From: Phycisphaeraceae bacterium
Lineage (GTDB): Bacteria > Planctomycetota > Phycisphaerae > Phycisphaerales > UBA1924
Direction of reading: 5' to 3'
DNA: 64,000 nucleotides
Assembly (NCBI GenBank): GCA_019636625.1
Contig: JAHBXE010000004.1
Coordinates: forward strand, 1-64,000
Shown: one piece after another, positions 1 to 64,000 of the stretch
Layout: each line of letters begins with the position of its first letter
How positions within the stretch are numbered: the stretch's first letter is position 1
Program-made: the position numbers and the translations under genes
Notes under the pieces: model-generated
The model's database searches: none
The model's input: the letters and a program-made list of their open reading frames with translations, nothing else
What the model was told of the DNA's origin: nothing

Positions 1-94
1 CCGGCTTGTCCGAAGCAAGTGCCCCCCGTTAAGAGAAGCGCACTAACCCCCCCCCCCCCCCCCCAAACATTCTGCGAGCAAAGGACTTGAACAT
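1..94 (-). CDS. N-terminus of a secreted protein with G-run in signal peptide (partial, out of phase)
   Basis: Only the first codons lie in the window; the body runs off the left edge. The start ATG at 94 is preceded by GGAG with good spacing and encodes MFKSFARRMF, a basic n-region. An 18-G run follows. In the ATG frame translation then stops within a few codons (LVRFS, stop). Adding one G (or removing two) opens a frame reading VSALLLTGGTCFGQA, a typical signal-peptide core with cleavage site. The gene is therefore written out of phase in this assembly. Its upstream sequence and first codons match those of the RCC1-type gene at 5271, so it is probably a paralogue of that protein, but its body cannot be seen. 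Confidence 0.6.
47..64. repeat. 18-bp homopolymeric C tract (G on coding strand)
   Basis: Eighteen consecutive C on the plus strand, read as six Gly codons on the minus strand inside a signal-peptide coding region. Such tracts are highly slippage-prone and are also hard to sequence. Confidence 0.95.
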
Positions 95-233
95 GTCAGT
101 TCTCCATCGTGTCTTAACACCTTCCCGCCGGACCCACACGGGTCCGAGAATTGGGAAGTCGAACGATGGCGTACCAGAAAACACTCTTCGAGTCTACTGC
201 AACTTATCAACAATGCAAGAAAAACCGAACTTT
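64..233 (-). repeat. Duplicated promoter-leader-N-terminus module, copy A
   Basis: The minus strand here aligns over about 165 bases with plus 5135-5293. Shared blocks are a T-rich run before TTGCAT, the TAGACT hexamer, a 7-bp hairpin (129-146, perfect in this copy, loop GTGT on the minus strand), a GATGGAGAA ribosome-binding site, and ATGTTCAAGTCCTTT. The two copies point outward and flank a 5-kb segment. They have diverged outside the conserved blocks, which suggests an old duplication kept for function. Confidence 0.75.
191..218 (-). promoter_or_regulatory. Sigma70-like promoter of the left-edge gene
   Basis: On the minus strand TTGCAT (218-213) is followed by a 16-bp spacer and TAGACT (196-191). 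The same hexamers and spacer occur in the other copy of the module (5147-5174) although the spacer sequence differs, which supports function. The predicted leader is about 90-100 nt and includes the hairpin at 129-146. Confidence 0.5.
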
Positions 234-526
234 CGCGCCGTTCTGTGGAATTGTGTGCCCCCAATCCGCGGCTCCGCGAAGGGAATCGCGGCGTCCCCCC
301 GCCTACCTGACTTTCACCCCAGATAGGCTTGGCCGATTCGGCTCCTCCAAAAGCCCGAAACGAAGTATCGGGTCCGCTGACCCGGGCGCCCCGGGATGTC
401 GACCCGTCACTTGGTTCCGGGCTCGTTCACGAACGTTTCGGGGCGTTCCAGCGGTGGTTCCACATGGCGGCTCGCGGCACCTACTCCCGCGAGTCCAAAT
501 TTAGACCTTTCAGCCACAGAAGACGG
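234..526. other. Intergenic, no gene recognised
   Basis: This is the 3' flank of the beta-helix gene and the upstream flank of the duplicated leader. No convincing coding sequence, RNA gene or strong terminator was seen. Confidence 0.5.
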
Positions 527-2041
527 TCAGGGACATCCCGTTGCGAACTTGTTCAGGAAGCACTGGAAGTCATTGGCCGTGAGGATCGGCGGCGAGGTCG
601 ACCCGTCGCAGTTCGCGTCCGGGCTGGATGCCGCGAACGTGTTGAGGAAGCACTGGAAGTCGTTGGCCGTCAGCACGGGCGGTGTCGATGACCCGTCGCA
701 GTTTGCGCGGCACACTTCGAAGGCCCCCACCGACGCCGGCAAGGCATAGCACACACCGGCCAGGTCGCCGGTCGCCGCGAGCGGGCTGCTCGCGCGGCCC
801 CTCGCCGGGCTCGACGGGCGCAGCGCGAAGTTCCCCTGCGGATCGAAGAACAATGGGTCCAGCCCGGAAACGCCGTTGGTCTGCGGCACGGGCAACGCCG
901 GCGCCGAGGCCCCGGGATTGTCAAACGCAAACCAGAAGTTCCCGTCGAACGCAAAGGTCCCCGGAGCCGTGTTCGCGCCGGTGTTTACATACGAGGAGAG
1001 ATCCGAACGCCGGAAGTACACAAGATTGTTCACGAACCGCCCGCCCGAGCAGGGGATGAACGTGTATGGTGGCTGCGTCACCGTCTCCTGCAGAATGCGG
1101 AGGATCCAGTTGTGCGGTGTGATGATCGTGTTGTTCGCCGCGAGGCAGTCCACGCACCCGACAAACGCGAGCGGCGCTTGCGATCCGATGATCAGGTTGC
1201 TCACCACGCGAACATCCCGCGCTTCGAAGTTCGCTTCGGTTGACGAAAGTGGCGGGCGGAAGAACTCCAGCCCGGTCGATCCTCCCATGTTCACCGCCCG
1301 CTGGCCCGCCTCGATCATGCGGCACCAGCGGACCTCAATGTCATCTGACCCGCCTTTGCACTGCACCGCGTTGCCGGACATGTCCCGGAAGGTTGTGCGA
1401 GCGATCAGGCCACGGTGGCACCCGACCATGTCCACACCACTGCCCGCGTTCGCGCCGCCGCACCGCTCGATCTCGCAATCCACCACCACAACATCCCGCA
1501 CGCCCGAGAGCTTGATCCCGTCCTGGTTCCCCGTTCCCCCCACATCGCGCACATGCACACGGCGGATGGTCAGGAACCGCGCCGCTTCCGCGTTGGCATA
1601 GTCCCCCCCATCGTCGGCGTTGATCCCGTTGGCCGTCACGTTCCGCACCTCAAGATCGTGCACCACGATGTACCGCGGCCTCACCAGGTGCAGCCCCTCG
1701 CCGCCCCCCTCGATCACCGGGCGCGCCTGCCCCGGCGCACCCCCGATCCAGATCGGCGCCGCCGCCGTTCCCGCGAGGTTGGTCAGGAACGTTCCCCCGG
1801 GATACGTCCCGGGCAGCAGCACCACCGCCGTCCCCGGCGTCGCCTGTGCCGCCGCGAAGGCGATCGTCCCGTACGGGCTGCCCGCCGTCCCGTTGCCCGA
1901 AGCGTTGCTGCCCGAGGGAGACACGTACACGGTCCGCGTCGGCGACAGTCCCATGTCAAACGAGGGAACGAGGTCGCACGATTGCCCGACCGCCCCCGCG
2001 GGGATCGCCACGATCGCCAGCACCGCCAACTCGCCCCGCAT
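527..2041 (-). CDS. Secreted right-handed beta-helix protein with C-terminal dockerin
   Basis: 504-residue secreted protein. The start chosen is the ATG at 2041 because it gives a signal peptide (MRGELAVLAIVAIPAGAVGQ); a longer in-frame start at 2125 would add a non-signal extension. Residues from about 35 show the layout of pectate-lyase-like parallel beta-helix proteins: YVSPSGSNASGNGTAGSPYGTI, then rungs such as VVHDLEVRNVTANGI and VVVVDCEIERCGG. This fold usually binds or cleaves polysaccharides; no catalytic residues can be assigned. The last 61 residues hold two EF-hand-like dockerin repeats (TANDFQCFLN twice) and end GCP. It is divergent from the metzincin gene at 2174, with a short shared upstream region. 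Confidence 0.85.
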   Translation of the reverse strand: MRGELAVLAIVAIPAGAVGQSCDLVPSFDMGLSPTRTVYVSPSGSNASGNGTAGSPYGTIAFAAAQATPGTAVVLLPGTYPGGTFLTNLAGTAAAPIWIGGAPGQARPVIEGGGEGLHLVRPRYIVVHDLEVRNVTANGINADDGGDYANAEAARFLTIRRVHVRDVGGTGNQDGIKLSGVRDVVVVDCEIERCGGANAGSGVDMVGCHRGLIARTTFRDMSGNAVQCKGGSDDIEVRWCRMIEAGQRAVNMGGSTGLEFFRPPLSSTEANFEARDVRVVSNLIIGSQAPLAFVGCVDCLAANNTIITPHNWILRILQETVTQPPYTFIPCSGGRFVNNLVYFRRSDLSSYVNTGANTAPGTFAFDGNFWFAFDNPGASAPALPVPQTNGVSGLDPLFFDPQGNFALRPSSPARGRASSPLAATGDLAGVCYALPASVGAFEVCRANCDGSSTPPVLTANDFQCFLNTFAASSPDANCDGSTSPPILTANDFQCFLNKFATGCP

Positions 2042-2103
2042 CAGGCAGCCCTCCGGGCTCGCATTATCGAGAACCCCCACCCGGGAAAGCAACCGGAAAC
2101 CAC

Positions 2104-2132
2104 TTGGGCTTTTCGGTTTTTGCATGTAGTCT
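2104..2132 (+). promoter_or_regulatory. Candidate promoter of the metzincin gene
   Basis: TTGGGC, 17-bp spacer, TAGTCT, lying 42 bases upstream of the ATG at 2174. The -10 resembles the TAGACT of the duplicated promoters; the -35 is weak. Confidence 0.3.
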
Positions 2133-2173
2133 CAGTTGAAACCAATGCCGGCCCAGTCTGGCAGGAGCACATC

Positions 2174-5017
2174 ATGCGATCACTCATCGCGGCGTTGCTG
2201 TTGATCCCCGGAACTGGCGCGCTGGCGCAAGACAAGCCCACCCCGGCCACCGAACAACGACGCAGCTACGTCTCTCAACTCCTCCCCGGCACCGCCCCGG
2301 CGGCCAGGCGCCCCGCCTCGCAAGCCCCCGCCTCCATCCGCGAGGTCGGTGCGGCCGGCACATGGACCCACCTCCGTATCGACCGCAACGCCCTCGCCCA
2401 GGCCGCCACAGCCGGCGCGTTCGTGATCCCCGGCGTTCGCCTCGATGGCGTCGCCTTGGACCTGATCGTCGAGCGCTTCAGAATCACCCACCCCGAGTCC
2501 CGACTCGTCCTCGGTAGCGGCAAAGGCATTGATGCCCCCGCCGCGTTCGACCCGGAAACCGTCGTCCTCCTCCGCGGCCGGGTCGAGCAATACCCCACCT
2601 CGCACCTGTACCTCGCCGTTTCCCCGTCGATGATTAACGGCCTGATCGACCTCGGCCCGGGCTACCCGCGCTACGGCGTGTCGTCCCGCCTCGCCGGCCG
2701 CCACCTGCCCGAGGGCGAGGCCGTGCTCTTCAAAGCCAAGGCCTCACGCGATCCCAACCCCGCACCCTTCTGCCAGGTGCACCACCCGGAGCACCAGGAC
2801 CCCCCCGGCGGCGGCGGCGACGCCCCGTTCATCAAGAACCTCCGCCAGATCCAGCTCGCCGTAGAGACCGATCACGAGTTCTTCCAGATCCTCGGGACGG
2901 AACCGGCCGCACTCGAATACGTGCTCCACCTCTACGGCGCCGTCAGCGATATCTACATGCGCGAGATCAACTGCCGCGTGGACATCGTGTACACCCGCAT
3001 CTGGCCCCAGCCCAACGAGCCCTTCAACGCCTCTCTCAACGACTTCCGTTCGTATTGGTTGGCCAACATGGGCTCCGTCGCCCGTGACGTGGCTCAGATG
3101 TTCAGCGGGCGGGGCGACCTTCCCGGCGGAGTGGCCTACCTCAACTCCCTCTGCACCAACACCGCCTACGGCTTCTGCGGCAACCTCGTCGGCTTCTTCG
3201 CCGACCCCGAGAGCTCGAGCGTGTTCAACTACGACCCCCTCGTCGCCGCCCACGAACTCGGCCACAACTGCGGCACCCTCCACACCCACGACTACCAGCT
3301 CGACACCTGCGCCGACATCAACACCCCCGCCCAGCGCGGCACGATCATGAGCTATTGCAACCAGACCATCAGCGGCGCCATGGGCGTCGAGGACCTCACG
3401 TTCCACAAGGTCACCCGGCAGGCCATGATGGATTACATCGTCACCCGGCCCAACTGCGTCGTCTTCGACTGCAACCAGAACGGCATCCGCGATTCCATCG
3501 ACATCCAGAATCTGACAAGCCTGGACGTCAACGCCAACGGCATCCCCGATGAATGCGAGGACTGCAACCAGAACGGCATTCTCGACACCATCGACATCGG
3601 CACCATCAGCTTCGACCTCAACGGCAACGGCATCCCCGACGAGTGCGAGCCCGATTGCAACAACAACAACATCCCCGACGACCGCGACATCCTCCTTGGT
3701 ACCAGTCTGGATGTTCACGGCAACGGCATCCCTGACGAGTGCGAGGCCGACCTCAACGGCAACAACATCTCCGATTACACCGAGATCATGGCCAACATGG
3801 CCCTCGACATCGACCGCAACCGAACCCTTGACAGCCGCGAGGATTGCGACAACGACGGCATACCCGACCTCGCCGAACTCGACGGTGCGCACAACGGCTG
3901 GGCCGCGAGCCTTTCCCAACCCGAGGTCCGCTCCTACCACCCGATCTCCGGCGTCCTCATGAACACATCCGTGGCCGGCGCCACCGCCCCGGTTCGCGAT
4001 CTGGTCATCACCCCCGACCGCCGCATCCTCATCGCCGCGGCCAACGGGGTTCGTGAGTACGATGTCTCCGGCGCGTTCGTCCGCACGCTTGTTCCGATCG
4101 GCTCCGGGGGCCTCGGTGTTCCCTCCGCCCTTTTCCTCGCGGATGCCGCCACCCTCCTGGTCGCCGACAGAACGGGAAATCGCATCCTCCGCTACAACCT
4201 CTCAACGGGTGCGTTCATCAATGTCTTTGTCGCTGCCGGCTCCGGCGGCCTCGCGGCCCCCATGGGCATCACCCGCGGCCCAAGCGGCGACCTCTTCGTC
4301 ACGAGCGAGACCAACAACCGCGTGATCCGCTACAACGGCACGACCGGCGCCCTCATCGGAACGTTCGTCGCGTCATCGTCCGGTGGCCTCTCAGCCCCCA
4401 AGGGCCTCGCCTTCAACCCCGTCACCGGAAACCTCCTGGTCGCCAGCCACGGCACCGACCAGGTGCTCGAGTACAACGGCGCCACGGGCGCCTTTCTCAA
4501 GGTCTGGTCCATCGTCGGCGTCCACTTCCACGGCCCGTGGTGCATCCGCATCGGGCGCGATGGCCAGGTGTACGTCAGCGCGAGCGTGGATGAGATGGAC
4601 ACGCACTTCACGCGAGCGAAGATCCTCATCTTCGAGCCGCGCCTCGGCAACTTCGTCCGTGCGTACGTCCAGGCGCTCGATTCGCAGATTGTCCAGACCT
4701 CCGGTTTCGACTTCATGCCCGGCACCGGCCGCGACTGCAACTTCAACCAGGTCCCGGACAACTGCGATATCGCCTCCGGCTTCAGCCAGGACTTCAACGC
4801 CAACGGCGTCCCCGACGAATGCGAGCGCACCTGCTACGCCAACTGCGACCTCTCCACGGGCACACCCCTGCTCACCGCCAACGACTTCCAGTGCTTCCTC
4901 AACGCCTTCGCCTCTGGCTACGCCTACGCCAACTGCGACGGCAGCACGGGAACGCCCGTCCTGACCGCCAACGACTTCCAGTGCTTCCTGAACCGCTTCG
5001 CCCAAGGCTGCCCCTGA
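2174..5017 (+). CDS. Secreted metzincin-type metalloprotease with NHL-like repeats and dockerin
   Basis: 947-residue secreted, modular protein. GGAG lies 8 nt before the ATG, and residues 1-19 form a signal peptide ending ALAQ. After a propeptide-like region, a zinc metallopeptidase domain (about 215-430) carries HELGHNCGTLH at 360-370 and the Met-turn around M392 (GTIMSYC), which marks it as a metzincin resembling the M12B/reprolysin group. Residues about 430-580 are Asp/Asn-rich calcium-binding-type repeats (DCNQNGI..DxxDI..NGIPDECE). Residues about 600-850 are NHL/beta-propeller-like (LVADRTGNRILRYN). Another NGVPDECE unit precedes the two-repeat dockerin (about 887-947), ending GCP. Probable role: extracellular proteolysis on or near the cell surface. 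Confidence 0.88.
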   Translation: MRSLIAALLLIPGTGALAQDKPTPATEQRRSYVSQLLPGTAPAARRPASQAPASIREVGAAGTWTHLRIDRNALAQAATAGAFVIPGVRLDGVALDLIVERFRITHPESRLVLGSGKGIDAPAAFDPETVVLLRGRVEQYPTSHLYLAVSPSMINGLIDLGPGYPRYGVSSRLAGRHLPEGEAVLFKAKASRDPNPAPFCQVHHPEHQDPPGGGGDAPFIKNLRQIQLAVETDHEFFQILGTEPAALEYVLHLYGAVSDIYMREINCRVDIVYTRIWPQPNEPFNASLNDFRSYWLANMGSVARDVAQMFSGRGDLPGGVAYLNSLCTNTAYGFCGNLVGFFADPESSSVFNYDPLVAAHELGHNCGTLHTHDYQLDTCADINTPAQRGTIMSYCNQTISGAMGVEDLTFHKVTRQAMMDYIVTRPNCVVFDCNQNGIRDSIDIQNLTSLDVNANGIPDECEDCNQNGILDTIDIGTISFDLNGNGIPDECEPDCNNNNIPDDRDILLGTSLDVHGNGIPDECEADLNGNNISDYTEIMANMALDIDRNRTLDSREDCDNDGIPDLAELDGAHNGWAASLSQPEVRSYHPISGVLMNTSVAGATAPVRDLVITPDRRILIAAANGVREYDVSGAFVRTLVPIGSGGLGVPSALFLADAATLLVADRTGNRILRYNLSTGAFINVFVAAGSGGLAAPMGITRGPSGDLFVTSETNNRVIRYNGTTGALIGTFVASSSGGLSAPKGLAFNPVTGNLLVASHGTDQVLEYNGATGAFLKVWSIVGVHFHGPWCIRIGRDGQVYVSASVDEMDTHFTRAKILIFEPRLGNFVRAYVQALDSQIVQTSGFDFMPGTGRDCNFNQVPDNCDIASGFSQDFNANGVPDECERTCYANCDLSTGTPLLTANDFQCFLNAFASGYAYANCDGSTGTPVLTANDFQCFLNRFAQGCP

Positions 5018-5134
5018 CGGCCATCCGTGTCCGACGGCTGGAGGAGGGAGGGCGATGATGTGCCGGGACGCGACTACCGTTTTCCGCGCGAATCCGTGGC
5101 GTTCGGCGCGGCAATCCCACGGATCCGCGCGAAG

Positions 5135-5293
5135 CGACAGTTTTTCTTGCATTCTTATGGAATTGAACTAGACTCAGGGTGTACGCTCTGGTATGCCATC
5201 GCTCGACCTCCCGATTTTCGGACCCATGCGGGCCCGCCGTGGAGGTGTCGAGTGACGATGGAGAAATGACATGTTCAAGTCCTTTGATCCGCA
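5135..5293 (+). repeat. Duplicated promoter-leader-N-terminus module, copy B
   Basis: Plus-strand counterpart of the copy at 64-233 in inverted orientation. It holds TTGCAT-16-TAGACT, a hairpin at 5219-5236 (7-bp stem with one A-C mismatch), GATGGAGAAATGAC before the start, and the same first five codons. Conservation of the stem despite sequence changes in the loop suggests the leader hairpin matters. Confidence 0.75.
5147..5174 (+). promoter_or_regulatory. Sigma70-like promoter of the phase-variable RCC1 gene
   Basis: TTGCAT (5147-5152), 16-bp spacer, TAGACT (5169-5174). The ATG at 5271 leaves a leader of roughly 90 nt containing the hairpin at 5219-5236. Conserved in copy A. Confidence 0.5.
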
Positions 5294-6283
5294 GGGGGGG
5301 GGGGGGGGGGGGCGTTCGTTGGCGCGGTGCTGATGTGCGTTTCAAGTAGCGCGGGGCAGACTGCGGGGACGGCGATTTGCTGGGGTTGGGACTTCAACGG
5401 TGAGTGCACACCGCCGAGCGGTCAGAAGTTCGTCAAGGTTTCGGCGGGGCACAGATTCAGTCTGGGGATCAACTCCAACAACCAGATAGTGCATTGGGGA
5501 TGGACAGCGAACGGGCGAGGGAATATCCCCTCCGGCGACGTCTTCGTACAGGTGTCGGCTGGCTACGACCACGGCCTCGCACTTGATGCCACCGGCAACG
5601 TGTACGCGTGGGGAGGCGGAGACCCCAACGCGGGCCTCGGCTGGGATCAAGGAACGGTCCCGAGTGATCCAAGAGGCGATAGTGTGTACACCCAGGTCTC
5701 TGCGGGTGAGGCATTCAACCTCGTTCTTCGCGCCGATGGCACGATCTGGCACTGGGGTCGCGACTCCGAGGGTCAAGATGACATTCCACACAACGAGACT
5801 GGAGCGTCCGGGTTCGTTCCGTACGTTGCCATCGATGCCGGGGGACACCACGGCATCGGTTTGAGAGCTGATGGCTCGATTCAAGTGTGGGGTGGTCAGA
5901 ACTACACGTGTACAACACAGGGAGTCTTGCCGTCCTTTCCTTCCGACACACCGTTCATCGCCGTCGGGGCAGGGCACATCACCAGTTACGCGGTGAAGTC
6001 CGACCGGTCGGTCGTTTGGTGGGGCGGGTGCAATGGGTGCAACACCGAACCGGTCAACCACATAGACATTCAGCACGCGTTTATTGATGGAGGCTACGGT
6101 CATGCGTACGCACGAACGGCCAGCTCGCACGTGTATGCTTGGGGCAGTCCCTGCACTCCGGGAGGAGGCACGCTTGTCTTTGCTGAGCCGCACGAGGTGC
6201 CGTCTTTCCTGGCCAACGCGGTTGTGCTGTCGGCCGCAACCGGCCACAGCAACCACCACAACATCGTCATCATCATGGACTGA
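5271..6283 (+). CDS. Secreted RCC1-repeat protein with 19-G run in signal peptide (frame split)
   Basis: The start ATG at 5271 (MFKSFDPQ, with GGAG upstream) reads into a G run at 5294-5312 and then stops at 5331. The frame that encodes the signal-peptide core (AFVGAVLMCVSSSAGQ) and about 310 residues of RCC1 repeats is displaced: it needs 20 or 17 G instead of 19. In phase the product would be 336-337 residues. The body shows RCC1-type blades (FVKVSAGHRFSLGINSNNQI, VYAWGGGDP, IWHWGRDSEGQ), a seven-bladed propeller fold used for protein binding. Unlike its neighbours it has no dockerin and ends NIVIIMD. A GTG at 5327 could start translation internally but would lose most of the signal peptide. 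Either it is switched off in this isolate or the tract length is an assembly error. Confidence 0.7.
5294..5312. repeat. 19-bp homopolymeric G tract in signal-peptide coding region
   Basis: Nineteen G counting the last base of a CAG codon, then CGTTCG. Tract length modulo 3 decides whether the ATG at 5271 connects to the secreted-protein frame. Confidence 0.95.
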
Positions 6284-7322
6284 GCGCCCGTTCCGCCAGC
6301 CCCGCTTTCCGGCGGGGCTGGCGGCCCTTGGTGCCGCGGCGTCCGTGGCGGCCGGGCAGCAACTCAACGCGCCCGGTCGGATCGTGTGGTGGGGAGAAAC
6401 GGCGGCAAACGCGCTTCTGCAGCCGCCTCCCGGCGTGTACACCACGCTCGCGGTCAACAGTTCTCACGGCCTGGCGCTGCGGCCCGATGGGACAATGGTT
6501 GGATGGGGCGCGAACTTCTCCGGCGAGGCCACGCCGCAGCCCGGTCGTTTTACGCAAGTGGCGACGGGGCTCCACCACAGTGTGGCCCTGCGGGAAGATG
6601 GCACCGCGGTGGCGTGGGGTTGGAACTCCTTCGGCCAGGCCGACACACCCTCTGGCAAGTTCGTGCAGGTTTCGGCGGGATACAACAGCAGCGCGGGCGT
6701 TCGGCCCGATGGGTCGATTCATGTCTGGGGCGGGCTCGCCTGGGCACCAGTGCCGCCCGGTACTTACCGCTTCGTCAGCGTGGGTGGAGGCGGGTACATC
6801 GGTGCCATCCGAACCGATGGAACGCTGGTCACGTGGGGGCCCTCGCTTCCCGTCATCCCGGGCGAGTTCATGTCGGCGTACTTCAACTGCATTTCGGCGG
6901 CCCTGAGAACGGATGGGACGGCCGTGACGTTTGGTCAGTGCAACCCGCAGAACTACCCTGCACCACCCGGGACGTTCACTCACCTCAGCCAAGGCTCGGG
7001 CGGTGGAATCGCGGCGCTTCGCGACGATGGCGTCATCGTTCCGTGGGGGCCGCATCCTGCGAGCGTGCTCAATGTACCATCCGGCCGGTTCTCATACTTG
7101 TGCATGGGACCCGAAACCGGCTTCGCCATCCAACCCTGCTACGCCAACTGCGACAACAGCACCACCGGCTCGCTCCTGACGGCCAACGACTTCCAGTGTT
7201 TCCTGAACAAGTTCGCAGCGGGCGATACTTACGCCAACTGCGACGGCAGCACAGGAACGCCGGTCCTGACCGCCAACGACTTCCAGTGCTTCCTGAACCG
7301 CTTCGCCCAAGGCTGCCAATGA
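6275..7322 (+). CDS. RCC1-repeat protein with dockerin, start codon disrupted
   Basis: Second RCC1-type gene in tandem. A signal-peptide core (LAALGAAASVAAGQ) is followed by RCC1 blades (GRIVWWGE, MVGWGANFSGEATPQPGRF, VAWGWNSFGQADTPSGKF) and a dockerin of two repeats ending GCQ. No in-frame ATG, GTG or TTG with a ribosome-binding site lies at the expected place. The ATG at 6275 sits one base out of phase; removing one of the two G at 6277-6278 would give MTERPFRQPRFPAG joined to the signal core. As written the gene is probably silent, relies on a rare start such as CTG at 6318, or carries a one-base error. It may derive from a tandem duplication of the upstream gene. Confidence 0.6.
6295..6322 (+). 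other. 11-bp perfect hairpin at the junction of the two RCC1 genes
   Basis: GCCAGCCCCGC (6295-6305), loop TTTCCG, GCGGGGCTGGC (6312-6322). It lies just after the first gene's stop and inside the n-region of the second gene's signal peptide. No U-run follows, so a simple intrinsic terminator is unlikely. Confidence 0.6.
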
Positions 7323-7470
7323 ACCGGACCGAGGCTGCAAGAGACCTCCCAAACACCCTGCGTACGCCGCGCTCAGCCTCGCTCAAGTCGCCGCGAACCC
7401 CTGCCGAGCCTGCAATACCACACCTCCCGGTACGTTGAATCGGGGCACTCGCCTCACCAGGAGATACCCC

Positions 7471-9378
7471 GTGGTTCGCAAGTCCCTTCGGCGCGCCTTC
7501 ATCGCGGCACCAAAGACCGCTCTCCTCACCTTCCTCCTCTCCGCCACCGGTATCGTCGCCATCGCCGGCGGTGCGGGCGGCTTCTTCGGCCCCACCGACG
7601 CCCTCCCCCCCGTTCCCTTCCCAGCGGAAAACCCCTTCTCCGAGTCCAAGCGCATCCTGGGCAAGATCCTCTTCTGGGATGAGCAGCTCTCCAGCGACAA
7701 CACCGTCGCCTGCGCCACCTGCCACCAGTCCGAGTTCGCCGGCGGCGACCCACGCCGCATCCGCCACCCCGGCGTCGATCTCGTACCCAATACTCCTGAC
7801 GACGTCTTCGGCTCCCCCGGCGTCATACGCCAGACACCGACCGGCGACTACCTGATCGACGCCAGCTTCAATCTCTCGCCACGGGTGACCAACCGCGCCT
7901 CCCAAGGCGTGATCAACTCCGCCTTCACGCCGCTCGCCTTCTGGGACGGCCGCGCGGCCGGTACCTTCATGGACCCCCAGACCGGCCAGGTCGCCATCGC
8001 TCAGGGAGGCGCGCTCGAAAGCCAGGCCGTCGGTCCACCGCTCAACGACGTCGAGATGGCCCACGCCAACCGCGATTGGACCCAGATCTCGGCGAAGCTC
8101 GGCACCGCCGTTCCGCTCGCGCTCGCCACCAACCTCCCGTCGGACGTTGCCGCCGCTGTTCAATCGCAGAAGACGTACGCCGCGCTCTTCAACCAGGCCT
8201 TCGGCGACCCCGCCATCACCGCCCGCCGAATCGCCTTCGCCCTCGCCACTTACCAGCGCACCCTCAACGCCGACCAGACCGACTGGGACGCCTTCCAGGC
8301 CGGGAACCCCAATGCCCTCACCCAGCAGGAACAGCGAGGCCTCAACCTCATCCAGACTCGCAGCTGCGCCGTTTGCCACACCCCTCCCCTCTTCAGCAAT
8401 GTTCAGCCCACCCCGCCCGGTCAGCCCCCCACGCCAACCGGCGCCATGTTCCGCAACATCGGCCTCCGCCCGCCGGGCGATGACGCTGGCCGCCGCCTCG
8501 TCACCAACGTCCCCGGCGACGACCGCCGTTTCAAGGTCCCCAGCCTCCGAAACGCCGGCCTCAAGTCCAGCTTCATGCACACCGGCCAGTTCACCACGCT
8601 CGCTCAGGCCGTTGCCTTCTACCCCAACGGCGCGGCACAGTTCCCGCAGAACCGCGACCCCCTCATCCCCATCCCCCTCAACCCCCAGGAACAGGCCGAC
8701 ATCGTCGCCTTCATCGCCGGCGGCCTCACCGACCCCCGCGTCCAGAACGCCCAGTTCCCCTTCGACCACCCAACGCTCTTCACCAACCGGGCCAACACCA
8801 ACCTCCAGATTCAGGGCACGGGCACGGCCGGCACCGGCGGCATCATCCCGCAGTGGATCGCCAACACGCCCCCCAACGTCGGCAACACCGGCTTCAAGGT
8901 CGGCCTCCGCCGCGCCCTGCCCGGCGCGACGGCCCGCCTCCACATCTCCAGCCAGGCGCCCGTCAACAACATCGTGTCTCCCGAGCAGGTCCTGGGACCC
9001 TTCGCCCTGCAGGACGGCGGAACCGTCGAGCGCGGCTACACCACCGGCAAGTGGCCCATCCAGGCCATCCCGAACCTGAACGGTCGCACGGTGTTCATGC
9101 AGTGGGTGATCGAGGACCCCGGCGCCGCCGCGGGCCTGGCCCGCACCGCCCCGCTGCGCGTGCAGATCTTCTGCGGCGAATCCGGATGCCCCTGCTACGC
9201 CAACTGCGACCAGTCCATCGGCTCGCCCCTGCTCACCGCCAACGACTTCCAGTGCTTCCTCAACCGCTTCGCCGCGGGAGACGCCTGGGCCAACTGCGAC
9301 GGCAGCACGGGAACTCCCCTGCTCACCGCCAACGACTTCCAGTGTTTCCTGAACGTCTTCGCCGCCGGTTGCAACTGA
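7471..9378 (+). CDS. Di-haem cytochrome c peroxidase/MauG-like protein with dockerin
   Basis: 635 residues. The GTG at 7471 is chosen because AGGAG at 7459-7463 sits 7 nt upstream and the product starts with a signal peptide (MVRKSLRRAF then a hydrophobic core). Two haem c motifs are present, CATCH (81-85) and CAVCH (299-303), in the arrangement of the CcpA/MauG family, which reduces peroxide or carries out haem-based oxidations outside the cytoplasm. Typical family motifs are seen: GKILFWDEQLS near the N-terminus and a KVPSLRN-type segment in the C-domain. About 120 extra residues of a beta-rich module follow, then a two-repeat dockerin (about 574-635) ending GCN. A dockerin on a di-haem peroxidase is unusual and suggests surface anchoring. 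Confidence 0.9.
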   Translation: MVRKSLRRAFIAAPKTALLTFLLSATGIVAIAGGAGGFFGPTDALPPVPFPAENPFSESKRILGKILFWDEQLSSDNTVACATCHQSEFAGGDPRRIRHPGVDLVPNTPDDVFGSPGVIRQTPTGDYLIDASFNLSPRVTNRASQGVINSAFTPLAFWDGRAAGTFMDPQTGQVAIAQGGALESQAVGPPLNDVEMAHANRDWTQISAKLGTAVPLALATNLPSDVAAAVQSQKTYAALFNQAFGDPAITARRIAFALATYQRTLNADQTDWDAFQAGNPNALTQQEQRGLNLIQTRSCAVCHTPPLFSNVQPTPPGQPPTPTGAMFRNIGLRPPGDDAGRRLVTNVPGDDRRFKVPSLRNAGLKSSFMHTGQFTTLAQAVAFYPNGAAQFPQNRDPLIPIPLNPQEQADIVAFIAGGLTDPRVQNAQFPFDHPTLFTNRANTNLQIQGTGTAGTGGIIPQWIANTPPNVGNTGFKVGLRRALPGATARLHISSQAPVNNIVSPEQVLGPFALQDGGTVERGYTTGKWPIQAIPNLNGRTVFMQWVIEDPGAAAGLARTAPLRVQIFCGESGCPCYANCDQSIGSPLLTANDFQCFLNRFAAGDAWANCDGSTGTPLLTANDFQCFLNVFAAGCN

Positions 9379-9396
9379 TCCGCCCGCCCAGCCCCC

Positions 9397-10245
9397 TCAG
9401 CCCATCATCCCCCGCGCCGCTCCCTCGACGCGCTCCACCGAGAGCCAGTCCATGGGCGAAGGCCGATCGGGAGCCAGCACCTCCACGACAGGACCCACCG
9501 GCGCCCACTTCTCAGGACTCCCCGGCCCAAACAGCGACACGACCCGCACGCCCAACTGCGCGGCCAGATGCCCCGGCCCGCTGTCACTGCACACCACCAC
9601 CCGCGCCCCACGCAACTCGCCCGCCAGCGCCGCCAGCGTTTCCAGGAACACACCACCGGCCTCGTGAAACGCCCGCCGTTCCGACTCGCTGAACCGCTCC
9701 CGTTCCACTTCCCCCGCCAGCAGCTTCGCCCGCGTGCCGATCCGCTCCGCCAGTTGCACCCACCGTTCCAGCGGCCACCGCTTCTCCTCCGCCCCCGCCC
9801 CCACGTGCATCACCACCGGCCCGCGCCGGTTCTCCCGCAGCGCCGGCAACGGGAACCGCAGCGCCTGCGCCCGCGACGGCCGCGCGCTCCGATGCCGCAC
9901 CGCCGCACCCGGGAACATCCGGCGGGCGTTGTTCATCCACACCTGCGTCGCTTCCCCGGCTCGCCCGAGGTACGCCACCACCGCCGCCGCGCCGCGCACC
10001 GGCTCAACCTCCGCCCCCGCCACCCACAGCGCGCGGAACCCCTCCGCATCCTTCGCCACAATCCCGAGTTCCTCCGCCGCCAGTTTCCCCTTCTCCCCGT
10101 CGCTGACCAGCACCACATCCATCCCCCGTCGCCGCCACTGCCGGAGCATCGGCCAGAGCAGCACCGAGTCTCCCAGCGCGGCACGGTGAAACACCCAGTG
10201 CTGCCCCGATGCCTCCGCCGGTTCTATTCCACGCTTCCGCGTCAT
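9397..10245 (-). CDS. Glycosyltransferase family 9 (heptosyltransferase-like)
   Basis: 282 residues. The ATG at 10245 overlaps the stop of the upstream sigma-like gene by ATGA, indicating translational coupling. The N-terminus WVFHRAALGDSVLLWPMLRQW matches the GT9 start (R.aLGDvll..P), and the C-terminal half has GPVVMHVGAGAEEKRWPLERW and VCSDSGPGHLAAQLGVRVVSLFGPGSPEKWAP, the nucleotide-sugar binding signature of ADP-heptose:LPS heptosyltransferases. It probably transfers a sugar in LPS-like or surface glycan synthesis; the acceptor is unknown. Slightly shorter than usual for the family (about 330-350). Confidence 0.85.
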   Translation of the reverse strand: MTRKRGIEPAEASGQHWVFHRAALGDSVLLWPMLRQWRRRGMDVVLVSDGEKGKLAAEELGIVAKDAEGFRALWVAGAEVEPVRGAAAVVAYLGRAGEATQVWMNNARRMFPGAAVRHRSARPSRAQALRFPLPALRENRRGPVVMHVGAGAEEKRWPLERWVQLAERIGTRAKLLAGEVERERFSESERRAFHEAGGVFLETLAALAGELRGARVVVCSDSGPGHLAAQLGVRVVSLFGPGSPEKWAPVGPVVEVLAPDRPSPMDWLSVERVEGAARGMMG

Positions 10246-11912
10246 GCCGCCCCCGCCCTTCCCGCCATGACCAGCGCCCGGCGCTCCATCGCCGCCGCCC
10301 GCACCGCGGGCAGCCCAACCTCCGCCGCCACTTCCTCTATCGTCCTGGGCGGGCCACCCCATCCGTACCGAAGCTCCAGAACCCGCCTCGCCCGCGCCGG
10401 CAGCACCCCCAGCCCCGCCCGAACGCTCCCCGGCGGCTCCAGCCACCAGTGCCCGTCCGACACCTGCCACGCCGCCACCCGTCGGGTCCAATCCGCCACC
10501 CGAACCCCGGGACCCAGCCTCGATCGAGCCCGCGAGCCGTCCGGCTCACGCGCCACACCCGCCACCACGCGGTTCACGCCAAGCCCCACCGGTGCCGCCA
10601 GGCGCCCGCCCTTGCCCGCGTGGAATCCGTCCACCGCCCGCGCCGCCGCGCCGATCGCTTCCAGCAACAGACGCGATAGGGCCGCCGTCCGCACCTCCTC
10701 CAGCGGACGACCCAGCCCGCTCTCCAGCGTCCGCACGATCAGCGCGAGCTCCGACCGGACCAGCTCCGCCTTGATCCGCGCCGCCCATCGCAGGTCCGTC
10801 TCGATCCGGTCCACCACCCGCGCCGCGTTCCCGTGCCGCGAGAGGCCCGCCGCCGCCCCCGCCGCCCGCGACACAAGGCCGTGGTACGCCGCCAATCGCG
10901 TCCGTTCCGCCGGCGCTTCCGGCGGCGGCATCTCCCGCGCCGAGCGCACCAGCTCCAGAAGATCCGTCGCCCCAGGCGCCCCCAGCCCCATCCCGCACTC
11001 CGGCCGCGACAGCACACCCTCCAGTTCCTTCACACCCTCCCCCGGGCTGAGCTTCAACCGCCGCAGCCGCGCCGCCCGCTCATCCACGATCACCCGGTGC
11101 ACGCTCGCCGGGCTCCGTGACAGCCGCCTCGCCAGGCGCCCCGGCTCAATCCCCCACCACCACGCACGCGCCATCAGCCCCCGCTCCCGCGCCGACGGTG
11201 GGCCCCGTCGCTCCCCCCCTTCCCCCCCTTCCCCCTCTTCCACCCCCACCCCAGCCGAACTACCCACCCCGCCCCGGATCAGCACCTGCCGCACCGCCTC
11301 CTTCGATCGCCCGTACCGATCGGCGATTCTCGCCGCGGCCTGGTTCACCGAGCACCCCAGCCGCACATACGCCTCCCCACGCCGCACCATCCGCGCCTCC
11401 AGCGCCCCGCCAATCCTCGAGAACTCCCGCGCCCCGTCGATCCGTCCCTTCCACGCCCGCTCAAACCGCTCCACCGAGTCCTTCAGGAACGCCAGCCGCG
11501 ACACGCCACCCCCCGCCGCCACCCGGCGAGCCACCAGTCCCATCCGCCGGTACCGTTCCAGCGTCTTGGCGCTCACCCCCCACCGTGCACACAAATCTCT
11601 GGTACTGAGGAACGACCCTGCCTCCAGCTCCGCTTCCTTCACCCCCGCCGCCGCCGACAGCCGTTCCACCAGCGCCGACACATCCCCGATCAACGCCTCC
11701 CCCACCACGATCGCCGGCGCCTCCATCTGCGGCCGGTACCCCGTCACACGGAACACCACCCAATCCTCCGGGTAGTTCACCCCAGGGTCCACCTCCGCCG
11801 CCAGTTGCTCCGCCCGAACCAGTTGCCGCCGAAGCGTCTCCGCCGGCGCAAAACGCAACTGCCGCGCCAGTTCATCCAGCGCTCCGACACGCAATGTCCT
11901 CAGCCGCGGCAT
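10242..11912 (-). CDS. Large HTH protein with sigma region 4-like C-terminus
   Basis: 556-residue cytoplasmic protein, not assigned to a named family here. Around residues 103-127 is a MerR/excisionase-type helix-turn-helix (LSTRDLCARWGVSAKTLERYRRMGL). A second HTH-like stretch lies near 215-240 (SVNQAAARIADRYGRSKEAVRQVL). The C-terminus reads RARRVLELRYGWGGPPRTIEEVAAEVGLP, which closely resembles sigma-70 region 4 (LELRYG...T.EEVA...G). No clear region 2 was found. It may be a divergent sigma factor or a transcription regulator. The ATG follows the mqnA stop directly (TGA then ATG) and its own stop overlaps the GT9 start, so the three genes form an operon. Confidence 0.65.
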   Translation of the reverse strand: MPRLRTLRVGALDELARQLRFAPAETLRRQLVRAEQLAAEVDPGVNYPEDWVVFRVTGYRPQMEAPAIVVGEALIGDVSALVERLSAAAGVKEAELEAGSFLSTRDLCARWGVSAKTLERYRRMGLVARRVAAGGGVSRLAFLKDSVERFERAWKGRIDGAREFSRIGGALEARMVRRGEAYVRLGCSVNQAAARIADRYGRSKEAVRQVLIRGGVGSSAGVGVEEGEGGEGGERRGPPSARERGLMARAWWWGIEPGRLARRLSRSPASVHRVIVDERAARLRRLKLSPGEGVKELEGVLSRPECGMGLGAPGATDLLELVRSAREMPPPEAPAERTRLAAYHGLVSRAAGAAAGLSRHGNAARVVDRIETDLRWAARIKAELVRSELALIVRTLESGLGRPLEEVRTAALSRLLLEAIGAAARAVDGFHAGKGGRLAAPVGLGVNRVVAGVAREPDGSRARSRLGPGVRVADWTRRVAAWQVSDGHWWLEPPGSVRAGLGVLPARARRVLELRYGWGGPPRTIEEVAAEVGLPAVRAAAMERRALVMAGRAGAA

Positions 11913-12722
11913 TCATGCAGCCCCGACAGGTTCGACCCAGCGCGCCTCCGACGAATCCACGAGCCCATCCTCCGCCGCCATCTCGAAGAACCGCCCCACC
12001 GCCTCGCGCTCCCTCGGTCCCACGTCGTACCGCAGCAGGCTCCCCAGGTACCGCGCCGCCAGCTCCTCCGGCCAGCCGTGCCGCGCCGCCTGCGCCGACA
12101 CGATCCAGTCCAGCCGGGTCCGGTTGTGACGCCGCTGCCGGTCCAGCAGCGCCGCCGCCCGGAGGATCGCCGGTTCCTCCGCCCGCTCCGCGCGGCACAT
12201 CCAGACCGCGTACACGAACGGCAGCCCCGTCAGCCCTTTCCACGCCTCCCCCAGGTCGAGCTGGTGCGGGTAGTCGTCCATCGGCGGCGCACCCGTGACG
12301 ACCTTGTCCCCGATGAGCAGCACCACGTCGGGCCACGATCCGCCGCCGCCCGCCTCAAACGCCTCAACCCCCACCCTGTTCCCGTACAACCGCTTGAGCA
12401 GCACGCGGCAGAGAGCGACGGATGTGTGGCTGTCCGTGTCCGCGTGCACCTTCCGAACCTCACCAAGCGGAACCCTCGAGAACAGTCGGACGGTCAACGT
12501 CGGCCCATCGCACCCGATCATCCCCGCGGGCAGCATGGCCAACCCTCCCCCCGCCGCATCCACGACCGACGCAAGACCGATGTCCGCCTCGCCCTGCCGG
12601 ACCATGCCCGCAATCCCCGACGGAGCCGAGGGCATCAAGCCAATATCCGATAACTTGTCCAGCCCCTCCACCAACGGAGAAGTGTTCAGGTACTTGACGC
12701 ACGCGATCCGTACTCGACCCAT
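11913..12722 (-). CDS. mqnA: Chorismate dehydratase of the futalosine menaquinone pathway
   Basis: 269 residues from the ATG at 12722; a GTG at 12731 would add three residues. The N-terminus RIACVKYLNTSPLVEGL and the later APSGIAGMVRQGEADIGLASVVD match MqnA, which dehydrates chorismate to 3-enolpyruvoyl-benzoate at the start of futalosine-dependent menaquinone synthesis. The fold is periplasmic-binding-protein-like but there is no signal peptide, as expected for MqnA. It is the first gene of a minus-strand operon with a sigma-like protein and a GT9 glycosyltransferase. No other mqn genes lie in the window. Confidence 0.85.
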   Translation of the reverse strand: MGRVRIACVKYLNTSPLVEGLDKLSDIGLMPSAPSGIAGMVRQGEADIGLASVVDAAGGGLAMLPAGMIGCDGPTLTVRLFSRVPLGEVRKVHADTDSHTSVALCRVLLKRLYGNRVGVEAFEAGGGGSWPDVVLLIGDKVVTGAPPMDDYPHQLDLGEAWKGLTGLPFVYAVWMCRAERAEEPAILRAAALLDRQRRHNRTRLDWIVSAQAARHGWPEELAARYLGSLLRYDVGPREREAVGRFFEMAAEDGLVDSSEARWVEPVGAA

Positions 12723-12770
12723 GGTCAACACTAGCCATCCGGGCGGCCCGCGCCAAAGCCCTGATTCCAG

Positions 12771-12798
12771 TTGTCTTTTTCGCCCCCTTCGCTAGGCT
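12771..12798 (+). promoter_or_regulatory. Candidate promoter of the propeller-dockerin gene
   Basis: TTGTCT (12771-12776), 16-bp spacer, TAGGCT (12793-12798). It has the same spacer and a similar -10 to the duplicated promoters at 191 and 5147. The ATG lies 27 bases downstream. Confidence 0.4.
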
Positions 12799-12825
12799 GA
12801 CAGACTCACACACAAGGAGCTGTCC

Positions 12826-13866
12826 ATGGCCATTCGCGCCCTGCTCGCCTCTGTCGGACTCGCCGCGTCCGTTGCCTCCGGCCAGACCTACATCATGGTC
12901 GTCGATTCCGCCAACGACCGCGTCTCGCTCCACAGCCCGATCGATGGTTCCGTGATCAACCCGTCCTTCATCGCCAACCAGCCCGGCCTTACCTTCAACA
13001 CGCCCAAGGACGCCATCCAGGTCGGCAACGAAGTCTGGGTGTCCGACCAGGTCAACGACGCCATCTACCGCTTCGACCTCCAAGGCGTACTCCTCGGCCA
13101 GATCGGCGGCGGGACGTCGGGGGGCCTGGACAACATCCGCGGCATGGAACTCATCAACAACGTGATCTACGTCTCCAACGGCGGAACCGGCAACGGCGCG
13201 CCCGGCGCCAACCACGTCGTCATGTTCGACCCCTCGGGCAACAACCTCGGCTCGTTCCAGGCCGCTACCAGCCCCTTCGACATCGCCCGCCTCAACGCCA
13301 CCGAACTCCTGGTCACCGGCAGTTCAAACAGCCCCGACGTCACACGCCACGACCTCGCGGGCGTCCTCCAGGGCACGTGGCACAACGGCACCATCAGCTT
13401 CGCCCAGCAGATCGCCCGCACCCAGTCCGGTGAGTTCCTCATCGCCGGCTTCACCAACGCCCGCATCCACCGCTTCGACGCCGCGGGAACCGAACTCGGC
13501 GTTCTCCCCATCACCACCACCAGTGCCCGCGGCGTGATCGAGCTCGACGGCGGGCTCATCCTCTGGACCGGCGGCTCCTCCGGCATCAATGTCTTCGACC
13601 CCGTCACCTCGACCAACACGCTCGTTCTGGCCACCACGGGCGCCCAGTACGCCAACCGCCTCGTCATTCCTCAGCAGACGTGCTACCCCAACTGCGACGG
13701 TTCCACCGGGAGCCCGCTCCTGACCGCCAACGACTTCCAGTGTTTCCTCAACAAGTTCGCCGCCGGCGACACCTACGCCAACTGCGACGGCTCCACCGGG
13801 AACCCGCTCCTGACCGCCAACGACTTCCAGTGTTTCCTCAACAAGTTCGCCGCGGGATGCTCGTGA
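12826..13866 (+). CDS. Secreted beta-propeller protein with dockerin
   Basis: 346 residues. AAGGAG (12814-12819) precedes the ATG by 6 nt, and residues 1-20 are a signal peptide (ending SVASGQ). The middle has NHL/SMP-30-like propeller strands (YIMVVDSANDRVSLHS, VWVSDQVNDAIYRFDLQG, VIYVSNGG). The last 60 residues are a two-repeat dockerin ending GCS. No catalytic residues were identified; a binding or scaffold role outside the cell is likely. It converges on the beta-helix gene at 13908 with only about 40 bases between them. Confidence 0.85.
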   Translation: MAIRALLASVGLAASVASGQTYIMVVDSANDRVSLHSPIDGSVINPSFIANQPGLTFNTPKDAIQVGNEVWVSDQVNDAIYRFDLQGVLLGQIGGGTSGGLDNIRGMELINNVIYVSNGGTGNGAPGANHVVMFDPSGNNLGSFQAATSPFDIARLNATELLVTGSSNSPDVTRHDLAGVLQGTWHNGTISFAQQIARTQSGEFLIAGFTNARIHRFDAAGTELGVLPITTTSARGVIELDGGLILWTGGSSGINVFDPVTSTNTLVLATTGAQYANRLVIPQQTCYPNCDGSTGSPLLTANDFQCFLNKFAAGDTYANCDGSTGNPLLTANDFQCFLNKFAAGCS

Positions 13867-13907
13867 TACGTCCCTGACGCCGTCGGCAAGCAAGCCAGGT
13901 TCCGGCC

Positions 13908-15974
13908 TCAGCGGCACCCGCGTACAAACGCCTGCTGAAAGCAGGTGAAGTCCGCCGCCGTCAGCAGCGGCGAGCCCGTGCTCCCATCGCAGTTCGCCCC
14001 CGGGTCCCCCGCCGCGAACTTGGCCAGGAAGCACTGGAAGTCCGCGGCCGTCAGGACCGGGTTCACCGTACTCCCGTCGCAGTTGGCGCACCACGGACGC
14101 TCGATCGGTCCCACATCGTTGCGCCACGCGACAAGACCCCGCTGGTCGTACCCCGGGTGAACCCCGCCGGGCATTTCCCACATCGCGCACGCCAGCTCAG
14201 ACAGGCACGCGGGCTCTCCTTCCGATACCTCCGCGCTCCCCAGCAGCACCGCCCGAGGGTCCCGCTGCACCGATTCCGCCGTGACACCCCAGTACGCGTT
14301 GGCGCGAAGCGGAACCGCCGGTTCGCCCCGCCTGCGGCGAAGCGGCGGCGGCGGCGCCAAGTTCGGGTCGCACGCCCCACCCCGGCTGATCACCACCGAG
14401 TTCGCGATCACCGACCCCGCGCTGTTGGGCGCTCCCCAACCCCCGATCCAAACGCGCTGGTCCGGTCTCGACTCAAACTCGAACCGGCAGTTCCACGCCT
14501 GCAACCGGCCCCCGCTGGAGGGCGCCAGCACGCCGAAGTCGCCCGCCACGCCGCGGCAATCGATCCGCACCGTCGAGTTGATCAGCCACCCCCCCGCCTC
14601 GCTCGAGAGCCACGGGAACCCGCCCGGTTCCGGCTTGAATGTGTAGTGCCCGTTCACCACCGCCGCGTTCCGCAAGCCCGGCGACCAGGGCAGCCCTGTC
14701 CCCGATCCGCCCTCAAACTTCTCGCCCACGATGAAGCACCGCGCGCCCGCAAGCCCCAAAGCCGGTGTCAAGTCGGAGAACGTTGCCCCGATCGAGCATC
14801 CAAACGCGGTATCCCGCGTCACCACGTTGCTCACCACCGTCAGCCCGAGGTAGGCCCCCCCGTACCCCGTGTGGCCGTACACCCCAAACCCGTGCCGGCG
14901 GCCGGCGGGCAGCGTCTCCTGCGCCACCACCCCGTGCGTTGCCACGCAGCCCTCGAAGATTGTCTGAACTCCCCCATGGTGTGCGTAGGTGTTGAAGATC
15001 GTCGCCGCCCCGTCCCCCGAACTCATGCACAGGCCCGCCTCGCAGTTCACGATCGTGGCCCGACCGCCCTCCGCCGACCAGTGCGTGATGTTGTGCGCCA
15101 GCCCGTAATGCCCCTCGCACCCGACGATCACCGCGCGCCCCTCGCCCTCCACGCGGCTCTCGAACGCGTGCAACTGCGTCCCCTGCTGCACGGTGATCCC
15201 GTACCCCTGCGCTCGCAGGTTCTCGATCCGCGAGCCATCCCCATGCACCCGGACCCCCGGGCTCGCCAGCGCCGCCGGCACCGCCACCACCTCGTACGCG
15301 AACCCGTCCACCCGCGGGTCCGTCGCCACGCCCCCCGGCCCCAGCCTCGGGTGAACGTACAGCACCCCGTTCTGCCACAGCCACGAACCCGGCCGCGACG
15401 CCACCCACCCCAGCGTGCTCCCCTTGGCCCACGCCCGGTCCAGGTCGTCATCCTGCTTCGCGCACGTCACCTGCACCGGCGCCGGCCGCTGGTACACCCC
15501 CGGATGCCCCGGCGTCGGGGTCCACAATGATGGGTCGCCAACGCTCGTGAACGCCGTGAACAAAGGCTTCGGGCCCTTGCCATAATCCGCGATCGTTACC
15601 CGCGGCGTCCACACCTCGATCCCCGGCGTCTCCCGCCACACATCCCCCCGCTTGAACAGCACCGCCACATCCCCCGCCGGCGCCGCCGCCGCGAGAACCG
15701 CCCGCGCCTTGGCCAGGCTCTTCCACGGATTCCCGATCGTCCCATCCCCCGAAACATCATCCCCGCTCTGGCTGAAGTAGAACGTCTGCGACCGTTCCCG
15801 CGGGCATTCCGCCAGCCGCTGCGCCAGCAGCCCCTGGTACCACGTGAACCACGCCGGGTCCGTGGCCACCGGCGGCGAAGACTGCGCCGTGCACACCCCG
15901 GACCACCATGCCAACCAGAGCGTCGCCAGAACAACCGCGCGCAAAAACTCCCTCCTTTGTCTCACCTTCACCAT
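13908..15974 (-). CDS. Large secreted beta-helix protein with dockerin
   Basis: 688 residues with signal peptide (VVLATLWLAWWSGVCTAQ). From about 65 it has the FYFSQSGDDVSGDGTIGNPWKSLAKA start typical of pectate-lyase-like beta-helix proteins, then irregular parallel strands (GVRVHGDGSRIENLRAQGYGITV, ATIVNCEAGLCMS). The dockerin (about 628-688) differs slightly from the others: TAADFQCFLAKF and TAADFTCFQQAF, ending GCR. No catalytic site can be assigned. It probably binds or cleaves polysaccharide at the cell surface. Divergent from the M14-like lipoprotein at 16085. Confidence 0.82.
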   Translation of the reverse strand: MVKVRQRREFLRAVVLATLWLAWWSGVCTAQSSPPVATDPAWFTWYQGLLAQRLAECPRERSQTFYFSQSGDDVSGDGTIGNPWKSLAKARAVLAAAAPAGDVAVLFKRGDVWRETPGIEVWTPRVTIADYGKGPKPLFTAFTSVGDPSLWTPTPGHPGVYQRPAPVQVTCAKQDDDLDRAWAKGSTLGWVASRPGSWLWQNGVLYVHPRLGPGGVATDPRVDGFAYEVVAVPAALASPGVRVHGDGSRIENLRAQGYGITVQQGTQLHAFESRVEGEGRAVIVGCEGHYGLAHNITHWSAEGGRATIVNCEAGLCMSSGDGAATIFNTYAHHGGVQTIFEGCVATHGVVAQETLPAGRRHGFGVYGHTGYGGAYLGLTVVSNVVTRDTAFGCSIGATFSDLTPALGLAGARCFIVGEKFEGGSGTGLPWSPGLRNAAVVNGHYTFKPEPGGFPWLSSEAGGWLINSTVRIDCRGVAGDFGVLAPSSGGRLQAWNCRFEFESRPDQRVWIGGWGAPNSAGSVIANSVVISRGGACDPNLAPPPPLRRRRGEPAVPLRANAYWGVTAESVQRDPRAVLLGSAEVSEGEPACLSELACAMWEMPGGVHPGYDQRGLVAWRNDVGPIERPWCANCDGSTVNPVLTAADFQCFLAKFAAGDPGANCDGSTGSPLLTAADFTCFQQAFVRGCR

Positions 15975-16084
15975 ACCTCACGCCAACCCGAACACCACCC
16001 GATGCGCAAACATTTCCGGCACCCCACCCCCTTCCCACCCATTTCTACCGACGCCCGCCCCCACCCTCCGATCTCACCCCTGCC

Positions 16085-16888
16085 ATGCGCCCACGACCCC
16101 TTGCTCTCCTCGCCGCCGCCGCCCTGGTCGCCGCCTGCTCAAGCTTCCCCTCGATCCCCGCCCCGTGGGACCCCGCCGAGCCCAGCACCTCCGAACCACC
16201 CACGTCCGCCGGTGTCACCCCGATCTCCTGGCAACGCATCGGGTCTTCTGTCCGAGGCAAGCCCATCCAGGCCTGCACCATCGGCGACGGCCCACGCCGC
16301 GTCTACATCATCGGCGGCATCCACGGCGATGAGCCCGAGGCACCTGCCGCCGCCGAGCTGCTCCCCGGCTTGCTCTCCCCTCCCCCTCCCGGGCTCACCA
16401 TCCGCCTCGTCCGCGACATGAACCCCGACGGCAGCACCGCCCGCCTCCGCACCAACACCCGCCGGATCGACCTCGAACGCAACTGGCCCGCGAAGGACTT
16501 CCACAGCGATGAGCGGAGCGGCGCACGCCCGCTGAGCGAGGTCGAGACCGCCGCCGTCCACGCGGACATCGCCGCCTTCAAGCCCGACATCATCGTCGTC
16601 TTCCAGTCCGCCAATCTCCCCCCCACCGTCGCCGTCTTCGGCCCCTCCCTGCTGCCCGCCAACGAGTTCGCCCGCGCCGCCCGCGCCGTCTCCCCGAACT
16701 GGCGGTTCAACCCGCAGCGGACCACCCCGACCCCCGGTTCCCCCGAATCCCTCTTCGGACGCGACCAGGGCAAGACCGTCCTCCGAGTCGAGTTCCAGCG
16801 CGGCCGGCCCGCCGACCTCAACGCCCGCGCCGCCGCCGCCGGCCTCGCCACGCTCGCGCCAAGCCCCACCGCCCAGCCCGCCCGCTAG
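16085..16888 (+). CDS. M14-type carboxypeptidase/MpaA-like lipoprotein, third zinc ligand altered
   Basis: 267 residues. The ATG at 16085 gives a lipoprotein signal (LLAAAALVAACSS, lipid-accepting Cys). GSSVRGKPI, then GGIHGDEPEA (zinc ligands His and Glu) and NPDGSTARLRTNTRRIDLERNWP match the M14 family, closest in pattern to murein peptide amidase MpaA, which trims cell-wall peptides. At the place of the third zinc ligand the family has HS/HE after a beta strand; here the segment reads IIVVFQSAN, so His appears to be Gln. A Glu in RVEFQRG could be the catalytic base. Activity is therefore uncertain. The C-terminus is Ala/Pro-rich. Confidence 0.72.
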   Translation: MRPRPLALLAAAALVAACSSFPSIPAPWDPAEPSTSEPPTSAGVTPISWQRIGSSVRGKPIQACTIGDGPRRVYIIGGIHGDEPEAPAAAELLPGLLSPPPPGLTIRLVRDMNPDGSTARLRTNTRRIDLERNWPAKDFHSDERSGARPLSEVETAAVHADIAAFKPDIIVVFQSANLPPTVAVFGPSLLPANEFARAARAVSPNWRFNPQRTTPTPGSPESLFGRDQGKTVLRVEFQRGRPADLNARAAAAGLATLAPSPTAQPAR

Positions 16889-16933
16889 GGTCCCACCCCG
16901 CGACCGGGTACACTGGATCCAACGGGGTCCCTG

Positions 16934-19501
16934 ATGCCGCGGCCGGCCATCTTCTTCTTCATTCTCTTCATCGCGCTGCCCGCCGCCGCGCTCGCTCAAG
17001 CCCTCGATCCCATCACCCTCCACCTTCCCGCCCCGGCCCAGTTCCGCTTCGCGGGTTATTACGTCGCCATCGACCGCGGCTACTTTCAGGAGGAAGGGCT
17101 CCAGGTCTCCGTCCGCATCGGCGATGAGTCCCCGACCGACGCCGTCACCACCGGCCGCGCCGACTTCGGTGTCCTCGCCTCCGGACTCGTCCTCGCCCGC
17201 CTCGAGGGCAAGCCCGTCGTCGCCCTCGCCGCCATCATGCAGGAGTCCGCCTCCTGCTTCGTCAGCCCCGCCGCCTCCTTCATCACCACCCCCGCCGACC
17301 TCATCGGCAAGCGGATCCCCCTGTTCCAGGACGAGCGCGACATCGAGCTCCGCGCCCTCCTCCGCAGCGCCGGCGTCCCGCTCCGCGATCTGTCCGTTCT
17401 TCCACCCTCCGATTCCCCCATCGACGACCTTGTCGAGCGCCGTATCGACGCCCTCCCCGCGACGCTGACACTCGAGCCCATCATCCTGCGGATGCGGGGC
17501 GTGCCCGTCGCCGTCGTCCGGCCCCAGAGTTACGGCGTCGACTTCTACGGCGACGCCCTCTTCACCTCCGAGGACCAGGTCCGGCACCACCCCCGCCGCG
17601 TCGCCGCGTTCCGACGAGCCGCGATCAAGGGCTGGCGTTACGCCCTCGACAACCGGGATGAGACGATCGAGTCCCTCCTTCGCCGGCACGGCGCCGCCGC
17701 CAACGGCTTCACCCGGGAGTCGCTCCGCGCCGAGGCCGCCACCGTCCGCGACCTCATCCTCCCCGACCTCGTCCCCATCGGCCAGATGAACGCGGAACGC
17801 TGGGAACGCATGGCCACCGTGCTGTCCGGGCTTGGCCTGGCCCCCAGCCGTTCCCTCGACGGCTTCCTGTTCGACCCGAACTCCCTCAACTCGCGCCAGT
17901 CCATCATCCGCGCCCTCACCCTCGGCCTCGCCGGCGCCCTCGCCGCCATCGCCATCTTCATGATGTGGAGCCTCCAGCTCCGGCGCGCCGTCGCCCGCGC
18001 CACCCGGCAGTACCGCGACAGCATGCGCCGCCTCGTCGAAGCCCAGGCCATCGGCCACGTCGGCGACTGGGAGCTCGACCTCGCCACCATGCAGTCCCAG
18101 TGGTCCGACGAAATGTTCCGACTCTTCGAGCGCGACCCCGCCCGCGGCGTTCCCTCCTTCGATGACATCATGACCCAGTTCACGCCCGAGGACCGCGCCC
18201 TCATCCAGGCCGGCATGGACCGCGCCATGCGGGAAGGAACGCAGGTCCGCGTCGACACCCGCCCCGTCGTTCCCAGCGGCCGTCCACGCCACCTCTCCGG
18301 CATCATCACCCCCGTCAAGGACGACACCGGAACAGTCGTCCGCCTCATCGGTGTCGCGCAGGACATCACCCTCTCCAAGATGCAGGAAGACCACCTCATC
18401 GCCTCCGAAGCCCGCTACCGCACCCTCATCGAGCACGCCCCCGACGCCATCGTCACCCTCGACCTCTCCACCGGCCGGTTCATCGACGTCAACCCCCGCG
18501 CCTGCGAGCTCTACGGCCTCCCGCGCGACGTCCTGCTCACCAAGGGGCCCGTCGACCTCAGCCCACCCTTCCAGCCCGACGGCCGGTCCTCCATCGAGTC
18601 CGCCATCGAGAAAATCGATGCCGCCGCCCGCGGCGACGTCCCCACCTTCCGCTGGGACCACGTCCGGGCCGACGGCTCCATCGTCCCCTGCGAGATCCGC
18701 CTCGTCCGCCTCCCCTCCGAGTCCGGCCCCCTCGTCCGCGGCAGCATCACCGACATCTCCGACCGCCTCAAGCGAGAGGACGCCCTCCGACGCCGCACCG
18801 CCGAACTCGAACGCTCCAACCGCGAACTCGAACGCTTCGCCTACGTCGCCAGTCACGACCTGCAGGAACCCCTCCGCATGGTCACCTCCTTTACCCAGCT
18901 CCTCGCCCGGAGGTACGCCGGCAAGCTCGGCCCCGACGCCGACGAGTACATCGCCTTCGCCGTCGACGGCGCCAAGCGAATGCAGATGCTCATCGACGAC
19001 CTTCTCGCCTACTCCCGCGCCGGCCGCCAGGGCGTCAAGCTCACCGACGTCAACACCGACAAGGCCCTCGACGACGCCCTCTCCAACCTCCGCCCCGCCA
19101 TCGAATCCGCCGGCGCCACCATCTCCCGAGACCCCCTCCCGACCGTCACCGCCGACGCCACCCAGTTCGTCCAGCTCTTCCAGAACCTCATCTCCAACGC
19201 CATCAAGTTCAGGGGCAGCGAGCCCCCCCGCATCCACATCTCCGCCCGCCAGGACTCCTCCGTCTGGGTCTTCTGTGTTCAGGACAACGGCATCGGGATT
19301 GACCCCGCGCACACCGGCAAGCTCTTTGTTATGTTCCAGCGCCTGCACCCGAGGCACCAGTACCCGGGTTCGGGCATCGGCCTCGCCCTCTGCAAGATGA
19401 TCGTCGAACGCATCGGCGGTCGCATCTGGGTCGAATCCACGCCCGGCCTCGGCTCCCGTTTCTCGTTCTCGATCCCCATCACGCAGGACCCACCGCCATG
19501 A
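16934..19501 (+). CDS. Sensor histidine kinase with NMT1/THI5-like periplasmic binding domain and PAS domains
   Basis: 855 residues. A signal peptide (1-22) is followed by an NMT1/THI5-type substrate-binding domain (about 25-310; [20 protein letters not shown]), a single membrane span (about 324-346), two PAS domains (about 365-480 and 490-610), and a HisKA domain with the phospho-acceptor H641 in [10 protein letters not shown]. An HATPase domain follows (about 740-855) with DNGIGID and [10 protein letters not shown] boxes. The binding domain probably senses a small molecule in the periplasm, thiamine-precursor-like compounds being the family's usual ligands. Its stop overlaps the next gene's start by ATGA, pairing it with the single-domain receiver. 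Confidence 0.9.
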
Positions 19502-19941
19502 ACGATTCCCAGCCCGTTCACGTGCTCCTGGTCGAGGACAACCCCGCCGACGTCCGCCTCACCCGCGAGGTCCTTGCCGACGGCAAGATCACCAACACCC
19601 TCCACGTCGTCGCCGACGGCGAAGAGGCCATGGCCTTCCTCCGCAACAAGGGCCCCTTCGCCTCCGCCCCACGCCCGGACCTCATCCTGCTCGACCTCAA
19701 CCTCCCCAAGAAGGACGGCCGCGAAGTCCTCGCCGAGGTCAAGTCCGACCCCTCCCTCAAGCTCATCCCCGTGGTCATCCTCACCACCAGCCGTTCCGAC
19801 CGCGACATCCTCGAGAGCTACAACCTCCACGCCAACTGCTACATCTCCAAGCCCGTCGACCTCCTCCAGTTCATGGAGGTCGTCCGCACCATCGAGGACT
19901 TCTGGCTCTCCATCGTCCGCCTCCCACCGCGAACGCTCTGA
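19498..19941 (+). CDS. Single-domain response regulator (Rcp1-like)
   Basis: 147 residues, one receiver domain. Acidic residues E13-D14, phospho-acceptor D66 in [11 protein letters not shown], a Thr-Thr in ILTTS and Lys in SKPVD are all present, so it should be phosphorylated. The extra segment [20 protein letters not shown] is typical of the Rcp1 type used with phytochrome-like kinases. It overlaps the upstream kinase by 4 bases and lies 3 bases before the next kinase gene, so it can serve as a phosphate shuttle between the two. Confidence 0.92.
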
Positions 19942-19944
19942 CGC

Positions 19945-21891
19945 ATGTCCTCCGAGCCCCTCATCCGCGTCCTGCTTGTCGAAGACAACCCCGGCGATGC
20001 CCGCCTCATCGCCGAATCCCTCCGCGATGCTCATCCCGCCTTCACCCTCCGCACCGTCGATCGTCTCTCCGAGATCCGTCCCGCCCTCGCCGCGCACCCC
20101 TGCGACATTCTCCTCCTCGACCTCGGCCTCCCGGATGCCCAGGGCCTCGACTCCTTCCGCGCCGTTCAATCCCTCGCCCCCGGCCTCCCCATCATCGTGC
20201 TCTCCGGACTCTCCGACCAGGACATCGCCATCCGCGCCGTCCGCGAGGGCGCCCAGGACTACCTCGTCAAGGGCCGCTTCGACGGCGACACCCTCCCCCG
20301 GGTCGTCCGCTTCGCCGTCGAGCGCCGCCGCGCCGATGAAGCCCTCCGTCGTTCCGAAGCTCGTTTCCGTGCCGCCATCGAGGCCAGCCCCGATGCCTTC
20401 GCCGTCCTCGAGGCCGTCCGCGACGCTTCCGGCCGCATCTGGTCCTTCACCCTGACCGACATGAACACCCGTGCCGAGCAACTGCTCGGCGCCCCGCTCT
20501 CGCAGCTCGCCGGAAAGCCCCTCGACCAGTGGTGCCCCTTCGGCAACAGCCACGACTCCATCGCCACCTTCTCCCGTGTTGTCGAAACCCGCGAGTCCAT
20601 CGAGCAGGAGATCGCCACCGAGTCCGCCGCCGGAACCACCTTCACCCTCCGCCGCGTTTACCCCCTCGCCGACGGCGTCGCCGTCTTCGTCCGCGACATC
20701 ACCGCCCGCAAGCGCCTCGAAGACCAGCTCCGCCAGACCCAGAAAATGGAGGCCCTGGGCCAGCTCGCCGCCGGTATCGCCCACGACTTCCGGAACCTCA
20801 TCGCCGCCATGCAGGGCCACATCGCCAACGCCCGCGCCCTCCTCACCCCCGACCACCCCGCCCTCCAGCACCTCGAGCACCTCCAGTCCGCCGCCACCCA
20901 GGCCTCCGGCATCGCAGGCTCCCTCCTCCGCTATTCCGCCCGCACCACCGCCGAGAAGAAGCCCGTCCGCCTCGCCGCCGTCATCGACCAGGCCGTCGGC
21001 ATCCTCCGCGCCTCCCTCCCCGCCTCCATCTCCGTCCACACCTCGACACCCGATCCCTTCATCTTCGTCCACGCCGACCCCAGCCAGCTCCAGCAGGTCG
21101 TCATGAACCTCGCCCTCAACGCCCGCGACGCCATGCCCCGCGGCGGCACGCTCTCCATCTCCCTCGACCGCATCCCATCTTCCTCCTGCCCCGACGGCCT
21201 GGCTCAACTGGTCGTCAAGGACACCGGCGTGGGCATGGCCGAGGACACACGCACAAAAATATTCGAACCCTACTTCACCACCAAGCCCCGCGGCCAGGGG
21301 ACCGGCCTCGGCCTCTCCATCACCCACGGCATCATCACCGAACACGGCGGCTCCATCGCCGTCGATTCCAAGTCCGGCCAAGGCTCGACCTTCACCATTC
21401 TCCTCCCCGCCATCCCCGCGCCCGCGCGACCCGAAGCCCCGCGCCACGCGCAGGCCTCCGTCAACGGCGCCGCGAACCCCGCCGCACCCTCCCCGTCTCG
21501 TCACCCTTCCTCTTCACCGTCTCAACCATCCCCCTCCCCAAGGACCGCCCTCCTCATCGACCCCAACCCCTTCATCCGCGAAGTCGTCGCCTCCATGCTG
21601 GCTTCCATGCACTTCGTCGTCCTCCAGGCCGCCGACATCGCCACCGCCACACGCCTCGCCACCTCCGCCGACCGCCGACTCGACCTCATCATCGCCGCCT
21701 CCCACCTCCCCGATGGATCGGGGGAAGACAGCATCCTCCAGATTCGCCGCTCCACCGAGAACCACTCCATCCGCGGCATCGTCATCACCACCTCCCCCGT
21801 TGACGCCCCACGCGCTGAAAACACCGGCGCCCTTCCCCACCCCTTCCGCCGCGCCGACCTCGCCCGAGAAGTCGATCGCCTCCACCCCTGA
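19945..21891 (+). CDS. Receiver-PAS-histidine kinase with degenerate C-terminal receiver
   Basis: 648 residues, cytoplasmic. Order: N-terminal receiver (1-120) with phospho-site D59 (LLLDLGLPD), PAS (about 135-255), HisKA with H280 in GIAHDFRNLI, HATPase (about 360-475; DTGVGMAED, GTGLGLS). A Ser/Pro-rich linker (about 485-525) leads to a second receiver-like domain (about 528-645). In that last domain the phospho-site is changed (LDLIIAASHLPDG, Ala at the Asp position), so it probably no longer accepts phosphate. An N-terminal receiver on a kinase suggests it is controlled by upstream phosphorylation, probably through the operon's other members. Confidence 0.88.
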   Translation: MSSEPLIRVLLVEDNPGDARLIAESLRDAHPAFTLRTVDRLSEIRPALAAHPCDILLLDLGLPDAQGLDSFRAVQSLAPGLPIIVLSGLSDQDIAIRAVREGAQDYLVKGRFDGDTLPRVVRFAVERRRADEALRRSEARFRAAIEASPDAFAVLEAVRDASGRIWSFTLTDMNTRAEQLLGAPLSQLAGKPLDQWCPFGNSHDSIATFSRVVETRESIEQEIATESAAGTTFTLRRVYPLADGVAVFVRDITARKRLEDQLRQTQKMEALGQLAAGIAHDFRNLIAAMQGHIANARALLTPDHPALQHLEHLQSAATQASGIAGSLLRYSARTTAEKKPVRLAAVIDQAVGILRASLPASISVHTSTPDPFIFVHADPSQLQQVVMNLALNARDAMPRGGTLSISLDRIPSSSCPDGLAQLVVKDTGVGMAEDTRTKIFEPYFTTKPRGQGTGLGLSITHGIITEHGGSIAVDSKSGQGSTFTILLPAIPAPARPEAPRHAQASVNGAANPAAPSPSRHPSSSPSQPSPSPRTALLIDPNPFIREVVASMLASMHFVVLQAADIATATRLATSADRRLDLIIAASHLPDGSGEDSILQIRRSTENHSIRGIVITTSPVDAPRAENTGALPHPFRRADLAREVDRLHP

Positions 21892-21989
21892 CACGCCCGT
21901 GCCATCGAAGTCCCACCCGCTTTGAGGTGCGACTTCGATGCCACCGCGCCCCCTTCAAGCCCGGTTCCCCACCCCGCCGATACTCCCGC

Positions 21990-23174
21990 GTGCTCACCTC
22001 CATCCTCTCTCCAGTCCCCTTCCCCCCCCTCCACCTCCCTCCCGACTGCCACATCATCCACTACCGCGGCGCCCTGCGCGACGCCATCGACCTCGCCCCC
22101 GGCGATCACCTCCTCCTCCTCGACCCTTCCGACTTCCTCGAACCCGCGGCCCTCCCCGCTCTTCGCCGCGCCGCCTCTGCCCCCAACACCTCCGGCGCCA
22201 TCGGCCGCTTCCGCTTCACCTCCCCCATCGGCGACCTCCCCATTCCCGTCGGAACCGCCGACCCCTTCGACGCACTCCCCGGCCTCCTCTCCACCGGCCA
22301 CCTCCTGTCCCTCCGTCCCATTCCCGGCGCCGCCCTCATCAACCGCACCGCCCTCGCCGACCTCCGCCCCCGCGCCGACCTCCCCCCCGGGCCCGCCGCG
22401 TTCGACCTCCTCCTCCAACTCGCCGCCCGCGCGCCCTTCGCCTTCTCCCCCGAACTCGTCACCCGCCGCCGCCTCAACCCCCTGACCGACTTCGACTCCA
22501 CGCTGAGCGACCTCGCCCTCCACATCCGCCTCCTCGCCGACCACATCCCCGCTCACATCCTCCCCACCGCCGCCGCCGACCTCATCGACGCCGTCATCGT
22601 CCTCCGGGCGTTCCAGCGCTCCCTCGCCCTCCGCGGCGATGAACCCCTCGCCACCGCCACACGCTTCCCCTCCCTCTTCGCCCAGTGGTGGCACCGTGGC
22701 GGCCTCTTCGGCCCCGCCCCGCGCCACATCCTCCACGCCAACGGCGGCCTCGCCGAAGCCATCTTCACCGACCCCAACCTCATTGCCAAGCGCCTCCTCT
22801 CCCTCTGCCCCCGCGCCAAGCCCCCCATCCTCCTCGGTCTTGGCCGCAACGCCCGCCCCATCGCCCGCGCCCTCCACGAGGCCGGCCTCCCCATCCGCGG
22901 GCGCGACGACAACGCCGCCCCCTCCTGGGCCGCCGAAGACAACCTCCCCCTCGAACTCATCCCCGCGCACGAACCCTTCGATCCCGCCGCCACCTACATC
23001 ATGACCGTCCTCCACGACGACGCCTTCCTCGCCCGCCTCCCCGCCGGCCTGAACATCCTCCGCTGGCGCACCATGCCCGACCTGATCCTCGCCGAGTGGC
23101 GCTCCGCCGCGCTCGAATGGTCCCTTCGCACCTCGACGCCCGAGCCCCTCGCCCGCGCCGGAGCCGCCACATGA
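21990..23174 (+). CDS. Glycosyltransferase-like protein, family uncertain
   Basis: 394 residues from the GTG at 21990; another GTG at 21927 would add 21 residues, and neither has a strong ribosome-binding site. The N-terminal part has GDHLLLLDPSDFLEP and a layout like family 2 glycosyltransferases. The C-terminal part has a Rossmann-like ILLGLGRNARPIARALHEAG. No named family could be assigned. Its stop overlaps the next gene by ATGA; that gene looks like another glycosyltransferase, so both probably build the same glycan. Confidence 0.55.
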   Translation: MLTSILSPVPFPPLHLPPDCHIIHYRGALRDAIDLAPGDHLLLLDPSDFLEPAALPALRRAASAPNTSGAIGRFRFTSPIGDLPIPVGTADPFDALPGLLSTGHLLSLRPIPGAALINRTALADLRPRADLPPGPAAFDLLLQLAARAPFAFSPELVTRRRLNPLTDFDSTLSDLALHIRLLADHIPAHILPTAAADLIDAVIVLRAFQRSLALRGDEPLATATRFPSLFAQWWHRGGLFGPAPRHILHANGGLAEAIFTDPNLIAKRLLSLCPRAKPPILLGLGRNARPIARALHEAGLPIRGRDDNAAPSWAAEDNLPLELIPAHEPFDPAATYIMTVLHDDAFLARLPAGLNILRWRTMPDLILAEWRSAALEWSLRTSTPEPLARAGAAT

Positions 23175-23875
23175 CCAAGCGCCCCCTCGACCTCTTCCTC
23201 GGCTCCTACAAGCGCCCCGAGAAACTCACCGCCATGATCGAGTCCGTCCGCGACACGGGCTACCCCGCCCGCATCTGTGTCGCCGCCGGCGACCTCGCCA
23301 CCGTCGAGGTCTGCGAGCGGTACCGCGGCCTGGTCCACGCCGTCTACAACACCGAGGTCAACACCCGCATCGGCTGCACCGCGCCCCTCAACCACGTCTA
23401 CAAGTCCCTCGTCCGCCGCGACGCCCTCTTCTGCACCGACGACTGCCTCTTCGCCCCCGACGCCCTCGACATCGCCATGGACACCCTGTACCGCACCTTC
23501 CCCGACGGCGACGGCGTCGTCGGCCTCAAGCAGGAGAACATCCCCGGCGGCTACGACCTCGCATTCCCCCTCATGGGCCGCGCGTTCCTCGACCGCTTCG
23601 CCCCCGCCCACTCCGGCAAGGACATCTTCTTCCCCGGCTACTTCCACCTCTACAACGATGCCGAGATCGGCCTGACCATCAAGTGCCTGGGCAACTGGGT
23701 CTTCGAGCCCCGCGCCACCATCCGCCACTTCCACCCCGCACACGGCGGCACCCTCGACGCCACCCACTCCCACGGCCTCACCCACCACGCCCACGATGAA
23801 TCCCTCTGGCGCGCCCGCCGCGCCGCCGGAACCCTCTGGGGCCTCGACGATTCCAGCGCGATCGCGGCGACATGA
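23171..23875 (+). CDS. Glycosyltransferase family 2-like protein
   Basis: 234 residues, ATG overlapping the upstream stop. DLFLGSYKRPEKLTAMIESVR is a typical start for family 2-type transferases. ALFCTDDCLFAPDAL holds an Asp-Asp pair in the position of the metal-binding DxD. IRHFHPAHGG and the late His residues resemble the C-terminal loop of these enzymes. No signal peptide or membrane segment, so it should be cytoplasmic. Donor and acceptor are unknown. Confidence 0.7.
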   Translation: MTKRPLDLFLGSYKRPEKLTAMIESVRDTGYPARICVAAGDLATVEVCERYRGLVHAVYNTEVNTRIGCTAPLNHVYKSLVRRDALFCTDDCLFAPDALDIAMDTLYRTFPDGDGVVGLKQENIPGGYDLAFPLMGRAFLDRFAPAHSGKDIFFPGYFHLYNDAEIGLTIKCLGNWVFEPRATIRHFHPAHGGTLDATHSHGLTHHAHDESLWRARRAAGTLWGLDDSSAIAAT

Positions 23876-23894
23876 ACACGGCAACACACGCCCG

Positions 23895-25223
23895 CTACGG
23901 ACACCCCTGCGCGTACTTGTTCAGGAAACACTGAAAGTCCGCGGCGTTGATGGTGGGGGCGGCGGTGGACTGGTCGCAGTTGGCGTGCGGGTGCTTCGCG
24001 GCAAAGCGGTTCATGAAGCACTGGAAGTCGTTGGCGTTGAGGATTCGGTTGTTGTCGCAGTCGGCGTAGCACTGCCGGTTGCCCTTGCAGCCGACCCACT
24101 GGGCGATGCCGCCGACCTGACCTCCGCCGGCGTAGCCAAAGAGGCCGCCGACGAAGAGGGACGGGCCGCGCCCATCGTCCGCGACGGCGAGGGACAGGCC
24201 CCATCCGACGCCGCCGGCAAGCGCGTGCCAGTTGGTGCCGTCCCACTTGGCGATGTTGTTGGCGGGGATGCCGCCGGGACCGCCGGCGCGGTTGAACCGG
24301 CCCAGCACGAACAGGGCGGGTCCGGTGCCGTCGTCGAAGACCTTCATGTCAAGCACGCTCCCAACTTGGGACGTCGTCCCGTAGACGCCGCCGCCGACGC
24401 TGACCCATTCCGTTCCGGTCCAACGCAGGATGCCTTGGGTGCTGAGCGGAGGATAGAAGGTGCTGCTCCAGAAGCCGGCGTAGAGCGAAGTTCCTGAGCC
24501 ATCGTCCCAAGTGGTCATGGATGTGATCCAGCCTGGGCAAAAGGCCATCTCGTGCCACCGTTCACCGTCCCATCGGACAACGTCGACTGGCTTCGAGGTC
24601 GAAATCGCCTGCTCTCCTGCCACGACCAAGTTCCACCTGCCGTCGACGAGGAGCTCGGTCATGGCATTCGCGTGGACAACACCGCCCAATCGCTTCCATT
24701 CCGTCCCGTTCCAACGCGCCACCTGATTGATGATTGCCGGCGTGCTTGGAGCATCGGCGTACTTGATGCCGTAGAGCCCAGCGATTCCGGGCCTGGATGT
24801 TGAAAACACCGGAAGCGCGGCACCCATCCATGTACCAGGAGAACTGACATACATCCCCGCTGGCGCCTCGGCCCACCTGTTGTTGCCCATCAAGCGGCGC
24901 ATTCCTCTGCTGCCATCGGGCAGCGAGTAGACGTGGTAAAGCGACATTCCGGTTCCATCGTCGAGGACATGAAGGCTGACAGAGCCGCCTGCGGTTACCA
25001 CCCCTGTCGGGACCAACGCTTGGCCGTTCCACCTTCGAACGGGATGCTGGTCAGGAAATCCGGCTGTAAAGATCTGGTCTGTGCCGCGTTCGTGCATCAC
25101 AGCCATCGGTGAGCCAACCGACACCGGAACGCCAGTCCAGTAGGGTATGCACTCTTGGGCACGGCTGGCGATCGTGCCGCAGAGCACGAACGCCGTCGCC
25201 AGTGATGATCGCCGAAAGACCAC
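23895..25223 (-). CDS. Secreted propeller-like protein with shortened dockerin
   Basis: 442 residues. The GTG start at 25223 has GAGGAG about 8 nt upstream and yields a signal peptide (SSLATAFVLCGTIASRAQ). The body has repeated WDGTxWHALAGG-type units (VRWDGERWHEMAF, LRWTGTEWVSVGG, AKWDGTNWHALAGG), a propeller-like repeat also seen in the dockerin protein at 43966. The dockerin (about 385-442) has a shortened first loop (DCDNNRILNANDFQCFMN) and a normal second repeat, ending GCP. It starts one base after the stop of the upstream secreted-protein gene, so the two are probably co-transcribed. Confidence 0.82.
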   Translation of the reverse strand: MVFRRSSLATAFVLCGTIASRAQECIPYWTGVPVSVGSPMAVMHERGTDQIFTAGFPDQHPVRRWNGQALVPTGVVTAGGSVSLHVLDDGTGMSLYHVYSLPDGSRGMRRLMGNNRWAEAPAGMYVSSPGTWMGAALPVFSTSRPGIAGLYGIKYADAPSTPAIINQVARWNGTEWKRLGGVVHANAMTELLVDGRWNLVVAGEQAISTSKPVDVVRWDGERWHEMAFCPGWITSMTTWDDGSGTSLYAGFWSSTFYPPLSTQGILRWTGTEWVSVGGGVYGTTSQVGSVLDMKVFDDGTGPALFVLGRFNRAGGPGGIPANNIAKWDGTNWHALAGGVGWGLSLAVADDGRGPSLFVGGLFGYAGGGQVGGIAQWVGCKGNRQCYADCDNNRILNANDFQCFMNRFAAKHPHANCDQSTAAPTINAADFQCFLNKYAQGCP

Positions 25224-25224
25224 A

Positions 25225-26962
25225 CTAAGGCTCCTCGTTGAACACAGCGCGACGGGTCAGAACGTCGAAGCCGGTTGAACTTCCATTCCAGACGTCGCTC
25301 GCGACCACGAGATGATGGAGCGGGTCTCCGATCTGAAAGAACGGGTTGACGATGAGTGCGCGTGGAAGGTCCCCGCCCGATGCGGAGCCAGAGTAATCCA
25401 GCGGGTCCACATGCCACGGTTTTGAATCTGGGTTTGTGGGGCTGGTGCTCTCGAACGAAGAAAAGACGACGATGCGAGAGTTCGTGTCCGAGGCGCTCGT
25501 GGGCACCTGGCCAGCGGCGTAGACATAGAACCACTCAAGAGGGTCCCCGGGCGGGCTTGTGCTCGTGGTAAGATCGATCCGTACGGCACTGCACACATCC
25601 GAGATGTTGATGGCCGGCGCAAGGGGGTTGTTCATCCACGCCGTCCACCGAAGGCTGGGGCTCCCGCTGTTCTCGTTGTACAGCGCCACCACCGCGTCAT
25701 TCCCGCGGGAAGCATCGCGCCGGGTGTGCCCGCCGATCGCGATCATCCGCGGCAGGCCGCTGCCGCCGGGGAACATGTCGAGCGCCAGCGCCTCGCCCGC
25801 AAAGGGTGTTTCGGGATTACCATCATCGAAACTGAACCGAGTGAGATAGTCCCCGGAGTTGAAGAGGTCGATCTTGGCCAGGAACATGAACGAGTCCTCG
25901 ATGCCGCTGGCCTTGCCCGCGATGTACACCTGATCGGCGTCAACCCCGGACACGGCGTGGCCCCGCATGGCATTGGCCGTGAACCACTCTCCGGTGTACA
26001 TCAGGTCGATCTGGTGCTGCTCCCACACGCTCGGCTTGTAATCGACCGCGCGGTAGCACGCCGCGAACAGGTAGTTCGAGCCCGGGATCGCCGGGTTCGT
26101 GTAGGTCCCAGCAATCTGAAAGCGACTGTTCGGGTATGGACCATAGCTGTCCGGAAATATGTTGATCCCGCACACCTTGTAGGCCGCGCTGCCAGCCTGC
26201 AGGAAGTTCATGCCGAGAATCTGCCCCGAGTCGCTGTCGTACAGGATCGTGTGGGCATCCCACCCGCCCGCATGGTAACAGTTGCCGGTGACGCCTACGA
26301 CCGTCGTCACGGTCGGCTCGGGGTAGCTGTAGTAGTTCACGCCGGGACCGGCGGCGATGTCAACCGGATAGTCGTCCACGAGGCCGGGAAGCGTCGCCAC
26401 CGGTCCCGGCCGACTGTGCGTGTGCGACCAGAGGGGCATTCCCAAACTCCCACCCCAGCACACCGTATGGAAGTCCGTGTTGCCGTGCTGCGTCGCTTGG
26501 CTGTACCCGGTCACGATCACGCGGGCCGAGCCGGTTGTGCCGTCGCTGCCACCGCCCCCACATCCTCCCTGTACAACCTCCATCGCTGTTGGAACAAAGT
26601 AGTTGGTGGAACTTGGCTCGCTCGGCCAGACCACCGGTGAACCAAACGCCTCACCCGTGTCATACCGGTATCGCAAAAGCGTCAACGCCCAACCGCCATC
26701 GCTTGGTGTGCCAATCCATGTCTTCGCCGCGACCACGAGAAGCCTCGTAGCAGTGTCTCCGCAGCCCTTTCGAATCGACAGTGGTCGGGTATCAATCACC
26801 AGATCCGCATGAACCGTTCCGCCCTGGCCCGTGTGCGGCGCCGGCGCTGATGCTCCCCATACATCAAGCAGCGATGGTTGAGCTGTCGCCACGGCACTAC
26901 CCATACCCCCCCCCTAACATCACCGCAAGAACCCCCCAAACCAACCCAGTTCTCCGCTTCAT
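25225..26962 (-). CDS. Secreted protein of unknown function, signal peptide split at a 9-G run
   Basis: The body (559 residues when read from the ATG at 26904) begins MGSAVATAQPSLL, the end of a signal peptide. The natural start is the ATG at 26962: AGGAG sits 6 nt upstream and it encodes MKRRTGLVWGVLAVML, a perfect n- and h-region. The 9-G run at 26906-26914 puts the two out of phase; 8 or 11 G would join them into a 578-579 residue protein. As written translation from 26962 stops after 21 codons. The body contains HTRRDASRGNDAVVALY and other beta-rich repeats with no recognised domain and no dockerin. It is followed after one base by a dockerin protein gene. Confidence 0.68.
26906..26914. 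repeat. 9-bp G tract (C on plus strand) in a signal-peptide coding region
   Basis: Separates the ribosome-binding site and signal-peptide start from the body of the secreted protein. Length modulo 3 sets the frame. Confidence 0.9.
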
Positions 26963-27070
26963 GGCTCGCTCCTGTACCCCCTGCCACACAACCTTCGTCA
27001 CTTCCGGGTTCCCGCGGCCCCAAAAGCGGCCCGCACGTTCGTACCCCTTCCGTGCGTGCGGGTTGCATCC

Positions 27071-27098
27071 AGCGTACCACAAATCCGCTCGGACTCAA
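27071..27098 (-). promoter_or_regulatory. Candidate promoter of the 9-G secreted-protein gene
   Basis: On the minus strand TTGAGT (27098-27093), 16-bp spacer, TACGCT (27076-27071). Spacer length matches the promoters at 191, 5147 and 12771. The leader to the ATG at 26962 would be about 100 nt, like those of the other G-run genes. Confidence 0.4.
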
Positions 27099-27240
27099 AC
27101 AATTTCGCGCGACCGACCCGTGGCCGCACATGGATATACAAAGCGGGGCTCCCTATCCACCCACCACCCTTGAACACCGGGAATGGGAACGCCGCCGCGA
27201 AGCGGCGGCTCCACCCGGGGGACCCCATCCGCGTTGAACC

Positions 27241-27861
27241 TCAGAACCTCCCCGTCCGCCCCAGCGCCTGCAGCGCCCCATCAATCCTGAGTTTCTCTTC
27301 CTCAAAGTACAGCCGCCACTCCGGCTCCTTCTCCAGCAGCAGCGCCGTCTTGGTCCACTCGAGCAGTTCCTCATCCGCCAGCATCAGCCGCCGCCCCATC
27401 TTCGCCGCGCCCCGCAGCGACGGCAGGTGCAGCCGATCGCGCGACAGCGCCTTGCGGAAGTACTCGAGCGCCTTGTCCGGCTGCGCGTTGTCCGCGTAGA
27501 CCAGGCCGATGTTGTACAGCGCCGTGGGCCGGTCGGGGTCCAGGTCCGCCGCGTTCTTGAGCATCTCCACCGCCTGCATCCGGTCCCCGCGCTCCAGCAC
27601 CAGCATCCCCAGGTTGTGCCACACGATCGCGATCTCGCGCGACAGTTCCAGGCTCTTCCCGTACAACTCGATCGCCTGGTCCTTCTTCCCCGCGTCCATC
27701 GCCCGCCCCGCCTCCTCCGCCAGGCGCAGCGCCTCCGCGTACCGCGCCGGCCCGGGATCCGGGATCGTCACCGTCCCCGACGTGCGCCGCTGGCACCCAC
27801 CGCCCCAGGCCATCGACACGCCCACCGCCGCCACCAGCACGATTGCCCAGGCTCGCTTCAT
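27241..27861 (-). CDS. TPR-repeat lipoprotein at the end of the secretion operon
   Basis: 206 residues. The ATG at 27861 overlaps the upstream stop by ATGA. N-terminus MKRAWAIVLVAAVGVSMAWGGGC is a lipoprotein-type signal with Cys at 23. Three tetratricopeptide repeats follow (about 45-160; AIELYGKSLELS, VWHNLGMLVLERGDRMQAVEMLKNAADLDP, YNIGLVYADNAQPDKALEYFRKALS). Lipoproteins with TPRs often act as assembly factors for secretins (PilF/PilW-like), and this gene is last in the T2SS-like operon, so a pilotin-like role is plausible but not shown. Confidence 0.8.
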   Translation of the reverse strand: MKRAWAIVLVAAVGVSMAWGGGCQRRTSGTVTIPDPGPARYAEALRLAEEAGRAMDAGKKDQAIELYGKSLELSREIAIVWHNLGMLVLERGDRMQAVEMLKNAADLDPDRPTALYNIGLVYADNAQPDKALEYFRKALSRDRLHLPSLRGAAKMGRRLMLADEELLEWTKTALLLEKEPEWRLYFEEEKLRIDGALQALGRTGRF

Positions 27862-28421
27862 GATCCCGTTCGCTCCCATCTCCGGAACGTCACATCCATC
27901 TTCCAGCCCGCCGGCTCCGGCCGCACGGTCAACGCCTCGACCTCCAGCCCCGCGATCTCCGCGCACGCCATCCGCATCCACTCGATCATCGCCGCCAGCG
28001 ACGGGTCCCGCACATCCACATAAATATGCGAGTACACCACCACCCCAGGCCGGCTCTTGTCGTCCCGCGTCACCGGCGCGTTGGGCCGGCTCTTCATCCC
28101 CGCCCGCACCGCCAGCTCCTCCATCCGGCTCACCCGGAACTCGCTCGTGCCCCCCGTCGGCATCGCCCCCGCCGATTCCGCCAGCTTCTTCCACTCCTCC
28201 ACCCGCGCCTCGGCCATCGCCTGGTCCACCACCGCCCGCTCCAGCCTCCCCCGGGCCGCCGCCCGCGACGCCATCGCGTACGCCGCGAACACCCCGCCGG
28301 CCACCAGCACCACCGCCGCGCCAGCCACCAGCCCCACCGGCCGGTTCGCCCGTTCCCGCGAGGCCGCCGCCATCGACAGCTCGAACTTCGCCTCTTCGCT
28401 CAGCTTCGCGCGCGCCGTCAT
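27858..28421 (-). CDS. Inner-membrane GspM-like secretion component
   Basis: 187 residues. ATG at 28421 overlaps the stop of the GspL-like gene. One membrane span (about 30-52; VGLVAGAAVVLVAGGVFAAYAM) follows a short cytoplasmic N-terminus, then a coiled segment and a small alpha/beta domain ending in VTFRRWERTGS. Topology, size and position after the L-like gene fit GspM or PilO, which bridges L to the pseudopilus. Sequence alone is too weak for a firm name. Confidence 0.6.
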   Translation of the reverse strand: MTARAKLSEEAKFELSMAAASRERANRPVGLVAGAAVVLVAGGVFAAYAMASRAAARGRLERAVVDQAMAEARVEEWKKLAESAGAMPTGGTSEFRVSRMEELAVRAGMKSRPNAPVTRDDKSRPGVVVYSHIYVDVRDPSLAAMIEWMRMACAEIAGLEVEALTVRPEPAGWKMDVTFRRWERTGS

Positions 28422-29995
28422 GGCCTTCCCCCCGTTCCGCCCGACCCGCCCGCCGCCTTGTCCTTCCACGTCCCGTCCAGCCAGATCAGCTTCAGGTTGT
28501 TCTTCGTCCCCGTCGGGTACTGGATCGTCCACACGCAGTGGTCGTTGTCCAGCCGGCCCAGCGCATCCACCATGTCCTCCGCCACCTTCGTCTCCGGCAC
28601 ATACACGTGGACCTGGATCAGCGATTCGCTCAGCCGGATCTCCTCCAGTTCAATCCCGTCCGTCCCCAGCATCAGCGACAGGTTCTCCAGTTCCGGAAGG
28701 ATCGGCCGCGCCGGCGGTAACCCCGTCCTCACGTTCCGCTTCGCCCGCTCCGCCGCCAGCCGCTCCTCGATGTACCGCCTCGGGTTCGACTCCGCCGTCG
28801 CCACCAGCACCGGGTCGTTCTGCGGCGGGGGAACCGCCCCCAGCACCGCCTTCCGCGTCTGTTCCGCCACGTCCTTCGCCTGACGCGACGCCGCGCTCGC
28901 CCCGCCCCACGCCTTCACCCCCACCGCCAGCACCGCCGCCGCCCCAAGCCCGATCGCCAGGGCCGACCACAGGTACATCCACCGGTGCACCCGCCGCGGC
29001 CGCCGGTTCAGCGAAACCAGGTCCGCCCCCGGCCCCTCCCCGGGCGCGACCTCCGCCGTCGCCAAACGCGACAGCGTCGCGCCGATCGGATCCTCGTGCA
29101 CCACCAGGTCAACGCTCGCCCCCGCCCAGGCCCGGCCCACCGCCGTCCCGAACTCCTGCTCCGCCATGTCCCCGCCCGCGAGTTTGGGTGTGATGCAGAT
29201 GATCCGCCCCGGCGTCTCGCCCAGTTGCACCGACCACGCCAGCCAGTCCGACACCAACCGCCCCACCTCCGCCTTCCCCGCCCGCGGCTCGCCGTCCCCC
29301 TGCACCGGCACGAACATCGCGCCCCCCGCCAGCAGCACCCCATCCCGCGACCACGCCCACAGCAGACGGCCCGACGGGTCCATCATCACCACCGCCGTCA
29401 CCGGCGAGGTCGCCGCGATCTCCCCGTCCCGCCCCGGCTCGTGCCGCAGCACCGGGCTCGACGGGTCCCACGCCTGCGCCATCGCGTGCCACAGCGAGCC
29501 CGCCCGCAGCACCTCCACGCCCCGCTCATCCAGCGCATCAATCGCGATCCGCGCCAGGGAATCCGGCACCGCCAGCACCGACCGCCGCTGGCCCGCAGGA
29601 TGAACCGCCTCCCCCTCGACTTGCTCCTTCCGCCGCTTCTTCGGCGCCTCGCCCGCCTCACCATTGAGCGGCTGGATGCTGCTCTCCGAAAGACTCGGGC
29701 CCGCCCACCCGTTCGACCCCTCCCCCTGCATCGCCGCGGCGAGCACGAGCGGGTCCCCCGTCGGGCTCGTCAACCACCGGCAGTTGCTCCCGTCCACATC
29801 CAGGCACAGGTACGCCACCTTCCGGTCCGCCGTCCGCTCCGAGATCCACGCCGCCGCCTGCCGCGCATCGTGCAACGCCGAGGCCTCTTCGCTCCCCCGG
29901 CGCGGCCGCCACGCATCATCGGACCGCACGCCCACCAGGCGAACGCTCGCGAGCGCATCCCCCGAACGCTGGAGATAGCAGATGCGCCCGCTCAA
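28418..29995 (-). CDS. GspL/PilM-like actin-fold inner-membrane secretion protein
   Basis: 525 residues, TTG start at 29995 overlapping the upstream stop (TTGA). A long N-terminal cytoplasmic region (about 1-335) has the look of the actin-like PilM/GspL domain (LAVPDSLARIAIDALDERGVEVLRAG, SPVTAVVMMDPSGRLLWAWSRDG). One membrane span (about 348-370; LWSALAIGLGAAAVLAVGV) and a C-terminal domain follow. This matches GspL, which links the cytoplasmic ATPase to the periplasmic M protein. Its place between a C/P-like and an M-like gene supports this. Confidence 0.7.
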   Translation of the reverse strand: MSGRICYLQRSGDALASVRLVGVRSDDAWRPRRGSEEASALHDARQAAAWISERTADRKVAYLCLDVDGSNCRWLTSPTGDPLVLAAAMQGEGSNGWAGPSLSESSIQPLNGEAGEAPKKRRKEQVEGEAVHPAGQRRSVLAVPDSLARIAIDALDERGVEVLRAGSLWHAMAQAWDPSSPVLRHEPGRDGEIAATSPVTAVVMMDPSGRLLWAWSRDGVLLAGGAMFVPVQGDGEPRAGKAEVGRLVSDWLAWSVQLGETPGRIICITPKLAGGDMAEQEFGTAVGRAWAGASVDLVVHEDPIGATLSRLATAEVAPGEGPGADLVSLNRRPRRVHRWMYLWSALAIGLGAAAVLAVGVKAWGGASAASRQAKDVAEQTRKAVLGAVPPPQNDPVLVATAESNPRRYIEERLAAERAKRNVRTGLPPARPILPELENLSLMLGTDGIELEEIRLSESLIQVHVYVPETKVAEDMVDALGRLDNDHCVWTIQYPTGTKNNLKLIWLDGTWKDKAAGGSGGTGGRP

Positions 29996-30912
29996 TCGAC
30001 GATCTCTCCCCGCTCACGCAGGAGCTTCTTGCGCACCTCCGCCGAGTCCGCGTCGAGCATCGGCACCGCCCCGTCCGTCGCCATGTTCGGGTTCTTCGTC
30101 TGGGCGCTTCCCGTCGGGTCCATCGCACGCGATCCCATGGATGAAGCGCCCGTCGGATCGCCCGCGGGCGTCGCCCGGTTCCGGCCCGCCGCCGCCATGG
30201 CCGCCACCTGCCTCGCCCGCTCGATCTGCTGCGGATCAATCCCCTGCGCCTGCAGCCGCGCCCGCGCCTCCGGCGACAACGCGCCCGTCGCGGCGCCCAC
30301 GCCCGTGGGCATCCCCGCCACCGGCGCCGTCGGCTTCACCCACGTCACCCGCGCCACCTGCTCCTCCCGTGCGATCCGCTTGATCGTCCCGCGCTCCTCG
30401 ATCTCCACCGCCTCCACCGTCACCTTCACCACCTTCGCCCGGTACGTCTCGCTCTCCGGCCTCCCCTCCGATGGCGGCGTCTTGATCGTCACCACCGATC
30501 CCTCCGAGACGATCCGCTGCCGTCCCTCGATCGACACCAGCGCCAGCGTCCGCTCCGCCTCGACAATCGGGCCAAGGTACCGCCACGGCACCTCCGGCAT
30601 CGGCGCCTCCGGCGGCTTCTCCGTCGGTGTCGGCGCCGGAGTCTCCGTCGCCGGCGGCGGCTTGTTCGCCGCCTGGTTCAGCCGTTCCGCAATCCCCAGC
30701 GGCGCATCGGCCGCGATGCTCACCGGGCGGATCACCGCCCCCTGCCCATCCCGGTCCTCCCCCGCCGCGATCACCGGCTTCACCGGCGCACTGTTCGACA
30801 GCCACGGCAAGCCCCACAGCGCCCCCGCCGCGACCGCCAGACCCAGCGCCGCAAACTGCGCCCCGCGTACCACGCGCCTGGCTTGTTCGCTCTTCATCCC
30901 GGTCCGTGCCAT
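29992..30912 (-). CDS. GspC/PilP-like periplasmic connector protein
   Basis: 306 residues. The ATG at 30912 has GGGAG 8 nt upstream. A membrane span lies at about 15-35 (AALGLAVAAGALWGLPWL), then a Pro-rich linker (PPPATETPAPTPTEKPPEAP). A small beta domain follows (PEVPWRYLGPIVEAERTLALVSIEGRQRIVSEGSVVTI), the pattern of the GspC homology region or PilP. These proteins connect the inner-membrane platform to the secretin. The C-terminus is Ala/Thr-rich and ends in a Lys/Arg/Glu helix. Confidence 0.65.
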   Translation of the reverse strand: MARTGMKSEQARRVVRGAQFAALGLAVAAGALWGLPWLSNSAPVKPVIAAGEDRDGQGAVIRPVSIAADAPLGIAERLNQAANKPPPATETPAPTPTEKPPEAPMPEVPWRYLGPIVEAERTLALVSIEGRQRIVSEGSVVTIKTPPSEGRPESETYRAKVVKVTVEAVEIEERGTIKRIAREEQVARVTWVKPTAPVAGMPTGVGAATGALSPEARARLQAQGIDPQQIERARQVAAMAAAGRNRATPAGDPTGASSMGSRAMDPTGSAQTKNPNMATDGAVPMLDADSAEVRKKLLRERGEIVD

Positions 30913-30982
30913 GCCGCACACTCCCTTGCAATCCCTCACGCCAACCCAAACCGCCCCCAACCACTCCGCGCCGACACCAATC

Positions 30983-31816
30983 CTAGTTCCTCCGCTCTTC
31001 GTCAATCGGCAACGGTTCCCACGATAGAAACTTCCCCAGCGACACCATCATCGTGCCCCGCGGGCTTCCCTGGCCACCCATCTGGAACCGTCCACCGTAC
31101 CGCGCCACCAGCTCCCCGCCCCCGCGCCCCCGCGGCACCCAGACATCCACCACCGTGCTCCACACCTCCGGCTCCAGCACCAGCAGCCGACGCGCCGTCT
31201 CCCGCTGCAACGCCGACAGGTCCCCCGCCGAGAACGCCGTGTTCAGGTCCGCTTCCGTCACCTCCCCATCCCGCCGCGCCGCCACAAGACTCTCCGCAAA
31301 CCGCCGCCCGCTCCGCCCCTCGCGTGCGTACGCCGCGATCGCCTCCAGCACCTCCACCGGCGCCGTCATCGCCGACACCGCCACCGGCCCCACCGGCCGC
31401 AGAAACATCCCCCCCCCCCGCCGCAGCCGCCGCGCCCCCACCAGCTTCACCAGTTCATTCAAAGCCCCCTGCGCATCCAGCGACTCGCGCTCGCTCCGAC
31501 CGATCGGATCCGACACCAGCGTCCCCTGCCCGTCAAACAGGTAGATCGACACCACGCTCCCATCCGGTCGCTCGATATCCAGCGCGTGCCCGTCATCCTC
31601 CAGAAGGTCCCGGATCGACTGCCCGATCAGCGTGTCCGTCCACTGCGAAACCACCTCCCGCACCCCGCGCTCAAAGTGCGTGTCCTGGTACGCATGGAGC
31701 TGCCGCGCCACAATCCGCCGCTGCATCGCCTGCCGCTCCAGCACCACCGCCGCCAGCACCCCGGCCACCAGCGCCAGCACGATCACGATCGGCATCGCAA
31801 ACCCGCGCCGGCTCAT
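30983..31816 (-). CDS. GspK-like minor pseudopilin
   Basis: 277 residues. ATG at 31816 overlaps the upstream gene by ATGA. The N-terminus MSRRGFAMPIVIVLALVAGVLAAVV is a prepilin leader with cleavage after Gly5, lacking the Glu at +5 as GspK does. Length and the large globular domain also fit GspK, which caps the pseudopilus tip. Inside the gene a run of 11 C (31409-31419) encodes RRGGGMF; the frame is intact here but the run is slippage-prone. Confidence 0.7.
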   Translation of the reverse strand: MSRRGFAMPIVIVLALVAGVLAAVVLERQAMQRRIVARQLHAYQDTHFERGVREVVSQWTDTLIGQSIRDLLEDDGHALDIERPDGSVVSIYLFDGQGTLVSDPIGRSERESLDAQGALNELVKLVGARRLRRGGGMFLRPVGPVAVSAMTAPVEVLEAIAAYAREGRSGRRFAESLVAARRDGEVTEADLNTAFSAGDLSALQRETARRLLVLEPEVWSTVVDVWVPRGRGGGELVARYGGRFQMGGQGSPRGTMMVSLGKFLSWEPLPIDEERRN

Positions 31817-32838
31817 CGCCGATCCTCCGCCGTCGATTCCCTCGCCCGCAGCCGCCCGCCCGATCCCTGGTTCGTGCCAGCACCCCCCGCCGCCCCACCC
31901 CTCCCACCCGCACCACTTCCATCCGCCGTTGCCCCTCCCTTGCCCTCCCCGCCTTCTCCCTCCGTCCCATCATCCCCGATGCTCCACTGCACCTCGAACA
32001 TCCAGTTCGCGTGCTGCCCTCCCAGCGTCCGCACCTCCATCTCCATGTACGCCGGCACCTCCAGCGTCGACATCACCCGCAACGTCTCCGACCGTTCCTT
32101 CTTGATGAACGCCCGCCACGTGCACACCGTCAGCCCCGACGCGATCGGCACCGCCTCCGCATCGTCCGTCGGGTCCACATCCAGGCTCCGGTCATCCACC
32201 AGCGGCCGCCACCACAGCGTCCACCCCACCCGCGGGTCGTCCGGGTTCACCACCGGCCGCGAACCCATCCGCCGCGTCGCCGCATCCGGCCTCAGCTCAA
32301 ACACCCCCCGCACGGGCCCCGACAGCACGGGCCGGAACTCATCATCCCGCTCATCCAGATTCGCCTGCACGCTGTCCGCCAGCGATCCCGTCAACCCCCG
32401 GGCAAAGTTCCGCGGCACCGGCGGCCGGTCCAGCACCACCTCCAGCCGCTGCACCGCCCCGCCCCCCGCCACCTTCGCCCGACGCATCGCCACATCCAGC
32501 GTCCGCGACTCGTCCGCCTCCAGGATCACCCGCTCCCGCGGCACACCCTCTGCCTTGAGCGTCTCACCGCCGCGCCGGACCGCGTCCCGATTCACCGCGC
32601 TCCGAAACGACGAAGACGAGTTCGGGTCCGCCACCACCAGCATCGCGAACGTCCGCGACATCACACGCTGCACCCGCGCCAGGTTGTCCATCTCCTCGAT
32701 CCGCGCCGCCTGCCGCGCCTCCGCCCGGTCCATGAACCCCATCACCCCCACCACCATCAGCACCAGCGCCGCCCCCAGCGACGCCGCCAGCAGCGTCTCG
32801 AGCAATGTAAAGCCCCGCGCTGAGCGCCGCCCACTCAC
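31813..32838 (-). CDS. GspJ-like minor pseudopilin
   Basis: 341 residues. RSARGFTLLETLLAASLGAALVLMVVGVMGF is a classical prepilin N-terminus (cleavage before Phe, Glu at +5). Position between the I-like and K-like genes and size fit GspJ. The C-terminal 50 residues are Gly-rich (GGEGKGGATADGSGAGGRG), probably disordered. Coupled at both ends by ATGA overlaps. Confidence 0.75.
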   Translation of the reverse strand: MSGRRSARGFTLLETLLAASLGAALVLMVVGVMGFMDRAEARQAARIEEMDNLARVQRVMSRTFAMLVVADPNSSSSFRSAVNRDAVRRGGETLKAEGVPRERVILEADESRTLDVAMRRAKVAGGGAVQRLEVVLDRPPVPRNFARGLTGSLADSVQANLDERDDEFRPVLSGPVRGVFELRPDAATRRMGSRPVVNPDDPRVGWTLWWRPLVDDRSLDVDPTDDAEAVPIASGLTVCTWRAFIKKERSETLRVMSTLEVPAYMEMEVRTLGGQHANWMFEVQWSIGDDGTEGEGGEGKGGATADGSGAGGRGGAAGGAGTNQGSGGRLRARESTAEDRR

Positions 32839-33575
32839 CGCGTGCTCCTGGTCCCGCTCGACCGGTTGAACGCCTCCCGCGGCGAAACCCCGCCCGCCCG
32901 CGACGACCGGTCCACACGCCCCCGCGTCGCGCCGGTCTCGCCCTGGCGAAGCTGCGACTTGCCCTGCAGCGCCTGCATCAGCTTGTCAATGCCGCGCCCC
33001 GATTCCAACTGCCGCATGAACGAGTCCGGGTTCCGCAGGTACGTCGGGTCGTACATCCGCGTCAGAACGATCTGCGGCGTCCCATCCCCCGCCCACCGGC
33101 TCCCCCCCGAGTCCTCCGCCAGCCACACCTTCACTGTCACCTGCACAAACCGGTCCATCCGCAGCGGCGACTCCCGCACCCGCTGCCGGGCATCGCCCCG
33201 AGGCTCCACCAGCGCCACCGGGTCCTCGCGGTAATCCCACCGGAAAGTCAGCGGCCCCTCCGCCGGACCGTACTCCACGGTCTTGTTCGGGTCCGGGAGC
33301 AGCGACGGATCATCCATGTACGCCATGATCAGCCGGTTGGCGACCTCCGCGCACGCCAGCAGCTTCTGCTCCCGGTTCGCCGCGCTCACCGTGAACGAGA
33401 ACACGCCGAGGATCGACGACGCCACGATCGCGAACAGCGCCGTCGCAAACACAACTTCAAGGAAGGTCATCCCGCGAGCGGCGAACCGCGCCCCGGCGGG
33501 CCGCCGCCCCCCGGACAGCCACCCGCCCGCCCTCCCGCAAGCCCCGCCCCCCGGGCTGTCCCTCCGGCGTCGCAT
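32835..33575 (-). CDS. GspI-like minor pseudopilin
   Basis: 246 residues. ATG at 33575 overlaps the gspG stop by one base (TGATG). A long basic leader (RRRRDSPGGGACGRAGG...) precedes the prepilin motif GMTFLEVVFATALFAIVASSILGVFSF, with cleavage after Gly and Glu at +5. The leader of about 40 residues is much longer than usual (6-10), so an internal start is possible. Globular part follows with no further named domain. Confidence 0.72.
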   Translation of the reverse strand: MRRRRDSPGGGACGRAGGWLSGGRRPAGARFAARGMTFLEVVFATALFAIVASSILGVFSFTVSAANREQKLLACAEVANRLIMAYMDDPSLLPDPNKTVEYGPAEGPLTFRWDYREDPVALVEPRGDARQRVRESPLRMDRFVQVTVKVWLAEDSGGSRWAGDGTPQIVLTRMYDPTYLRNPDSFMRQLESGRGIDKLMQALQGKSQLRQGETGATRGRVDRSSRAGGVSPREAFNRSSGTRSTR

Positions 33576-33985
33576 CACTCCGCCTTCCACACATCCAGGT
33601 CGTCCGCGGTCTGGAACGTCTTGTCGGGCCCCTTGCTGTAGAGCTGGTAATCCCGCCCGCCCGCCGGGCTCGGGCTGTAGATGAACTTCTCACCCCACGC
33701 ATCCACCAGCTTCTTGCTGTCGTCCAAAATCGCCATCTTCCCCCCCTCTAGCAGCGTCTCCAGCGTCGGCGGCGGCGAGCTCTTCTCGAGCTGGTAGCTC
33801 TTGATCCCCTGCTGGATCACCGCCATGCTCGCCCGCGTCTGCTTGATCTTCGCCTTCTCGCTCGCCCCGATCAGGTTGTACGCCACCGCCGCCGTCATGA
33901 TCGCGATGATCGTCAGCACCAGCATCACTTCCAGCAGCGAAAACGCCCGCCGAACCCCCGCCCTCACCACTCGCCGAACCTTCAT
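33575..33985 (-). CDS. gspG: Major pseudopilin GspG
   Basis: 136 residues. AAGGAG 9 nt before the ATG at 33985. The prepilin motif is RRAFSLLEVMLVLTIIAIMTAAVAYNLIG; the residue before the cleavage Phe is Ala instead of the usual Gly. The C-terminal SKGPDKTFQTADDLDVWK is the calcium-binding end typical of GspG. It forms the pseudopilus that pushes proteins through the secretin. First of the tightly packed G-I-J-K-C-L-M genes; gspF lies 220 bases upstream. Confidence 0.88.
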   Translation of the reverse strand: MKVRRVVRAGVRRAFSLLEVMLVLTIIAIMTAAVAYNLIGASEKAKIKQTRASMAVIQQGIKSYQLEKSSPPPTLETLLEGGKMAILDDSKKLVDAWGEKFIYSPSPAGGRDYQLYSKGPDKTFQTADDLDVWKAE

Positions 33986-34139
33986 GGAATGCACTCCTTC
34001 AAGCTCCGAACCCGCCGCCGATGACACAGACACGCACAGATAGGAACACAAGGCCGCCCGCCCGCGACCACCCGCGAGTCGCGCTCCCCTGCCTCCTTCT
34101 ATGCCCATCGGCGTCATCCGCGGCCTCTTCCCTTCTTTC

Positions 34140-34203
34140 TGCGTCACTGCGTCACTGCGTCACTGCGTAACTGTGTCACTACGTCTCTGCGTCACTCCGT
34201 CCC
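34140..34203. repeat. Eight imperfect copies of an 8-bp tandem repeat (TGCGTCAC)
   Basis: Units read TGCGTCAC three times, then TGCGTAAC, TGTGTCAC, TACGTCTC, TGCGTCAC, TCCGTCCC. They fill the start of the 220-bp gap between gspF (stop at 34206) and gspG. The rest of the gap (34000-34139) shows no gene. Confidence 0.85.
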
Positions 34204-34205
34204 TT

Positions 34206-35402
34206 CTAAATCTGCTGACTCGCCATCGTCATCAGCGGCACCATGATCGCCACCAGGATCGTCCCGATAATCAGGAACATCCCCACGATCAGCGTTGGCT
34301 CCAGCGCCGCCAGCAACCGCGTCGCCCGCCGGTCCGTCTCGTCCGCCATGTCCGTCGCCAGCGCATCAAACGCCGTTTCCATGTCCCCCGCACGCTCCGC
34401 CGCGATCAGGAGCCGCCGCGTCGCCAAGGGCAGCACCGTCACATTCTCGATCAACGCCCGCAGCACGCCCCCCTCGATCAGCTTCGTCCGCAGCGTCGAG
34501 AGCTGCCGCCGCAGTTCCGGGTGCCCCACCGCATCGTTCGCCACCCCCAGCGCATCCGCCAACGGCACGCCCGACCGCGTCATCGCCGCCATCACGCTGA
34601 AAAACCGCGCCGACTCCTGCGCCAGAACCACATCCTTGAGCAGCGGAACCCGCCGCGACGACCTCACCACCACCTCCGCCACCTTCTTCCGCAGCACGAT
34701 CCCCGCGATCGCCCCGAACCCCACCACCCCCATCAACACCAGCACATTCCCCCGCATCCACTCCCCCGTGTCCATGATCAACTGCGTGAACCACGGCAGC
34801 TCCGCCCCCATCGCCGACATCGCCTTCCCGATCCGCGGCACGATCACCGTCATCATCACCGCCACCACCACCACGCTGATCGCCAGCACGATCATCGGGT
34901 AGATCATCAGCGTCGCCGCCTTCCCCGACACCGCCAGCTGCCGCCGCGCCGTGATCGCCAGTTGCTTCGCCGCCCCCGCCAGGTCCCCCGTCCGCTCCGC
35001 CGCCCGGTACACCGCCACCGTCACCCGGTCAAAAACCCCCACCCGTTGGCACGCATCCCCAAACCCCGACCCCGCCGCCACCAGCTCCCGCATCCGCTCG
35101 ATGATCGGCTTCGCGTTCCCCCCCACCGCCGACGCCGTCACCTCCAGCGCCTCCACCAGCGGAACTCCCCGCGACAGCAGCTGCGCCAACTGCTCGTTCA
35201 GCGCCGCCCGATCCTTCAGCCGAAGCCCCTTCTCCGTCGTCGCCCACCGCGGCAGGCGGTACGACCGCAGCAGCAGCATCTTCTCCTTCCGCAACACCTC
35301 CGCCAACGCCCGATCCGTCGCCGCCTGACGGACACCGATCGTCCGCTTCCCCGTCGAGGTCGCGGCAAAGAAAAGGAAGGAGTTGGTCTGCAGCGTGCTC
35401 AT
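34206..35402 (-). CDS. gspF: Type II secretion inner-membrane platform protein GspF
   Basis: 398 residues with three membrane spans (about 165-190, 215-240, 370-395), the T2SF/PilC layout with two repeated cytoplasmic helical domains (LAQLLSRGVPLVEALEV.. and FFSVMAAMTRSGVPLADALGV). It anchors the assembly ATPase to the membrane. The gene opens the minus-strand secretion operon, but a 220-bp gap with tandem repeats separates it from gspG. Neither GspE nor GspD is encoded in the window. Confidence 0.88.
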   Translation of the reverse strand: MSTLQTNSFLFFAATSTGKRTIGVRQAATDRALAEVLRKEKMLLLRSYRLPRWATTEKGLRLKDRAALNEQLAQLLSRGVPLVEALEVTASAVGGNAKPIIERMRELVAAGSGFGDACQRVGVFDRVTVAVYRAAERTGDLAGAAKQLAITARRQLAVSGKAATLMIYPMIVLAISVVVVAVMMTVIVPRIGKAMSAMGAELPWFTQLIMDTGEWMRGNVLVLMGVVGFGAIAGIVLRKKVAEVVVRSSRRVPLLKDVVLAQESARFFSVMAAMTRSGVPLADALGVANDAVGHPELRRQLSTLRTKLIEGGVLRALIENVTVLPLATRRLLIAAERAGDMETAFDALATDMADETDRRATRLLAALEPTLIVGMFLIIGTILVAIMVPLMTMASQQI

Positions 35403-35621
35403 CCAGGCCCAAGTCTATCGGTCTTTGACCAGACCATACCGCGAACCGGGGCCACTTTGCCCCGGTTCCTGCCACACCGATCGCATTCGGGGACCAAACC
35501 CCGCCCGCCCCAACTATTCACCACCCGCCCCGCAGCGCTCGGAATCGCACTCTCCTACCCTCCCTTCGTTATGACAACCCTGTCCCCACGCCCCGCCCAG
35601 GTCCTCCCCAGAACCGCCACC

Positions 35622-36659
35622 ATGCGCTCCCTCATCAAGCACCACGCCGGCCCCGAGCTCCAGTTCACCCAGCGCCCCATCCCGACCCCCGGCCCGCGCG
35701 ACGTCCTCATCAAGGTCAAGAAGGTCGGCATCTGCGGCACCGACCGCCACATCTGGGAATGGGACCAGTGGGCCGCCTCCCGCATCCCCGTCGGCATCAT
35801 CACCGGCCACGAGTTCGTCGGCACCATCGAGGCCGTCGGCTCCGCCGTCACCAAGTACCAGCCCGGCCTCCGCGTCTCCGCCGAGGGCCACATCACCGCC
35901 TGGAAGGACTTCAACTCCCGCACCGGCAACGCCCACATCGCCAGCGACACCCGCATCCTCGGCATCGACCGCGACGGCTGCTTCGCCGACTACATCGTCG
36001 TCCCCGAGGAGAACGTCTGGCCCGTCCACCCCAGCATCCCCGACAAGGTCGCCGCCGTCCTCGACCCCCTCGGCAACGCCGTCCACACCGTTATGGCCGC
36101 CGACGTCTCCGCCAAGTCCGTCCTCATCTCCGGCACCGGCATCATCGGCCTCATGGCCGTCACCGTCGCCAAGGCCGCCGGCGCCTCCCGTATCTTCGCC
36201 ACCGACATCAACCCCCCACGCCTCGAACTCGCCCGTAAGCTCGGCGCCATCGAGGCCTACGACGTCCGCCAGGGCGACGCCTTCATCAACGACATCAAAC
36301 GCGCCACCCGCGGCGAGGGCGTCGACGTCCTCCTCGAAATGTCCGGCGCCGCCCCCGCCTTCGACCAGGGCTTCCGCGCCCTCCGCAACGGCGGAACCGC
36401 CGCCATCCTCGGCATCCCCAGCAAACCCATCACCTGGAACATCACCGAACACGTCGTCTTCAAGGGCGCCAAGGTCCTCGGCATCAACGGCCGCAGAATG
36501 TTCGAAACCTGGTACCAGATGGAAGAACTCCTCCTCTCCGGCCGCCTCGAACTCGACGACATCATCACCCATGAGTTCCCCCTCGAAGACTTCCAGAAAG
36601 CCTTCAAAACCATGATCTCCGGCGAGGGAATCAAGGTCGTGATGAACGTGAACAGCTGA
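35622..36659 (+). CDS. tdh: L-threonine 3-dehydrogenase, structural zinc site missing
   Basis: 345 residues from ATG 35622, which matches the family start (MRSLIKHHAGPEL); an ATG at 35571 would add 17 residues. Oxidises threonine to 2-amino-3-ketobutyrate with NAD+. Catalytic zinc ligands CGTDRH and GHEFVG are present, as is the NAD-binding GTGIIGLMAV. In the usual structural-zinc loop (four Cys after GHIT in the E. coli enzyme) the sequence here reads GHITAWKDFNSRTGNAHIAS, with no Cys. Overall length is normal, so the loop is remodelled, not deleted. No kbl gene is adjacent. Confidence 0.88.
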   Translation: MRSLIKHHAGPELQFTQRPIPTPGPRDVLIKVKKVGICGTDRHIWEWDQWAASRIPVGIITGHEFVGTIEAVGSAVTKYQPGLRVSAEGHITAWKDFNSRTGNAHIASDTRILGIDRDGCFADYIVVPEENVWPVHPSIPDKVAAVLDPLGNAVHTVMAADVSAKSVLISGTGIIGLMAVTVAKAAGASRIFATDINPPRLELARKLGAIEAYDVRQGDAFINDIKRATRGEGVDVLLEMSGAAPAFDQGFRALRNGGTAAILGIPSKPITWNITEHVVFKGAKVLGINGRRMFETWYQMEELLLSGRLELDDIITHEFPLEDFQKAFKTMISGEGIKVVMNVNS

Positions 36660-36784
36660 ACACGCTGGGAGCGCCAGCGAAGGCTTGCGCCTCGTTTGGT
36701 CACGTCAATGTAACAAGACCCGCACATCCACACCATAGCGTGCCGAGTGCGCGGATCGCCGATAGACTTTCTCGGAGCGAGCGA

Positions 36785-37618
36785 ATGCTGCGCCAGTTGT
36801 CATCCATCCTGATCACCACCTTCCTCGCCTCCGACGCGGCCTTTGCACAGTTCCCCGAACCTCCAAGCCGCGGGGCCTCACCCGACAAAGTAGTGAGGTT
36901 CCTGATGGAGGAGCCATATATGTGGAACTGCGGCAACGCTGCTATGCAGCGCCACAGGGAACTCGAACCCGTCTATAACCGGATCGCTTCACATCCAGCT
37001 GCATTTCAGGACGCGATAGCCAAAGCGGAAAGGCTGCCTGCAACCATCGACGAACTGATCCAATCCGTACGCGAGCAGAACAAACGACTTCCGCCCGAAC
37101 CCATGGAGCGTGTTCCCGCTCGTGCCGGAGTGGTGGCCCGCCTCACTCGGGTGATCTCCCTTTCGGAACACCTGGGCCGCGAATGCGCCGGACCCATTCT
37201 CAAGGAGATCTTCGAGAGCGCGGTATCGCTCCACAAGGACTTGCAGCCCCGGTACAAGCGAGCCGTCGACGACTGGAAAGCGCGGGGCGGACAGAATGGC
37301 GTTCCCTCCCCGGAGGATCGCGATGAACTGCTCCTCCTCAACAGCATCAGCAGGTCACTCATTTACGTCGCTACTCGCGCTGTCCACATGGCGACCCAAC
37401 TCAACTCCCCGATGCTTATCGATCCCGTGCTCGAGTTCTACGAAGCAGGGCGGGACCACGGCGAAACCGGCTGGCCCGAGTACGTCGTCAAGTGCGGCGG
37501 ACACCGTGAGGATGTTCCCCGCCGATTGCAGAACGTGCTCGACTCCGGCAAGGTCTCCCACCTTCAAGGGCACTTGATCTTCCAGGCCTTGCGACAGCTC
37601 GACAAGTCTCGCATCTGA
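36785..37618 (+). CDS. Secreted protein of unknown function
   Basis: 277 residues. GGAG about 7 nt before the ATG at 36785 and a signal peptide (MLRQLSSILITTFLASDAAFAQ). The mature part is mainly helical (FLMEEPYMWNCGNAAMQRHRELEPVYNRIAS), has few Cys and no recognised domain or dockerin. Codon use looks slightly less GC-biased than its neighbours. It stands alone between tdh and a hairpin-rich spacer. Confidence 0.7.
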   Translation: MLRQLSSILITTFLASDAAFAQFPEPPSRGASPDKVVRFLMEEPYMWNCGNAAMQRHRELEPVYNRIASHPAAFQDAIAKAERLPATIDELIQSVREQNKRLPPEPMERVPARAGVVARLTRVISLSEHLGRECAGPILKEIFESAVSLHKDLQPRYKRAVDDWKARGGQNGVPSPEDRDELLLLNSISRSLIYVATRAVHMATQLNSPMLIDPVLEFYEAGRDHGETGWPEYVVKCGGHREDVPRRLQNVLDSGKVSHLQGHLIFQALRQLDKSRI

Positions 37619-38140
37619 ACAAGACTTCCGACGAACCTGATGCGCAAGCAAGGGTTCAAGGAACCGAAGCCCCAGGCCTCGATCCGTACGTCCCTTAAGC
37701 CCCGAACACGCCAAGAACGGCCTGCAAAGCCACAGTGCAACGTCGCACCCCTGTACGTCGCCCCTGAAAGGGGCCAGCGATGGTTGCCAGTGGTGGCTCG
37801 GCACCACTGGCACTCGCCCACTCAGGGTCCCGCACCCGTGAAACGGGTGCACGAACGTGGGCGTTACGGCAAGGTGGTCCGACAAAGCGCCGCGGAACCA
37901 CCGGAACCGTTCCCACGCTCTCCCCACCCCTGAAGCGAGCCAGCGACAGCGACCCTGCACCCCCCGCCCCCCAAGTCCACCCCCGCGCGCACACCCGCGC
38001 CCTCCCCTCCCCCTCATCCCCTCCCACACCCCACCTCAAAATCCCCGCTGTTTCCAGCCCAATCCCGCTCCCCCTTCTCCGCCCCGTCCACTCCCGTGCG
38101 CACAACCCCGTCCCCACGCCCCTCTACGGAGGGCCACCTC
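37619..38140. other. 522-bp spacer containing a three-hairpin element
   Basis: No gene recognised. Within it, 37760-37850 holds three perfect inverted repeats in a row: GCCCCT-GAA-AGGGGC (37760-37774), an 11-bp stem 37785-37795/37802-37812 with a 6-base loop, and GCACCCGT-GAA-ACGGGTGC (37832-37850). They could be a REP-like element or a structured RNA. The remainder is C-rich and featureless. Confidence 0.6.
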
Positions 38141-38986
38141 ATGTCCACCGCGACCATCAACCCGTTCCCCGCCCTGCGCTTCGCCGACAGCGCGGCCACG
38201 GAGTTGGCCGATCCAGGCGCCCCGCCCCCCATCTACGACCGCCTCACGGAAAGACAACGCGCCGACATCCTCTCCACCTTCACCCGCACGGAGTTCGCGC
38301 TCTCCGACCTCCCAGCCATGCACAACCTCTCCCTCGAGGACTTCCTCGACTTCCTCGACGACCCCCGCACCCAGGCCACCCTGGCCCGCCTCGAGCGGCT
38401 CTCCTCCCAGCGCACACGGCTGGCCCAATCCCTCAACCAGCACCAGGCCATCGAGACCCTCCGCCTCATCACCTCGACCTACCTCGCCACCGAGTCCACC
38501 GAACGCCCGCCCCAATCCCTCCAGGCCCACAACACCCGCAACCGCCAGCGCGAAACCGCCCGCCGCGCCGCCGGATCCCTCCTCCGACCTATCCCGACCC
38601 CTCCCGGCGCCTCCCCGCCCGCACCACCCAGCCGGCCCGACCGACACACACAAGTGAGCGTTCCATCGCCGCCCGCGTCGCGGCGTCCATGCCCCCCAAC
38701 CACCCCGCTCCCCGCCGCGAAGATCAACCCCGCCGCCCCAGTCCCCTCCCACCACAACCCCTTCAACGCGCCATCCGTGCCTCGACTTCGGTGCACGCCC
38801 CTCCCCGATACCGACCTCTCCCCGGCAGCGTTCATCCCCTCCCATCCGTCTCCCTCCGCGGCCAACCTCCCCGCCAACCAACCCCAAAGACCCCCAAAAC
38901 CCCCTCCAAACCGCACATCTCCTACCCTTCCCCCATGCCCACCGACCAGCTCCGCGCCCTCATCGCCGCCGAACTCCCCCGCCTGA
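38141..38986 (+). CDS. Unknown protein with helical N-domain and Pro-rich tail
   Basis: 281 residues; GGAG upstream of ATG 38141. The first 130 residues are helical (YDRLTERQRADILSTF, LSLEDFLDFLDDPRTQATLARLERLS) and look HTH-like, without a confident family. From about 150 on, the sequence is almost wholly Pro/Ser/Thr/Arg and runs 52 bases into the next gene. The tail may be real disordered sequence or an accident of GC-rich DNA lacking stops in this frame; the N-terminal part is the credible region. Confidence 0.5.
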   Translation: MSTATINPFPALRFADSAATELADPGAPPPIYDRLTERQRADILSTFTRTEFALSDLPAMHNLSLEDFLDFLDDPRTQATLARLERLSSQRTRLAQSLNQHQAIETLRLITSTYLATESTERPPQSLQAHNTRNRQRETARRAAGSLLRPIPTPPGASPPAPPSRPDRHTQVSVPSPPASRRPCPPTTPLPAAKINPAAPVPSHHNPFNAPSVPRLRCTPLPDTDLSPAAFIPSHPSPSAANLPANQPQRPPKPPPNRTSPTLPPCPPTSSAPSSPPNSPA

Positions 38987-40125
38987 TCAAGGTCCGCCGC
39001 GAACTCCACCAGCACCCCGAGCTCTCCAACCAGGAAGCCTGGACCAGCCAGTTCGTTCAATCCGAGCTCCGCCGCCTCAACATCCCCTTCAAGGCCAACA
39101 TCGCCGGCGCCCACGGCGTCGTCGCACACCTGACGGGCGCAACCAAGACCGCCGTCGGCCTCCGCGCCGACATGGACGCCCTCCCCGTCGAAGAAGCCAC
39201 CGGCAAGGCCTACGCCTCCAAGTGCCCCGGCGTCATGCACGCCTGCGGCCACGACGGCCACACCACCATCCTCCTCGGCGCCGCCGCCGTCCTCCAGAAA
39301 CTCGACCGCCCCAACCCCGTCACCTTCATCTTCCAGCCCGCCGAGGAAGACGGCGGCGGCGCCGAGAAAATGTGCAACGCCGGCGCCCTCAAAGGCGAGG
39401 CCCAGAACGGAATCGGCGCCCCGGTCTCCCGCATTTACGGCCTCCACGGCTGGCCCAGCGTCCCCCTCGGCACCGTCGCCACCCGCCCCGGCCCCATGCT
39501 CGCCGCCACCGACGACTTCATCGTCGACTTCAAGGGCGTCGGCGGCCACGCCGCCTACCCCCACCTCTGCAAGGACCCCATCGTCGCCGCCGCCGCGGCC
39601 GTCTCCACCCTCCAAACCATCACCTCCCGCAGCGTCTCCCCCTTCGAGAGCTTCGTCTGCACCGTCGGCCAGTTCCTCGCCGGCACCGCCAACAACATCA
39701 TCCCGGAAACCGCCCGCATCGTCGGCACCATCCGGACCCTCAAGCCCGAGACCCGCACCCTCGCCAGGGACCGCTTCCACCAGATCATCAACCAGACCGC
39801 CCAGGCCCACGGCTGCCGCGCCGAGATCAACTACATGGAGGGCTACCCCGTCACCGCCAACGACGCCGACGAGACCGAACGCTTCTTCTCCATCGCCACC
39901 GCCGCCTTCGGCCCCGGCTGCGTCCAGCGCCTCGAACACCCAACCATGGGCGGCGAGGACTTCGCCTACTACGGCAAGCACGTCCCCGCCTGCTTCTTCT
40001 TCCTCGGCCTCCGCCCCGCCAGCGTCACCCGCTACCCCGCCCTCCACCAGCCCGACTTCGACTTCAACGACGACGCCCTCCCCCAAGGCGTCGAACTCAT
40101 GTGCCGCCTGGCCCTCTCGCCGTGA
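38935..40125 (+). CDS. M20-family amidohydrolase/peptidase
   Basis: 396 residues, cytoplasmic. RRELHQHPELSNQE, GLRADMDALPVEE, MHACGHDGHTTILLGAA and FQPAEEDGGGAEKM are the metal-binding and catalytic segments of the M20D group (HipO, IAA-amino acid hydrolases). HPTMGGEDFAYY near the C-terminus holds the last metal ligand. It hydrolyses N-acyl amino acids or similar amides; substrate unknown. The ATG at 38935 starts where family members start; no obvious ribosome-binding site. Confidence 0.9.
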   Translation: MPTDQLRALIAAELPRLIKVRRELHQHPELSNQEAWTSQFVQSELRRLNIPFKANIAGAHGVVAHLTGATKTAVGLRADMDALPVEEATGKAYASKCPGVMHACGHDGHTTILLGAAAVLQKLDRPNPVTFIFQPAEEDGGGAEKMCNAGALKGEAQNGIGAPVSRIYGLHGWPSVPLGTVATRPGPMLAATDDFIVDFKGVGGHAAYPHLCKDPIVAAAAAVSTLQTITSRSVSPFESFVCTVGQFLAGTANNIIPETARIVGTIRTLKPETRTLARDRFHQIINQTAQAHGCRAEINYMEGYPVTANDADETERFFSIATAAFGPGCVQRLEHPTMGGEDFAYYGKHVPACFFFLGLRPASVTRYPALHQPDFDFNDDALPQGVELMCRLALSP

Positions 40126-40128
40126 GCC

Positions 40129-43100
40129 TCACCGCTCCGCTCCGCCCGACCGCCGGGCACGCCACGACGCCGCCTTGGCCTCAAGCCCCGCCCCCGGGCT
40201 GACCCTGTTCCAGTCCTCGTACAGCTTGACCAGCAGCTCCACCGCGTTGGCGAGCTTGTCGTCGTTCCCCTCCGAACGCAGCCCCGCCTCAAGCCGGATC
40301 GCCTCCCGCTCCGCCTCTTCGAACTTGGACTGCTCGAGCAGCGTGAGGGCGTACAGGTACCGGCTGTCGTTGGCCAGCGGATGCTTCCCGCGTCCCTCCA
40401 TCGCCTCCTTGTACAGGGCCTCGGCCTCGGCGAGGCGGCCCTGGTCGCGACGGATCGTGCCCAGCAGGTGCACCGACGTGAGCGTGCGGGGGTGCCCTGA
40501 TCCCGGCGCGACGCGGCGCTTGGCGAGCACCTCCTCGCACACGGACGCGGCCGCCTCCAGCTGCCCGCGGTGCGCCAGGACAGACGCATAGTTGTGCTGA
40601 GAGTGGAGCGTGTCGGCGTGGTCGGGGCCGAGCAGGCGGCGGCGGGACTCGAACGCCCCGCGCGCCAGGGGCTCGGCCTCGTCGCTCTTCCCGAGCCGGT
40701 CCAGCAGCGACCCCATGTTCGACATCGAGCTGAGCGTGCGGGGGTCGTCCGGTCCGAGCATCCGCAGCCGGCCCTCGTACGCCCGCTGGTGGAAGGCCAC
40801 GGCCTCGTCCGTGCGGTTGGCGTCCAGCAGGGCCACGCCCAGGTTGGCCGCCGCCGCCAGCGCATCGGGATGGTCCTGGCCCAGCGTGCGGACCCGCGCC
40901 TCCCAGGCGCTCCGGAACGCCTCCGCCGCGGCGGTGGCCTTGCCCTGCGCCCGCAGGGCGGAGCCGATGTTGCTCTGGGCGGTGATGGTGAGGGGGTGGT
41001 CGTCCCCCAGCAGGCGTCGCCGGGCGTCGAGGGCCTCGCGGAAGAGGGACTCGGCCTCCGCGCCGCGGCCGGCGTCCACGAGCATGAACCCAAGGTTGTT
41101 GACGGACTCGGCGGTGTCGGGGTGGTCGTCCCCGAGGGCGCGCCGGCGGATGGCCAGGGCGTCGCGCATGAGGGTGACGGCCTCGTCGAAGCGGCTGCGG
41201 CTGCCGAGCGTGAAGGCCAGGTTGGCCATGGCGCCGGCGGTGTCCGGGTGGGACTCGCCCAGGACCCTGCGGCTGAGTTCGAGCGCCTCGCGCTGCAGGG
41301 GTTCGGCCTCGTCGGCCTTTCCCTGGATCATGCGCAGCGAGGACAGGTTGACGAGGGCGGCCAGCGCGGTGTGCTCATGGAGAGTGGGGAGCCGGCGGCT
41401 GGCCTCGAAGGCTTCTTCGATCAGCGGGGCGGCCTGGTCCAGGCGGCCCTGCGCCCGGGCGAGCCCCGCCGCGCTGAGCATGGAGGCGATCGTGTCGGGG
41501 TGGTCGGGGCCGAGCTTCTCGCGGCGGATGGTGAGGGCCTCGGCCTGGGGTCCTGTGGCGCGTTCGGGGAGGTGGAGTTCGAGCATGAGGTCGGCGAGCG
41601 ACTGGAGGAGGCGTGCGCGCACGAGGGGCTGGTCGGCGAACTGGTCGCGCACGGACTTGACCGAGCGGTCGATGATGGCGGCATCCAGGACCTTGACGGC
41701 GATGCTGGTGAGGTTCGGGCGGGCGAGGAGCGAGCGGAGGGCGGCGAGGTCGGCCTCGATCCGCTCGGGCTGGGCCTGGGCCTTCTCCATGGCCGACCGC
41801 GTCTGCGCGAGCAGTTCGGCGCGGAAGACCTCGGCGATGGTGTCCGGGCGGATGGCGCGGAGCTGCTCGCTCTGGAACCTGGCGACCTGTTCGAGGTCCT
41901 CGGATCGCCGGCGCATTTCGGATTCGGCTTTCTCCGTTCGTTCGCGGGCGCGGCGTTCCTTGACGGCGAGGAAGCCGACGCCGACGGCGCCGGAGGCGAG
42001 GGTGAGGCCGATGAGGGAGCAGGCGAGGACGGCGCCCCGGTGCCGGGAGACGAACTTGCGGACGCGGTACATCTGCGTCGGCGGCGCGGCGACGACGGCC
42101 TCGCCGACGAGGTGGCGGCGGAGGTCGTCGGCGAGGGCGCTGGCGCTGTCGTAGCGGCGGGCGCGGTCCTTGTCGAGGGACTTCATGACGATCCAGTCGA
42201 GGTCGCCACGAACCAGGCCACCCAGTCGTGTGGGATCGACACGGCGCTGGGCGGCGACGCTGGAGAGGGTCTGAGCCGACTGCTGGAGGCGGGTGCTGGG
42301 GCGGGGGGGCTCGACCTCGCGGATGATGCGCTGGAGCTCGGCGAAGGCGGCGGAGCGGAGGCGGGCGGGATCGAAGGGGGTGGTGCCGGTGAGCAGCTCG
42401 TAGAGGAGGACGCCGAGGGAGTAGACGTCGGTGCGGGTGTCGATGTCGAGGCTGCCCTCGGCCTGTTCGGGGCTCATGTACTCCGGGGTTCCGATGAAGT
42501 TGCGGAACTCGGTGAAGACGGTCTTCTCGGTGAGGCGGTGGGAGGTGGCCTTGGCGATGCCGAAGTCGATGATCCTGGCGTGGGGGCGGCCGTCCTGGGT
42601 GGCGACGAGGATGTTGCTGGGCTTGATGTCGCGGTGGACGACGCCCTTGGTGTGGGCGTGGTGGACGGCGTGGCACACCTGTGTGAACAGCCGCAGCCGC
42701 TCGGGGATGGTGAGCTGGTTCCTGTCGCAGTAGGTGGTGATGGCGTCTCCCTTGACCAGCTCCATCACGAAGTACGGGCGGCCGCCGGCGGTGGAGCCGG
42801 CGTCGAAGACCTTGGCGATGTTGGGGTGGTCCATCAGGGCCAGGGCCTGGCGCTCCTGTTCGAAGCGGGCGACGACGCTCCTGGTGTCCATGCCGAGCTT
42901 GATGATCTTGAGGGCGACGCGCCGGCGGACGGGGTGTTCCTGCTCGGCGAGGAACACGGAGCCGAACCCGCCCTCGCCGATGAGTTCGCGGAGCTTGTAC
43001 TTGCCGATGATGGTGCCCGGCGCCTCGCCGAGGTCGGGCGACTTGGTGGGCAGGCTCAGGAACTTCCGGGCGCTCTCGTGCATGGACAGGAGCTGGTGGA

Positions 43101-43233
43101 CCTCGGCGACCACGGCCGTGTGGCCCTCGCAGGCCCGCTCGATGAAGGCGCTTCGTTCGGCCGGTTCCACCTCCAGCGCATCGGCGAAGACTTCCTTGGC
43201 TGACGGGGTGTGCCCGGATCCGGCCGCGGTCAT
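40129..43233 (-). CDS. Membrane Ser/Thr protein kinase with C-terminal TPR repeats
   Basis: 1034 residues. N-terminal Hanks-type kinase (about 75-340): IGEGGFGSVFLAEQ (ATP loop), VALKIIKLG (Lys), HRDIKPSNIL (catalytic loop), DFGIAK (Mg loop) and GTPEYMSPEQAEG are all intact, so it should be active. A membrane span (about 395-420; AVLACSLIGLTLASGAVGVGFLAV) is followed by at least nine tetratricopeptide repeats (about 560-1000; LLGDDHPLTITAQSNIGSALRAQGK type). It starts 3 bases after the ECF-like sigma gene. This sigma-kinase pairing is common in Planctomycetes and suggests that the kinase acts on or with that sigma factor. Confidence 0.93.
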   Translation of the reverse strand: MTAAGSGHTPSAKEVFADALEVEPAERSAFIERACEGHTAVVAEVHQLLSMHESARKFLSLPTKSPDLGEAPGTIIGKYKLRELIGEGGFGSVFLAEQEHPVRRRVALKIIKLGMDTRSVVARFEQERQALALMDHPNIAKVFDAGSTAGGRPYFVMELVKGDAITTYCDRNQLTIPERLRLFTQVCHAVHHAHTKGVVHRDIKPSNILVATQDGRPHARIIDFGIAKATSHRLTEKTVFTEFRNFIGTPEYMSPEQAEGSLDIDTRTDVYSLGVLLYELLTGTTPFDPARLRSAAFAELQRIIREVEPPRPSTRLQQSAQTLSSVAAQRRVDPTRLGGLVRGDLDWIVMKSLDKDRARRYDSASALADDLRRHLVGEAVVAAPPTQMYRVRKFVSRHRGAVLACSLIGLTLASGAVGVGFLAVKERRARERTEKAESEMRRRSEDLEQVARFQSEQLRAIRPDTIAEVFRAELLAQTRSAMEKAQAQPERIEADLAALRSLLARPNLTSIAVKVLDAAIIDRSVKSVRDQFADQPLVRARLLQSLADLMLELHLPERATGPQAEALTIRREKLGPDHPDTIASMLSAAGLARAQGRLDQAAPLIEEAFEASRRLPTLHEHTALAALVNLSSLRMIQGKADEAEPLQREALELSRRVLGESHPDTAGAMANLAFTLGSRSRFDEAVTLMRDALAIRRRALGDDHPDTAESVNNLGFMLVDAGRGAEAESLFREALDARRRLLGDDHPLTITAQSNIGSALRAQGKATAAAEAFRSAWEARVRTLGQDHPDALAAAANLGVALLDANRTDEAVAFHQRAYEGRLRMLGPDDPRTLSSMSNMGSLLDRLGKSDEAEPLARGAFESRRRLLGPDHADTLHSQHNYASVLAHRGQLEAAASVCEEVLAKRRVAPGSGHPRTLTSVHLLGTIRRDQGRLAEAEALYKEAMEGRGKHPLANDSRYLYALTLLEQSKFEEAEREAIRLEAGLRSEGNDDKLANAVELLVKLYEDWNRVSPGAGLEAKAASWRARRSGGAER

Positions 43234-43236
43234 TGG

Positions 43237-43797
43237 TCACGCTCCCGGGCCGGCGGGCCCTGATTCGGCGAGGTTCCGCAGGAGCCATGCCCTGGCGTAT
43301 TCCCAGTCTCGCTTGACCGAGCGCGGGGAGATGTCGAGCGCCTCGGCGACTTCGTCGAGACCGAGTCCCGCGTAGAACCGGAGTCGCACGACATCGCCGG
43401 CCCGCTTGTCATGCTCCTGGAGGCGCAGGATGGCGGCGTCGAGGGCCTCGAATTCCTCCGGATTGTCAGAATTCCTGAGGTCGGCGACGCCGGCGATGGC
43501 CTCGGTCCATTCCTGTCGCACGCCCCGGCCGCCGCGCTTCACGGCTTTCTTGGCCCGGGCGCTCTCGATCAGGATCCGGCGCATGGCCTCGGCGGCGGCC
43601 CAGAAGAACATGGCGCGTTCGCGGGGCGTGTAGCGGCCGGCCCTTTCCATCCTCATGAAGGCTTCGTGGACGAGGGCGGTGGCCTGGAGGGTGTGTCCCG
43701 GGCGTTCCTCGGCGAGCTGGCGCTGCGCGATGGCCTTCATGCTGGCGTAGACGGAGTCGGTGAGTTCGGGCTGTGGTTCGACCTGGTCCGCGGCCAT
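43237..43797 (-). CDS. ECF-like RNA polymerase sigma factor
   Basis: 186 residues; GGGAGG precedes ATG 43797. Region 2-like sequence LVHEAFMRMERAGRYTPRERAMFFWAAAEAMRRILIESAR and region 4 RLRFYAGLGLDEVAEALDISPRSVKRDWEYARAWL are those of the planctomycete-rich ECF-subfamily sigma group. No anti-sigma gene is adjacent; the downstream Ser/Thr kinase is probably the regulator. Promoter targets unknown. Confidence 0.92.
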   Translation of the reverse strand: MAADQVEPQPELTDSVYASMKAIAQRQLAEERPGHTLQATALVHEAFMRMERAGRYTPRERAMFFWAAAEAMRRILIESARAKKAVKRGGRGVRQEWTEAIAGVADLRNSDNPEEFEALDAAILRLQEHDKRAGDVVRLRFYAGLGLDEVAEALDISPRSVKRDWEYARAWLLRNLAESGPAGPGA

Positions 43798-43965
43798 TGG
43801 GGCCTCCCCTGGGCAGTTGGTGCGCCTGGCCCCATGTCCGAGCACGAATCGCGGGGGTTCCGAGAAACTTTGTTCGCGAAGGGGGGGCTGCCGGTGCGCG
43901 GTCTGCGCCTGAAAGAGCGTAGCGGCCCATGAGCCGCAGGAAAACCCTCAACACAAGGAGTGTTC

Positions 43966-46374
43966 ATGTTTCGCAGTACTTTCAGTCGTGTTCGTATCGC
44001 TTCGGTGTCCGCGGCGGCCCTTCTGGCCCTGGCGGGCACGGCGGCGGCGCAGTGCAACCCCACATTCGTCGTGCCCCCGGGTCTGACCTACCCGGAAGGT
44101 GTCAACGGGAATGTGAACTGTTCGGTGCTCTGGGATCCGGACGGGAACGGGCCGCTGGCGCCGTGCCTGGTCGTGGGCGGATCGTTCACCGCGACGAGCT
44201 CGGGCGGGTTCAACAACATCGCGATGTGGGACGGGTCGGGGTGGAAGCCGTTGCAGACGGGGGTGAACGGGGCGGTTCGGGCGTTGGCGGTGGATTCATC
44301 GAACAACACGCTGATCGCGGGCGGCAGCTTCTCCACGGCGGGCCTTGTGAGCGCTTCGCGGGTGGCGCGGTTCAGCGGCGTCACGGGCCAGTGGGCGGCG
44401 ATCGGGGGCGGCGTGAGCGGCGGGGATGTGAACGCGCTGACGTTTGACCCGGTCCGGAACGTCCTGTACATGGGCGGTTCGTTCGCGTCGGCGGGGGGCG
44501 TGGCGACGGGCGCCCTGGCGCGGTTCAACGGGTCGGCGTACAGCGCGGTCGGCGCGTTCTTCAGCGGCACGGTCAACGCGCTGCACTACCGGATGGCGGA
44601 CGGGTCGGTCTATATCGGCGGCGTGTTCGTGGACCCGACGCTCAACAACGCGGCGAACATCCTGCGCTACAACCCGGCCACCAACGCGTGGAACGGGCTG
44701 AGCGGCGGGCTGCCGGGCGCGGGCGTCTTCGCCATCGCGGATTACTCGCCGGACGGGATCAACCAGGAGCTGGTCGCGGCGGGCAGCTTCGGCACGGTGG
44801 GCGGGCGCGTGCTCAACAGCGTGGCGCGGTATTCGAGCGCGACGGGCTGGATGCCGCTGGCGTCGGGGCTGGTGGGCACGGTGCGCGGGCTGACGACGCG
44901 GAACAGCGGCCGGGACCTGCACGCGGTGGGCAGCTTCACGCTTACCGGCACGGGCCTGGTGGTGAACAACGCGGCGAAGTTCAACGGGGCCTTCTGGGAC
45001 GCGATGGGCGCGGGGCTGGACGCCGGGGCGCTGACGGCGGCGACGTACAAGGATGCGGTGTACGTCGGCGGGACCTTCTCGCGGGCGAGCAACGTTGACG
45101 GCGATGTGCCGGCGGCGAGGATGGCGATGCACGACGGGAGCGGGTGGTCCGCGCTGCGTGGCGCCCCCTCGGGCCCGGTGCGCTGCATGCTGAGCATGGG
45201 TTCGAGCCTGCTGATCGGCGGGTCGTTCGAGATGCACGTGGGCAACAACGTGTTCGCCCGGAACCTGGTGGCGTTCGACGGGACGCGGTTCTCGGCGGCG
45301 GTGGGCACCCAGGGCTTCAACGGCACGGATGGCCCGATCAACGCGATCATGTTCAAGGGCAACGGCGTGACGGTCGGCACGACCACGATCGCGGGCAAGT
45401 TCACGCAGGCGGGCGCGGCGAACGCGTCCAACATCGCCAGCTACCAGTTCGCGGGCGAGTTCAGCCAGGTGGGCAACGGCGTGAACGGGGAGGTCCACGC
45501 GCTGGCGGCCTACGGCTCCACGGGTGGTCCGCTGGGGTCGATCGGGACGGTGGCGACGGGGAACTTCACGGCCTCGGGCGCCACGACGGGTCTGAACTTC
45601 ATCGCGCGGTGGGGCCCGGGGAACGTGTCGCTCAACCTCGGCACGGGGTTGAACGCGCCGGGGCGCTGCCTGATGAACTTCAACGGGAAGCTGCTGGTGG
45701 GTGGGCACTTCTCCCATGCGGGTGGCGTGCTGACGGGCCGGCTGGCGCAGTGGGACGGGTCCGAATGGACGACGTTCAACGGGTCGCTGGTGAACGACAC
45801 GGTGTACGCCATGGCCAACTACAACGGGCAGCTCGTGATCGGCGGGGACTTCACGACGATCAACGGCTCGCCGATGCGGAAGGTGGCGATGTACAACGGC
45901 ACGCAGTGGGTCGACATGAGCGCGGGGATCGATACCGCGGTCGGCACGGTCACGGCGCTGGCCGTCCACAACGGCGAGCTGTACGCGGGCGGTTCGTTCG
46001 GCACGACCGGGGACCAGGCCCGGGCGCTGGCGAAGTGGAACGGGTCGTCCTGGGTCGACCTGGGGACGAACCAGGGGCCCGACGGGGTGGCGACGCTGGC
46101 GACGTTCGGGGGCGACCTGGTCGTCGGCGGGCCGTTCTTCCGGGCGGGGTCGGCGTACTCGCCGTTCCTCGCGCTGCACAAGTGCGGGTGCTGGGCGAAC
46201 TGCGACGGGAGCACGGGCAGCCCGCTGCTGACGGCCAATGACTTCCAGTGCTTCCTCAACAACTTCGCGCTTGGCACGGCGTACGCCAACTGCGACGGGA
46301 GCACGGGCGCCCCGATCCTGACGGCCAATGACTTCCAGTGCTACCTGAACAAGTTCGCGAACGGCTGCCCCTAA
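43966..46374 (+). CDS. Large secreted repeat (propeller-like) protein with dockerin
   Basis: 802 residues. AAGGAG lies 5 nt before ATG 43966, and residues 1-28 form a signal peptide (ending GTAAAQ). The body is about fifteen repeats of the type IAMWDGSGWKPL...VNGAVRAL...LIAGGSFSTAG, resembling delta-60/Kelch-like propellers. Two dockerin repeats close the protein, ending GCP. The stop TAA at 46372-46374 is the left copy of the target duplication of an IS5-family element, so the reading frame is complete. The natural terminator of the gene seems to be the hairpin at 47294, now beyond the IS. Confidence 0.87.
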   Translation: MFRSTFSRVRIASVSAAALLALAGTAAAQCNPTFVVPPGLTYPEGVNGNVNCSVLWDPDGNGPLAPCLVVGGSFTATSSGGFNNIAMWDGSGWKPLQTGVNGAVRALAVDSSNNTLIAGGSFSTAGLVSASRVARFSGVTGQWAAIGGGVSGGDVNALTFDPVRNVLYMGGSFASAGGVATGALARFNGSAYSAVGAFFSGTVNALHYRMADGSVYIGGVFVDPTLNNAANILRYNPATNAWNGLSGGLPGAGVFAIADYSPDGINQELVAAGSFGTVGGRVLNSVARYSSATGWMPLASGLVGTVRGLTTRNSGRDLHAVGSFTLTGTGLVVNNAAKFNGAFWDAMGAGLDAGALTAATYKDAVYVGGTFSRASNVDGDVPAARMAMHDGSGWSALRGAPSGPVRCMLSMGSSLLIGGSFEMHVGNNVFARNLVAFDGTRFSAAVGTQGFNGTDGPINAIMFKGNGVTVGTTTIAGKFTQAGAANASNIASYQFAGEFSQVGNGVNGEVHALAAYGSTGGPLGSIGTVATGNFTASGATTGLNFIARWGPGNVSLNLGTGLNAPGRCLMNFNGKLLVGGHFSHAGGVLTGRLAQWDGSEWTTFNGSLVNDTVYAMANYNGQLVIGGDFTTINGSPMRKVAMYNGTQWVDMSAGIDTAVGTVTALAVHNGELYAGGSFGTTGDQARALAKWNGSSWVDLGTNQGPDGVATLATFGGDLVVGGPFFRAGSAYSPFLALHKCGCWANCDGSTGSPLLTANDFQCFLNNFALGTAYANCDGSTGAPILTANDFQCYLNKFANGCP

Positions 46375-46383
46375 GAGACTGTT

Positions 46384-47195
46384 TCAGAACGGTAGCGAGA
46401 GAGATGTGAGCCGCGAGCAGACGAGCATCGCGGCGGCGAGGTCGTGGAAGGCCTGGAAGTGTTGGCCCCATCGCTCGTAGCAGAGTCGGAGGCGTCGGAA
46501 GTGGCTGAAGCACGCCAGCGTCCGTTCGACCACATAGCGCAGGACGCCAAGGCCGCTGCCGTGGGTGTCGTCGGCACGCGGGGCGAGCAGGCTCTCGATG
46601 CCCTCCGACTCCACCAACGCGATCATCTCTCTGGTCCCGTACGCGCGATCGCCGATGATCTCGTCGGGATTGCGACGCGGCCGACCACGCGGACCTTGCA
46701 CCGCGGGACGCGCCTCCAGCAGCGCGGGCAGTTGCGCCTGATCGGGGACATTGGCGGGCGTGGTCTGCACGACCAACGGCACGCCGTCGGCTTCCGTCAG
46801 CACATGGCGTTTGCAGCCCTGTTTGCCGCGGTCCGTCGGGTTCGGCCCGGTGTGGTTCCCCCTTTGACGGCGCGCACCGACTGCGAATCGACCACGACAT
46901 GCTGGAGATCGATGCCGCCCTCTTTCCCGAGTCGGTTGAGCAGCCGCCGATGCACCTCCGGCCACACGCCCGCCTTGGTCCACTCGCTGAAACGCCGCCA
47001 GCACGAACTTCCGCTGACGCCGAAGGCGTCGGTGGGCACGGCCTGCCACGGCACGCCGAAGCGCAGCACGAAGAGGATGCCCCGCAACGCCTTCTGGTTG
47101 TCCACCGGCGGCCGGCCCGTCTCGGCCCGCGACAGCGGCGGCAACAATGGTTCGATCTCTTCCCACAACGCTTCCGGGAGCAGCTCCGCCGCCAT
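46384..47195 (-). CDS. IS5-family DDE transposase made by -1 frameshifting
   Basis: Start ATG 47195 with AAGGAGG upstream. The first frame (47195-46797; MAAELLPEALWEEIEPLLPP.. VVVDSQSVRAVKGG) holds the N-terminal domain and the first catalytic Asp. The second frame continues (GNHTGPNPTDRGKQGCKRHVLT.. EIIGDRAYGT.. VVERTLACFSHFRRL) with the second Asp and the Glu. The frames join by a -1 slip at AAAGGGGG (minus strand 46865-46858), as is usual for the IS427-like branch of IS5. Fused length about 270 residues, normal for the family. Confidence 0.87.
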
Positions 47196-47226
47196 GATCG
47201 TGCCTCCTTGCACTTGTGCCGACCGA

Positions 47227-47250
47227 CATGGCTATCGGCCGATAGCCATG
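47227..47250. repeat. 24-bp perfect palindrome inside the IS right end
   Basis: The two halves (CATGGCTATCGG and CCGATAGCCATG) are exact reverse complements, lying between the right terminal repeat and the transposase ribosome-binding site. It may bind transposase or limit transposase transcription. Confidence 0.8.
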
Positions 47251-47293
47251 TTCTGAAACAGGCTCTAAGGGACGGCGGTTCGAGAGGCTTGCC

Positions 47294-47321
47294 GAACGCC
47301 GCGCCCCTTGGCGCGGCGTTC
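47294..47321 (+). terminator. Intrinsic terminator with 12-bp stem
   Basis: GAACGCCGCGCC (47294-47305), loop CCTT, GGCGCGGCGTTC (47310-47321), then TTTC on the plus strand. Orientation fits the dockerin gene at 43966, from which the IS now separates it. Confidence 0.7.
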
Positions 47322-47323
47322 TT

Positions 47324-48130
47324 TCATTGGGGGATGGCGGGTGGAACGGAGGGCGAGTAGGGCATGTGGAAGAGGCCGCGCACGGGGATGTCGGCGCGGC
47401 CGGGGATGTGCTGGCGGATGGTGGTGGAGTTGCCCTGGTGCCGGATGGAGATGGTGATGTCGTCGCGGCGGGGGAAGTTGGGGTCGTAGATGCGGATCGA
47501 CGAGCCGTCCGGCGCCGCGGCCAGGGCGAGGATCTGGTGGTTGTCCCAAGCCTTGGCGCGGCCGTCGGCGCGGACGAGGACGAGGCCGAGGATCACGGGT
47601 TCACCCCGCGAGAGGGTGCGGGTGATGGCGGGGAGGGCGGCGAGTGTGCGGGCGTGGGCGCCGTCGGGGCCGTCGTCGGGCAGGCGCATCCATTCCACGA
47701 ACTTGAGGCCCATGGCGCCGAGGGTGCCGAAGGAGACGGACTGGCGTGTGAAGAGGTACCGGTGGAGGGGTGTGCCGTCGGCGGGGGGCGTGGTGTCGGG
47801 GGGGATGGGGCGTCGGGCGAGGAAGAAGTCCGCGGCGGCGAAGGACATGCCGCCGCAGAGGCCGTAGCTGTTCTCGCCCGTGCCGACGATTCGGCCCTGG
47901 AAGCCGTTGCGGAAGCGGAAGCCGTGGAGGGAGGGGCGGAAGTCGTGAAAGGAGGGGGGAGCGGGGTCACGGGAGGTCGAGTGGGCGATGGGCTCGGTTG
48001 GGTCTGGCTCGGCGGGCGGGGATGGCGGTGCCGCGCACGCCGCGAGGGTGAGGAGGCTCGCGAGGCAGGACCATCGCCGGAGTCGGGCGCTGAGCCGGTG
48101 GGGGGTAAGTGAAGGGAGAGGGAGGGGCAC
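47324..48130 (-). CDS. Lipoprotein with papain-like Cys-His arrangement, function unknown
   Basis: 268 residues, GTG start. Lipoprotein signal (SCLASLLTLAACAA, Cys at 32). NSYGLCGGMSFAAADFF looks like the catalytic Cys helix of C39/papain-like peptidases, with KAWDNHQILAL (His) and IRIYDPNFPRR (Asp/Asn) at the right spacing for a Cys-His-Asp triad. This assignment rests on motif order only. The stop lies next to the terminator hairpin of the convergent unit. Confidence 0.5.
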   Translation of the reverse strand: MPLPLPSLTPHRLSARLRRWSCLASLLTLAACAAPPSPPAEPDPTEPIAHSTSRDPAPPSFHDFRPSLHGFRFRNGFQGRIVGTGENSYGLCGGMSFAAADFFLARRPIPPDTTPPADGTPLHRYLFTRQSVSFGTLGAMGLKFVEWMRLPDDGPDGAHARTLAALPAITRTLSRGEPVILGLVLVRADGRAKAWDNHQILALAAAPDGSSIRIYDPNFPRRDDITISIRHQGNSTTIRQHIPGRADIPVRGLFHMPYSPSVPPAIPQ

Positions 48131-48231
48131 GCGTTGAATGGTAGAGATCGGGTTTTGTCGATGGCCGGCGCGGCAATTGACAAGAGCGAGGGACTGGCGG
48201 CGCGGGCGAGGTTCGATTCTGATGGGTCCTG

Positions 48232-49185
48232 ATGAACACGCTGATGTCGCCGCCGATCCTGTTCTTCGTGCTTGGCATGCTGGCGACGCTGCTGCGGACG
48301 GGGCTGCGTGTGCCGTACCCGATCCCGAAGCTGCTGTCGCTGTACCTGCTGTTTGCGATCGGGTTCCGGGGCGGGGTGGAGCTGGAGCACGGGGGGATCA
48401 CGCGGGAGGTCGGGCTGGCGATCGGGGCGGGCGTGGCGATGTCGGTGGTGGTTCCGCTGGCGGCGTTCTGGGTGTTGCGGCGGCGGTTGTCGGTGTACGA
48501 CGCGGGGGCGGTGGCGGCGACGTACGGGTCGGTGTCGGCGGTGACGTTCATCACGGCGCAGGCGGTGCTGGACGAGCTGGGGATCGCGCACTCGGGCTCG
48601 ATGGTGGCGACGATGGTGTTCATGGAGTCGCCGGCGATCATCACGGCGGTGCTGCTGGTGCGGATGAGCACGAACGAAGGGGGGCGGCTGCCGTGGGGGA
48701 AGCTGCTGCACGAGTCGTTCCTGAACGGGCCGGTGTTCCTGTTGCTGGGATCGATGGCGGTGGGGTTGTTGACGGGGTCGCGAGGTGACACACTTCTGCG
48801 TCCGTTCTACCAAGGGATCTTCACGGGGATCCTGTGCTTCTTCCTGCTGGACCTGGGCCTGCTGGCGGCGCAGCGGCTGCGGACGCTGGCGGCGGCGGGG
48901 GCGTTCGGGATCGGGTTTGCCGTGGTGATGCCGGTGCTCAGTGGACTGGTGGGGATGGCGCTGGCGCGGGTGATCGGGCTGGGGACGGGTGATGCGCTGC
49001 TGTTCACGGTGCTGTGCGGCTCGGCGTCGTACATTGCGGTTCCGGCGGCGATCAGGCTCGTGGTGCCGCAGGCGAACGCGGGGTTGTACATCCCGATGGC
49101 GCTGGGGATCACGTTCCCGCTGAACGTGACGCTGGGCATTCCGCTGTACCTGTTCCTGATCAAGGCGATCTGGCGTGCGGGGTGA
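48232..49185 (+). CDS. SbtA-like sodium/bicarbonate symporter family protein
   Basis: 317 residues, about ten membrane spans in two inverted halves. TYGSVSAVTF and GSASYIAVPAAIRL are the paired motifs of the SbtA (DUF897) family; cyanobacterial members import bicarbonate with sodium. Here substrate is not proven. No SbtB regulator gene is adjacent. It stands 50 bases before the uvrC-like gene. Confidence 0.85.
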   Translation: MNTLMSPPILFFVLGMLATLLRTGLRVPYPIPKLLSLYLLFAIGFRGGVELEHGGITREVGLAIGAGVAMSVVVPLAAFWVLRRRLSVYDAGAVAATYGSVSAVTFITAQAVLDELGIAHSGSMVATMVFMESPAIITAVLLVRMSTNEGGRLPWGKLLHESFLNGPVFLLLGSMAVGLLTGSRGDTLLRPFYQGIFTGILCFFLLDLGLLAAQRLRTLAAAGAFGIGFAVVMPVLSGLVGMALARVIGLGTGDALLFTVLCGSASYIAVPAAIRLVVPQANAGLYIPMALGITFPLNVTLGIPLYLFLIKAIWRAG

Positions 49186-49235
49186 GGGGGTTCGGGCCCG
49201 TACGATTGATCGTGGACGAGACACGCGAAGCGAGG

Positions 49236-50585
49236 ATGGCGCGGCTGTCGGAGAAGGCGCGGGGGCTGCCGAAGGTTCCCGGTGTGTACCTGATGAAGGA
49301 CGCGGCGGGGGTGGTGCTGTATGTCGGCAAGGCGCTGCGGCTGCCGGATCGGGTGTCGTCGTACTTCGTGCCGTCGGCGGATCTCGGGCCCAAGAAGCAG
49401 CCGATGCTGGAGTTGATCCAGGACTTTGACGTGGTGGAGTGCGAGGGGGAGTGGGAGGCGCTGCTGGCGGAGAACCGGCTGATCAAGGACATCCGGCCGA
49501 AGTTCAACGCGATGCTGACGGATGACAAGACGTTCCCGTACCTGGCGATCACGATGCGGGACGACTTTCCGCGGGTGTTCATCACGCGGTCGCCGGGGGC
49601 GGAGGAGCTGCGCGGGGCGAAGATCTTCGGGCCGTTCACGGCGTCCGGGGCGCTGCGGGAGGCGGTGCATCTGCTTCAGCGGGTGTTCAAGTTCCGGACG
49701 TGCTCGCTGGAGATTGTGGATGGGGACCCGAAGAACAGGGTGTTCCGGCCGTGTCTGCTGTACAGCATCGGGCGGTGCACGGCGCCGTGCGCGGCGAAGA
49801 TCGGGAGGGAGCCGTACCGGGAGGACATCGATCGGTTTGTCCGGTTCCTGGAGAGCAAGCGGAGCGTGATGCTGCGGGAGATGCGGGAGGAAATGGGCGC
49901 GGCCTCGGCGGAACTGAAGTTTGAGAAGGCGGCGACGATCCGGGACCAGATCCGGGCGATCGAGAAGCTGGATGAGCGGGCGACGAGGCGGGACCGGTGG
50001 CAGCCGGAGGCGGAGTCGTTCTACGTGGATCCGAAGAAGGGGCTGCGGAGTCTGCAGAAGGCGCTGGGGATGGAGCAGCCGATCCGGTGCCTGGAGGCGA
50101 TCGACATCGCGCACCTGCAGGGGGGGGAGACGGTGGGGAGCAAGGTGTGCTTCGTGGATGGGCGGCCGCTCAAGAATGAGTATCGGCGGTACAGGATCAA
50201 GGGGAGCGAGGCGGCGAGACAGGGAAGCAGCGAGACGGGGCGGAACGATGATTACGCGAGCATCCGGGAGGTGGTGTCGCGGCGGTATCGGGAAGCGGGG
50301 GAGGGGCACGAGCTGTACCCGGATGTGATCCTGATTGACGGGGGATTGGGGCAGTTGCACGCGGCGCTGGAGGCGTTTGAGACGCTGGGGATCAAGCCGC
50401 CGATGGTGATCAGCCTGGCGAAGAAGGAGGAGTTGATTTACGTGCAGGATCGGGCGGAGCCGATCCGGCTGTCGCGGGAGCACCTGGGGCTGCGGCTGTG
50501 CCAGGCGATCCGGGATGAAGCGCACCGGTTTGCGCAGCACTACCACCATGTGCTGCGGCGGAAGAGGACGCTGGAGGAGGAGTGA
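49236..50585 (+). CDS. uvrC: UvrC-like excinuclease subunit lacking the C-terminal HhH domain
   Basis: 449 residues. GIY-YIG nuclease (VPGVYLMKD...VLYVGKALRL, about 15-95), UvrB-interacting UVR segment (about 200-240), and RNase H-like nuclease domain (about 280-445; AIDIAHLQGGETVGS and VILIDGGLGQLHAAL with the catalytic Asp residues). UvrC usually has about 600 residues ending in two helix-hairpin-helix motifs; this one ends HHVLRRKRTLEEE right after the nuclease domain. No HhH sequence is visible in any frame downstream. It makes both cuts in nucleotide excision repair. A GTG at 49212 is an alternative start. Confidence 0.87.
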   Translation: MARLSEKARGLPKVPGVYLMKDAAGVVLYVGKALRLPDRVSSYFVPSADLGPKKQPMLELIQDFDVVECEGEWEALLAENRLIKDIRPKFNAMLTDDKTFPYLAITMRDDFPRVFITRSPGAEELRGAKIFGPFTASGALREAVHLLQRVFKFRTCSLEIVDGDPKNRVFRPCLLYSIGRCTAPCAAKIGREPYREDIDRFVRFLESKRSVMLREMREEMGAASAELKFEKAATIRDQIRAIEKLDERATRRDRWQPEAESFYVDPKKGLRSLQKALGMEQPIRCLEAIDIAHLQGGETVGSKVCFVDGRPLKNEYRRYRIKGSEAARQGSSETGRNDDYASIREVVSRRYREAGEGHELYPDVILIDGGLGQLHAALEAFETLGIKPPMVISLAKKEELIYVQDRAEPIRLSREHLGLRLCQAIRDEAHRFAQHYHHVLRRKRTLEEE

Positions 50586-50623
50586 GGGAGTTGGTGCGAG
50601 AACGATGGCAACCGTTGGGAGGC

Positions 50624-51937
50624 ATGCGTGTATACACCGGGATGAGAGCGGTGCTGATGGTGGTGGCGACGGCGGCGTGCGCGGCGTTGGCGCAGGAGGA
50701 TGAGCGGGTGCGTTGGCTTGCGGAGCACGCGGTTCCGCTGCGGACGATTGCGATTCACGAGAACGACATGTCCGACCTTGCACCGCTCAAGGCCGCGATC
50801 GGTGGGGCGCGGGTGGTGCTGCTGGGGGAGCAAACGCACGGGGATGGGGCGACGTTCGCGGCCAAGAGCCGGCTGGTGAAGTTCCTGCACCGGGAGATGG
50901 GGTTTGAGGTTCTGGCGTGGGAATCGGGGATGGAGGAGATGCGGCGGCTGGATGAGGCGTTCGCGGCGGGGAGGTCGGTGGAGGAGGCGCCAGGGATCGG
51001 GCTCTTCGGGATCTGGTCGATCTCGCAGCAGTGCCAGGAGTTGTTGGGGTACGTTCGGAAAGAGCGGGTGGGGGAGAGACCGCTGTTGACGGCGGGGTTT
51101 GACGATCAGGTGACGACGGCGCCGTCGAGCACACCGTTTCCGAAGAAAGTGAACGGGTTTTTCGATGCGGTGGATGCGGGGATGCTGACGGCGGAGCAGC
51201 GGGAATCGCTGGGGCGTGTGTTCGCGTGGCTGGAGCAGAGGCCGGGGCCGGATCGGCCGGCGCTGCCGGGGGAGTTAGGAGCGGTGAGGTCGCTTCTTGA
51301 CGTGGTGGAGCGTGAGCGGGAGAGGCTGGAGGCTGTTCACGGGCGGCGGGAAGTGAGGTTTCAGGAGCGGGCCATTGGGAACGTGGTGAGCTTTGTGGAG
51401 CGGATGAAGCCGGGCGTTGATGCGTTCAACGACCGGGACCGGAGGATGGGGGAGAATCTGCTGTTTCTCGCGAACGAGTACTACAAGGGGAAGAAAATCA
51501 TCGTGTGGGCGGCGAGCATGCACAACGCGCGGCGGGTGGAGGGGCTGGAGTGGGTTGGCTCAGCGAATAATCACAGGGGTGTGCGTCCGATGGGAGATGT
51601 GCTGTTCGAGTCGATGGGCGATGGGATGTACAGCGTGATGTTCACGGCGTACTCGGGTCGTATCGGGCGGCCGTGGTCCGGAGCGGCGCCGATCGAGAAG
51701 GCGGCGGAGGGGACGCTCGAGGCCATGCTGCATGCGACGGGGAAGCCGTACCTGTTTGTGGACTTTCGAGGGTTGCCGGAGGGGCACTGGCTGCGCGGTC
51801 CGGTGGTGGCGCGGCCGCTGGGGTATGCGCCGATGCGGGGCGCGTGGCCGGAGAGCTTTGATGCCGTGGTGTTCACGGATCGGATGTATCCGAGCACGGC
51901 GGTGGGAGCGGAGCCGGAGGATGCGCGGCCGCGGTGA
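50624..51937 (+). CDS. Secreted erythromycin-esterase family protein
   Basis: 437 residues from ATG 50624; ATG 50642 is equally possible and gives a cleaner signal peptide (MRAVLMVVATAACAALAQ). Family motifs: VVLLGEQTHGDGATF with Glu and His, LAWESGM, and IIVWAASMHNARR, as in the EreA/EreB superfamily. Most chromosomal members are not resistance enzymes and their substrates are unknown. The signal peptide places it outside the cytoplasm. Confidence 0.8.
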   Translation: MRVYTGMRAVLMVVATAACAALAQEDERVRWLAEHAVPLRTIAIHENDMSDLAPLKAAIGGARVVLLGEQTHGDGATFAAKSRLVKFLHREMGFEVLAWESGMEEMRRLDEAFAAGRSVEEAPGIGLFGIWSISQQCQELLGYVRKERVGERPLLTAGFDDQVTTAPSSTPFPKKVNGFFDAVDAGMLTAEQRESLGRVFAWLEQRPGPDRPALPGELGAVRSLLDVVERERERLEAVHGRREVRFQERAIGNVVSFVERMKPGVDAFNDRDRRMGENLLFLANEYYKGKKIIVWAASMHNARRVEGLEWVGSANNHRGVRPMGDVLFESMGDGMYSVMFTAYSGRIGRPWSGAAPIEKAAEGTLEAMLHATGKPYLFVDFRGLPEGHWLRGPVVARPLGYAPMRGAWPESFDAVVFTDRMYPSTAVGAEPEDARPR

Positions 51938-51940
51938 GGC

Positions 51941-52333
51941 TCAGGCGGCGAGGGAGAGGCACCAGTTCGGGCCTTTGACTTCGAGGCGTTCGCGGTCGCC
52001 CTCGATGCGGACGGTGGTGTACCAGCGGCCGCGCTTGAGGGCGCGGATGTGGGTCCAGGGGATGGAGAGGGCGGGGATGCCGAAGAGTCGCATGATGCGG
52101 TTGGGGGAGAGGTGGAGGGACTGCTCATCGACGGCGACGTGCATGCTCCAGCCGGCGTTGACGAGGCCGAAGCTGAAGGACTGGAAGCCTCGGCGGACGG
52201 CGTCGGGGGCGGGCGTGGTCGGGGGGAACTGCTGGGCGAGGGTTCGGAGGGGCTCGGTGATGGAGCGGATGATGGCGAAGACGACGACGGCGTCGGTGGC
52301 GAGGATGAGCGCGACGATGATCGCGACGGTCAT
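51941..52333 (-). CDS. Small membrane protein of unknown function
   Basis: 130 residues, ATG overlapping the topA stop (ATGA). One N-terminal membrane span (VAIIVALILATDAVVVFAII), then a soluble beta-rich domain (SLHLSPNRIMRLFGIPALSIPWTHIRALKRG) resembling PH-like folds of small bacterial proteins. Probably co-transcribed with topA. Confidence 0.7.
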   Translation of the reverse strand: MTVAIIVALILATDAVVVFAIIRSITEPLRTLAQQFPPTTPAPDAVRRGFQSFSFGLVNAGWSMHVAVDEQSLHLSPNRIMRLFGIPALSIPWTHIRALKRGRWYTTVRIEGDRERLEVKGPNWCLSLAA

Positions 52334-55104
52334 GGTTCTGCGGTGACCTCTTCGGGGAGGGGTTCGTCGGCGGTGCTGCTGTCCTTGCCGGAGAGGGCCT
52401 CGACGGTCGGGGCGTCGGGGAGGGGCTTGCCCTTGGCGTCGGTGAGGGGCTTGCCGGAGAGGGTGCGGATGATGGGCGTGGGGTTGGCCTTCTCGTGGGC
52501 GGCGAGGCGGGCTTCGAGGTCGGCGCGCTGGGCGTCGGAGAGGTCTTGGTACTTGCCCCGGCCGCGGCACTTGGGGAAGCGGGAGCAGCCGAGCCAGGGC
52601 CCGCGGAGGCCGCTGCGGAGGTTGAGGGGAGAGCCGCAGGTGGGGCAGGGGAGGTCGGTGAGGAGGGCGGGCGGGGAGGGGGCGACGACCTTGCCCTTCT
52701 TGTCGACGTTGAGGATGCCGTCGCACGGATTTGTTTTGTCGCCGTAGCGGGCGCAGCCGAGGAAGGGGCCGAAGCGGCCGGTGCGGCTGGTCATGGGGCC
52801 GCCGCACTTGGGGCAGGCGACGTCGACGGTCTCGGCGGCGGCGCGTGGGACGCCGTCGCGGTCGACGGGGGCGGCGTACTTGCAGTCGGGGTAGCGGGAG
52901 CAGGAGAGGAAGCGGCCGTTCTTGCCGAAGCGGTAGACGGTGGGCGAGCCGCAGACGGCGCACTTGTACTCCGGGGGCGCGGGGGTGGCCTCGGCCTTGG
53001 CGTGGCTGAGGTTCTCCATGGCGTGCTCGAGGTCCTTCTTGAAGGGGCCGTAGAAGCGGTGGAGCATCTTGACCCAGTCGAGGTGGTCCTCCTCGACCTT
53101 GTCGAGCTCGGATTCCATCTCGCGGGTGTAGCCGACGTCGAGGATCTGGGGGAAGGCCTCGACGAGCTTGTCGGTGACGACCTCGCCGAGGTCGGTGGCG
53201 TAGAAGCGCCGTTCGATCTGCTCGACGTACTTGCGTTCCTGGATGACGCTGATGATGGAGGCGTAGGTGGAGGGGCGGCCGATGCCTTCTTCTTCGAGCT
53301 TCTTGATGAGCGAGGCTTCGGAGTAGCGCGGCGGGGGGCTGGTGAACTTCTGCGTCGGGTCGATGGCGAAGGGGGAGAGGGGTTGCTGCTCCTTGAGGGC
53401 GGGGAGCGTCTGTTCATCGCTGGCGGTGGGGACGCCGCTGACGCGGTAGAAGCCGTCGAAGACGAGGATGCGGCCGGAGGCCCTGAAGGTGAGGGGGCGC
53501 TTGGGGTCCTTGCCGCCGGTGATGAGGATGCTCGTGGAGTCCCACTGGGCGGGGGTCATCTGGCAGGCGATGAAGCGTTCCCAGATGATCTGGTAGAGGC
53601 GGAACTGGTCGGGCGTGAGCGCGTTCTTGACGCGTGACGGTGTGAGGTCGGCGTTGGTGGGGCGGATGGCCTCGTGGGCTTCCTGCGCCGCCTTGTTGGA
53701 AGAGGAGAAGAAGTTGGGTTTTTCGGGGAGGTACTTGTCGCCGTGGGTTTTCTTGATGTAGGAGCGGGCCATGTCGAGCGCATCGCCGGCGAGGTGCGTC
53801 GAGTCGGTGCGCATGTAGGTGATGAGGCCGACGGGGCCTTCACCGGGGATGTCCACGCCTTCGTAGAGCTGCTGGGCGGCGCGCATGGTGCGCTGGGCGC
53901 CGAAGCCGAGGCGGCTGGAGGCGGCCTGCTGGAGGGTGGAGGTGATGAACGGGGGCGGGGGGCGCGTCGTGGTCCGCTTGGTTTCGATGGAGCGGATGGC
54001 GTAGGGCGTGGCGGGGTCGGCGTTGCCGGAGATCGTGCGGACGAAGCGGGCGGGGCCCTTGCCCTTGGGGTCTTCGGTGAGGGTGGCCTTCACATCGGTC
54101 AGGCCCGCGGCGGCGGCGATATCGGAGGCCCACTTGGCGAGGGCTTCGCCGTTGCCTTCCTTTGACGCGAGGCGGCCGTCGAACCTTTCGCCCGAGACTT
54201 CGACGAGCTCCGCCTTCAGGGCGCGGTGCTCGCCGAGCCAGGCGTTCTGGAGTTTGAGCGTCGGGCCGTTGCCCTTTTCATCCTTGCGGGCGAGGAACTT
54301 CCGCCACTCGGGCGCGAGCGTGCGGGCGTCCTCGGCGGAGAGGGCGAAGTTGGCGGTGATGGACCAGAACTCGTCCGGGAGGAAGGCGCGGATCTCGCGT
54401 TCGCGCTCGACGACCAGGCGGACGGCGACGGACTGGACGCGGCCGGCGGAGAGGCCGCGGGTGACCTTCTTCCACAGCAGGGGCGAGACCTGGTAGCCGA
54501 CGATGCGGTCGAGGATGCGGCGGGCCTGCTGGGCGTTGACGCGGTCCTCATCGATGGGGTGGGGGTGGCTGAAGGCTTTTTCGATTTCGCTCTTGGTGAT
54601 GGCGGGGAAGATGACGCGCTTGGCCTTGGAGGAGGGGATGCCGAGTTCCTGGGCGAGGTGCCAGGCGATGGCTTCCCCTTCGCGGTCCAAGTCGGTGGCG
54701 AACCAGACTTCCCGGTCGGAGGCGAGCGATTCCTTGGCCGCGCGTTTCAGGTCGCTGACAACCTTGTCCTTGCCTTCCGAGACTTCGTAGGTCGGTTTGA
54801 AGTCGTGTTCGAGGTCGACGCCGGGGACGGGAGACTTGACGCCCTTGGGGTTCTTGGAGGGGAGGTCGCGGACGTGGCCGACGGAGGCGAGAACGAGATA
54901 CTCCGGGCCGAGGTACTTGTTGATGGTCTTGGCCTTGGAGGGGGATTCGACGATGACCAGGTGGCGGTTCTTGGCGGCGCCGGCGGTGTAGGACGTCCCG
55001 CGGGATGGGCCGCGGAACTTTCGACCTCCTCTGCCCCCCCCACTGCCGCCACTCTTGCTGGGCGGGGCGGTTTCTGTGGCTGTTGATGCGGGCTTCTTGG
55101 CCAT
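52330..55104 (-). CDS. topA: DNA topoisomerase I
   Basis: 924 residues. A Gly/Lys-rich N-terminal extension of about 45 residues precedes the Toprim domain (HLVIVESPSKAKTI; DLDREGEAIAWHL with the metal-binding acidic residues). Active-site Tyr is Y430 in GLITYMRTDST. The C-terminus has three zinc-ribbon modules (CAVCGSPTVYRFGKNGRFLSC.., CPKCGGPM.., CPTCGSPLNLRSG..), then an Ala/Glu-rich tail. Relaxes negative supercoils. Standard start with GC-rich upstream sequence. Confidence 0.96.
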   Translation of the reverse strand: MAKKPASTATETAPPSKSGGSGGGRGGRKFRGPSRGTSYTAGAAKNRHLVIVESPSKAKTINKYLGPEYLVLASVGHVRDLPSKNPKGVKSPVPGVDLEHDFKPTYEVSEGKDKVVSDLKRAAKESLASDREVWFATDLDREGEAIAWHLAQELGIPSSKAKRVIFPAITKSEIEKAFSHPHPIDEDRVNAQQARRILDRIVGYQVSPLLWKKVTRGLSAGRVQSVAVRLVVEREREIRAFLPDEFWSITANFALSAEDARTLAPEWRKFLARKDEKGNGPTLKLQNAWLGEHRALKAELVEVSGERFDGRLASKEGNGEALAKWASDIAAAAGLTDVKATLTEDPKGKGPARFVRTISGNADPATPYAIRSIETKRTTTRPPPPFITSTLQQAASSRLGFGAQRTMRAAQQLYEGVDIPGEGPVGLITYMRTDSTHLAGDALDMARSYIKKTHGDKYLPEKPNFFSSSNKAAQEAHEAIRPTNADLTPSRVKNALTPDQFRLYQIIWERFIACQMTPAQWDSTSILITGGKDPKRPLTFRASGRILVFDGFYRVSGVPTASDEQTLPALKEQQPLSPFAIDPTQKFTSPPPRYSEASLIKKLEEEGIGRPSTYASIISVIQERKYVEQIERRFYATDLGEVVTDKLVEAFPQILDVGYTREMESELDKVEEDHLDWVKMLHRFYGPFKKDLEHAMENLSHAKAEATPAPPEYKCAVCGSPTVYRFGKNGRFLSCSRYPDCKYAAPVDRDGVPRAAAETVDVACPKCGGPMTSRTGRFGPFLGCARYGDKTNPCDGILNVDKKGKVVAPSPPALLTDLPCPTCGSPLNLRSGLRGPWLGCSRFPKCRGRGKYQDLSDAQRADLEARLAAHEKANPTPIIRTLSGKPLTDAKGKPLPDAPTVEALSGKDSSTADEPLPEEVTAEP

Positions 55105-55303
55105 GCGATATCCGATTAGATTCCTAACTAATACATGATCCGGACCAGTCTAGGTCGGACAGGAAAGGGATAAAGGTAGAGATTGTCAAGAGGAACTGGC
55201 GGCCCATCGACATGTGTTAGGTTTATAATAGGTATTTTCGGCGGAGTGGCGGCCTTGTGGCAGTTGCGGACCCCAAGCCGAGCCAGCGGCATTGAGCGCC
55301 GGT

Positions 55304-56587
55304 TCAAGCCTTCGGCTCAGAGCGGAACAAGGCGAGGCAGGCGGTGTGACCGTGGAGGAAGCTCTGGTCGCCGATCGGTCCAATCTCGCCCGCGCCGAAG
55401 AAGCCGGCGAGGGGGAAGGTGGGCGAACCGGGGTCGATGGACTGACCGCCTCTGGCGGCGGCTTCGCCCGGGATCTGAGGCGCGAAGGCGCGGGCGATGG
55501 CGGAGGCATCGTGGTGCGGGCGGTCGAAGAGTCGCGTGCCGCGGCTGTTGCAGGTGATGAGCAGGCCGCCGACGGGGGGTTCGCGGAGTTGCTGGGCGTC
55601 GAGGAGGAGGGCCAGGTCCTCATCGGCGGTGCGGGCGTCGCGGAGGTGGAACTGCACGGTCTGGCCGACGCGGAGGACCTCGGCGATGGCGATGGCCTGG
55701 TTGGATTCCTCGACGCCGACAACGTTGCGGATGAGGAAGTCGCCGCGGCCGAAACGGTCCTTGTACTCGTCGATCACTCGACCGACGAAGAGGCCGCGCT
55801 TGAGGAGTTCCTGGTCTTCGGGGGAGAGGGACTCGACGAGTTCGCGGACGACCTGGAGCGCGGGGCGGCCGCCGAGGGTCAGGATGACGTTCTTGCGGGC
55901 CTTGGTGACGATGAAGGTGGGGCCGACGGCGCGGCAGCCCTGGCTGACGACGGTGTCGACACGGACGGGGCCGCGGAGGCTGACGCCGACGAGGCCGGCG
56001 CGGTAGACGGCATCGTCGAGAATGAGGGCGTTGCCGTTGGCCTTCTCGGAGGCGGAGGCGAGGCCGCCGATGATGGAGCCGATGCGGGCGTGGGCACGGG
56101 CCTTGTTCATGGCGCCGACGAGGCCCGCGGCGGGGACGCTGAAGGGATCGGCGAAGAGAAAGCTGGCACGGAGGGCCTCATCGGCGCCGAAGCCACGGGC
56201 GAGCTTGCTCAGGCCTTCGGGGGTGGATTCGTCGTAGGGGAGGATTTCGTCGGTCGCGAAGGGGACGAGGGAGACCCCGGGGAGCCGGGCGGCGAGGAGG
56301 GATACGCCGGGGGAGCGCTCGACTTCGGTCCGCCCGCCGACGACGCCCTCGGCGGAAATGCCGACGAGGCACTCGACCTGAAGTTCCTTGCGGACGGCGC
56401 GGGCGATTTCCTCGGCCCGTGCGATATGGTGGGAGGTGAAGAAGAGGAGGGCGAGGTGGGTCATGCTCCCCGAGCCCAGGCCCGCCGCGCACTGGGCGCA
56501 GACGTGCTCGACGGCCTTGGCCGCGTCCGGGAGGGTGGAGATCCCGGAGGCGAGCTTCAACACACCCGTGGACGTGGTCGGGGACAT
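55304..56587 (-). CDS. FIST N/C-domain sensory protein
   Basis: 427 residues; ATG 56587 chosen, since upstream sequence in frame is low-complexity. THLALLFFTSHHIARAEEIARAVRKELQVECLVGISAEGVVGG is the FIST N-domain start. SPEDQELLKRGLFVGRVIDEYKDRFGRGDFLIRNVVGVEES and GGLLITCNSRGTRLF mark FIST_C. FIST domains bind small ligands, possibly amino acids, in signalling proteins. Here it is a stand-alone protein without kinase or cyclase, so partners are unknown. Confidence 0.85.
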   Translation of the reverse strand: MSPTTSTGVLKLASGISTLPDAAKAVEHVCAQCAAGLGSGSMTHLALLFFTSHHIARAEEIARAVRKELQVECLVGISAEGVVGGRTEVERSPGVSLLAARLPGVSLVPFATDEILPYDESTPEGLSKLARGFGADEALRASFLFADPFSVPAAGLVGAMNKARAHARIGSIIGGLASASEKANGNALILDDAVYRAGLVGVSLRGPVRVDTVVSQGCRAVGPTFIVTKARKNVILTLGGRPALQVVRELVESLSPEDQELLKRGLFVGRVIDEYKDRFGRGDFLIRNVVGVEESNQAIAIAEVLRVGQTVQFHLRDARTADEDLALLLDAQQLREPPVGGLLITCNSRGTRLFDRPHHDASAIARAFAPQIPGEAAARGGQSIDPGSPTFPLAGFFGAGEIGPIGDQSFLHGHTACLALFRSEPKA

Positions 56588-56633
56588 CGGGGGACTGTAG
56601 GGTGGGTGGGGTGGCGGGTAAGGTGCGCGAGCG

Positions 56634-57470
56634 ATGCAAGATCGGGGGTGGATGGGCGTTGGGACATCGATGAGGTTGCGGGATCTGTTCCGCCGGGAAG
56701 CGGCGTTCACGGTGGTGTTTGTGCACATCCCGAAGACGGGGGGGACGTCGCTGCGCGAAGTGCTGCTGCGGCAGTACCCGGCGCGCCGGGCGTTCTGGAT
56801 TGTTGATCCGGTGAAGGATTCGGCGTGGCTGGCGTCGCTGCCGGAGGAGGACCGGGCGCGGCTGCGGCTGGTGGAGGGGCACATGTACTACGGGGTGCAC
56901 GAGCTGCTGCCGCGGCCGTGCGTGTACATGACGATGCTCCGGGAGCCGGTGGAGCGGGTGTTGTCGTACTACTCGCACATCCGCTCGAGGGAGGATCACT
57001 TTCTGCACGAGACGGCGCGGGACCTGTCGCTTGGGGCGTGCATCGAGAGGGGGCTGACGGTGGAGCTGGACAACTTCATGGTCCGGGCGTTGTCGTCGCT
57101 GGGGCACGTGAACGTGCCGGTTGGCGGCGTGACGCGGGGGATGCTGGAGGAGGCCAAGGCGCACCTGGAGGGGATGGTGGTGGGGTTGACGGAGCGGTTT
57201 GAGGAGTCGCTGGCGATGTTCGCGGCGCGGCTGGGGTGGCGGAGGGCGGCGGCGGGGCGGGCGAACGTCTCGGCGTCGCGGGTGCGGCGGGAGCAGCTTG
57301 CCCGGTCGGAACTGGAGGCGGTGGAGGCGTGCAACGCGCTGGACGCGGAGTTGTACGCGTATGGGCGGGAGCTCTTTGAGGCGCAGCGGCTCGGGGCGCT
57401 GGCCGACCCGGGAACGACAAAGAACCCCGGCCTCGTGACCGGGGTTCTTCAGACCGTCCGTGGTCGATGA
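56634..57470 (+). CDS. Sulfotransferase family protein
   Basis: 278 residues; ATG 56670 (MRLRDLF) is an alternative start. FVHIPKTGGTSLREVLL is the 5'-phosphosulfate (PAPS) binding loop and TMLREPVERVLSYYSHI the 3'-phosphate site of the Sulfotransfer_2 type. Probably transfers sulfate to a glycan. The last 17 codons overlap a perfect 11-bp terminator hairpin (57421-57450), an unusual place. It converges on the small basic protein gene. Confidence 0.85.
   Translation: MQDRGWMGVGTSMRLRDLFRREAAFTVVFVHIPKTGGTSLREVLLRQYPARRAFWIVDPVKDSAWLASLPEEDRARLRLVEGHMYYGVHELLPRPCVYMTMLREPVERVLSYYSHIRSREDHFLHETARDLSLGACIERGLTVELDNFMVRALSSLGHVNVPVGGVTRGMLEEAKAHLEGMVVGLTERFEESLAMFAARLGWRRAAAGRANVSASRVRREQLARSELEAVEACNALDAELYAYGRELFEAQRLGALADPGTTKNPGLVTGVLQTVRGR
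57421..57450 (-). terminator. Intrinsic terminator of the small basic protein gene, within a convergent coding end
   Basis: Stem AAGAACCCCGG (57421-57431) with CCGGGGTTCTT (57440-57450), loop of 8. On the minus strand it is followed by TGTCG after TTCTT, 35 bases past the stop at 57485. It may act in both directions. Confidence 0.65.
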
Positions 57471-57484
57471 GCTGAAAGAGGGGA

Positions 57485-57814
57485 TCAGGCGGCCTTGCGG
57501 CTGGCCTTGTTGTTCCAGGTCGGGAACTTGTAGTTCTTGCGGGCGGAGGCGCGCTTGGTGGTGTTGCGCTTGGTGGTGCGGTTGGTCTTGGTGCTGCGCT
57601 TGGTGAAGGTGGAGTTCCACGGGTTCGTGGTCTTCGTGTTGCGCTTGGCGGGCTTGCGCTTGGCGGTGGTCCGCTTGTTCGACGTGGGGTTGTTCCACGC
57701 GGTCTTGCGGGAGGTGGGCTTCTTCCAGTTCTTCTTCCAGTTCTTCGTGTTCTTGCGGTTCTTGGACGCGTGCTTGGTCGGGCGCGACGTGCGATAGTTC
57801 CTGCGGGTCGGCAT
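57485..57814 (-). CDS. Small, highly basic Lys/Arg/Asn/Thr-rich protein
   Basis: 109 residues; GGAG 7 nt before ATG 57814 and a terminator behind it make it a real gene. Nearly half of the residues are Lys, Arg or His, with Thr and Asn filling the rest and Trp at intervals (KNTKNWKKNWKKP, TAWNNP, TTNPWNS, FPTWNNK). Acidic residues are absent. It is presumably disordered and binds nucleic acid, like histone-H1-like or ribosome-associated basic proteins; no family was recognised. Confidence 0.75.
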   Translation of the reverse strand: MPTRRNYRTSRPTKHASKNRKNTKNWKKNWKKPTSRKTAWNNPTSNKRTTAKRKPAKRNTKTTNPWNSTFTKRSTKTNRTTKRNTTKRASARKNYKFPTWNNKASRKAA

Positions 57815-57991
57815 CTGAGGCTCCAATGTCGGGCGCGAACACGCCCCGGGTGACTCCGGGTTGCCCCGGTTGCCGGCCAGGCCCCGCGCGGGGTCTTCGA
57901 CCGGCGGTGTGCTCATCGGCCGGAGGGAACGCCCGGATAAGTCGTGGTCCAGAAAAACCGTGCGGCGGCGGGCGGGGACATACCCTTTGGC

Positions 57992-59365
57992 GTGATCCAC
58001 ACTGCCGCCAAGCCGCTCTGGACGCCGGATTCGTGGCGGGGCCTGCCCAACGCGCAAGAAGTTCCGTACCCGGATCGGGAGGCGCTCGACGCGGCGCTGG
58101 AGAAGCTCCGTTCGTTGCCGCCGCTGGTGACGAGCTGGGAGATCGAGCGGCTTCGGCAGCACATCGCGGAGGCGCAGGAAGGGAAGCGGTTCATCCTGCA
58201 GGGCGGGGACTGCGCCGAGACGCTGGCGGATTGTCGCGCGGAAGCGATCGCGAGCAAGCTGAAGATCCTGCTGCAGATGTCGCTCGTGCTGGTGCACGGG
58301 CTGAAGATCCCGGTGGTGCGGATCGGGCGGTTTGCGGGGCAGTACGCCAAGCCGAGGTCGAGCCCGACCGAGACGCGCGGGCGCGACACGTTGCCGAGCT
58401 ACTTCGGGGACCTGGTGAACTCGCCGGACTTCTCGGCGGCGGCGCGGGCGCCGGAGCCGCGGATGCTGGTGCGGGCGTACCAGCATTCGGCGCTGACGCT
58501 GAACTTCATCCGGGCGCTGGTGGACGGGGGGTTCGCGGACATGCACCACCCGGAATACTGGGACCTGTCGTTCCTGAAGCGCGCATCGCTGTCGCCGTCG
58601 CTGCGGGAGGAGTACGAGGCGACGATGCGGAGCCTGGGCGATGGGCTCAAGTTCATGGAGGCGCTGGGGGAGCGGACACTGAACGACCTGACGCGGCTGG
58701 AGTTCTTTACCAGCCACGAGGGGCTGAACCTGCTGTACGAATCGGCGCAGACGCGGCGCGTGCCGCGGCGGGAGGGGTTCTACACGCTGACGACGCACCT
58801 GCCGTGGATCGGGGATCGGACGCGCCGGGTGGATGGGGCGCACGTCGAGTTTTTCAGGGGCGTGCGGAACCCGGTGGGGGTGAAGATCGGGCCGACCATT
58901 TCGCCGGATGAGTTGCTGGCGCTGTGCGATGTGCTCAACGCGGGCAACGAGGCGGGTCGGCTGGTGCTGATCACGCGGCTGGGGGCGACGGGCGTGGAGA
59001 AGATCCTGCCGCACCTGGTGGAGCGTGTGCAGCGGGCGGGGCGGCGGGTGCTGTGGATGTGCGACCCGATGCACGGGAACACGATCACGACGGCGGCGGG
59101 GGTGAAGACGCGGTCGTTCGCGGCGATCCTGGAGGAGCTCGACCGGACGGCGGAGGTCCATCGGCAGTCCGGCTCGCGGCTGGGCGGGGTTCACTTCGAA
59201 CTGACGGGGGAGGATGTGACCGAGTGCCTCGGGGGCGCGGCGGGGGTGACGGAGTCGAGCCTGTCGACGAACTACGCGACGGTGTGCGACCCGAGGTTGA
59301 ACTACCACCAGTCGCTGGAACTGGCTTTTCTGTTGTCGCGGCGGCTTTCAAGACCCGCGTTCTGA
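57992..59365 (+). CDS. 3-deoxy-7-phosphoheptulonate (DAHP) synthase, class II
   Basis: 457 residues from GTG 57992, the length normal for class II; a GTG at 57944 would add 16. LWTPDSWRGLPNAQEVPYPD, FILQGGDCAE, RIGRFAGQYAKPRSSPTE, HLPWIGDRTR and CDPMHGNT are family signatures with the metal- and substrate-binding residues. Joins phosphoenolpyruvate and erythrose 4-phosphate, the first step of the shikimate route, which also feeds chorismate to MqnA. Stands alone. Confidence 0.93.
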   Translation: MIHTAAKPLWTPDSWRGLPNAQEVPYPDREALDAALEKLRSLPPLVTSWEIERLRQHIAEAQEGKRFILQGGDCAETLADCRAEAIASKLKILLQMSLVLVHGLKIPVVRIGRFAGQYAKPRSSPTETRGRDTLPSYFGDLVNSPDFSAAARAPEPRMLVRAYQHSALTLNFIRALVDGGFADMHHPEYWDLSFLKRASLSPSLREEYEATMRSLGDGLKFMEALGERTLNDLTRLEFFTSHEGLNLLYESAQTRRVPRREGFYTLTTHLPWIGDRTRRVDGAHVEFFRGVRNPVGVKIGPTISPDELLALCDVLNAGNEAGRLVLITRLGATGVEKILPHLVERVQRAGRRVLWMCDPMHGNTITTAAGVKTRSFAAILEELDRTAEVHRQSGSRLGGVHFELTGEDVTECLGGAAGVTESSLSTNYATVCDPRLNYHQSLELAFLLSRRLSRPAF

Positions 59366-59472
59366 TTGGGCCGGGGCGTCCTCGCTCCGGTTTCGTACGC
59401 GAAAGCCCAGACTGGGCGAGGACGTTCCGGCTCACTTTTGCCTCCGATCCCTTCAGTCCCGCCTCCTCCCCG

Positions 59473-59499
59473 CCGATAACACCCCCGGTTATCGGAGGG
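59473..59499 (+). promoter_or_regulatory. Hairpin that can mask the ribosome-binding site of the PilZ-like gene
   Basis: CCGATAAC (59473-59480), 7-base loop, GTTATCGG (59488-59495), perfect. The last two G of the stem are the first two of GGAGGG (59494-59499), the ribosome-binding site 6 nt before GTG 59506. Folding would limit ribosome access. Confidence 0.5.
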
Positions 59500-59505
59500 T
59501 TACCT

Positions 59506-59814
59506 GTGAACACGCACAGCACGCAACTCAAGATCGACCGCCGGGCTTCCATGCGGACCGAGCGGACAGGCTCGGCGATGGCCGCGTTCTTCGATGAGGA
59601 TGGGGCGTTGTCGCTGACGCGGGTGATGCTGGCGGATGAATCGAGGAGCGGGCTGGGGCTGGTGTGCCCGGTGGAGGTGCCCCGGGGGACGCGGTTCAGC
59701 CTGTACTCGCCGGGGAGCGCGCTGCCGCACACGACGGGGGTGGTGGCGCGGTGCGAGCCGGAGGGGGAGGAGTTCCGGGTGGGGTTGCGGTGCGATCAGC
59801 GGATGGCGGCGTGA
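59506..59814 (+). CDS. PilZ-like small protein
   Basis: 102 residues, GTG start fixed by GGAGGG. DRRASMRTERTG and, some 25 residues on, LADESRSGLGL fit the PilZ c-di-GMP signature (RxxxR, then D-x-S-x-x-G). The rest (VPRGTRFSLYSPG, EFRVGLRC) suits the small beta barrel. It may bind cyclic di-GMP and act on a partner; no partner is adjacent. Confidence 0.65.
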   Translation: MNTHSTQLKIDRRASMRTERTGSAMAAFFDEDGALSLTRVMLADESRSGLGLVCPVEVPRGTRFSLYSPGSALPHTTGVVARCEPEGEEFRVGLRCDQRMAA

Positions 59815-59825
59815 AGGTCACGTTG

Positions 59826-59966
59826 TCAAAGTGGCACAGGTCCAAATGAGCAAATAGAGCGGCACTCTTTCACGTGGTCGCATGAAGGGGATCGTGCGCG
59901 GAGCGATGTGGCTATTTGGCCCTGTGCCATGTGGCTCTTTGCCAATTGGCTCTTTGCTGCAAGGCC
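59826..59966. repeat. Imperfect 15-bp repeats in an intergenic spacer
   Basis: On the minus strand three neighbouring units of about 15 bp read GCAAAGAGCCAATTG, GCAAAGAGCCACATG and GCACAGGGCCAAATA. A partial inverted copy (GGCACAGGTCCAAAT, then GAGCAAATAG) lies at 59832-59857. The spacer between the PilZ-like and HIT genes contains nothing else. Confidence 0.65.
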
Positions 59967-59968
59967 GT

Positions 59969-60532
59969 TCAGCCCTTTGTCCCGGTGCGCATGGCTTCCC
60001 ACACCTTTCGGTAGCGCTCGGCCATCTTCTCCAAGGAGGCGGAGATGACCTTGACGTTGCCGACGACGGCCATGAAGTTCACATCGCCGCCCCAGCGGGG
60101 GACGAGGTGGACGTGGACGTGCTGCGGGACGCCGGCGCCGGCGGCGCGGCCCTGGTTGACGCCGATGTTGACGCCCTGGGGCTCCAGCGTGCGCTCCATC
60201 AGGTCGAGGGCGAGGTCGGTCAGGGCCCAGAGTTTCGCCCGCTGCTCGGGGGTGTAGTCCAGCAGGCGCGGGCGGCCCTCGCCCAGGGCGACGAGCAGGT
60301 GGCCGCCGGCGTAGGGGAAGCGGTTCAGGAGGATCAGGCCGTCGGCGGTGCGCACAATCACGTGGTTCCGGGCGTCGTCCGCCGGGGCGAGCCAGTAGTC
60401 GCGGAGGAAGCACCCGGTGGAGGACTTGGGGGGGCCGGCGAGTTTCTCCTTGGCGTCGATGTCGTCGATGTAGGACATGCGCCAGGGGGCCTGGAGGGAG
60501 GGTTGCGAGGGGTTGATGGGGTCTTGGGACAT
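59969..60532 (-). CDS. HIT-family nucleotide hydrolase/transferase
   Basis: 187 residues. NRFPYAGGHLLVAL and the histidine triad QHVHVHLVPRWGGD with the catalytic His are intact. Closest in layout to Fhit/Ap4A-phosphorylase-type proteins, acting on dinucleoside polyphosphates or AMP-linked compounds. A second ATG at 60478 is possible but removes only unconserved residues. Confidence 0.92.
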   Translation of the reverse strand: MSQDPINPSQPSLQAPWRMSYIDDIDAKEKLAGPPKSSTGCFLRDYWLAPADDARNHVIVRTADGLILLNRFPYAGGHLLVALGEGRPRLLDYTPEQRAKLWALTDLALDLMERTLEPQGVNIGVNQGRAAGAGVPQHVHVHLVPRWGGDVNFMAVVGNVKVISASLEKMAERYRKVWEAMRTGTKG

Positions 60533-60619
60533 GGAGGGATGGTACAGGCGTGGGGGGAGGGGAAGGTGCGGCGGTGATGGACGCCCGGGCGTCTCGTGCA
60601 GGTCGGAGCGTCCGCTCGT

Positions 60620-61840
60620 TTACACTCGCGGCTCGGAGGGGGCGGACACGGTCTCGTGCACGTTCCAGTAGTGGTCGAAGGAGGCGCGGATGGTCATGGG
60701 GCGGATGAATTCCCGTGCCGCGGCGCCCATCTGCTTCCGGCGGGGTTCATCCAGGGCGAGGGAGGTGATGGCGTCGATCCATTGACCCGGTGCGGCGGCG
60801 GGGAGGATGAGGCCGGTGTGGCCGTGGCGGACGACTTCCTTGGGGCCGCCCTGATCGGTGACGAGGACGGGGAGACCGGAGCATTGCGATTCCATCACCA
60901 CCTGGCCCAGGGTGTCGGTGGTCGAGGGGAAGACGAAGAGGTCGCTGGCGGCGTAGATCGTGGAGAGTTCGCGCCCGTGCCGGAAGCCGAGGAAGAAGGC
61001 CCCGGCGCCGGCGAGTTCTCGCTGCATCTGCTCGCGGTAGGGGCCGTCGCCGACGATAATGAGTTGCGCGGGAACGCCGGCGGCGGCGCAGCGCCGGTGG
61101 GCCTCGGGCCAGATGGCGCGGAGGAGGGGAAGGTTCTTTTCAACGCTGACGCGTCCGCAGTAGATGACTTTCACGCCGGAGGGAACGGCGAGGCGTGCCC
61201 AGATGGCCTCATCGCGGAACGCGGGGTCGAAGAGGCCGGTGTCGATCCCGGGCTTGAGGCGGATGATGCGGGCGTCGTCGATGCCGAGGGCGACGAGAGA
61301 GCGGCGGTAATCGTCGCTGCGGGTGAAGACGGCGGCGAAGGGTGTGTAGAAGGTGCGCATCCACCGGGAGCAGCCCCACACCATGGCGTCGTCGTTGAAG
61401 AGGTAGTCGATGTACGCGGGGAAGTCGGTGTGGTAGACGCCGGCGAGGGGGATGCGGAGCCGGCGCGCCGCCCACCAGCCGACGCTGCCGACCGGGCCGG
61501 GCGTGGAAATGTGGATCACATCCGGACGGGTGTCGCGGATGTAGCGCAACAAACGGCGGGCCGGGGGGATGACGAACTCGAGGTTCTCGTACTTGGGCAT
61601 CTTCCCGGCGACGATGGGGCGGAAGTTCAGGATGTTGGGGCGGTCGGGCACTTCAAACTGGGTGGAGGTGATCACGCGCAGGTCGCGGCCGGTCTGCTCG
61701 GCCTGTTCGGCGACGTTGCGGATGAAGCGGGAGACGCCGTTGACATCGCCCAGGGTGTCGGTGAAGAGGCAGACGCGGAGCGGGGCCGTGCGGCTCCTGC
61801 TTCGGGTTGGAGGCGTGGCGCCGGGGGCGTGTGTGATCAC
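60620..61840 (-). CDS. Glycosyltransferase family 4
   Basis: 406 residues, GTG start. VCLFTDTLGDVNGVSRFIRN is the acceptor-side start of family 4 enzymes; VIYCGRVSVEKNLPLLRAIW, LIIVGDGPYREQM and FPSTTDTLGQVVMESQCSGLPVLVTDQGGPKEVV are the donor-binding domain with the E-x7-E type motif. Adds a sugar to a lipid or glycan; substrate not known. Divergent from the LmbE gene. Confidence 0.9.
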   Translation of the reverse strand: MITHAPGATPPTRSRSRTAPLRVCLFTDTLGDVNGVSRFIRNVAEQAEQTGRDLRVITSTQFEVPDRPNILNFRPIVAGKMPKYENLEFVIPPARRLLRYIRDTRPDVIHISTPGPVGSVGWWAARRLRIPLAGVYHTDFPAYIDYLFNDDAMVWGCSRWMRTFYTPFAAVFTRSDDYRRSLVALGIDDARIIRLKPGIDTGLFDPAFRDEAIWARLAVPSGVKVIYCGRVSVEKNLPLLRAIWPEAHRRCAAAGVPAQLIIVGDGPYREQMQRELAGAGAFFLGFRHGRELSTIYAASDLFVFPSTTDTLGQVVMESQCSGLPVLVTDQGGPKEVVRHGHTGLILPAAAPGQWIDAITSLALDEPRRKQMGAAAREFIRPMTIRASFDHYWNVHETVSAPSEPRV

Positions 61841-62002
61841 GGGGCACTGTATCGGTCCAAGAAGAAACGCCGCGACAACAGGTGCTGCCGCGGCGTCCCG
61901 GACTACGTTCCATGATATTCAGATCACGTGAAGAGGAAGGCGGCAAAGCGTTGGGAGGCTCCCTATAAGGTGGGGGTGGTGTTCCGCGGCAGGAGTGAAG
62001 CG

Positions 62003-62719
62003 ATGGCGAACGTGCTTGTGGTGGGCCCGCACCCGGACGACCAGGAACTGGGCATGGGCGGGACGATCGCGCTGCTGGCTTCGCAGGGGCACCGGGTGCT
62101 GCTGCTGGACATGACCAACGGGGAACCGACGCCGCACGGGTCGCCGGAGGTCCGTGCGCGGGAAGCGGCGGCGGCGGCCCGGGCGCTCTCGACGCCGGGG
62201 AACGAGGTCCGGCGGGTGTCGCTCGGGCTGCGGAACCGGTACGTGGAACATTCGATGGAGGCGAGGCACCGGGTGGCGGGGGTGATCCGTGCGCACCGGG
62301 CGGACATCGTGTTCGTGCCGCACCCGGAGGATGCGCACCCGGACCACCGGGCGGTGACGCGGATCGTGGAGGATGCGCGGTTTGACGCGAAACTGACGGG
62401 GGTGGAGATGCCGGCGCCGGAGGGGCTGGAGGTGGGGCCGCCGGTGTACCCGAAGTGGCTGTTCCACTACTTCGCGACGCACCTGCGGTCGGTGCCGGCG
62501 CCATCCTTTTTTGTGGATGTCTCGGCGTTCCTGGAGCACAAGATGCGGTCGATCCTGGCGTACGAATCGCAGTTCGTCGCCAACCCGAAGAACCGGCACG
62601 TGCCGGAGTGGGTCCGGGCCCAGGGCGTGTACTTCGGGTCGCGGGCGGGCGTGGGCGCGGCGGAGGCGTTCTCGACGCCGGAGCCGCTGGCGCTGCGGTC
62701 GCTGGAAGGGCTGGCGTGA
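62003..62719 (+). CDS. LmbE/PIG-L family N-deacetylase (BshB1-like)
   Basis: 238 residues; AGGAG 9 nt before ATG 62003. VVGPHPDDQELGMGGTIALL holds the zinc-binding HPDD, and VPHPEDAHPDHRAVTRIV the third ligand. The family deacetylates N-acetylglucosamine conjugates; the sequence resembles BshB1 of bacillithiol synthesis, though no BshA or BshC is next to it. Confidence 0.87.
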   Translation: MANVLVVGPHPDDQELGMGGTIALLASQGHRVLLLDMTNGEPTPHGSPEVRAREAAAAARALSTPGNEVRRVSLGLRNRYVEHSMEARHRVAGVIRAHRADIVFVPHPEDAHPDHRAVTRIVEDARFDAKLTGVEMPAPEGLEVGPPVYPKWLFHYFATHLRSVPAPSFFVDVSAFLEHKMRSILAYESQFVANPKNRHVPEWVRAQGVYFGSRAGVGAAEAFSTPEPLALRSLEGLA

Positions 62720-62765
62720 GGGCGCGTGAGGGGGCGCCGGAGAACGCCGGGCCCTACACTGCGCG

Positions 62766-63683
62766 GTGTCGCGGTTTCCTGTGATTGTCGGGCCCACGGC
62801 GGGCGGCAAGTCGGACCTTGCCGTGGAGGTGGCGCTCGGCCTGATCGGGAGCGGGCGGGCGACGGAGATCGTGACGGCCGATGCCTTCCAGATCTACCGT
62901 GGCATGGACATCGGCACGGCCAAGCCGACGCCCGAGGAGCGGCGGGGCGTTGTGCACCACCTGCTCGATTGTGTGGACCCGGGCGAGAGTTTCACGGTGT
63001 CGGACTGGCTGGGCGAGGCCAACCGGATCATCGGGGCGCTCAAGGCCCGGGGCGCGGTTCCCATCGTGGTCGGCGGGACGCACCTGTACATCAAGGCGAT
63101 GCTGGACGGGCTGTTTGAAGGGCCGGAGCCGGACCCCGCCCTCCGCGAGGAGCTGCGGACGCTGTCCCCCGCGGCGCGCCGGGCGGAGTTGGAGCGAGTG
63201 GACCCGGCGGCGGCGGCGAGGATTCATCCCAACGATGAGCGTCGGACGCTGCGGGCGCTGGAGGTCTTCCGGCAGACGGGGCGCCCCATCAGCGAGCACC
63301 AGTCGCAGTGGGACCGCACGCCGCGGCAGGATTGCGTGCTCGTCGGGCTGGACTGGTCGAGCGAACAGCTCAACCCGCGCATCAATGCGCGGGTGAAGGC
63401 GATGATGGAGCGAGGGCTGCTGGAGGAGGTCCGGTCGCTGCGGCCGCGCCTGACGGGCCAGGCGCGCGAGGCGCTGGGGTACAAGCAGTTGCTGGCGTTC
63501 CTGGAGGGCGGCGGCACGCTGGAGGAAGCGGTGGAGGAGATCAAGATCGAGACGCGGCGGTTTGCGAAGAACCAGCGGACGTGGCTGCGGCGGTTGCGGT
63601 CGACGCCGGGGTCGGTGTGGATCGATGCCGCGACGACGCCGCGGGAGCGGTGGGCGGGGATTGTGTTGCGGGCGATGGCGTGA
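62766..63683 (+). CDS. miaA: tRNA dimethylallyltransferase
   Basis: 305 residues, GTG start. P-loop VGPTAGGKSDLA, TADAFQIYRGMDIGTAKPT, VGGTHLYIKAMLDG and EALGYKQLLAFLEG are MiaA signatures. Adds the isopentenyl group to A37 of tRNAs reading UNN codons. Closely follows the LmbE gene (46 bases), probably in one transcript. Confidence 0.95.
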   Translation: MSRFPVIVGPTAGGKSDLAVEVALGLIGSGRATEIVTADAFQIYRGMDIGTAKPTPEERRGVVHHLLDCVDPGESFTVSDWLGEANRIIGALKARGAVPIVVGGTHLYIKAMLDGLFEGPEPDPALREELRTLSPAARRAELERVDPAAAARIHPNDERRTLRALEVFRQTGRPISEHQSQWDRTPRQDCVLVGLDWSSEQLNPRINARVKAMMERGLLEEVRSLRPRLTGQAREALGYKQLLAFLEGGGTLEEAVEEIKIETRRFAKNQRTWLRRLRSTPGSVWIDAATTPRERWAGIVLRAMA

Positions 63684-63692
63684 GGCGTTGAG

Positions 63693-64000
63693 CTACGGGA
63701 TGAAGGAGTTGTTCTGGCGGAGGGGCGAGGTGGCGGGGCCGAGGTAGTACCACCAGCTTGAGGAGGGGGCGCGCATGACGGACTTGGTGGGGGCGTACCA
63801 GGAGGGGTCGGCGCTCTGGGTGTTGTCCAGCGCTTCGACGTGGCCGTCGAACATGGCGGCGCTCATGCGTTCGGCGTGGCGGAGGGAGATGGCCTTGAGG
63901 ATGGGGTTGGGTTTGTAGCCTCGGTTGGCGTCGCGGAGGTAGTTCTCGCCGGAGCCCATCCAGGCGCTGCCGCGGGAGAGGAAGTTGCCCTGGGGCGTTC
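63693..64000 (-). CDS. C-terminus of an H-X9-DG type IV pilin-like protein (partial)
   Basis: About 102 residues of the C-terminus; the open frame runs past the right edge. LRHAERMSAAMFDGHVEAL shows the H-x9-DG motif of the planctomycete-specific pseudopilin-like family (DUF1559), whose members begin with a prepilin N-terminus. The missing N-terminus cannot be checked. Confidence 0.75.
   Translation of the reverse strand, partial: TPQGNFLSRGSAWMGSGENYLRDANRGYKPNPILKAISLRHAERMSAAMFDGHVEALDNTQSADPSWYAPTKSVMRAPSSSWWYYLGPATSPLRQNNSFIP

Follow-up and report, generated by a model that had tools for sequence, protein, structure and literature searches.

Poly-G tracts in the signal peptides of secreted-protein genes in a family of Phycisphaerae-type bacteria: a probable phase-variation device

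G-tract contingency switches are known mostly from host-adapted bacteria, and those of Campylobacter lie mostly in genes for enzymes that modify surface structures and are not confined to signal peptides. Each Campylobacter genome has a poly-G/C phasome of tens of tracts, located in surface-related genes (PMC4965091, PMC6321876), and this phasome resembles the system described here in the large number of tracts per genome. Similar in arrangement are the Bifidobacterium breve pilus genes bbr_0113 and bbr_1889, in which a Sec signal and the protein body lie in two frames that join at a G tract of -1+3n G's, and for which replication slippage has been shown by deep sequencing (PMC9187656). As in the genes below, the two B. 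breve frames meet at a homopolymeric G tract, the annotated genome is out of frame, and the tract gene is first in its cluster, so that the remainder depends on it. The differences are that the B. breve genes are actinobacterial LPXTG sortase pilin genes in one or two clusters per genome, with neither RCC1 repeats nor a shared hairpin leader described, and that their length changes were followed by deep sequencing, whereas the lengths here are read from assemblies.

In the gonococcal pilC1 and pilC2 genes, a G tract in the signal-peptide region switches expression (PMC5354566, citing Jonsson 1991), and these genes share with ours the tract within the signal peptide and, as we infer here, a reading frame that decides expression. 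Unlike ours, they are two copies coding for a pilus-associated protein in a host-adapted pathogen, with no known sequence link. The Neisseria opa genes carry pentamer CTCTT repeats near the 5' end (PMC5354566, PMC5953494) and provide a parallel for several paralogues that each have their own 5' repeat and together give many on/off combinations, although the opa repeats are pentamers rather than G runs and the products are outer-membrane proteins. The literature searched, the coverage of which is incomplete, yielded no account of Planctomycetes using such tracts for phase variation.

The window analyzed here is 64,000 nucleotides of an assembled Phycisphaeraceae bacterium genome (GCA_019636625.1, contig JAHBXE010000004.1, positions 1 to 64,000), and in this genome and its relatives many genes for mutually unrelated secreted proteins carry a G tract in the signal-peptide part. 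Slipped-strand phase variation of these proteins is the best reading of the tracts and, in our judgment, a probable one.

A tract gene at the window edge

The window is contig C34 from base 1, and the first tract gene, g1, which is on the minus strand, is hence at a contig edge. It is preceded by promoter-like boxes (191-218) assigned by consensus match, TTGCAT (213-218) and TAGACT (191-196) with a 16-base spacer, which are at the same place in a second tract gene, g2. A structured leader (92-175), identified with an RNA model (R1) and by folding, contains a hairpin (CCATCG..CGATGG) beside a Shine-Dalgarno GGAG (102-105, found by pattern search) and ends at the start codon. The ATG (92-94) opens a signal-peptide n-region, MFKSFARRMF (65-94; DNA ATGTTCAAGTCCTTTGCTCGCAGAATGTTT), and it is followed by the tract, 18 G as assembled (47-64, C18 on the plus strand), and by the remainder of the signal peptide, VSALLLT[A]GTCFGQA (1-46), which is one base out of register. 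The tract and its flanking frames read directly as the first-pass annotation had described them. With the window's own GG frequency, the expected number of runs of at least 18 is about 1e-4, and this frequency and the position behind a start site rule out a chance G run.

The body of g1 is on another contig of the same genome, C7 (L074), which begins with a ragged G run followed by the g1 sequence and overlaps the window end, matching it at 45 of 46 bases after TTAG. There, the VSALLLT frame is open for 318 codons and codes for RCC1-type repeats (E 7e-78 in a search with a paralogue). An open frame leading leftward from VSALLLT was the test that the first-pass annotation had set for itself, and the RCC1 repeats that it expected are also present; the dockerin that it thought possible is not on g1 itself, dockerin-like repeats being located instead at the end of the next gene downstream, a second RCC1 gene (MKEIRVRSRNSVDASRQP..).

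Close to the tract, GGGGTTAG and ACGGGGGGC of the window correspond to GGCGTTAG and ACGGCGGGC on C7, and the stretch is further from the contig end on C7 than in the window; the peptide by the C7 reading is VSALLLTAGTCFGQA. From this mismatch it follows that the window carries C-to-G errors beside the tract, and the last bases of the G18 are probably miscalled. With such miscalls at the contig end, the exact G count and phase of g1 are unreliable, and the earlier claim of exactly 18 G is not sustained.

These errors raise the question of artefact more generally, in that the G runs, or their exact lengths, could result from loss of Illumina signal at hairpins and G-rich DNA. Assembled tract lengths can be wrong, and past a G tract Illumina reads deteriorate into G's (PMC9187656). 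In this genome, several contig ends are obvious G/C junk. Long G/C runs are present at the ends of contigs C1, C7, C9, C13-C16, C18, C21, C22, C25, and C34, and tract genes may therefore be undercounted where they are broken at contig ends. These terminal runs also count in favor of phase variation, as contigs of Illumina assemblies are reported often to end at the poly-G/C tracts that phase-variable genes carry (PMC4235727). Artefact is the likely account for the exact length at the g1 contig end only. As an account of the tracts at large we hold it to be very improbable, since paralogues and other genera carry tracts in the interior of contigs and at a shared codon position, with lengths down to the well-assembling G8 to G10.

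Five paralogues with a shared leader and a third tract gene

A search with the 157 bases upstream of the start, start included, matched five places in the genome: C34 minus (g1), C34 plus at 5141 (g2), C23 (g3), C21 (g4), and C3 (g5). In all five, a promoter-like TTGC-TAGAC pair is followed by a hairpin leader that ends near a Shine-Dalgarno site, an ATGTTC.. start, and a G tract at the same position, with lengths of 18, 19, 12, 9, and 12 in g1 to g5, respectively. Behind the tract is a signal-peptide end of the form (A)(F/L)VGAVLMC..SSA (VSALLLTAGTCFGQA in g1) and then RCC1 repeats. The R1 model recovers the same leader at the five places with E values of 1e-21 or better, and folding z scores range from -1.6 to -3.0 across the copies; covariation is weak and, with five sequences, merely suggestive. 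The leader matches no Rfam family at E up to 1, and outside this genome the model found nothing convincing among 163 family genomes (best E, 0.005). The first-pass annotation had counted g1 and g2 as independent instances of one architecture, but the two are paralogues that have the leader in common and do not count as independent.

Gene g2 is complete in the window, on the plus strand. Its promoter-like boxes (5147-5174) are TTGCAT (5147-5152) and TAGACT (5169-5174), 16 bases apart, and the leader (5190-5273), by the R1 model and folding, is the same element as that of g1. The ATG and n-region, MFKSFDPQ (5271-5293), are followed by a G19 tract (5294-5312) that is out of frame, n = 2 modulo 3 being needed, and the body (5312-6283) contains the signal-peptide remainder AFVGAVLMCVSSSAGQ and RCC1 repeats over 323 codons (Pfam RCC1_2, PF13540; E 7e-28). 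An alternative g2 start codon in the other frame was considered and rejected, as upstream stops block it. Two genes without tracts are located between g1 and g2, one coding for a beta-helix protein with a GC-type dockerin (527-2125, minus strand) and one for a large reprolysin-like metalloprotease with dockerin-like repeats (2174-5017, plus strand).

Behind g2, and overlapping its end, is a further RCC1 gene (gene B; 6284-7322, plus strand, start approximate; RCC1_2, E 7e-23) with a GC-type dockerin repeat at its C end (NF041540; E 2e-9); on the tract gene itself (gene A), no dockerin was found, the Pfam search giving RCC1 only. The start of gene B lies inside gene A or at its end, with ATGACCACAACATCGTCATCATCATGGACTGA in g4 and g5 and an ATGA overlap in g1, and the overlapping ATG of g4 and g5 is replaced in g2 (6250-6330). 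The overlap suggests that gene B is translationally coupled to gene A and is thus probably switched along with it.

All five paralogues are out of frame as assembled, in two classes (g1 to g3 and g4 to g5), and because the chance probability of this is 0.13, it is weak evidence by itself. For g4 and g5, the sequences past the tract have diverged at 39% of synonymous sites and 6% of nonsynonymous ones (dN/dS 0.12), and the other pairs give dN/dS values of 0.05 to 0.32, with synonymous sites saturated in several. Such purifying selection indicates that these are genes in use and not dead, even though they are assembled out of frame.

A third tract gene in the window is on the minus strand, with a Shine-Dalgarno GGAG and an ATG (26960-26972), the peptide MKRRTGLVWGVLAVML before the tract, a G9 tract (26906-26914) with one G too many, past which the assembled frame meets a TAG at a distance of two codons, and a body of 560 codons (25228-26907; GMGSAVATAQPSLLDVWG...) that reads GMGSAVATAQP behind the G9 and matches no Pfam family. 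It has a paralogue on contig C13 (L285, G11), which also carries one G too many. Elsewhere in the window, a different gene region has a minus-strand run of G11 (31409-31419, C11 on the plus strand).

Tract loci in the family and their reading frames

The genomes compared include no other species of the genus of the window genome, and the same device is present in Phycisphaerae bacterium MAG-56 (JAEUIZ01; G045), of the same family and a different genus, which has many RCC1 relatives. At least five of these have a G tract in a signal peptide unlike that of the window family, including three paralogues with identical flanks and tracts of G10 (L082), G11 (L107), and G8 (L137), and two others with G10 (L097) and G11 (L144); the RCC1 genes of this genome that lack a tract have ordinary in-frame signal peptides. 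Related genera have about 20 tract loci in addition to the five paralogues of the window genome. Genome G151 has two paralogues, one with G9 in frame (L278) and one with G11 out of frame (L267), and two species of one genus (G112 and G113) both have G10 and the same frame class. One genome of the family, G157, has 296 runs of at least 11 G/C, far above the other family genomes.

A Shine-Dalgarno GGAG followed by an ATG and at least 10 G is found 22 times in the window genome and MAG-56, compared with once for the reversed pattern, and 81 compared with 28 times in the 163 family genomes. This enrichment behind start sites also speaks against artefact. A stricter pattern applied to 397 genomes of the class gave four matches outside the family, none of them a convincing signal-peptide gene. 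With five paralogues, about 20 loci in related genera, and purifying selection, the first-pass proposal of a real, shared, frame-controlling tract rather than a chance pseudogene is borne out.

Requiring a Shine-Dalgarno site, an ATG, at least eight G's, a single clear open frame, a hydrophobic core, and positive charge yields 29 signal-peptide tract loci in the family, of which three are in frame and 26 out of frame, with g1 left out because its body is on another contig. The three in-frame loci are below the one-third expected without selection (p = 0.004; the counts include related loci), and one of them, L382 (G8), resembles an ordinary gene; L167 (G15) is an additional in-frame case outside the filters. 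Twenty of the 29 carry one G in excess (or lack two) and six lack one, so that the earlier formula of one more G or two fewer does not generalize, most loci having one G too many. An earlier, stricter set had one locus in frame, 19 with one G extra, and six with one short. Ascertainment was considered as a source of the out-of-frame excess and rejected, as in-frame loci are still rare at G7 (eight genomes) and at G8 after TTH (whole family).

The 26 out-of-frame loci could be taken as decaying genes killed by tract expansion, but this is a very unlikely explanation: the bodies behind the tracts, of 140 to 814 codons, are open, pairs show the dN/dS values given above, the leader, Shine-Dalgarno site, and signal peptide have been retained, and the pattern is seen in many unrelated genes.

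The median distance from the tract to the first stop is 3 codons in the frame entered with one extra G and 32.5 codons in the other wrong frame. Against randomly chosen positions within these genes, the stop in the extra-G frame is nearer (permutation p < 1e-4, for the full set and also when each of 18 families contributes a single locus, in a test chosen after the data were inspected), and in the other wrong frame it is no closer than chance (p = 0.5). The window RCC1 family lacks the close-stop effect, with distances of 12 and 6 codons. The test does not depend on assembled tract length, and the stop excess thus also counters artefact. The near stop may keep the commonest "off" product short, sparing the Sec machinery, or it may be part of a recoding site.

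Slippage, recoding, and the biology of the family

The second of these possibilities belongs to a rival in which the out-of-frame arrangement is the working state, and slippage of RNA polymerase or a +1 ribosomal shift joins signal peptide to body in a fixed fraction of products, the near stop ending the rest. The excess of one class (20 of 29 loci) despite differing tract lengths and reading offsets, the close stop in exactly that frame, as at known frameshift sites, and the retention of the class between G112 and G113 are all as this rival would have them. It is nonetheless unlikely, because there are in-frame members with the same nearby stop (L277 and L278), the identical-flank paralogues of MAG-56 (G8, G10, and G11) fall in different classes, the window family is itself split between g1 to g3 and g4 to g5, tracts of up to G19 far exceed what a +1 ribosomal shift site needs, and the like-looking Bifidobacterium arrangement was traced to replication slippage (PMC9187656). 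A stronger form, that the tract and the extra-G stop together serve the secreted proteins of this lineage as a dedicated recoding cassette, in which out of frame is normal and a set, perhaps regulated, rate of slippage in RNA synthesis or of +1 shifting in translation meters the export of many unrelated proteins at once, is similarly doubtful.

Slipped-strand phase variation accounts for a long homopolymer in the coding region near, and behind, a real start site, for a gene kept by selection though out of frame, and for tract lengths that differ between copies with in-frame and out-of-frame states, these differences being between paralogues, with one genome per species and from assemblies. Counting against free slippage alone are the few in-frame loci (3 of 29) and the placement of 20 of the 26 out-of-frame loci in one class. 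Under slipped-strand phase variation, translation would begin at the ATG that follows the hairpin leader and read the positively charged n-region, and the signal-peptide core and body would be reached only with the right number of G's modulo 3; with the wrong remainder, a stop would be met a few codons past the tract and there would be no export. Replication slippage would alter the G number, so that tract lengths would change within a population and its cells would differ in which of the five paralogues, and which other tract genes, are on. Single cells most likely switch each secreted protein on or off by copying slips, and the use of this is probably variation of the surface or matrix in response to phages, grazers, and changing surfaces.

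The trick is known from pathogens such as the gonococcus. Here, uncultured Phycisphaerae-type bacteria of an environmental lineage, all within one bacterial family, would have an entire set of such switches, distributed over the signal peptides of many secreted proteins that are unrelated to one another and with a close stop kept in one frame. Should this be confirmed, gene callers are missing or truncating such genes, contig breaks in such metagenome-assembled genomes are partly biological, and environmental Phycisphaerae-type bacteria would keep mixed populations that differ in their secreted proteins.

Follow-up and report, generated by a model that had tools for sequence, protein, structure and literature searches.

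Poly-G contingency loci have been studied mainly in host-associated bacteria. Those of Campylobacter act mostly in surface-carbohydrate and flagellar modification and are not confined to signal peptides, and the poly-G run of the Neisseria pilC genes reportedly lies in the signal-peptide region, as Jonsson et al. are said to have described in 1991. Two G tracts in the sortase-pilus genes bbr_0113 and bbr_1889 of Bifidobacterium breve UCC2003 provide the closest worked example for the locus considered here (Penno et al. 2022, PMC9187656): a short open reading frame (ORF) with the start codon and a Sec signal is followed by a G tract and a long body that is out of phase in the reference. These pilus loci are OFF in the majority, the downstream genes of the cluster are silenced by polarity, and the population is mixed in tract length (PMC9187656). 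In Neisseria, pilC1 and pilC2 carry poly-G within the reading frame (G(9-20) for pilC; PMC5953494), and every member of the opa multigene family switches independently through a repeat in the leader-peptide-coding region (PMC3960869). The Campylobacter phasome (PhasomeIt, PMC6321876) comprises many poly-G genes per genome, with tracts of 9G (52%) and 10G (30%) being most common.

We analyzed a window of 64,000 nucleotides at the start of contig C34 in a Phycisphaerae metagenome-assembled genome (MAG; G000, 3.7 Mb, 41 contigs), which holds a gene of the same general layout (Table 1). Positions 5271-5335 read ATGTTCAAGTCCTTTGATCCGCA-G19-CGTTCGTTGGCGCGGTGCTGATG, the count of 19 being unreliable (the run is long and its exact length uncertain) because the assembly breaks and turns noisy at G tracts. 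As assembled, the ORF from ATG 5271 has 20 codons and ends at a TGA (5331-5333); the RCC1 body (322 codons, 5315-6280, stop 6281-6283) lies one base out of phase with this ATG, and in the remaining phase a stop follows 11 codons past the run. The computed frames bear out the initial annotation, which had placed a 19-G run inside the signal peptide of an RCC1-repeat protein, with a ribosome-binding site (RBS) before ATG 5271, start and body joined by 17 or 20 G, and other phases ending within about 30 codons. Pfam profile PF13540 recognizes four repeats in the body (E=7e-28), and the joined frame, judged by eye, has a charged n-region, the hydrophobic core AFVGAVLMCV, and small residues before AGQ. 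GTG 5327, the other start that had been considered, is unlikely: a product begun there would lack the core of the signal peptide, no separate RBS precedes it, and the RBS, the ATG, and the n-region at 5271 are conserved in paralogues. Modelled as a first-order Markov chain, the window should contain about 0.0002 G/C runs of 18 or longer, and 2 are observed (C18 and G19).

Table 1. Features of the window associated with G tracts in signal-peptide-coding regions
Feature	Position	Strand	Basis
Leader common to paralogues, with the RBS GGAG (5260-5263) at its end	5195-5270	+	Copies elsewhere in the genome (see text)
Start codon and signal-peptide n-region MFKSFDPQ	5271-5294	+	Frame analysis
G19 tract, proposed slippage switch; body in phase at 17 or 20 G	5294-5312	+	Tract and frames
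Remainder of the predicted signal peptide, FVGAVLMCVSSSAGQ, and putatively secreted RCC1-repeat protein, 'a'	5315-6283	+	Pfam, paralogues
RCC1 gene 'b': signal-peptide-like N terminus, C-terminal LTANDFQCFLN repeats, no good start codon	6284-7322	+	
5' end of second RCC1 'a' paralogue, MFKSFARRMF and G18, running off the contig start	1-94	-	Leader and frame
G18 tract of the second paralogue (C18 on the + strand)	47-64	-	Run scan
Secreted protein gene: MKRRTGLVWGVLAVML, G9, and 559-codon body, no Pfam match	25225-26962	-	Same layout
G9 tract of the preceding gene; one out of phase (8 or 11 G joins)	26906-26914	-	

The annotation had treated the locus as a single one; the locus itself stands, and its singleness does not, since the genome holds five RCC1 'a' paralogues and six more genes of this kind. 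All five 'a' genes carry a G run at the same place of the signal peptide (9, 12, 12, 18, and 19 G), and the window copy is 48-75% identical to the other four. The paralogues in contigs C21, C3, and C23 (67-75% identity) have tracts of G9, G12, and G12, respectively, placed after the n-region and ahead of the hydrophobic core AFVGAVLMC. Copies of the leader that are 83-84% identical lie at C34:72-170(-) and C23:13750-13848(-), with partial copies at C21:15780 and C3:13280. At the position of MFKSFDPQ, the paralogues encode MFKSFARRLF, MFRSFARKLL, and MFTLFGRKGMSGV; the n-region of the 5271 copy is atypical. The paralogue at the very start of the window has the same leader as the 5271 copy, followed by ATGTTCAAGTCCTTTGCTCGCAGAATGTTT and G18; its body resumes at the start of contig C7 (G000:C7:1-1006), so that a single RCC1 gene is divided between C34 and C7, the break falling at its G tract.

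Downstream of each of the five 'a' genes lies another RCC1 gene, 'b', and the same tandem is present in G020, a genome of a second genus described below. The 'b' ATG sits inside the 3' end of 'a' in the C21, C3, and C23 paralogues; in the window copy, this ATG is lost (AATGACC to AACCACC), which leaves 'b' without a good start directly after the 'a' stop. The window 'b' may be silent, use another start, or, as is probable, rely on 'a' being translated. A +1 frameshift fusing 'a' to 'b' was dropped as a candidate once the 'b' ATG had been found inside 'a' in three paralogues.

The layout extends beyond the RCC1 family: at least 11 putative secreted-protein genes of G000 have a G run inside the export signal, namely, the five RCC1 'a' genes and six others. 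Five of the latter were found with a search pattern of an RBS, an ATG, 20-60 bases, and G8 or longer (C34:26962(-), G9; C13:34694(-), G11; C23:41391(-), G10; C41:7894, G9; and C13:6195, G9); the sixth (C13 near 90(-)), whose G26 lies at the end of a contig, was picked up by eye. The bodies of the five testable non-RCC1 genes span 525-575 codons and have no meaningful Pfam or NCBIfam match. Two of these genes, C34:26962(-) and C13:34694(-), share the N-terminal cassette MKRRTGLVWGV. In G020, loci L208 and L220 have one start cassette (ATGCGACTGAAGCGTGCT...GCGTT plus a G run) before different bodies, which suggests shuffling of switch cassettes between genes.

Several further G runs of G000 were recorded alongside these genes. 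One of the window itself is a C11 at 31409-31419 (G11 on the minus strand). At G000:C41:69437 (L084), an in-phase G12 lies just past a signal peptide and is translated as the glycine linker EGGGGGGGGQ; it might serve as a contrast case. A G13 run at G000:C13:52026-52039 is part of a promoter-like arrangement, TTGACA-GAATAGT-G13-TATTCT (L048 1490-1545), upstream of AAGGAGGTGACCCATG, and is flanked by an 11-base inverted repeat (TTGACAGAATA / TATTCTGTCAA); switching by the length of the spacer between -35 and -10 is possible there.

Poly-G runs of 12 or longer occur in 120 of the 150 genomes of the family, but their placement in signal peptides is concentrated. G runs of 10 as such are not above Markov expectation, and those of about 12 or more are. 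A stricter pattern (RBS-ATG-(signal)-G8) gave 9 matches in G000, 13 in G020, and none when reversed. Across a class-wide sample of 198 genomes, the pattern matched 8 times in G000 and at most 3 times in any other genome, so the genome of the window alone stands out there. G020 (MAG JAEUIZ01) has about 13-14 such genes, among them RCC1 homologues (35-39% identity) with 8-11 G in the signal peptide, several of which are then followed by a 'b' gene. Isolated clear cases were seen in G103, G123, G121, G125, G090, and others. G090, a 4.2-Mb genome of the same family, contains more than 250 G/C runs of 12 or longer, far more than its relatives. A single-sequence scan of the named genomes for RCC1 relatives with tracts found none, and a profile scan of the named genomes found a signal-peptide G run in 4 of 80 RCC1 loci, all four from JAEUIZ01.

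Frame states were counted in 33 genes, chosen by eye for a clear body ORF and a signal-like start (G002, G128, G065, G093, G105, and L084 were left out), with all tract lengths taken from MAG consensus sequence. Start and body share a frame in 5 genes; the tract exceeds the joining length by one G in 21 (ON+1) and falls short of it by one in 7 (ON-1). This departs from equal thirds (chi-square 13.8), with a p of about 0.001 that is optimistic because the genes were selected by eye and include paralogues, which are not independent of one another. A single programmed ribosomal frameshift does not account for these states, as 21 genes would need a shift of -1, 7 a shift of +1, and 5 no shift. Changes of one G in length join or split the start and body ORFs, and tract length differs among close copies, the comparison being one of paralogues, not strains: near-identical leaders precede tracts of 8, 10, and 11 G in G020 and of 9 and 10 G in G125, and two close paralogues of G121 have 9 G (in phase) and 11 G (out of phase).

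Despite their out-of-phase assembly, the bodies are under purifying selection. The dN/dS of the C21/C3 pair of RCC1 genes is 0.12 (dS 0.56), that of the other RCC1 pairs with finite dS is 0.10-0.13 (0.22 against C7), the G103/G123 pair gives 0.32, and pairs within G020 give 0.16-0.32; the proteins must therefore be made at least sometimes. GGG makes up just 21-26% of the glycine codons in tract genes, indicating that the pure-G runs are kept as DNA and not for the glycines that they encode.

We consider it probable, and the best explanation of these patterns, that a multigene set (at least 11 genes in G000) undergoes phase variation by slipped-strand mispairing and is mostly OFF in the sampled cells. 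Mispairing at replication would lengthen or shorten the G run within the part of the gene that encodes the signal peptide. Whenever the run had a permitted length (17 or 20 G at this locus), a single frame would extend from the start codon through the signal peptide into the RCC1 body, and the beta-propeller would be exported; at the other lengths translation would end within about 30 codons. Paralogues would switch independently, so that each cell might present a different subset of secreted RCC1 and other proteins, with most loci OFF in the sampled majority. The 'b' genes that overlap 'a' would probably co-switch through translational coupling and polarity. The on/off contingency locus proposed by the initial annotation is thus the reading best supported by the genomic data, in view of its recurrence in paralogues, unrelated genes, and other genera, the purifying selection, and the tract lengths of 8-12 G. 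MutS is present in both G000 and G020, so a high slippage rate is not explained by its loss, and loss of mismatch repair was set aside as a cause on this MutS result.

One rival reading holds that the genes contain stable in-phase glycine runs and that the frameshifts are sequencing or assembly miscounts of the consensus. Contigs do end, and tract edges are noisy, at G runs: 11 of 30 tested contig starts have a G/C run of 10 or longer within 200 bases, compared with 0.6% of background windows, some contig ends consist of 30-65 G with garbled neighbors, and the tract at which C34 ends reappears in garbled form at the beginning of C7. Moreover, Penno et al. (PMC9187656) found mixed G-tract lengths in B. 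breve that disagreed with the count in the database, and they document an Illumina "G's end" artefact. The count of 19 may be affected in this way, as perhaps may the odd n-region MFKSFDPQ, which would then also be unreliable. Most tracts, however, have just 8-12 G, lengths that short reads handle well (G020 was probably assembled from short reads, as its contigs bear MEGAHIT-style k141 names), and loss of G would yield one too few, whereas 21 of the 28 out-of-phase genes have one too many. Nor would stable glycine runs remain pure GGG at the codon usage given above. Artefact thus leaves the phenomenon standing, and we regard miscounting as an unlikely explanation of the whole. Decay of frameshifted copies into pseudogenes would fit starts that are out of phase and a window 'b' without a clear start codon, but the bodies are intact over 139-789 codons, frame breaks are found nowhere but at the G run, and dN/dS is 0.10-0.32 across out-of-phase pairs; this reading is very improbable and already largely refuted by the dN/dS values.

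Simple neutral switching would not be expected to produce the excess of ON+1 genes (21/33); selection for the OFF state together with insertion-biased slippage might account for it, as might recoding. Under recoding, the tract would be kept out of phase and slippage of RNA polymerase or ribosome would give a steady minority of full-length protein, in keeping with the strong bias toward one phase and with bodies conserved although out of phase. Both out-of-phase classes and in-phase genes occur, however, even among close paralogues, which argues against a single programmed shift, and such slippage is documented mainly on A/T runs (the runs analyzed in PMC1088944), so that recoding appears quite improbable. 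A broader and, in our judgment, doubtful idea is that of a designed default: signal-peptide genes of several genera (tracts of 9-12) might be kept off frame by one G, their expression depending on biased replication slippage or on transcriptional or ribosomal slippage, as a coordinated, "mostly silent" secretome of a Phycisphaerae type.

If phase variation is the correct reading, random display of secreted proteins would be useful outside animal hosts, for instance, in phage escape, under grazing, or on changing surfaces, given that the hosts of the multi-family set are uncultured, presumably free-living planctomycete relatives. In practical terms, the G runs explain assembly breaks, and gene callers miss or truncate secreted proteins of this kind. 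A search of the open-access literature found no paper joining Phycisphaerae with phase variation, and poly-G switching seems not to have been described previously in the planctomycete branch.

Compared with the known systems, the putative Phycisphaerae switches are most like the B. breve pilus loci in their order of start, export signal, tract, and out-of-phase body; unlike those two loci, which encode pilins in Actinomycetota, they comprise RCC1 propellers and unknown families at 11 or more loci and are described here from consensus sequence. They share with Neisseria pilC the poly-G within the reading frame, whereas pilC consists of two paralogues for pilus-tip proteins in a different phylum, with no sequence relation to the RCC1 set. 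The opa genes offer a parallel for a multigene family with a repeat in the leader-coding region, but their repeat is a CTCTT pentamer and their product an outer-membrane barrel. With the Campylobacter phasome, they have in common the many poly-G genes per genome and the matching tract lengths of 8-12 G. The novelty lies in the lineage, in how many loci there are, in the phase bias, and in the protein families concerned (RCC1 and unnamed secreted ones), and the proposed mechanism would work like that of known poly-G contingency loci.
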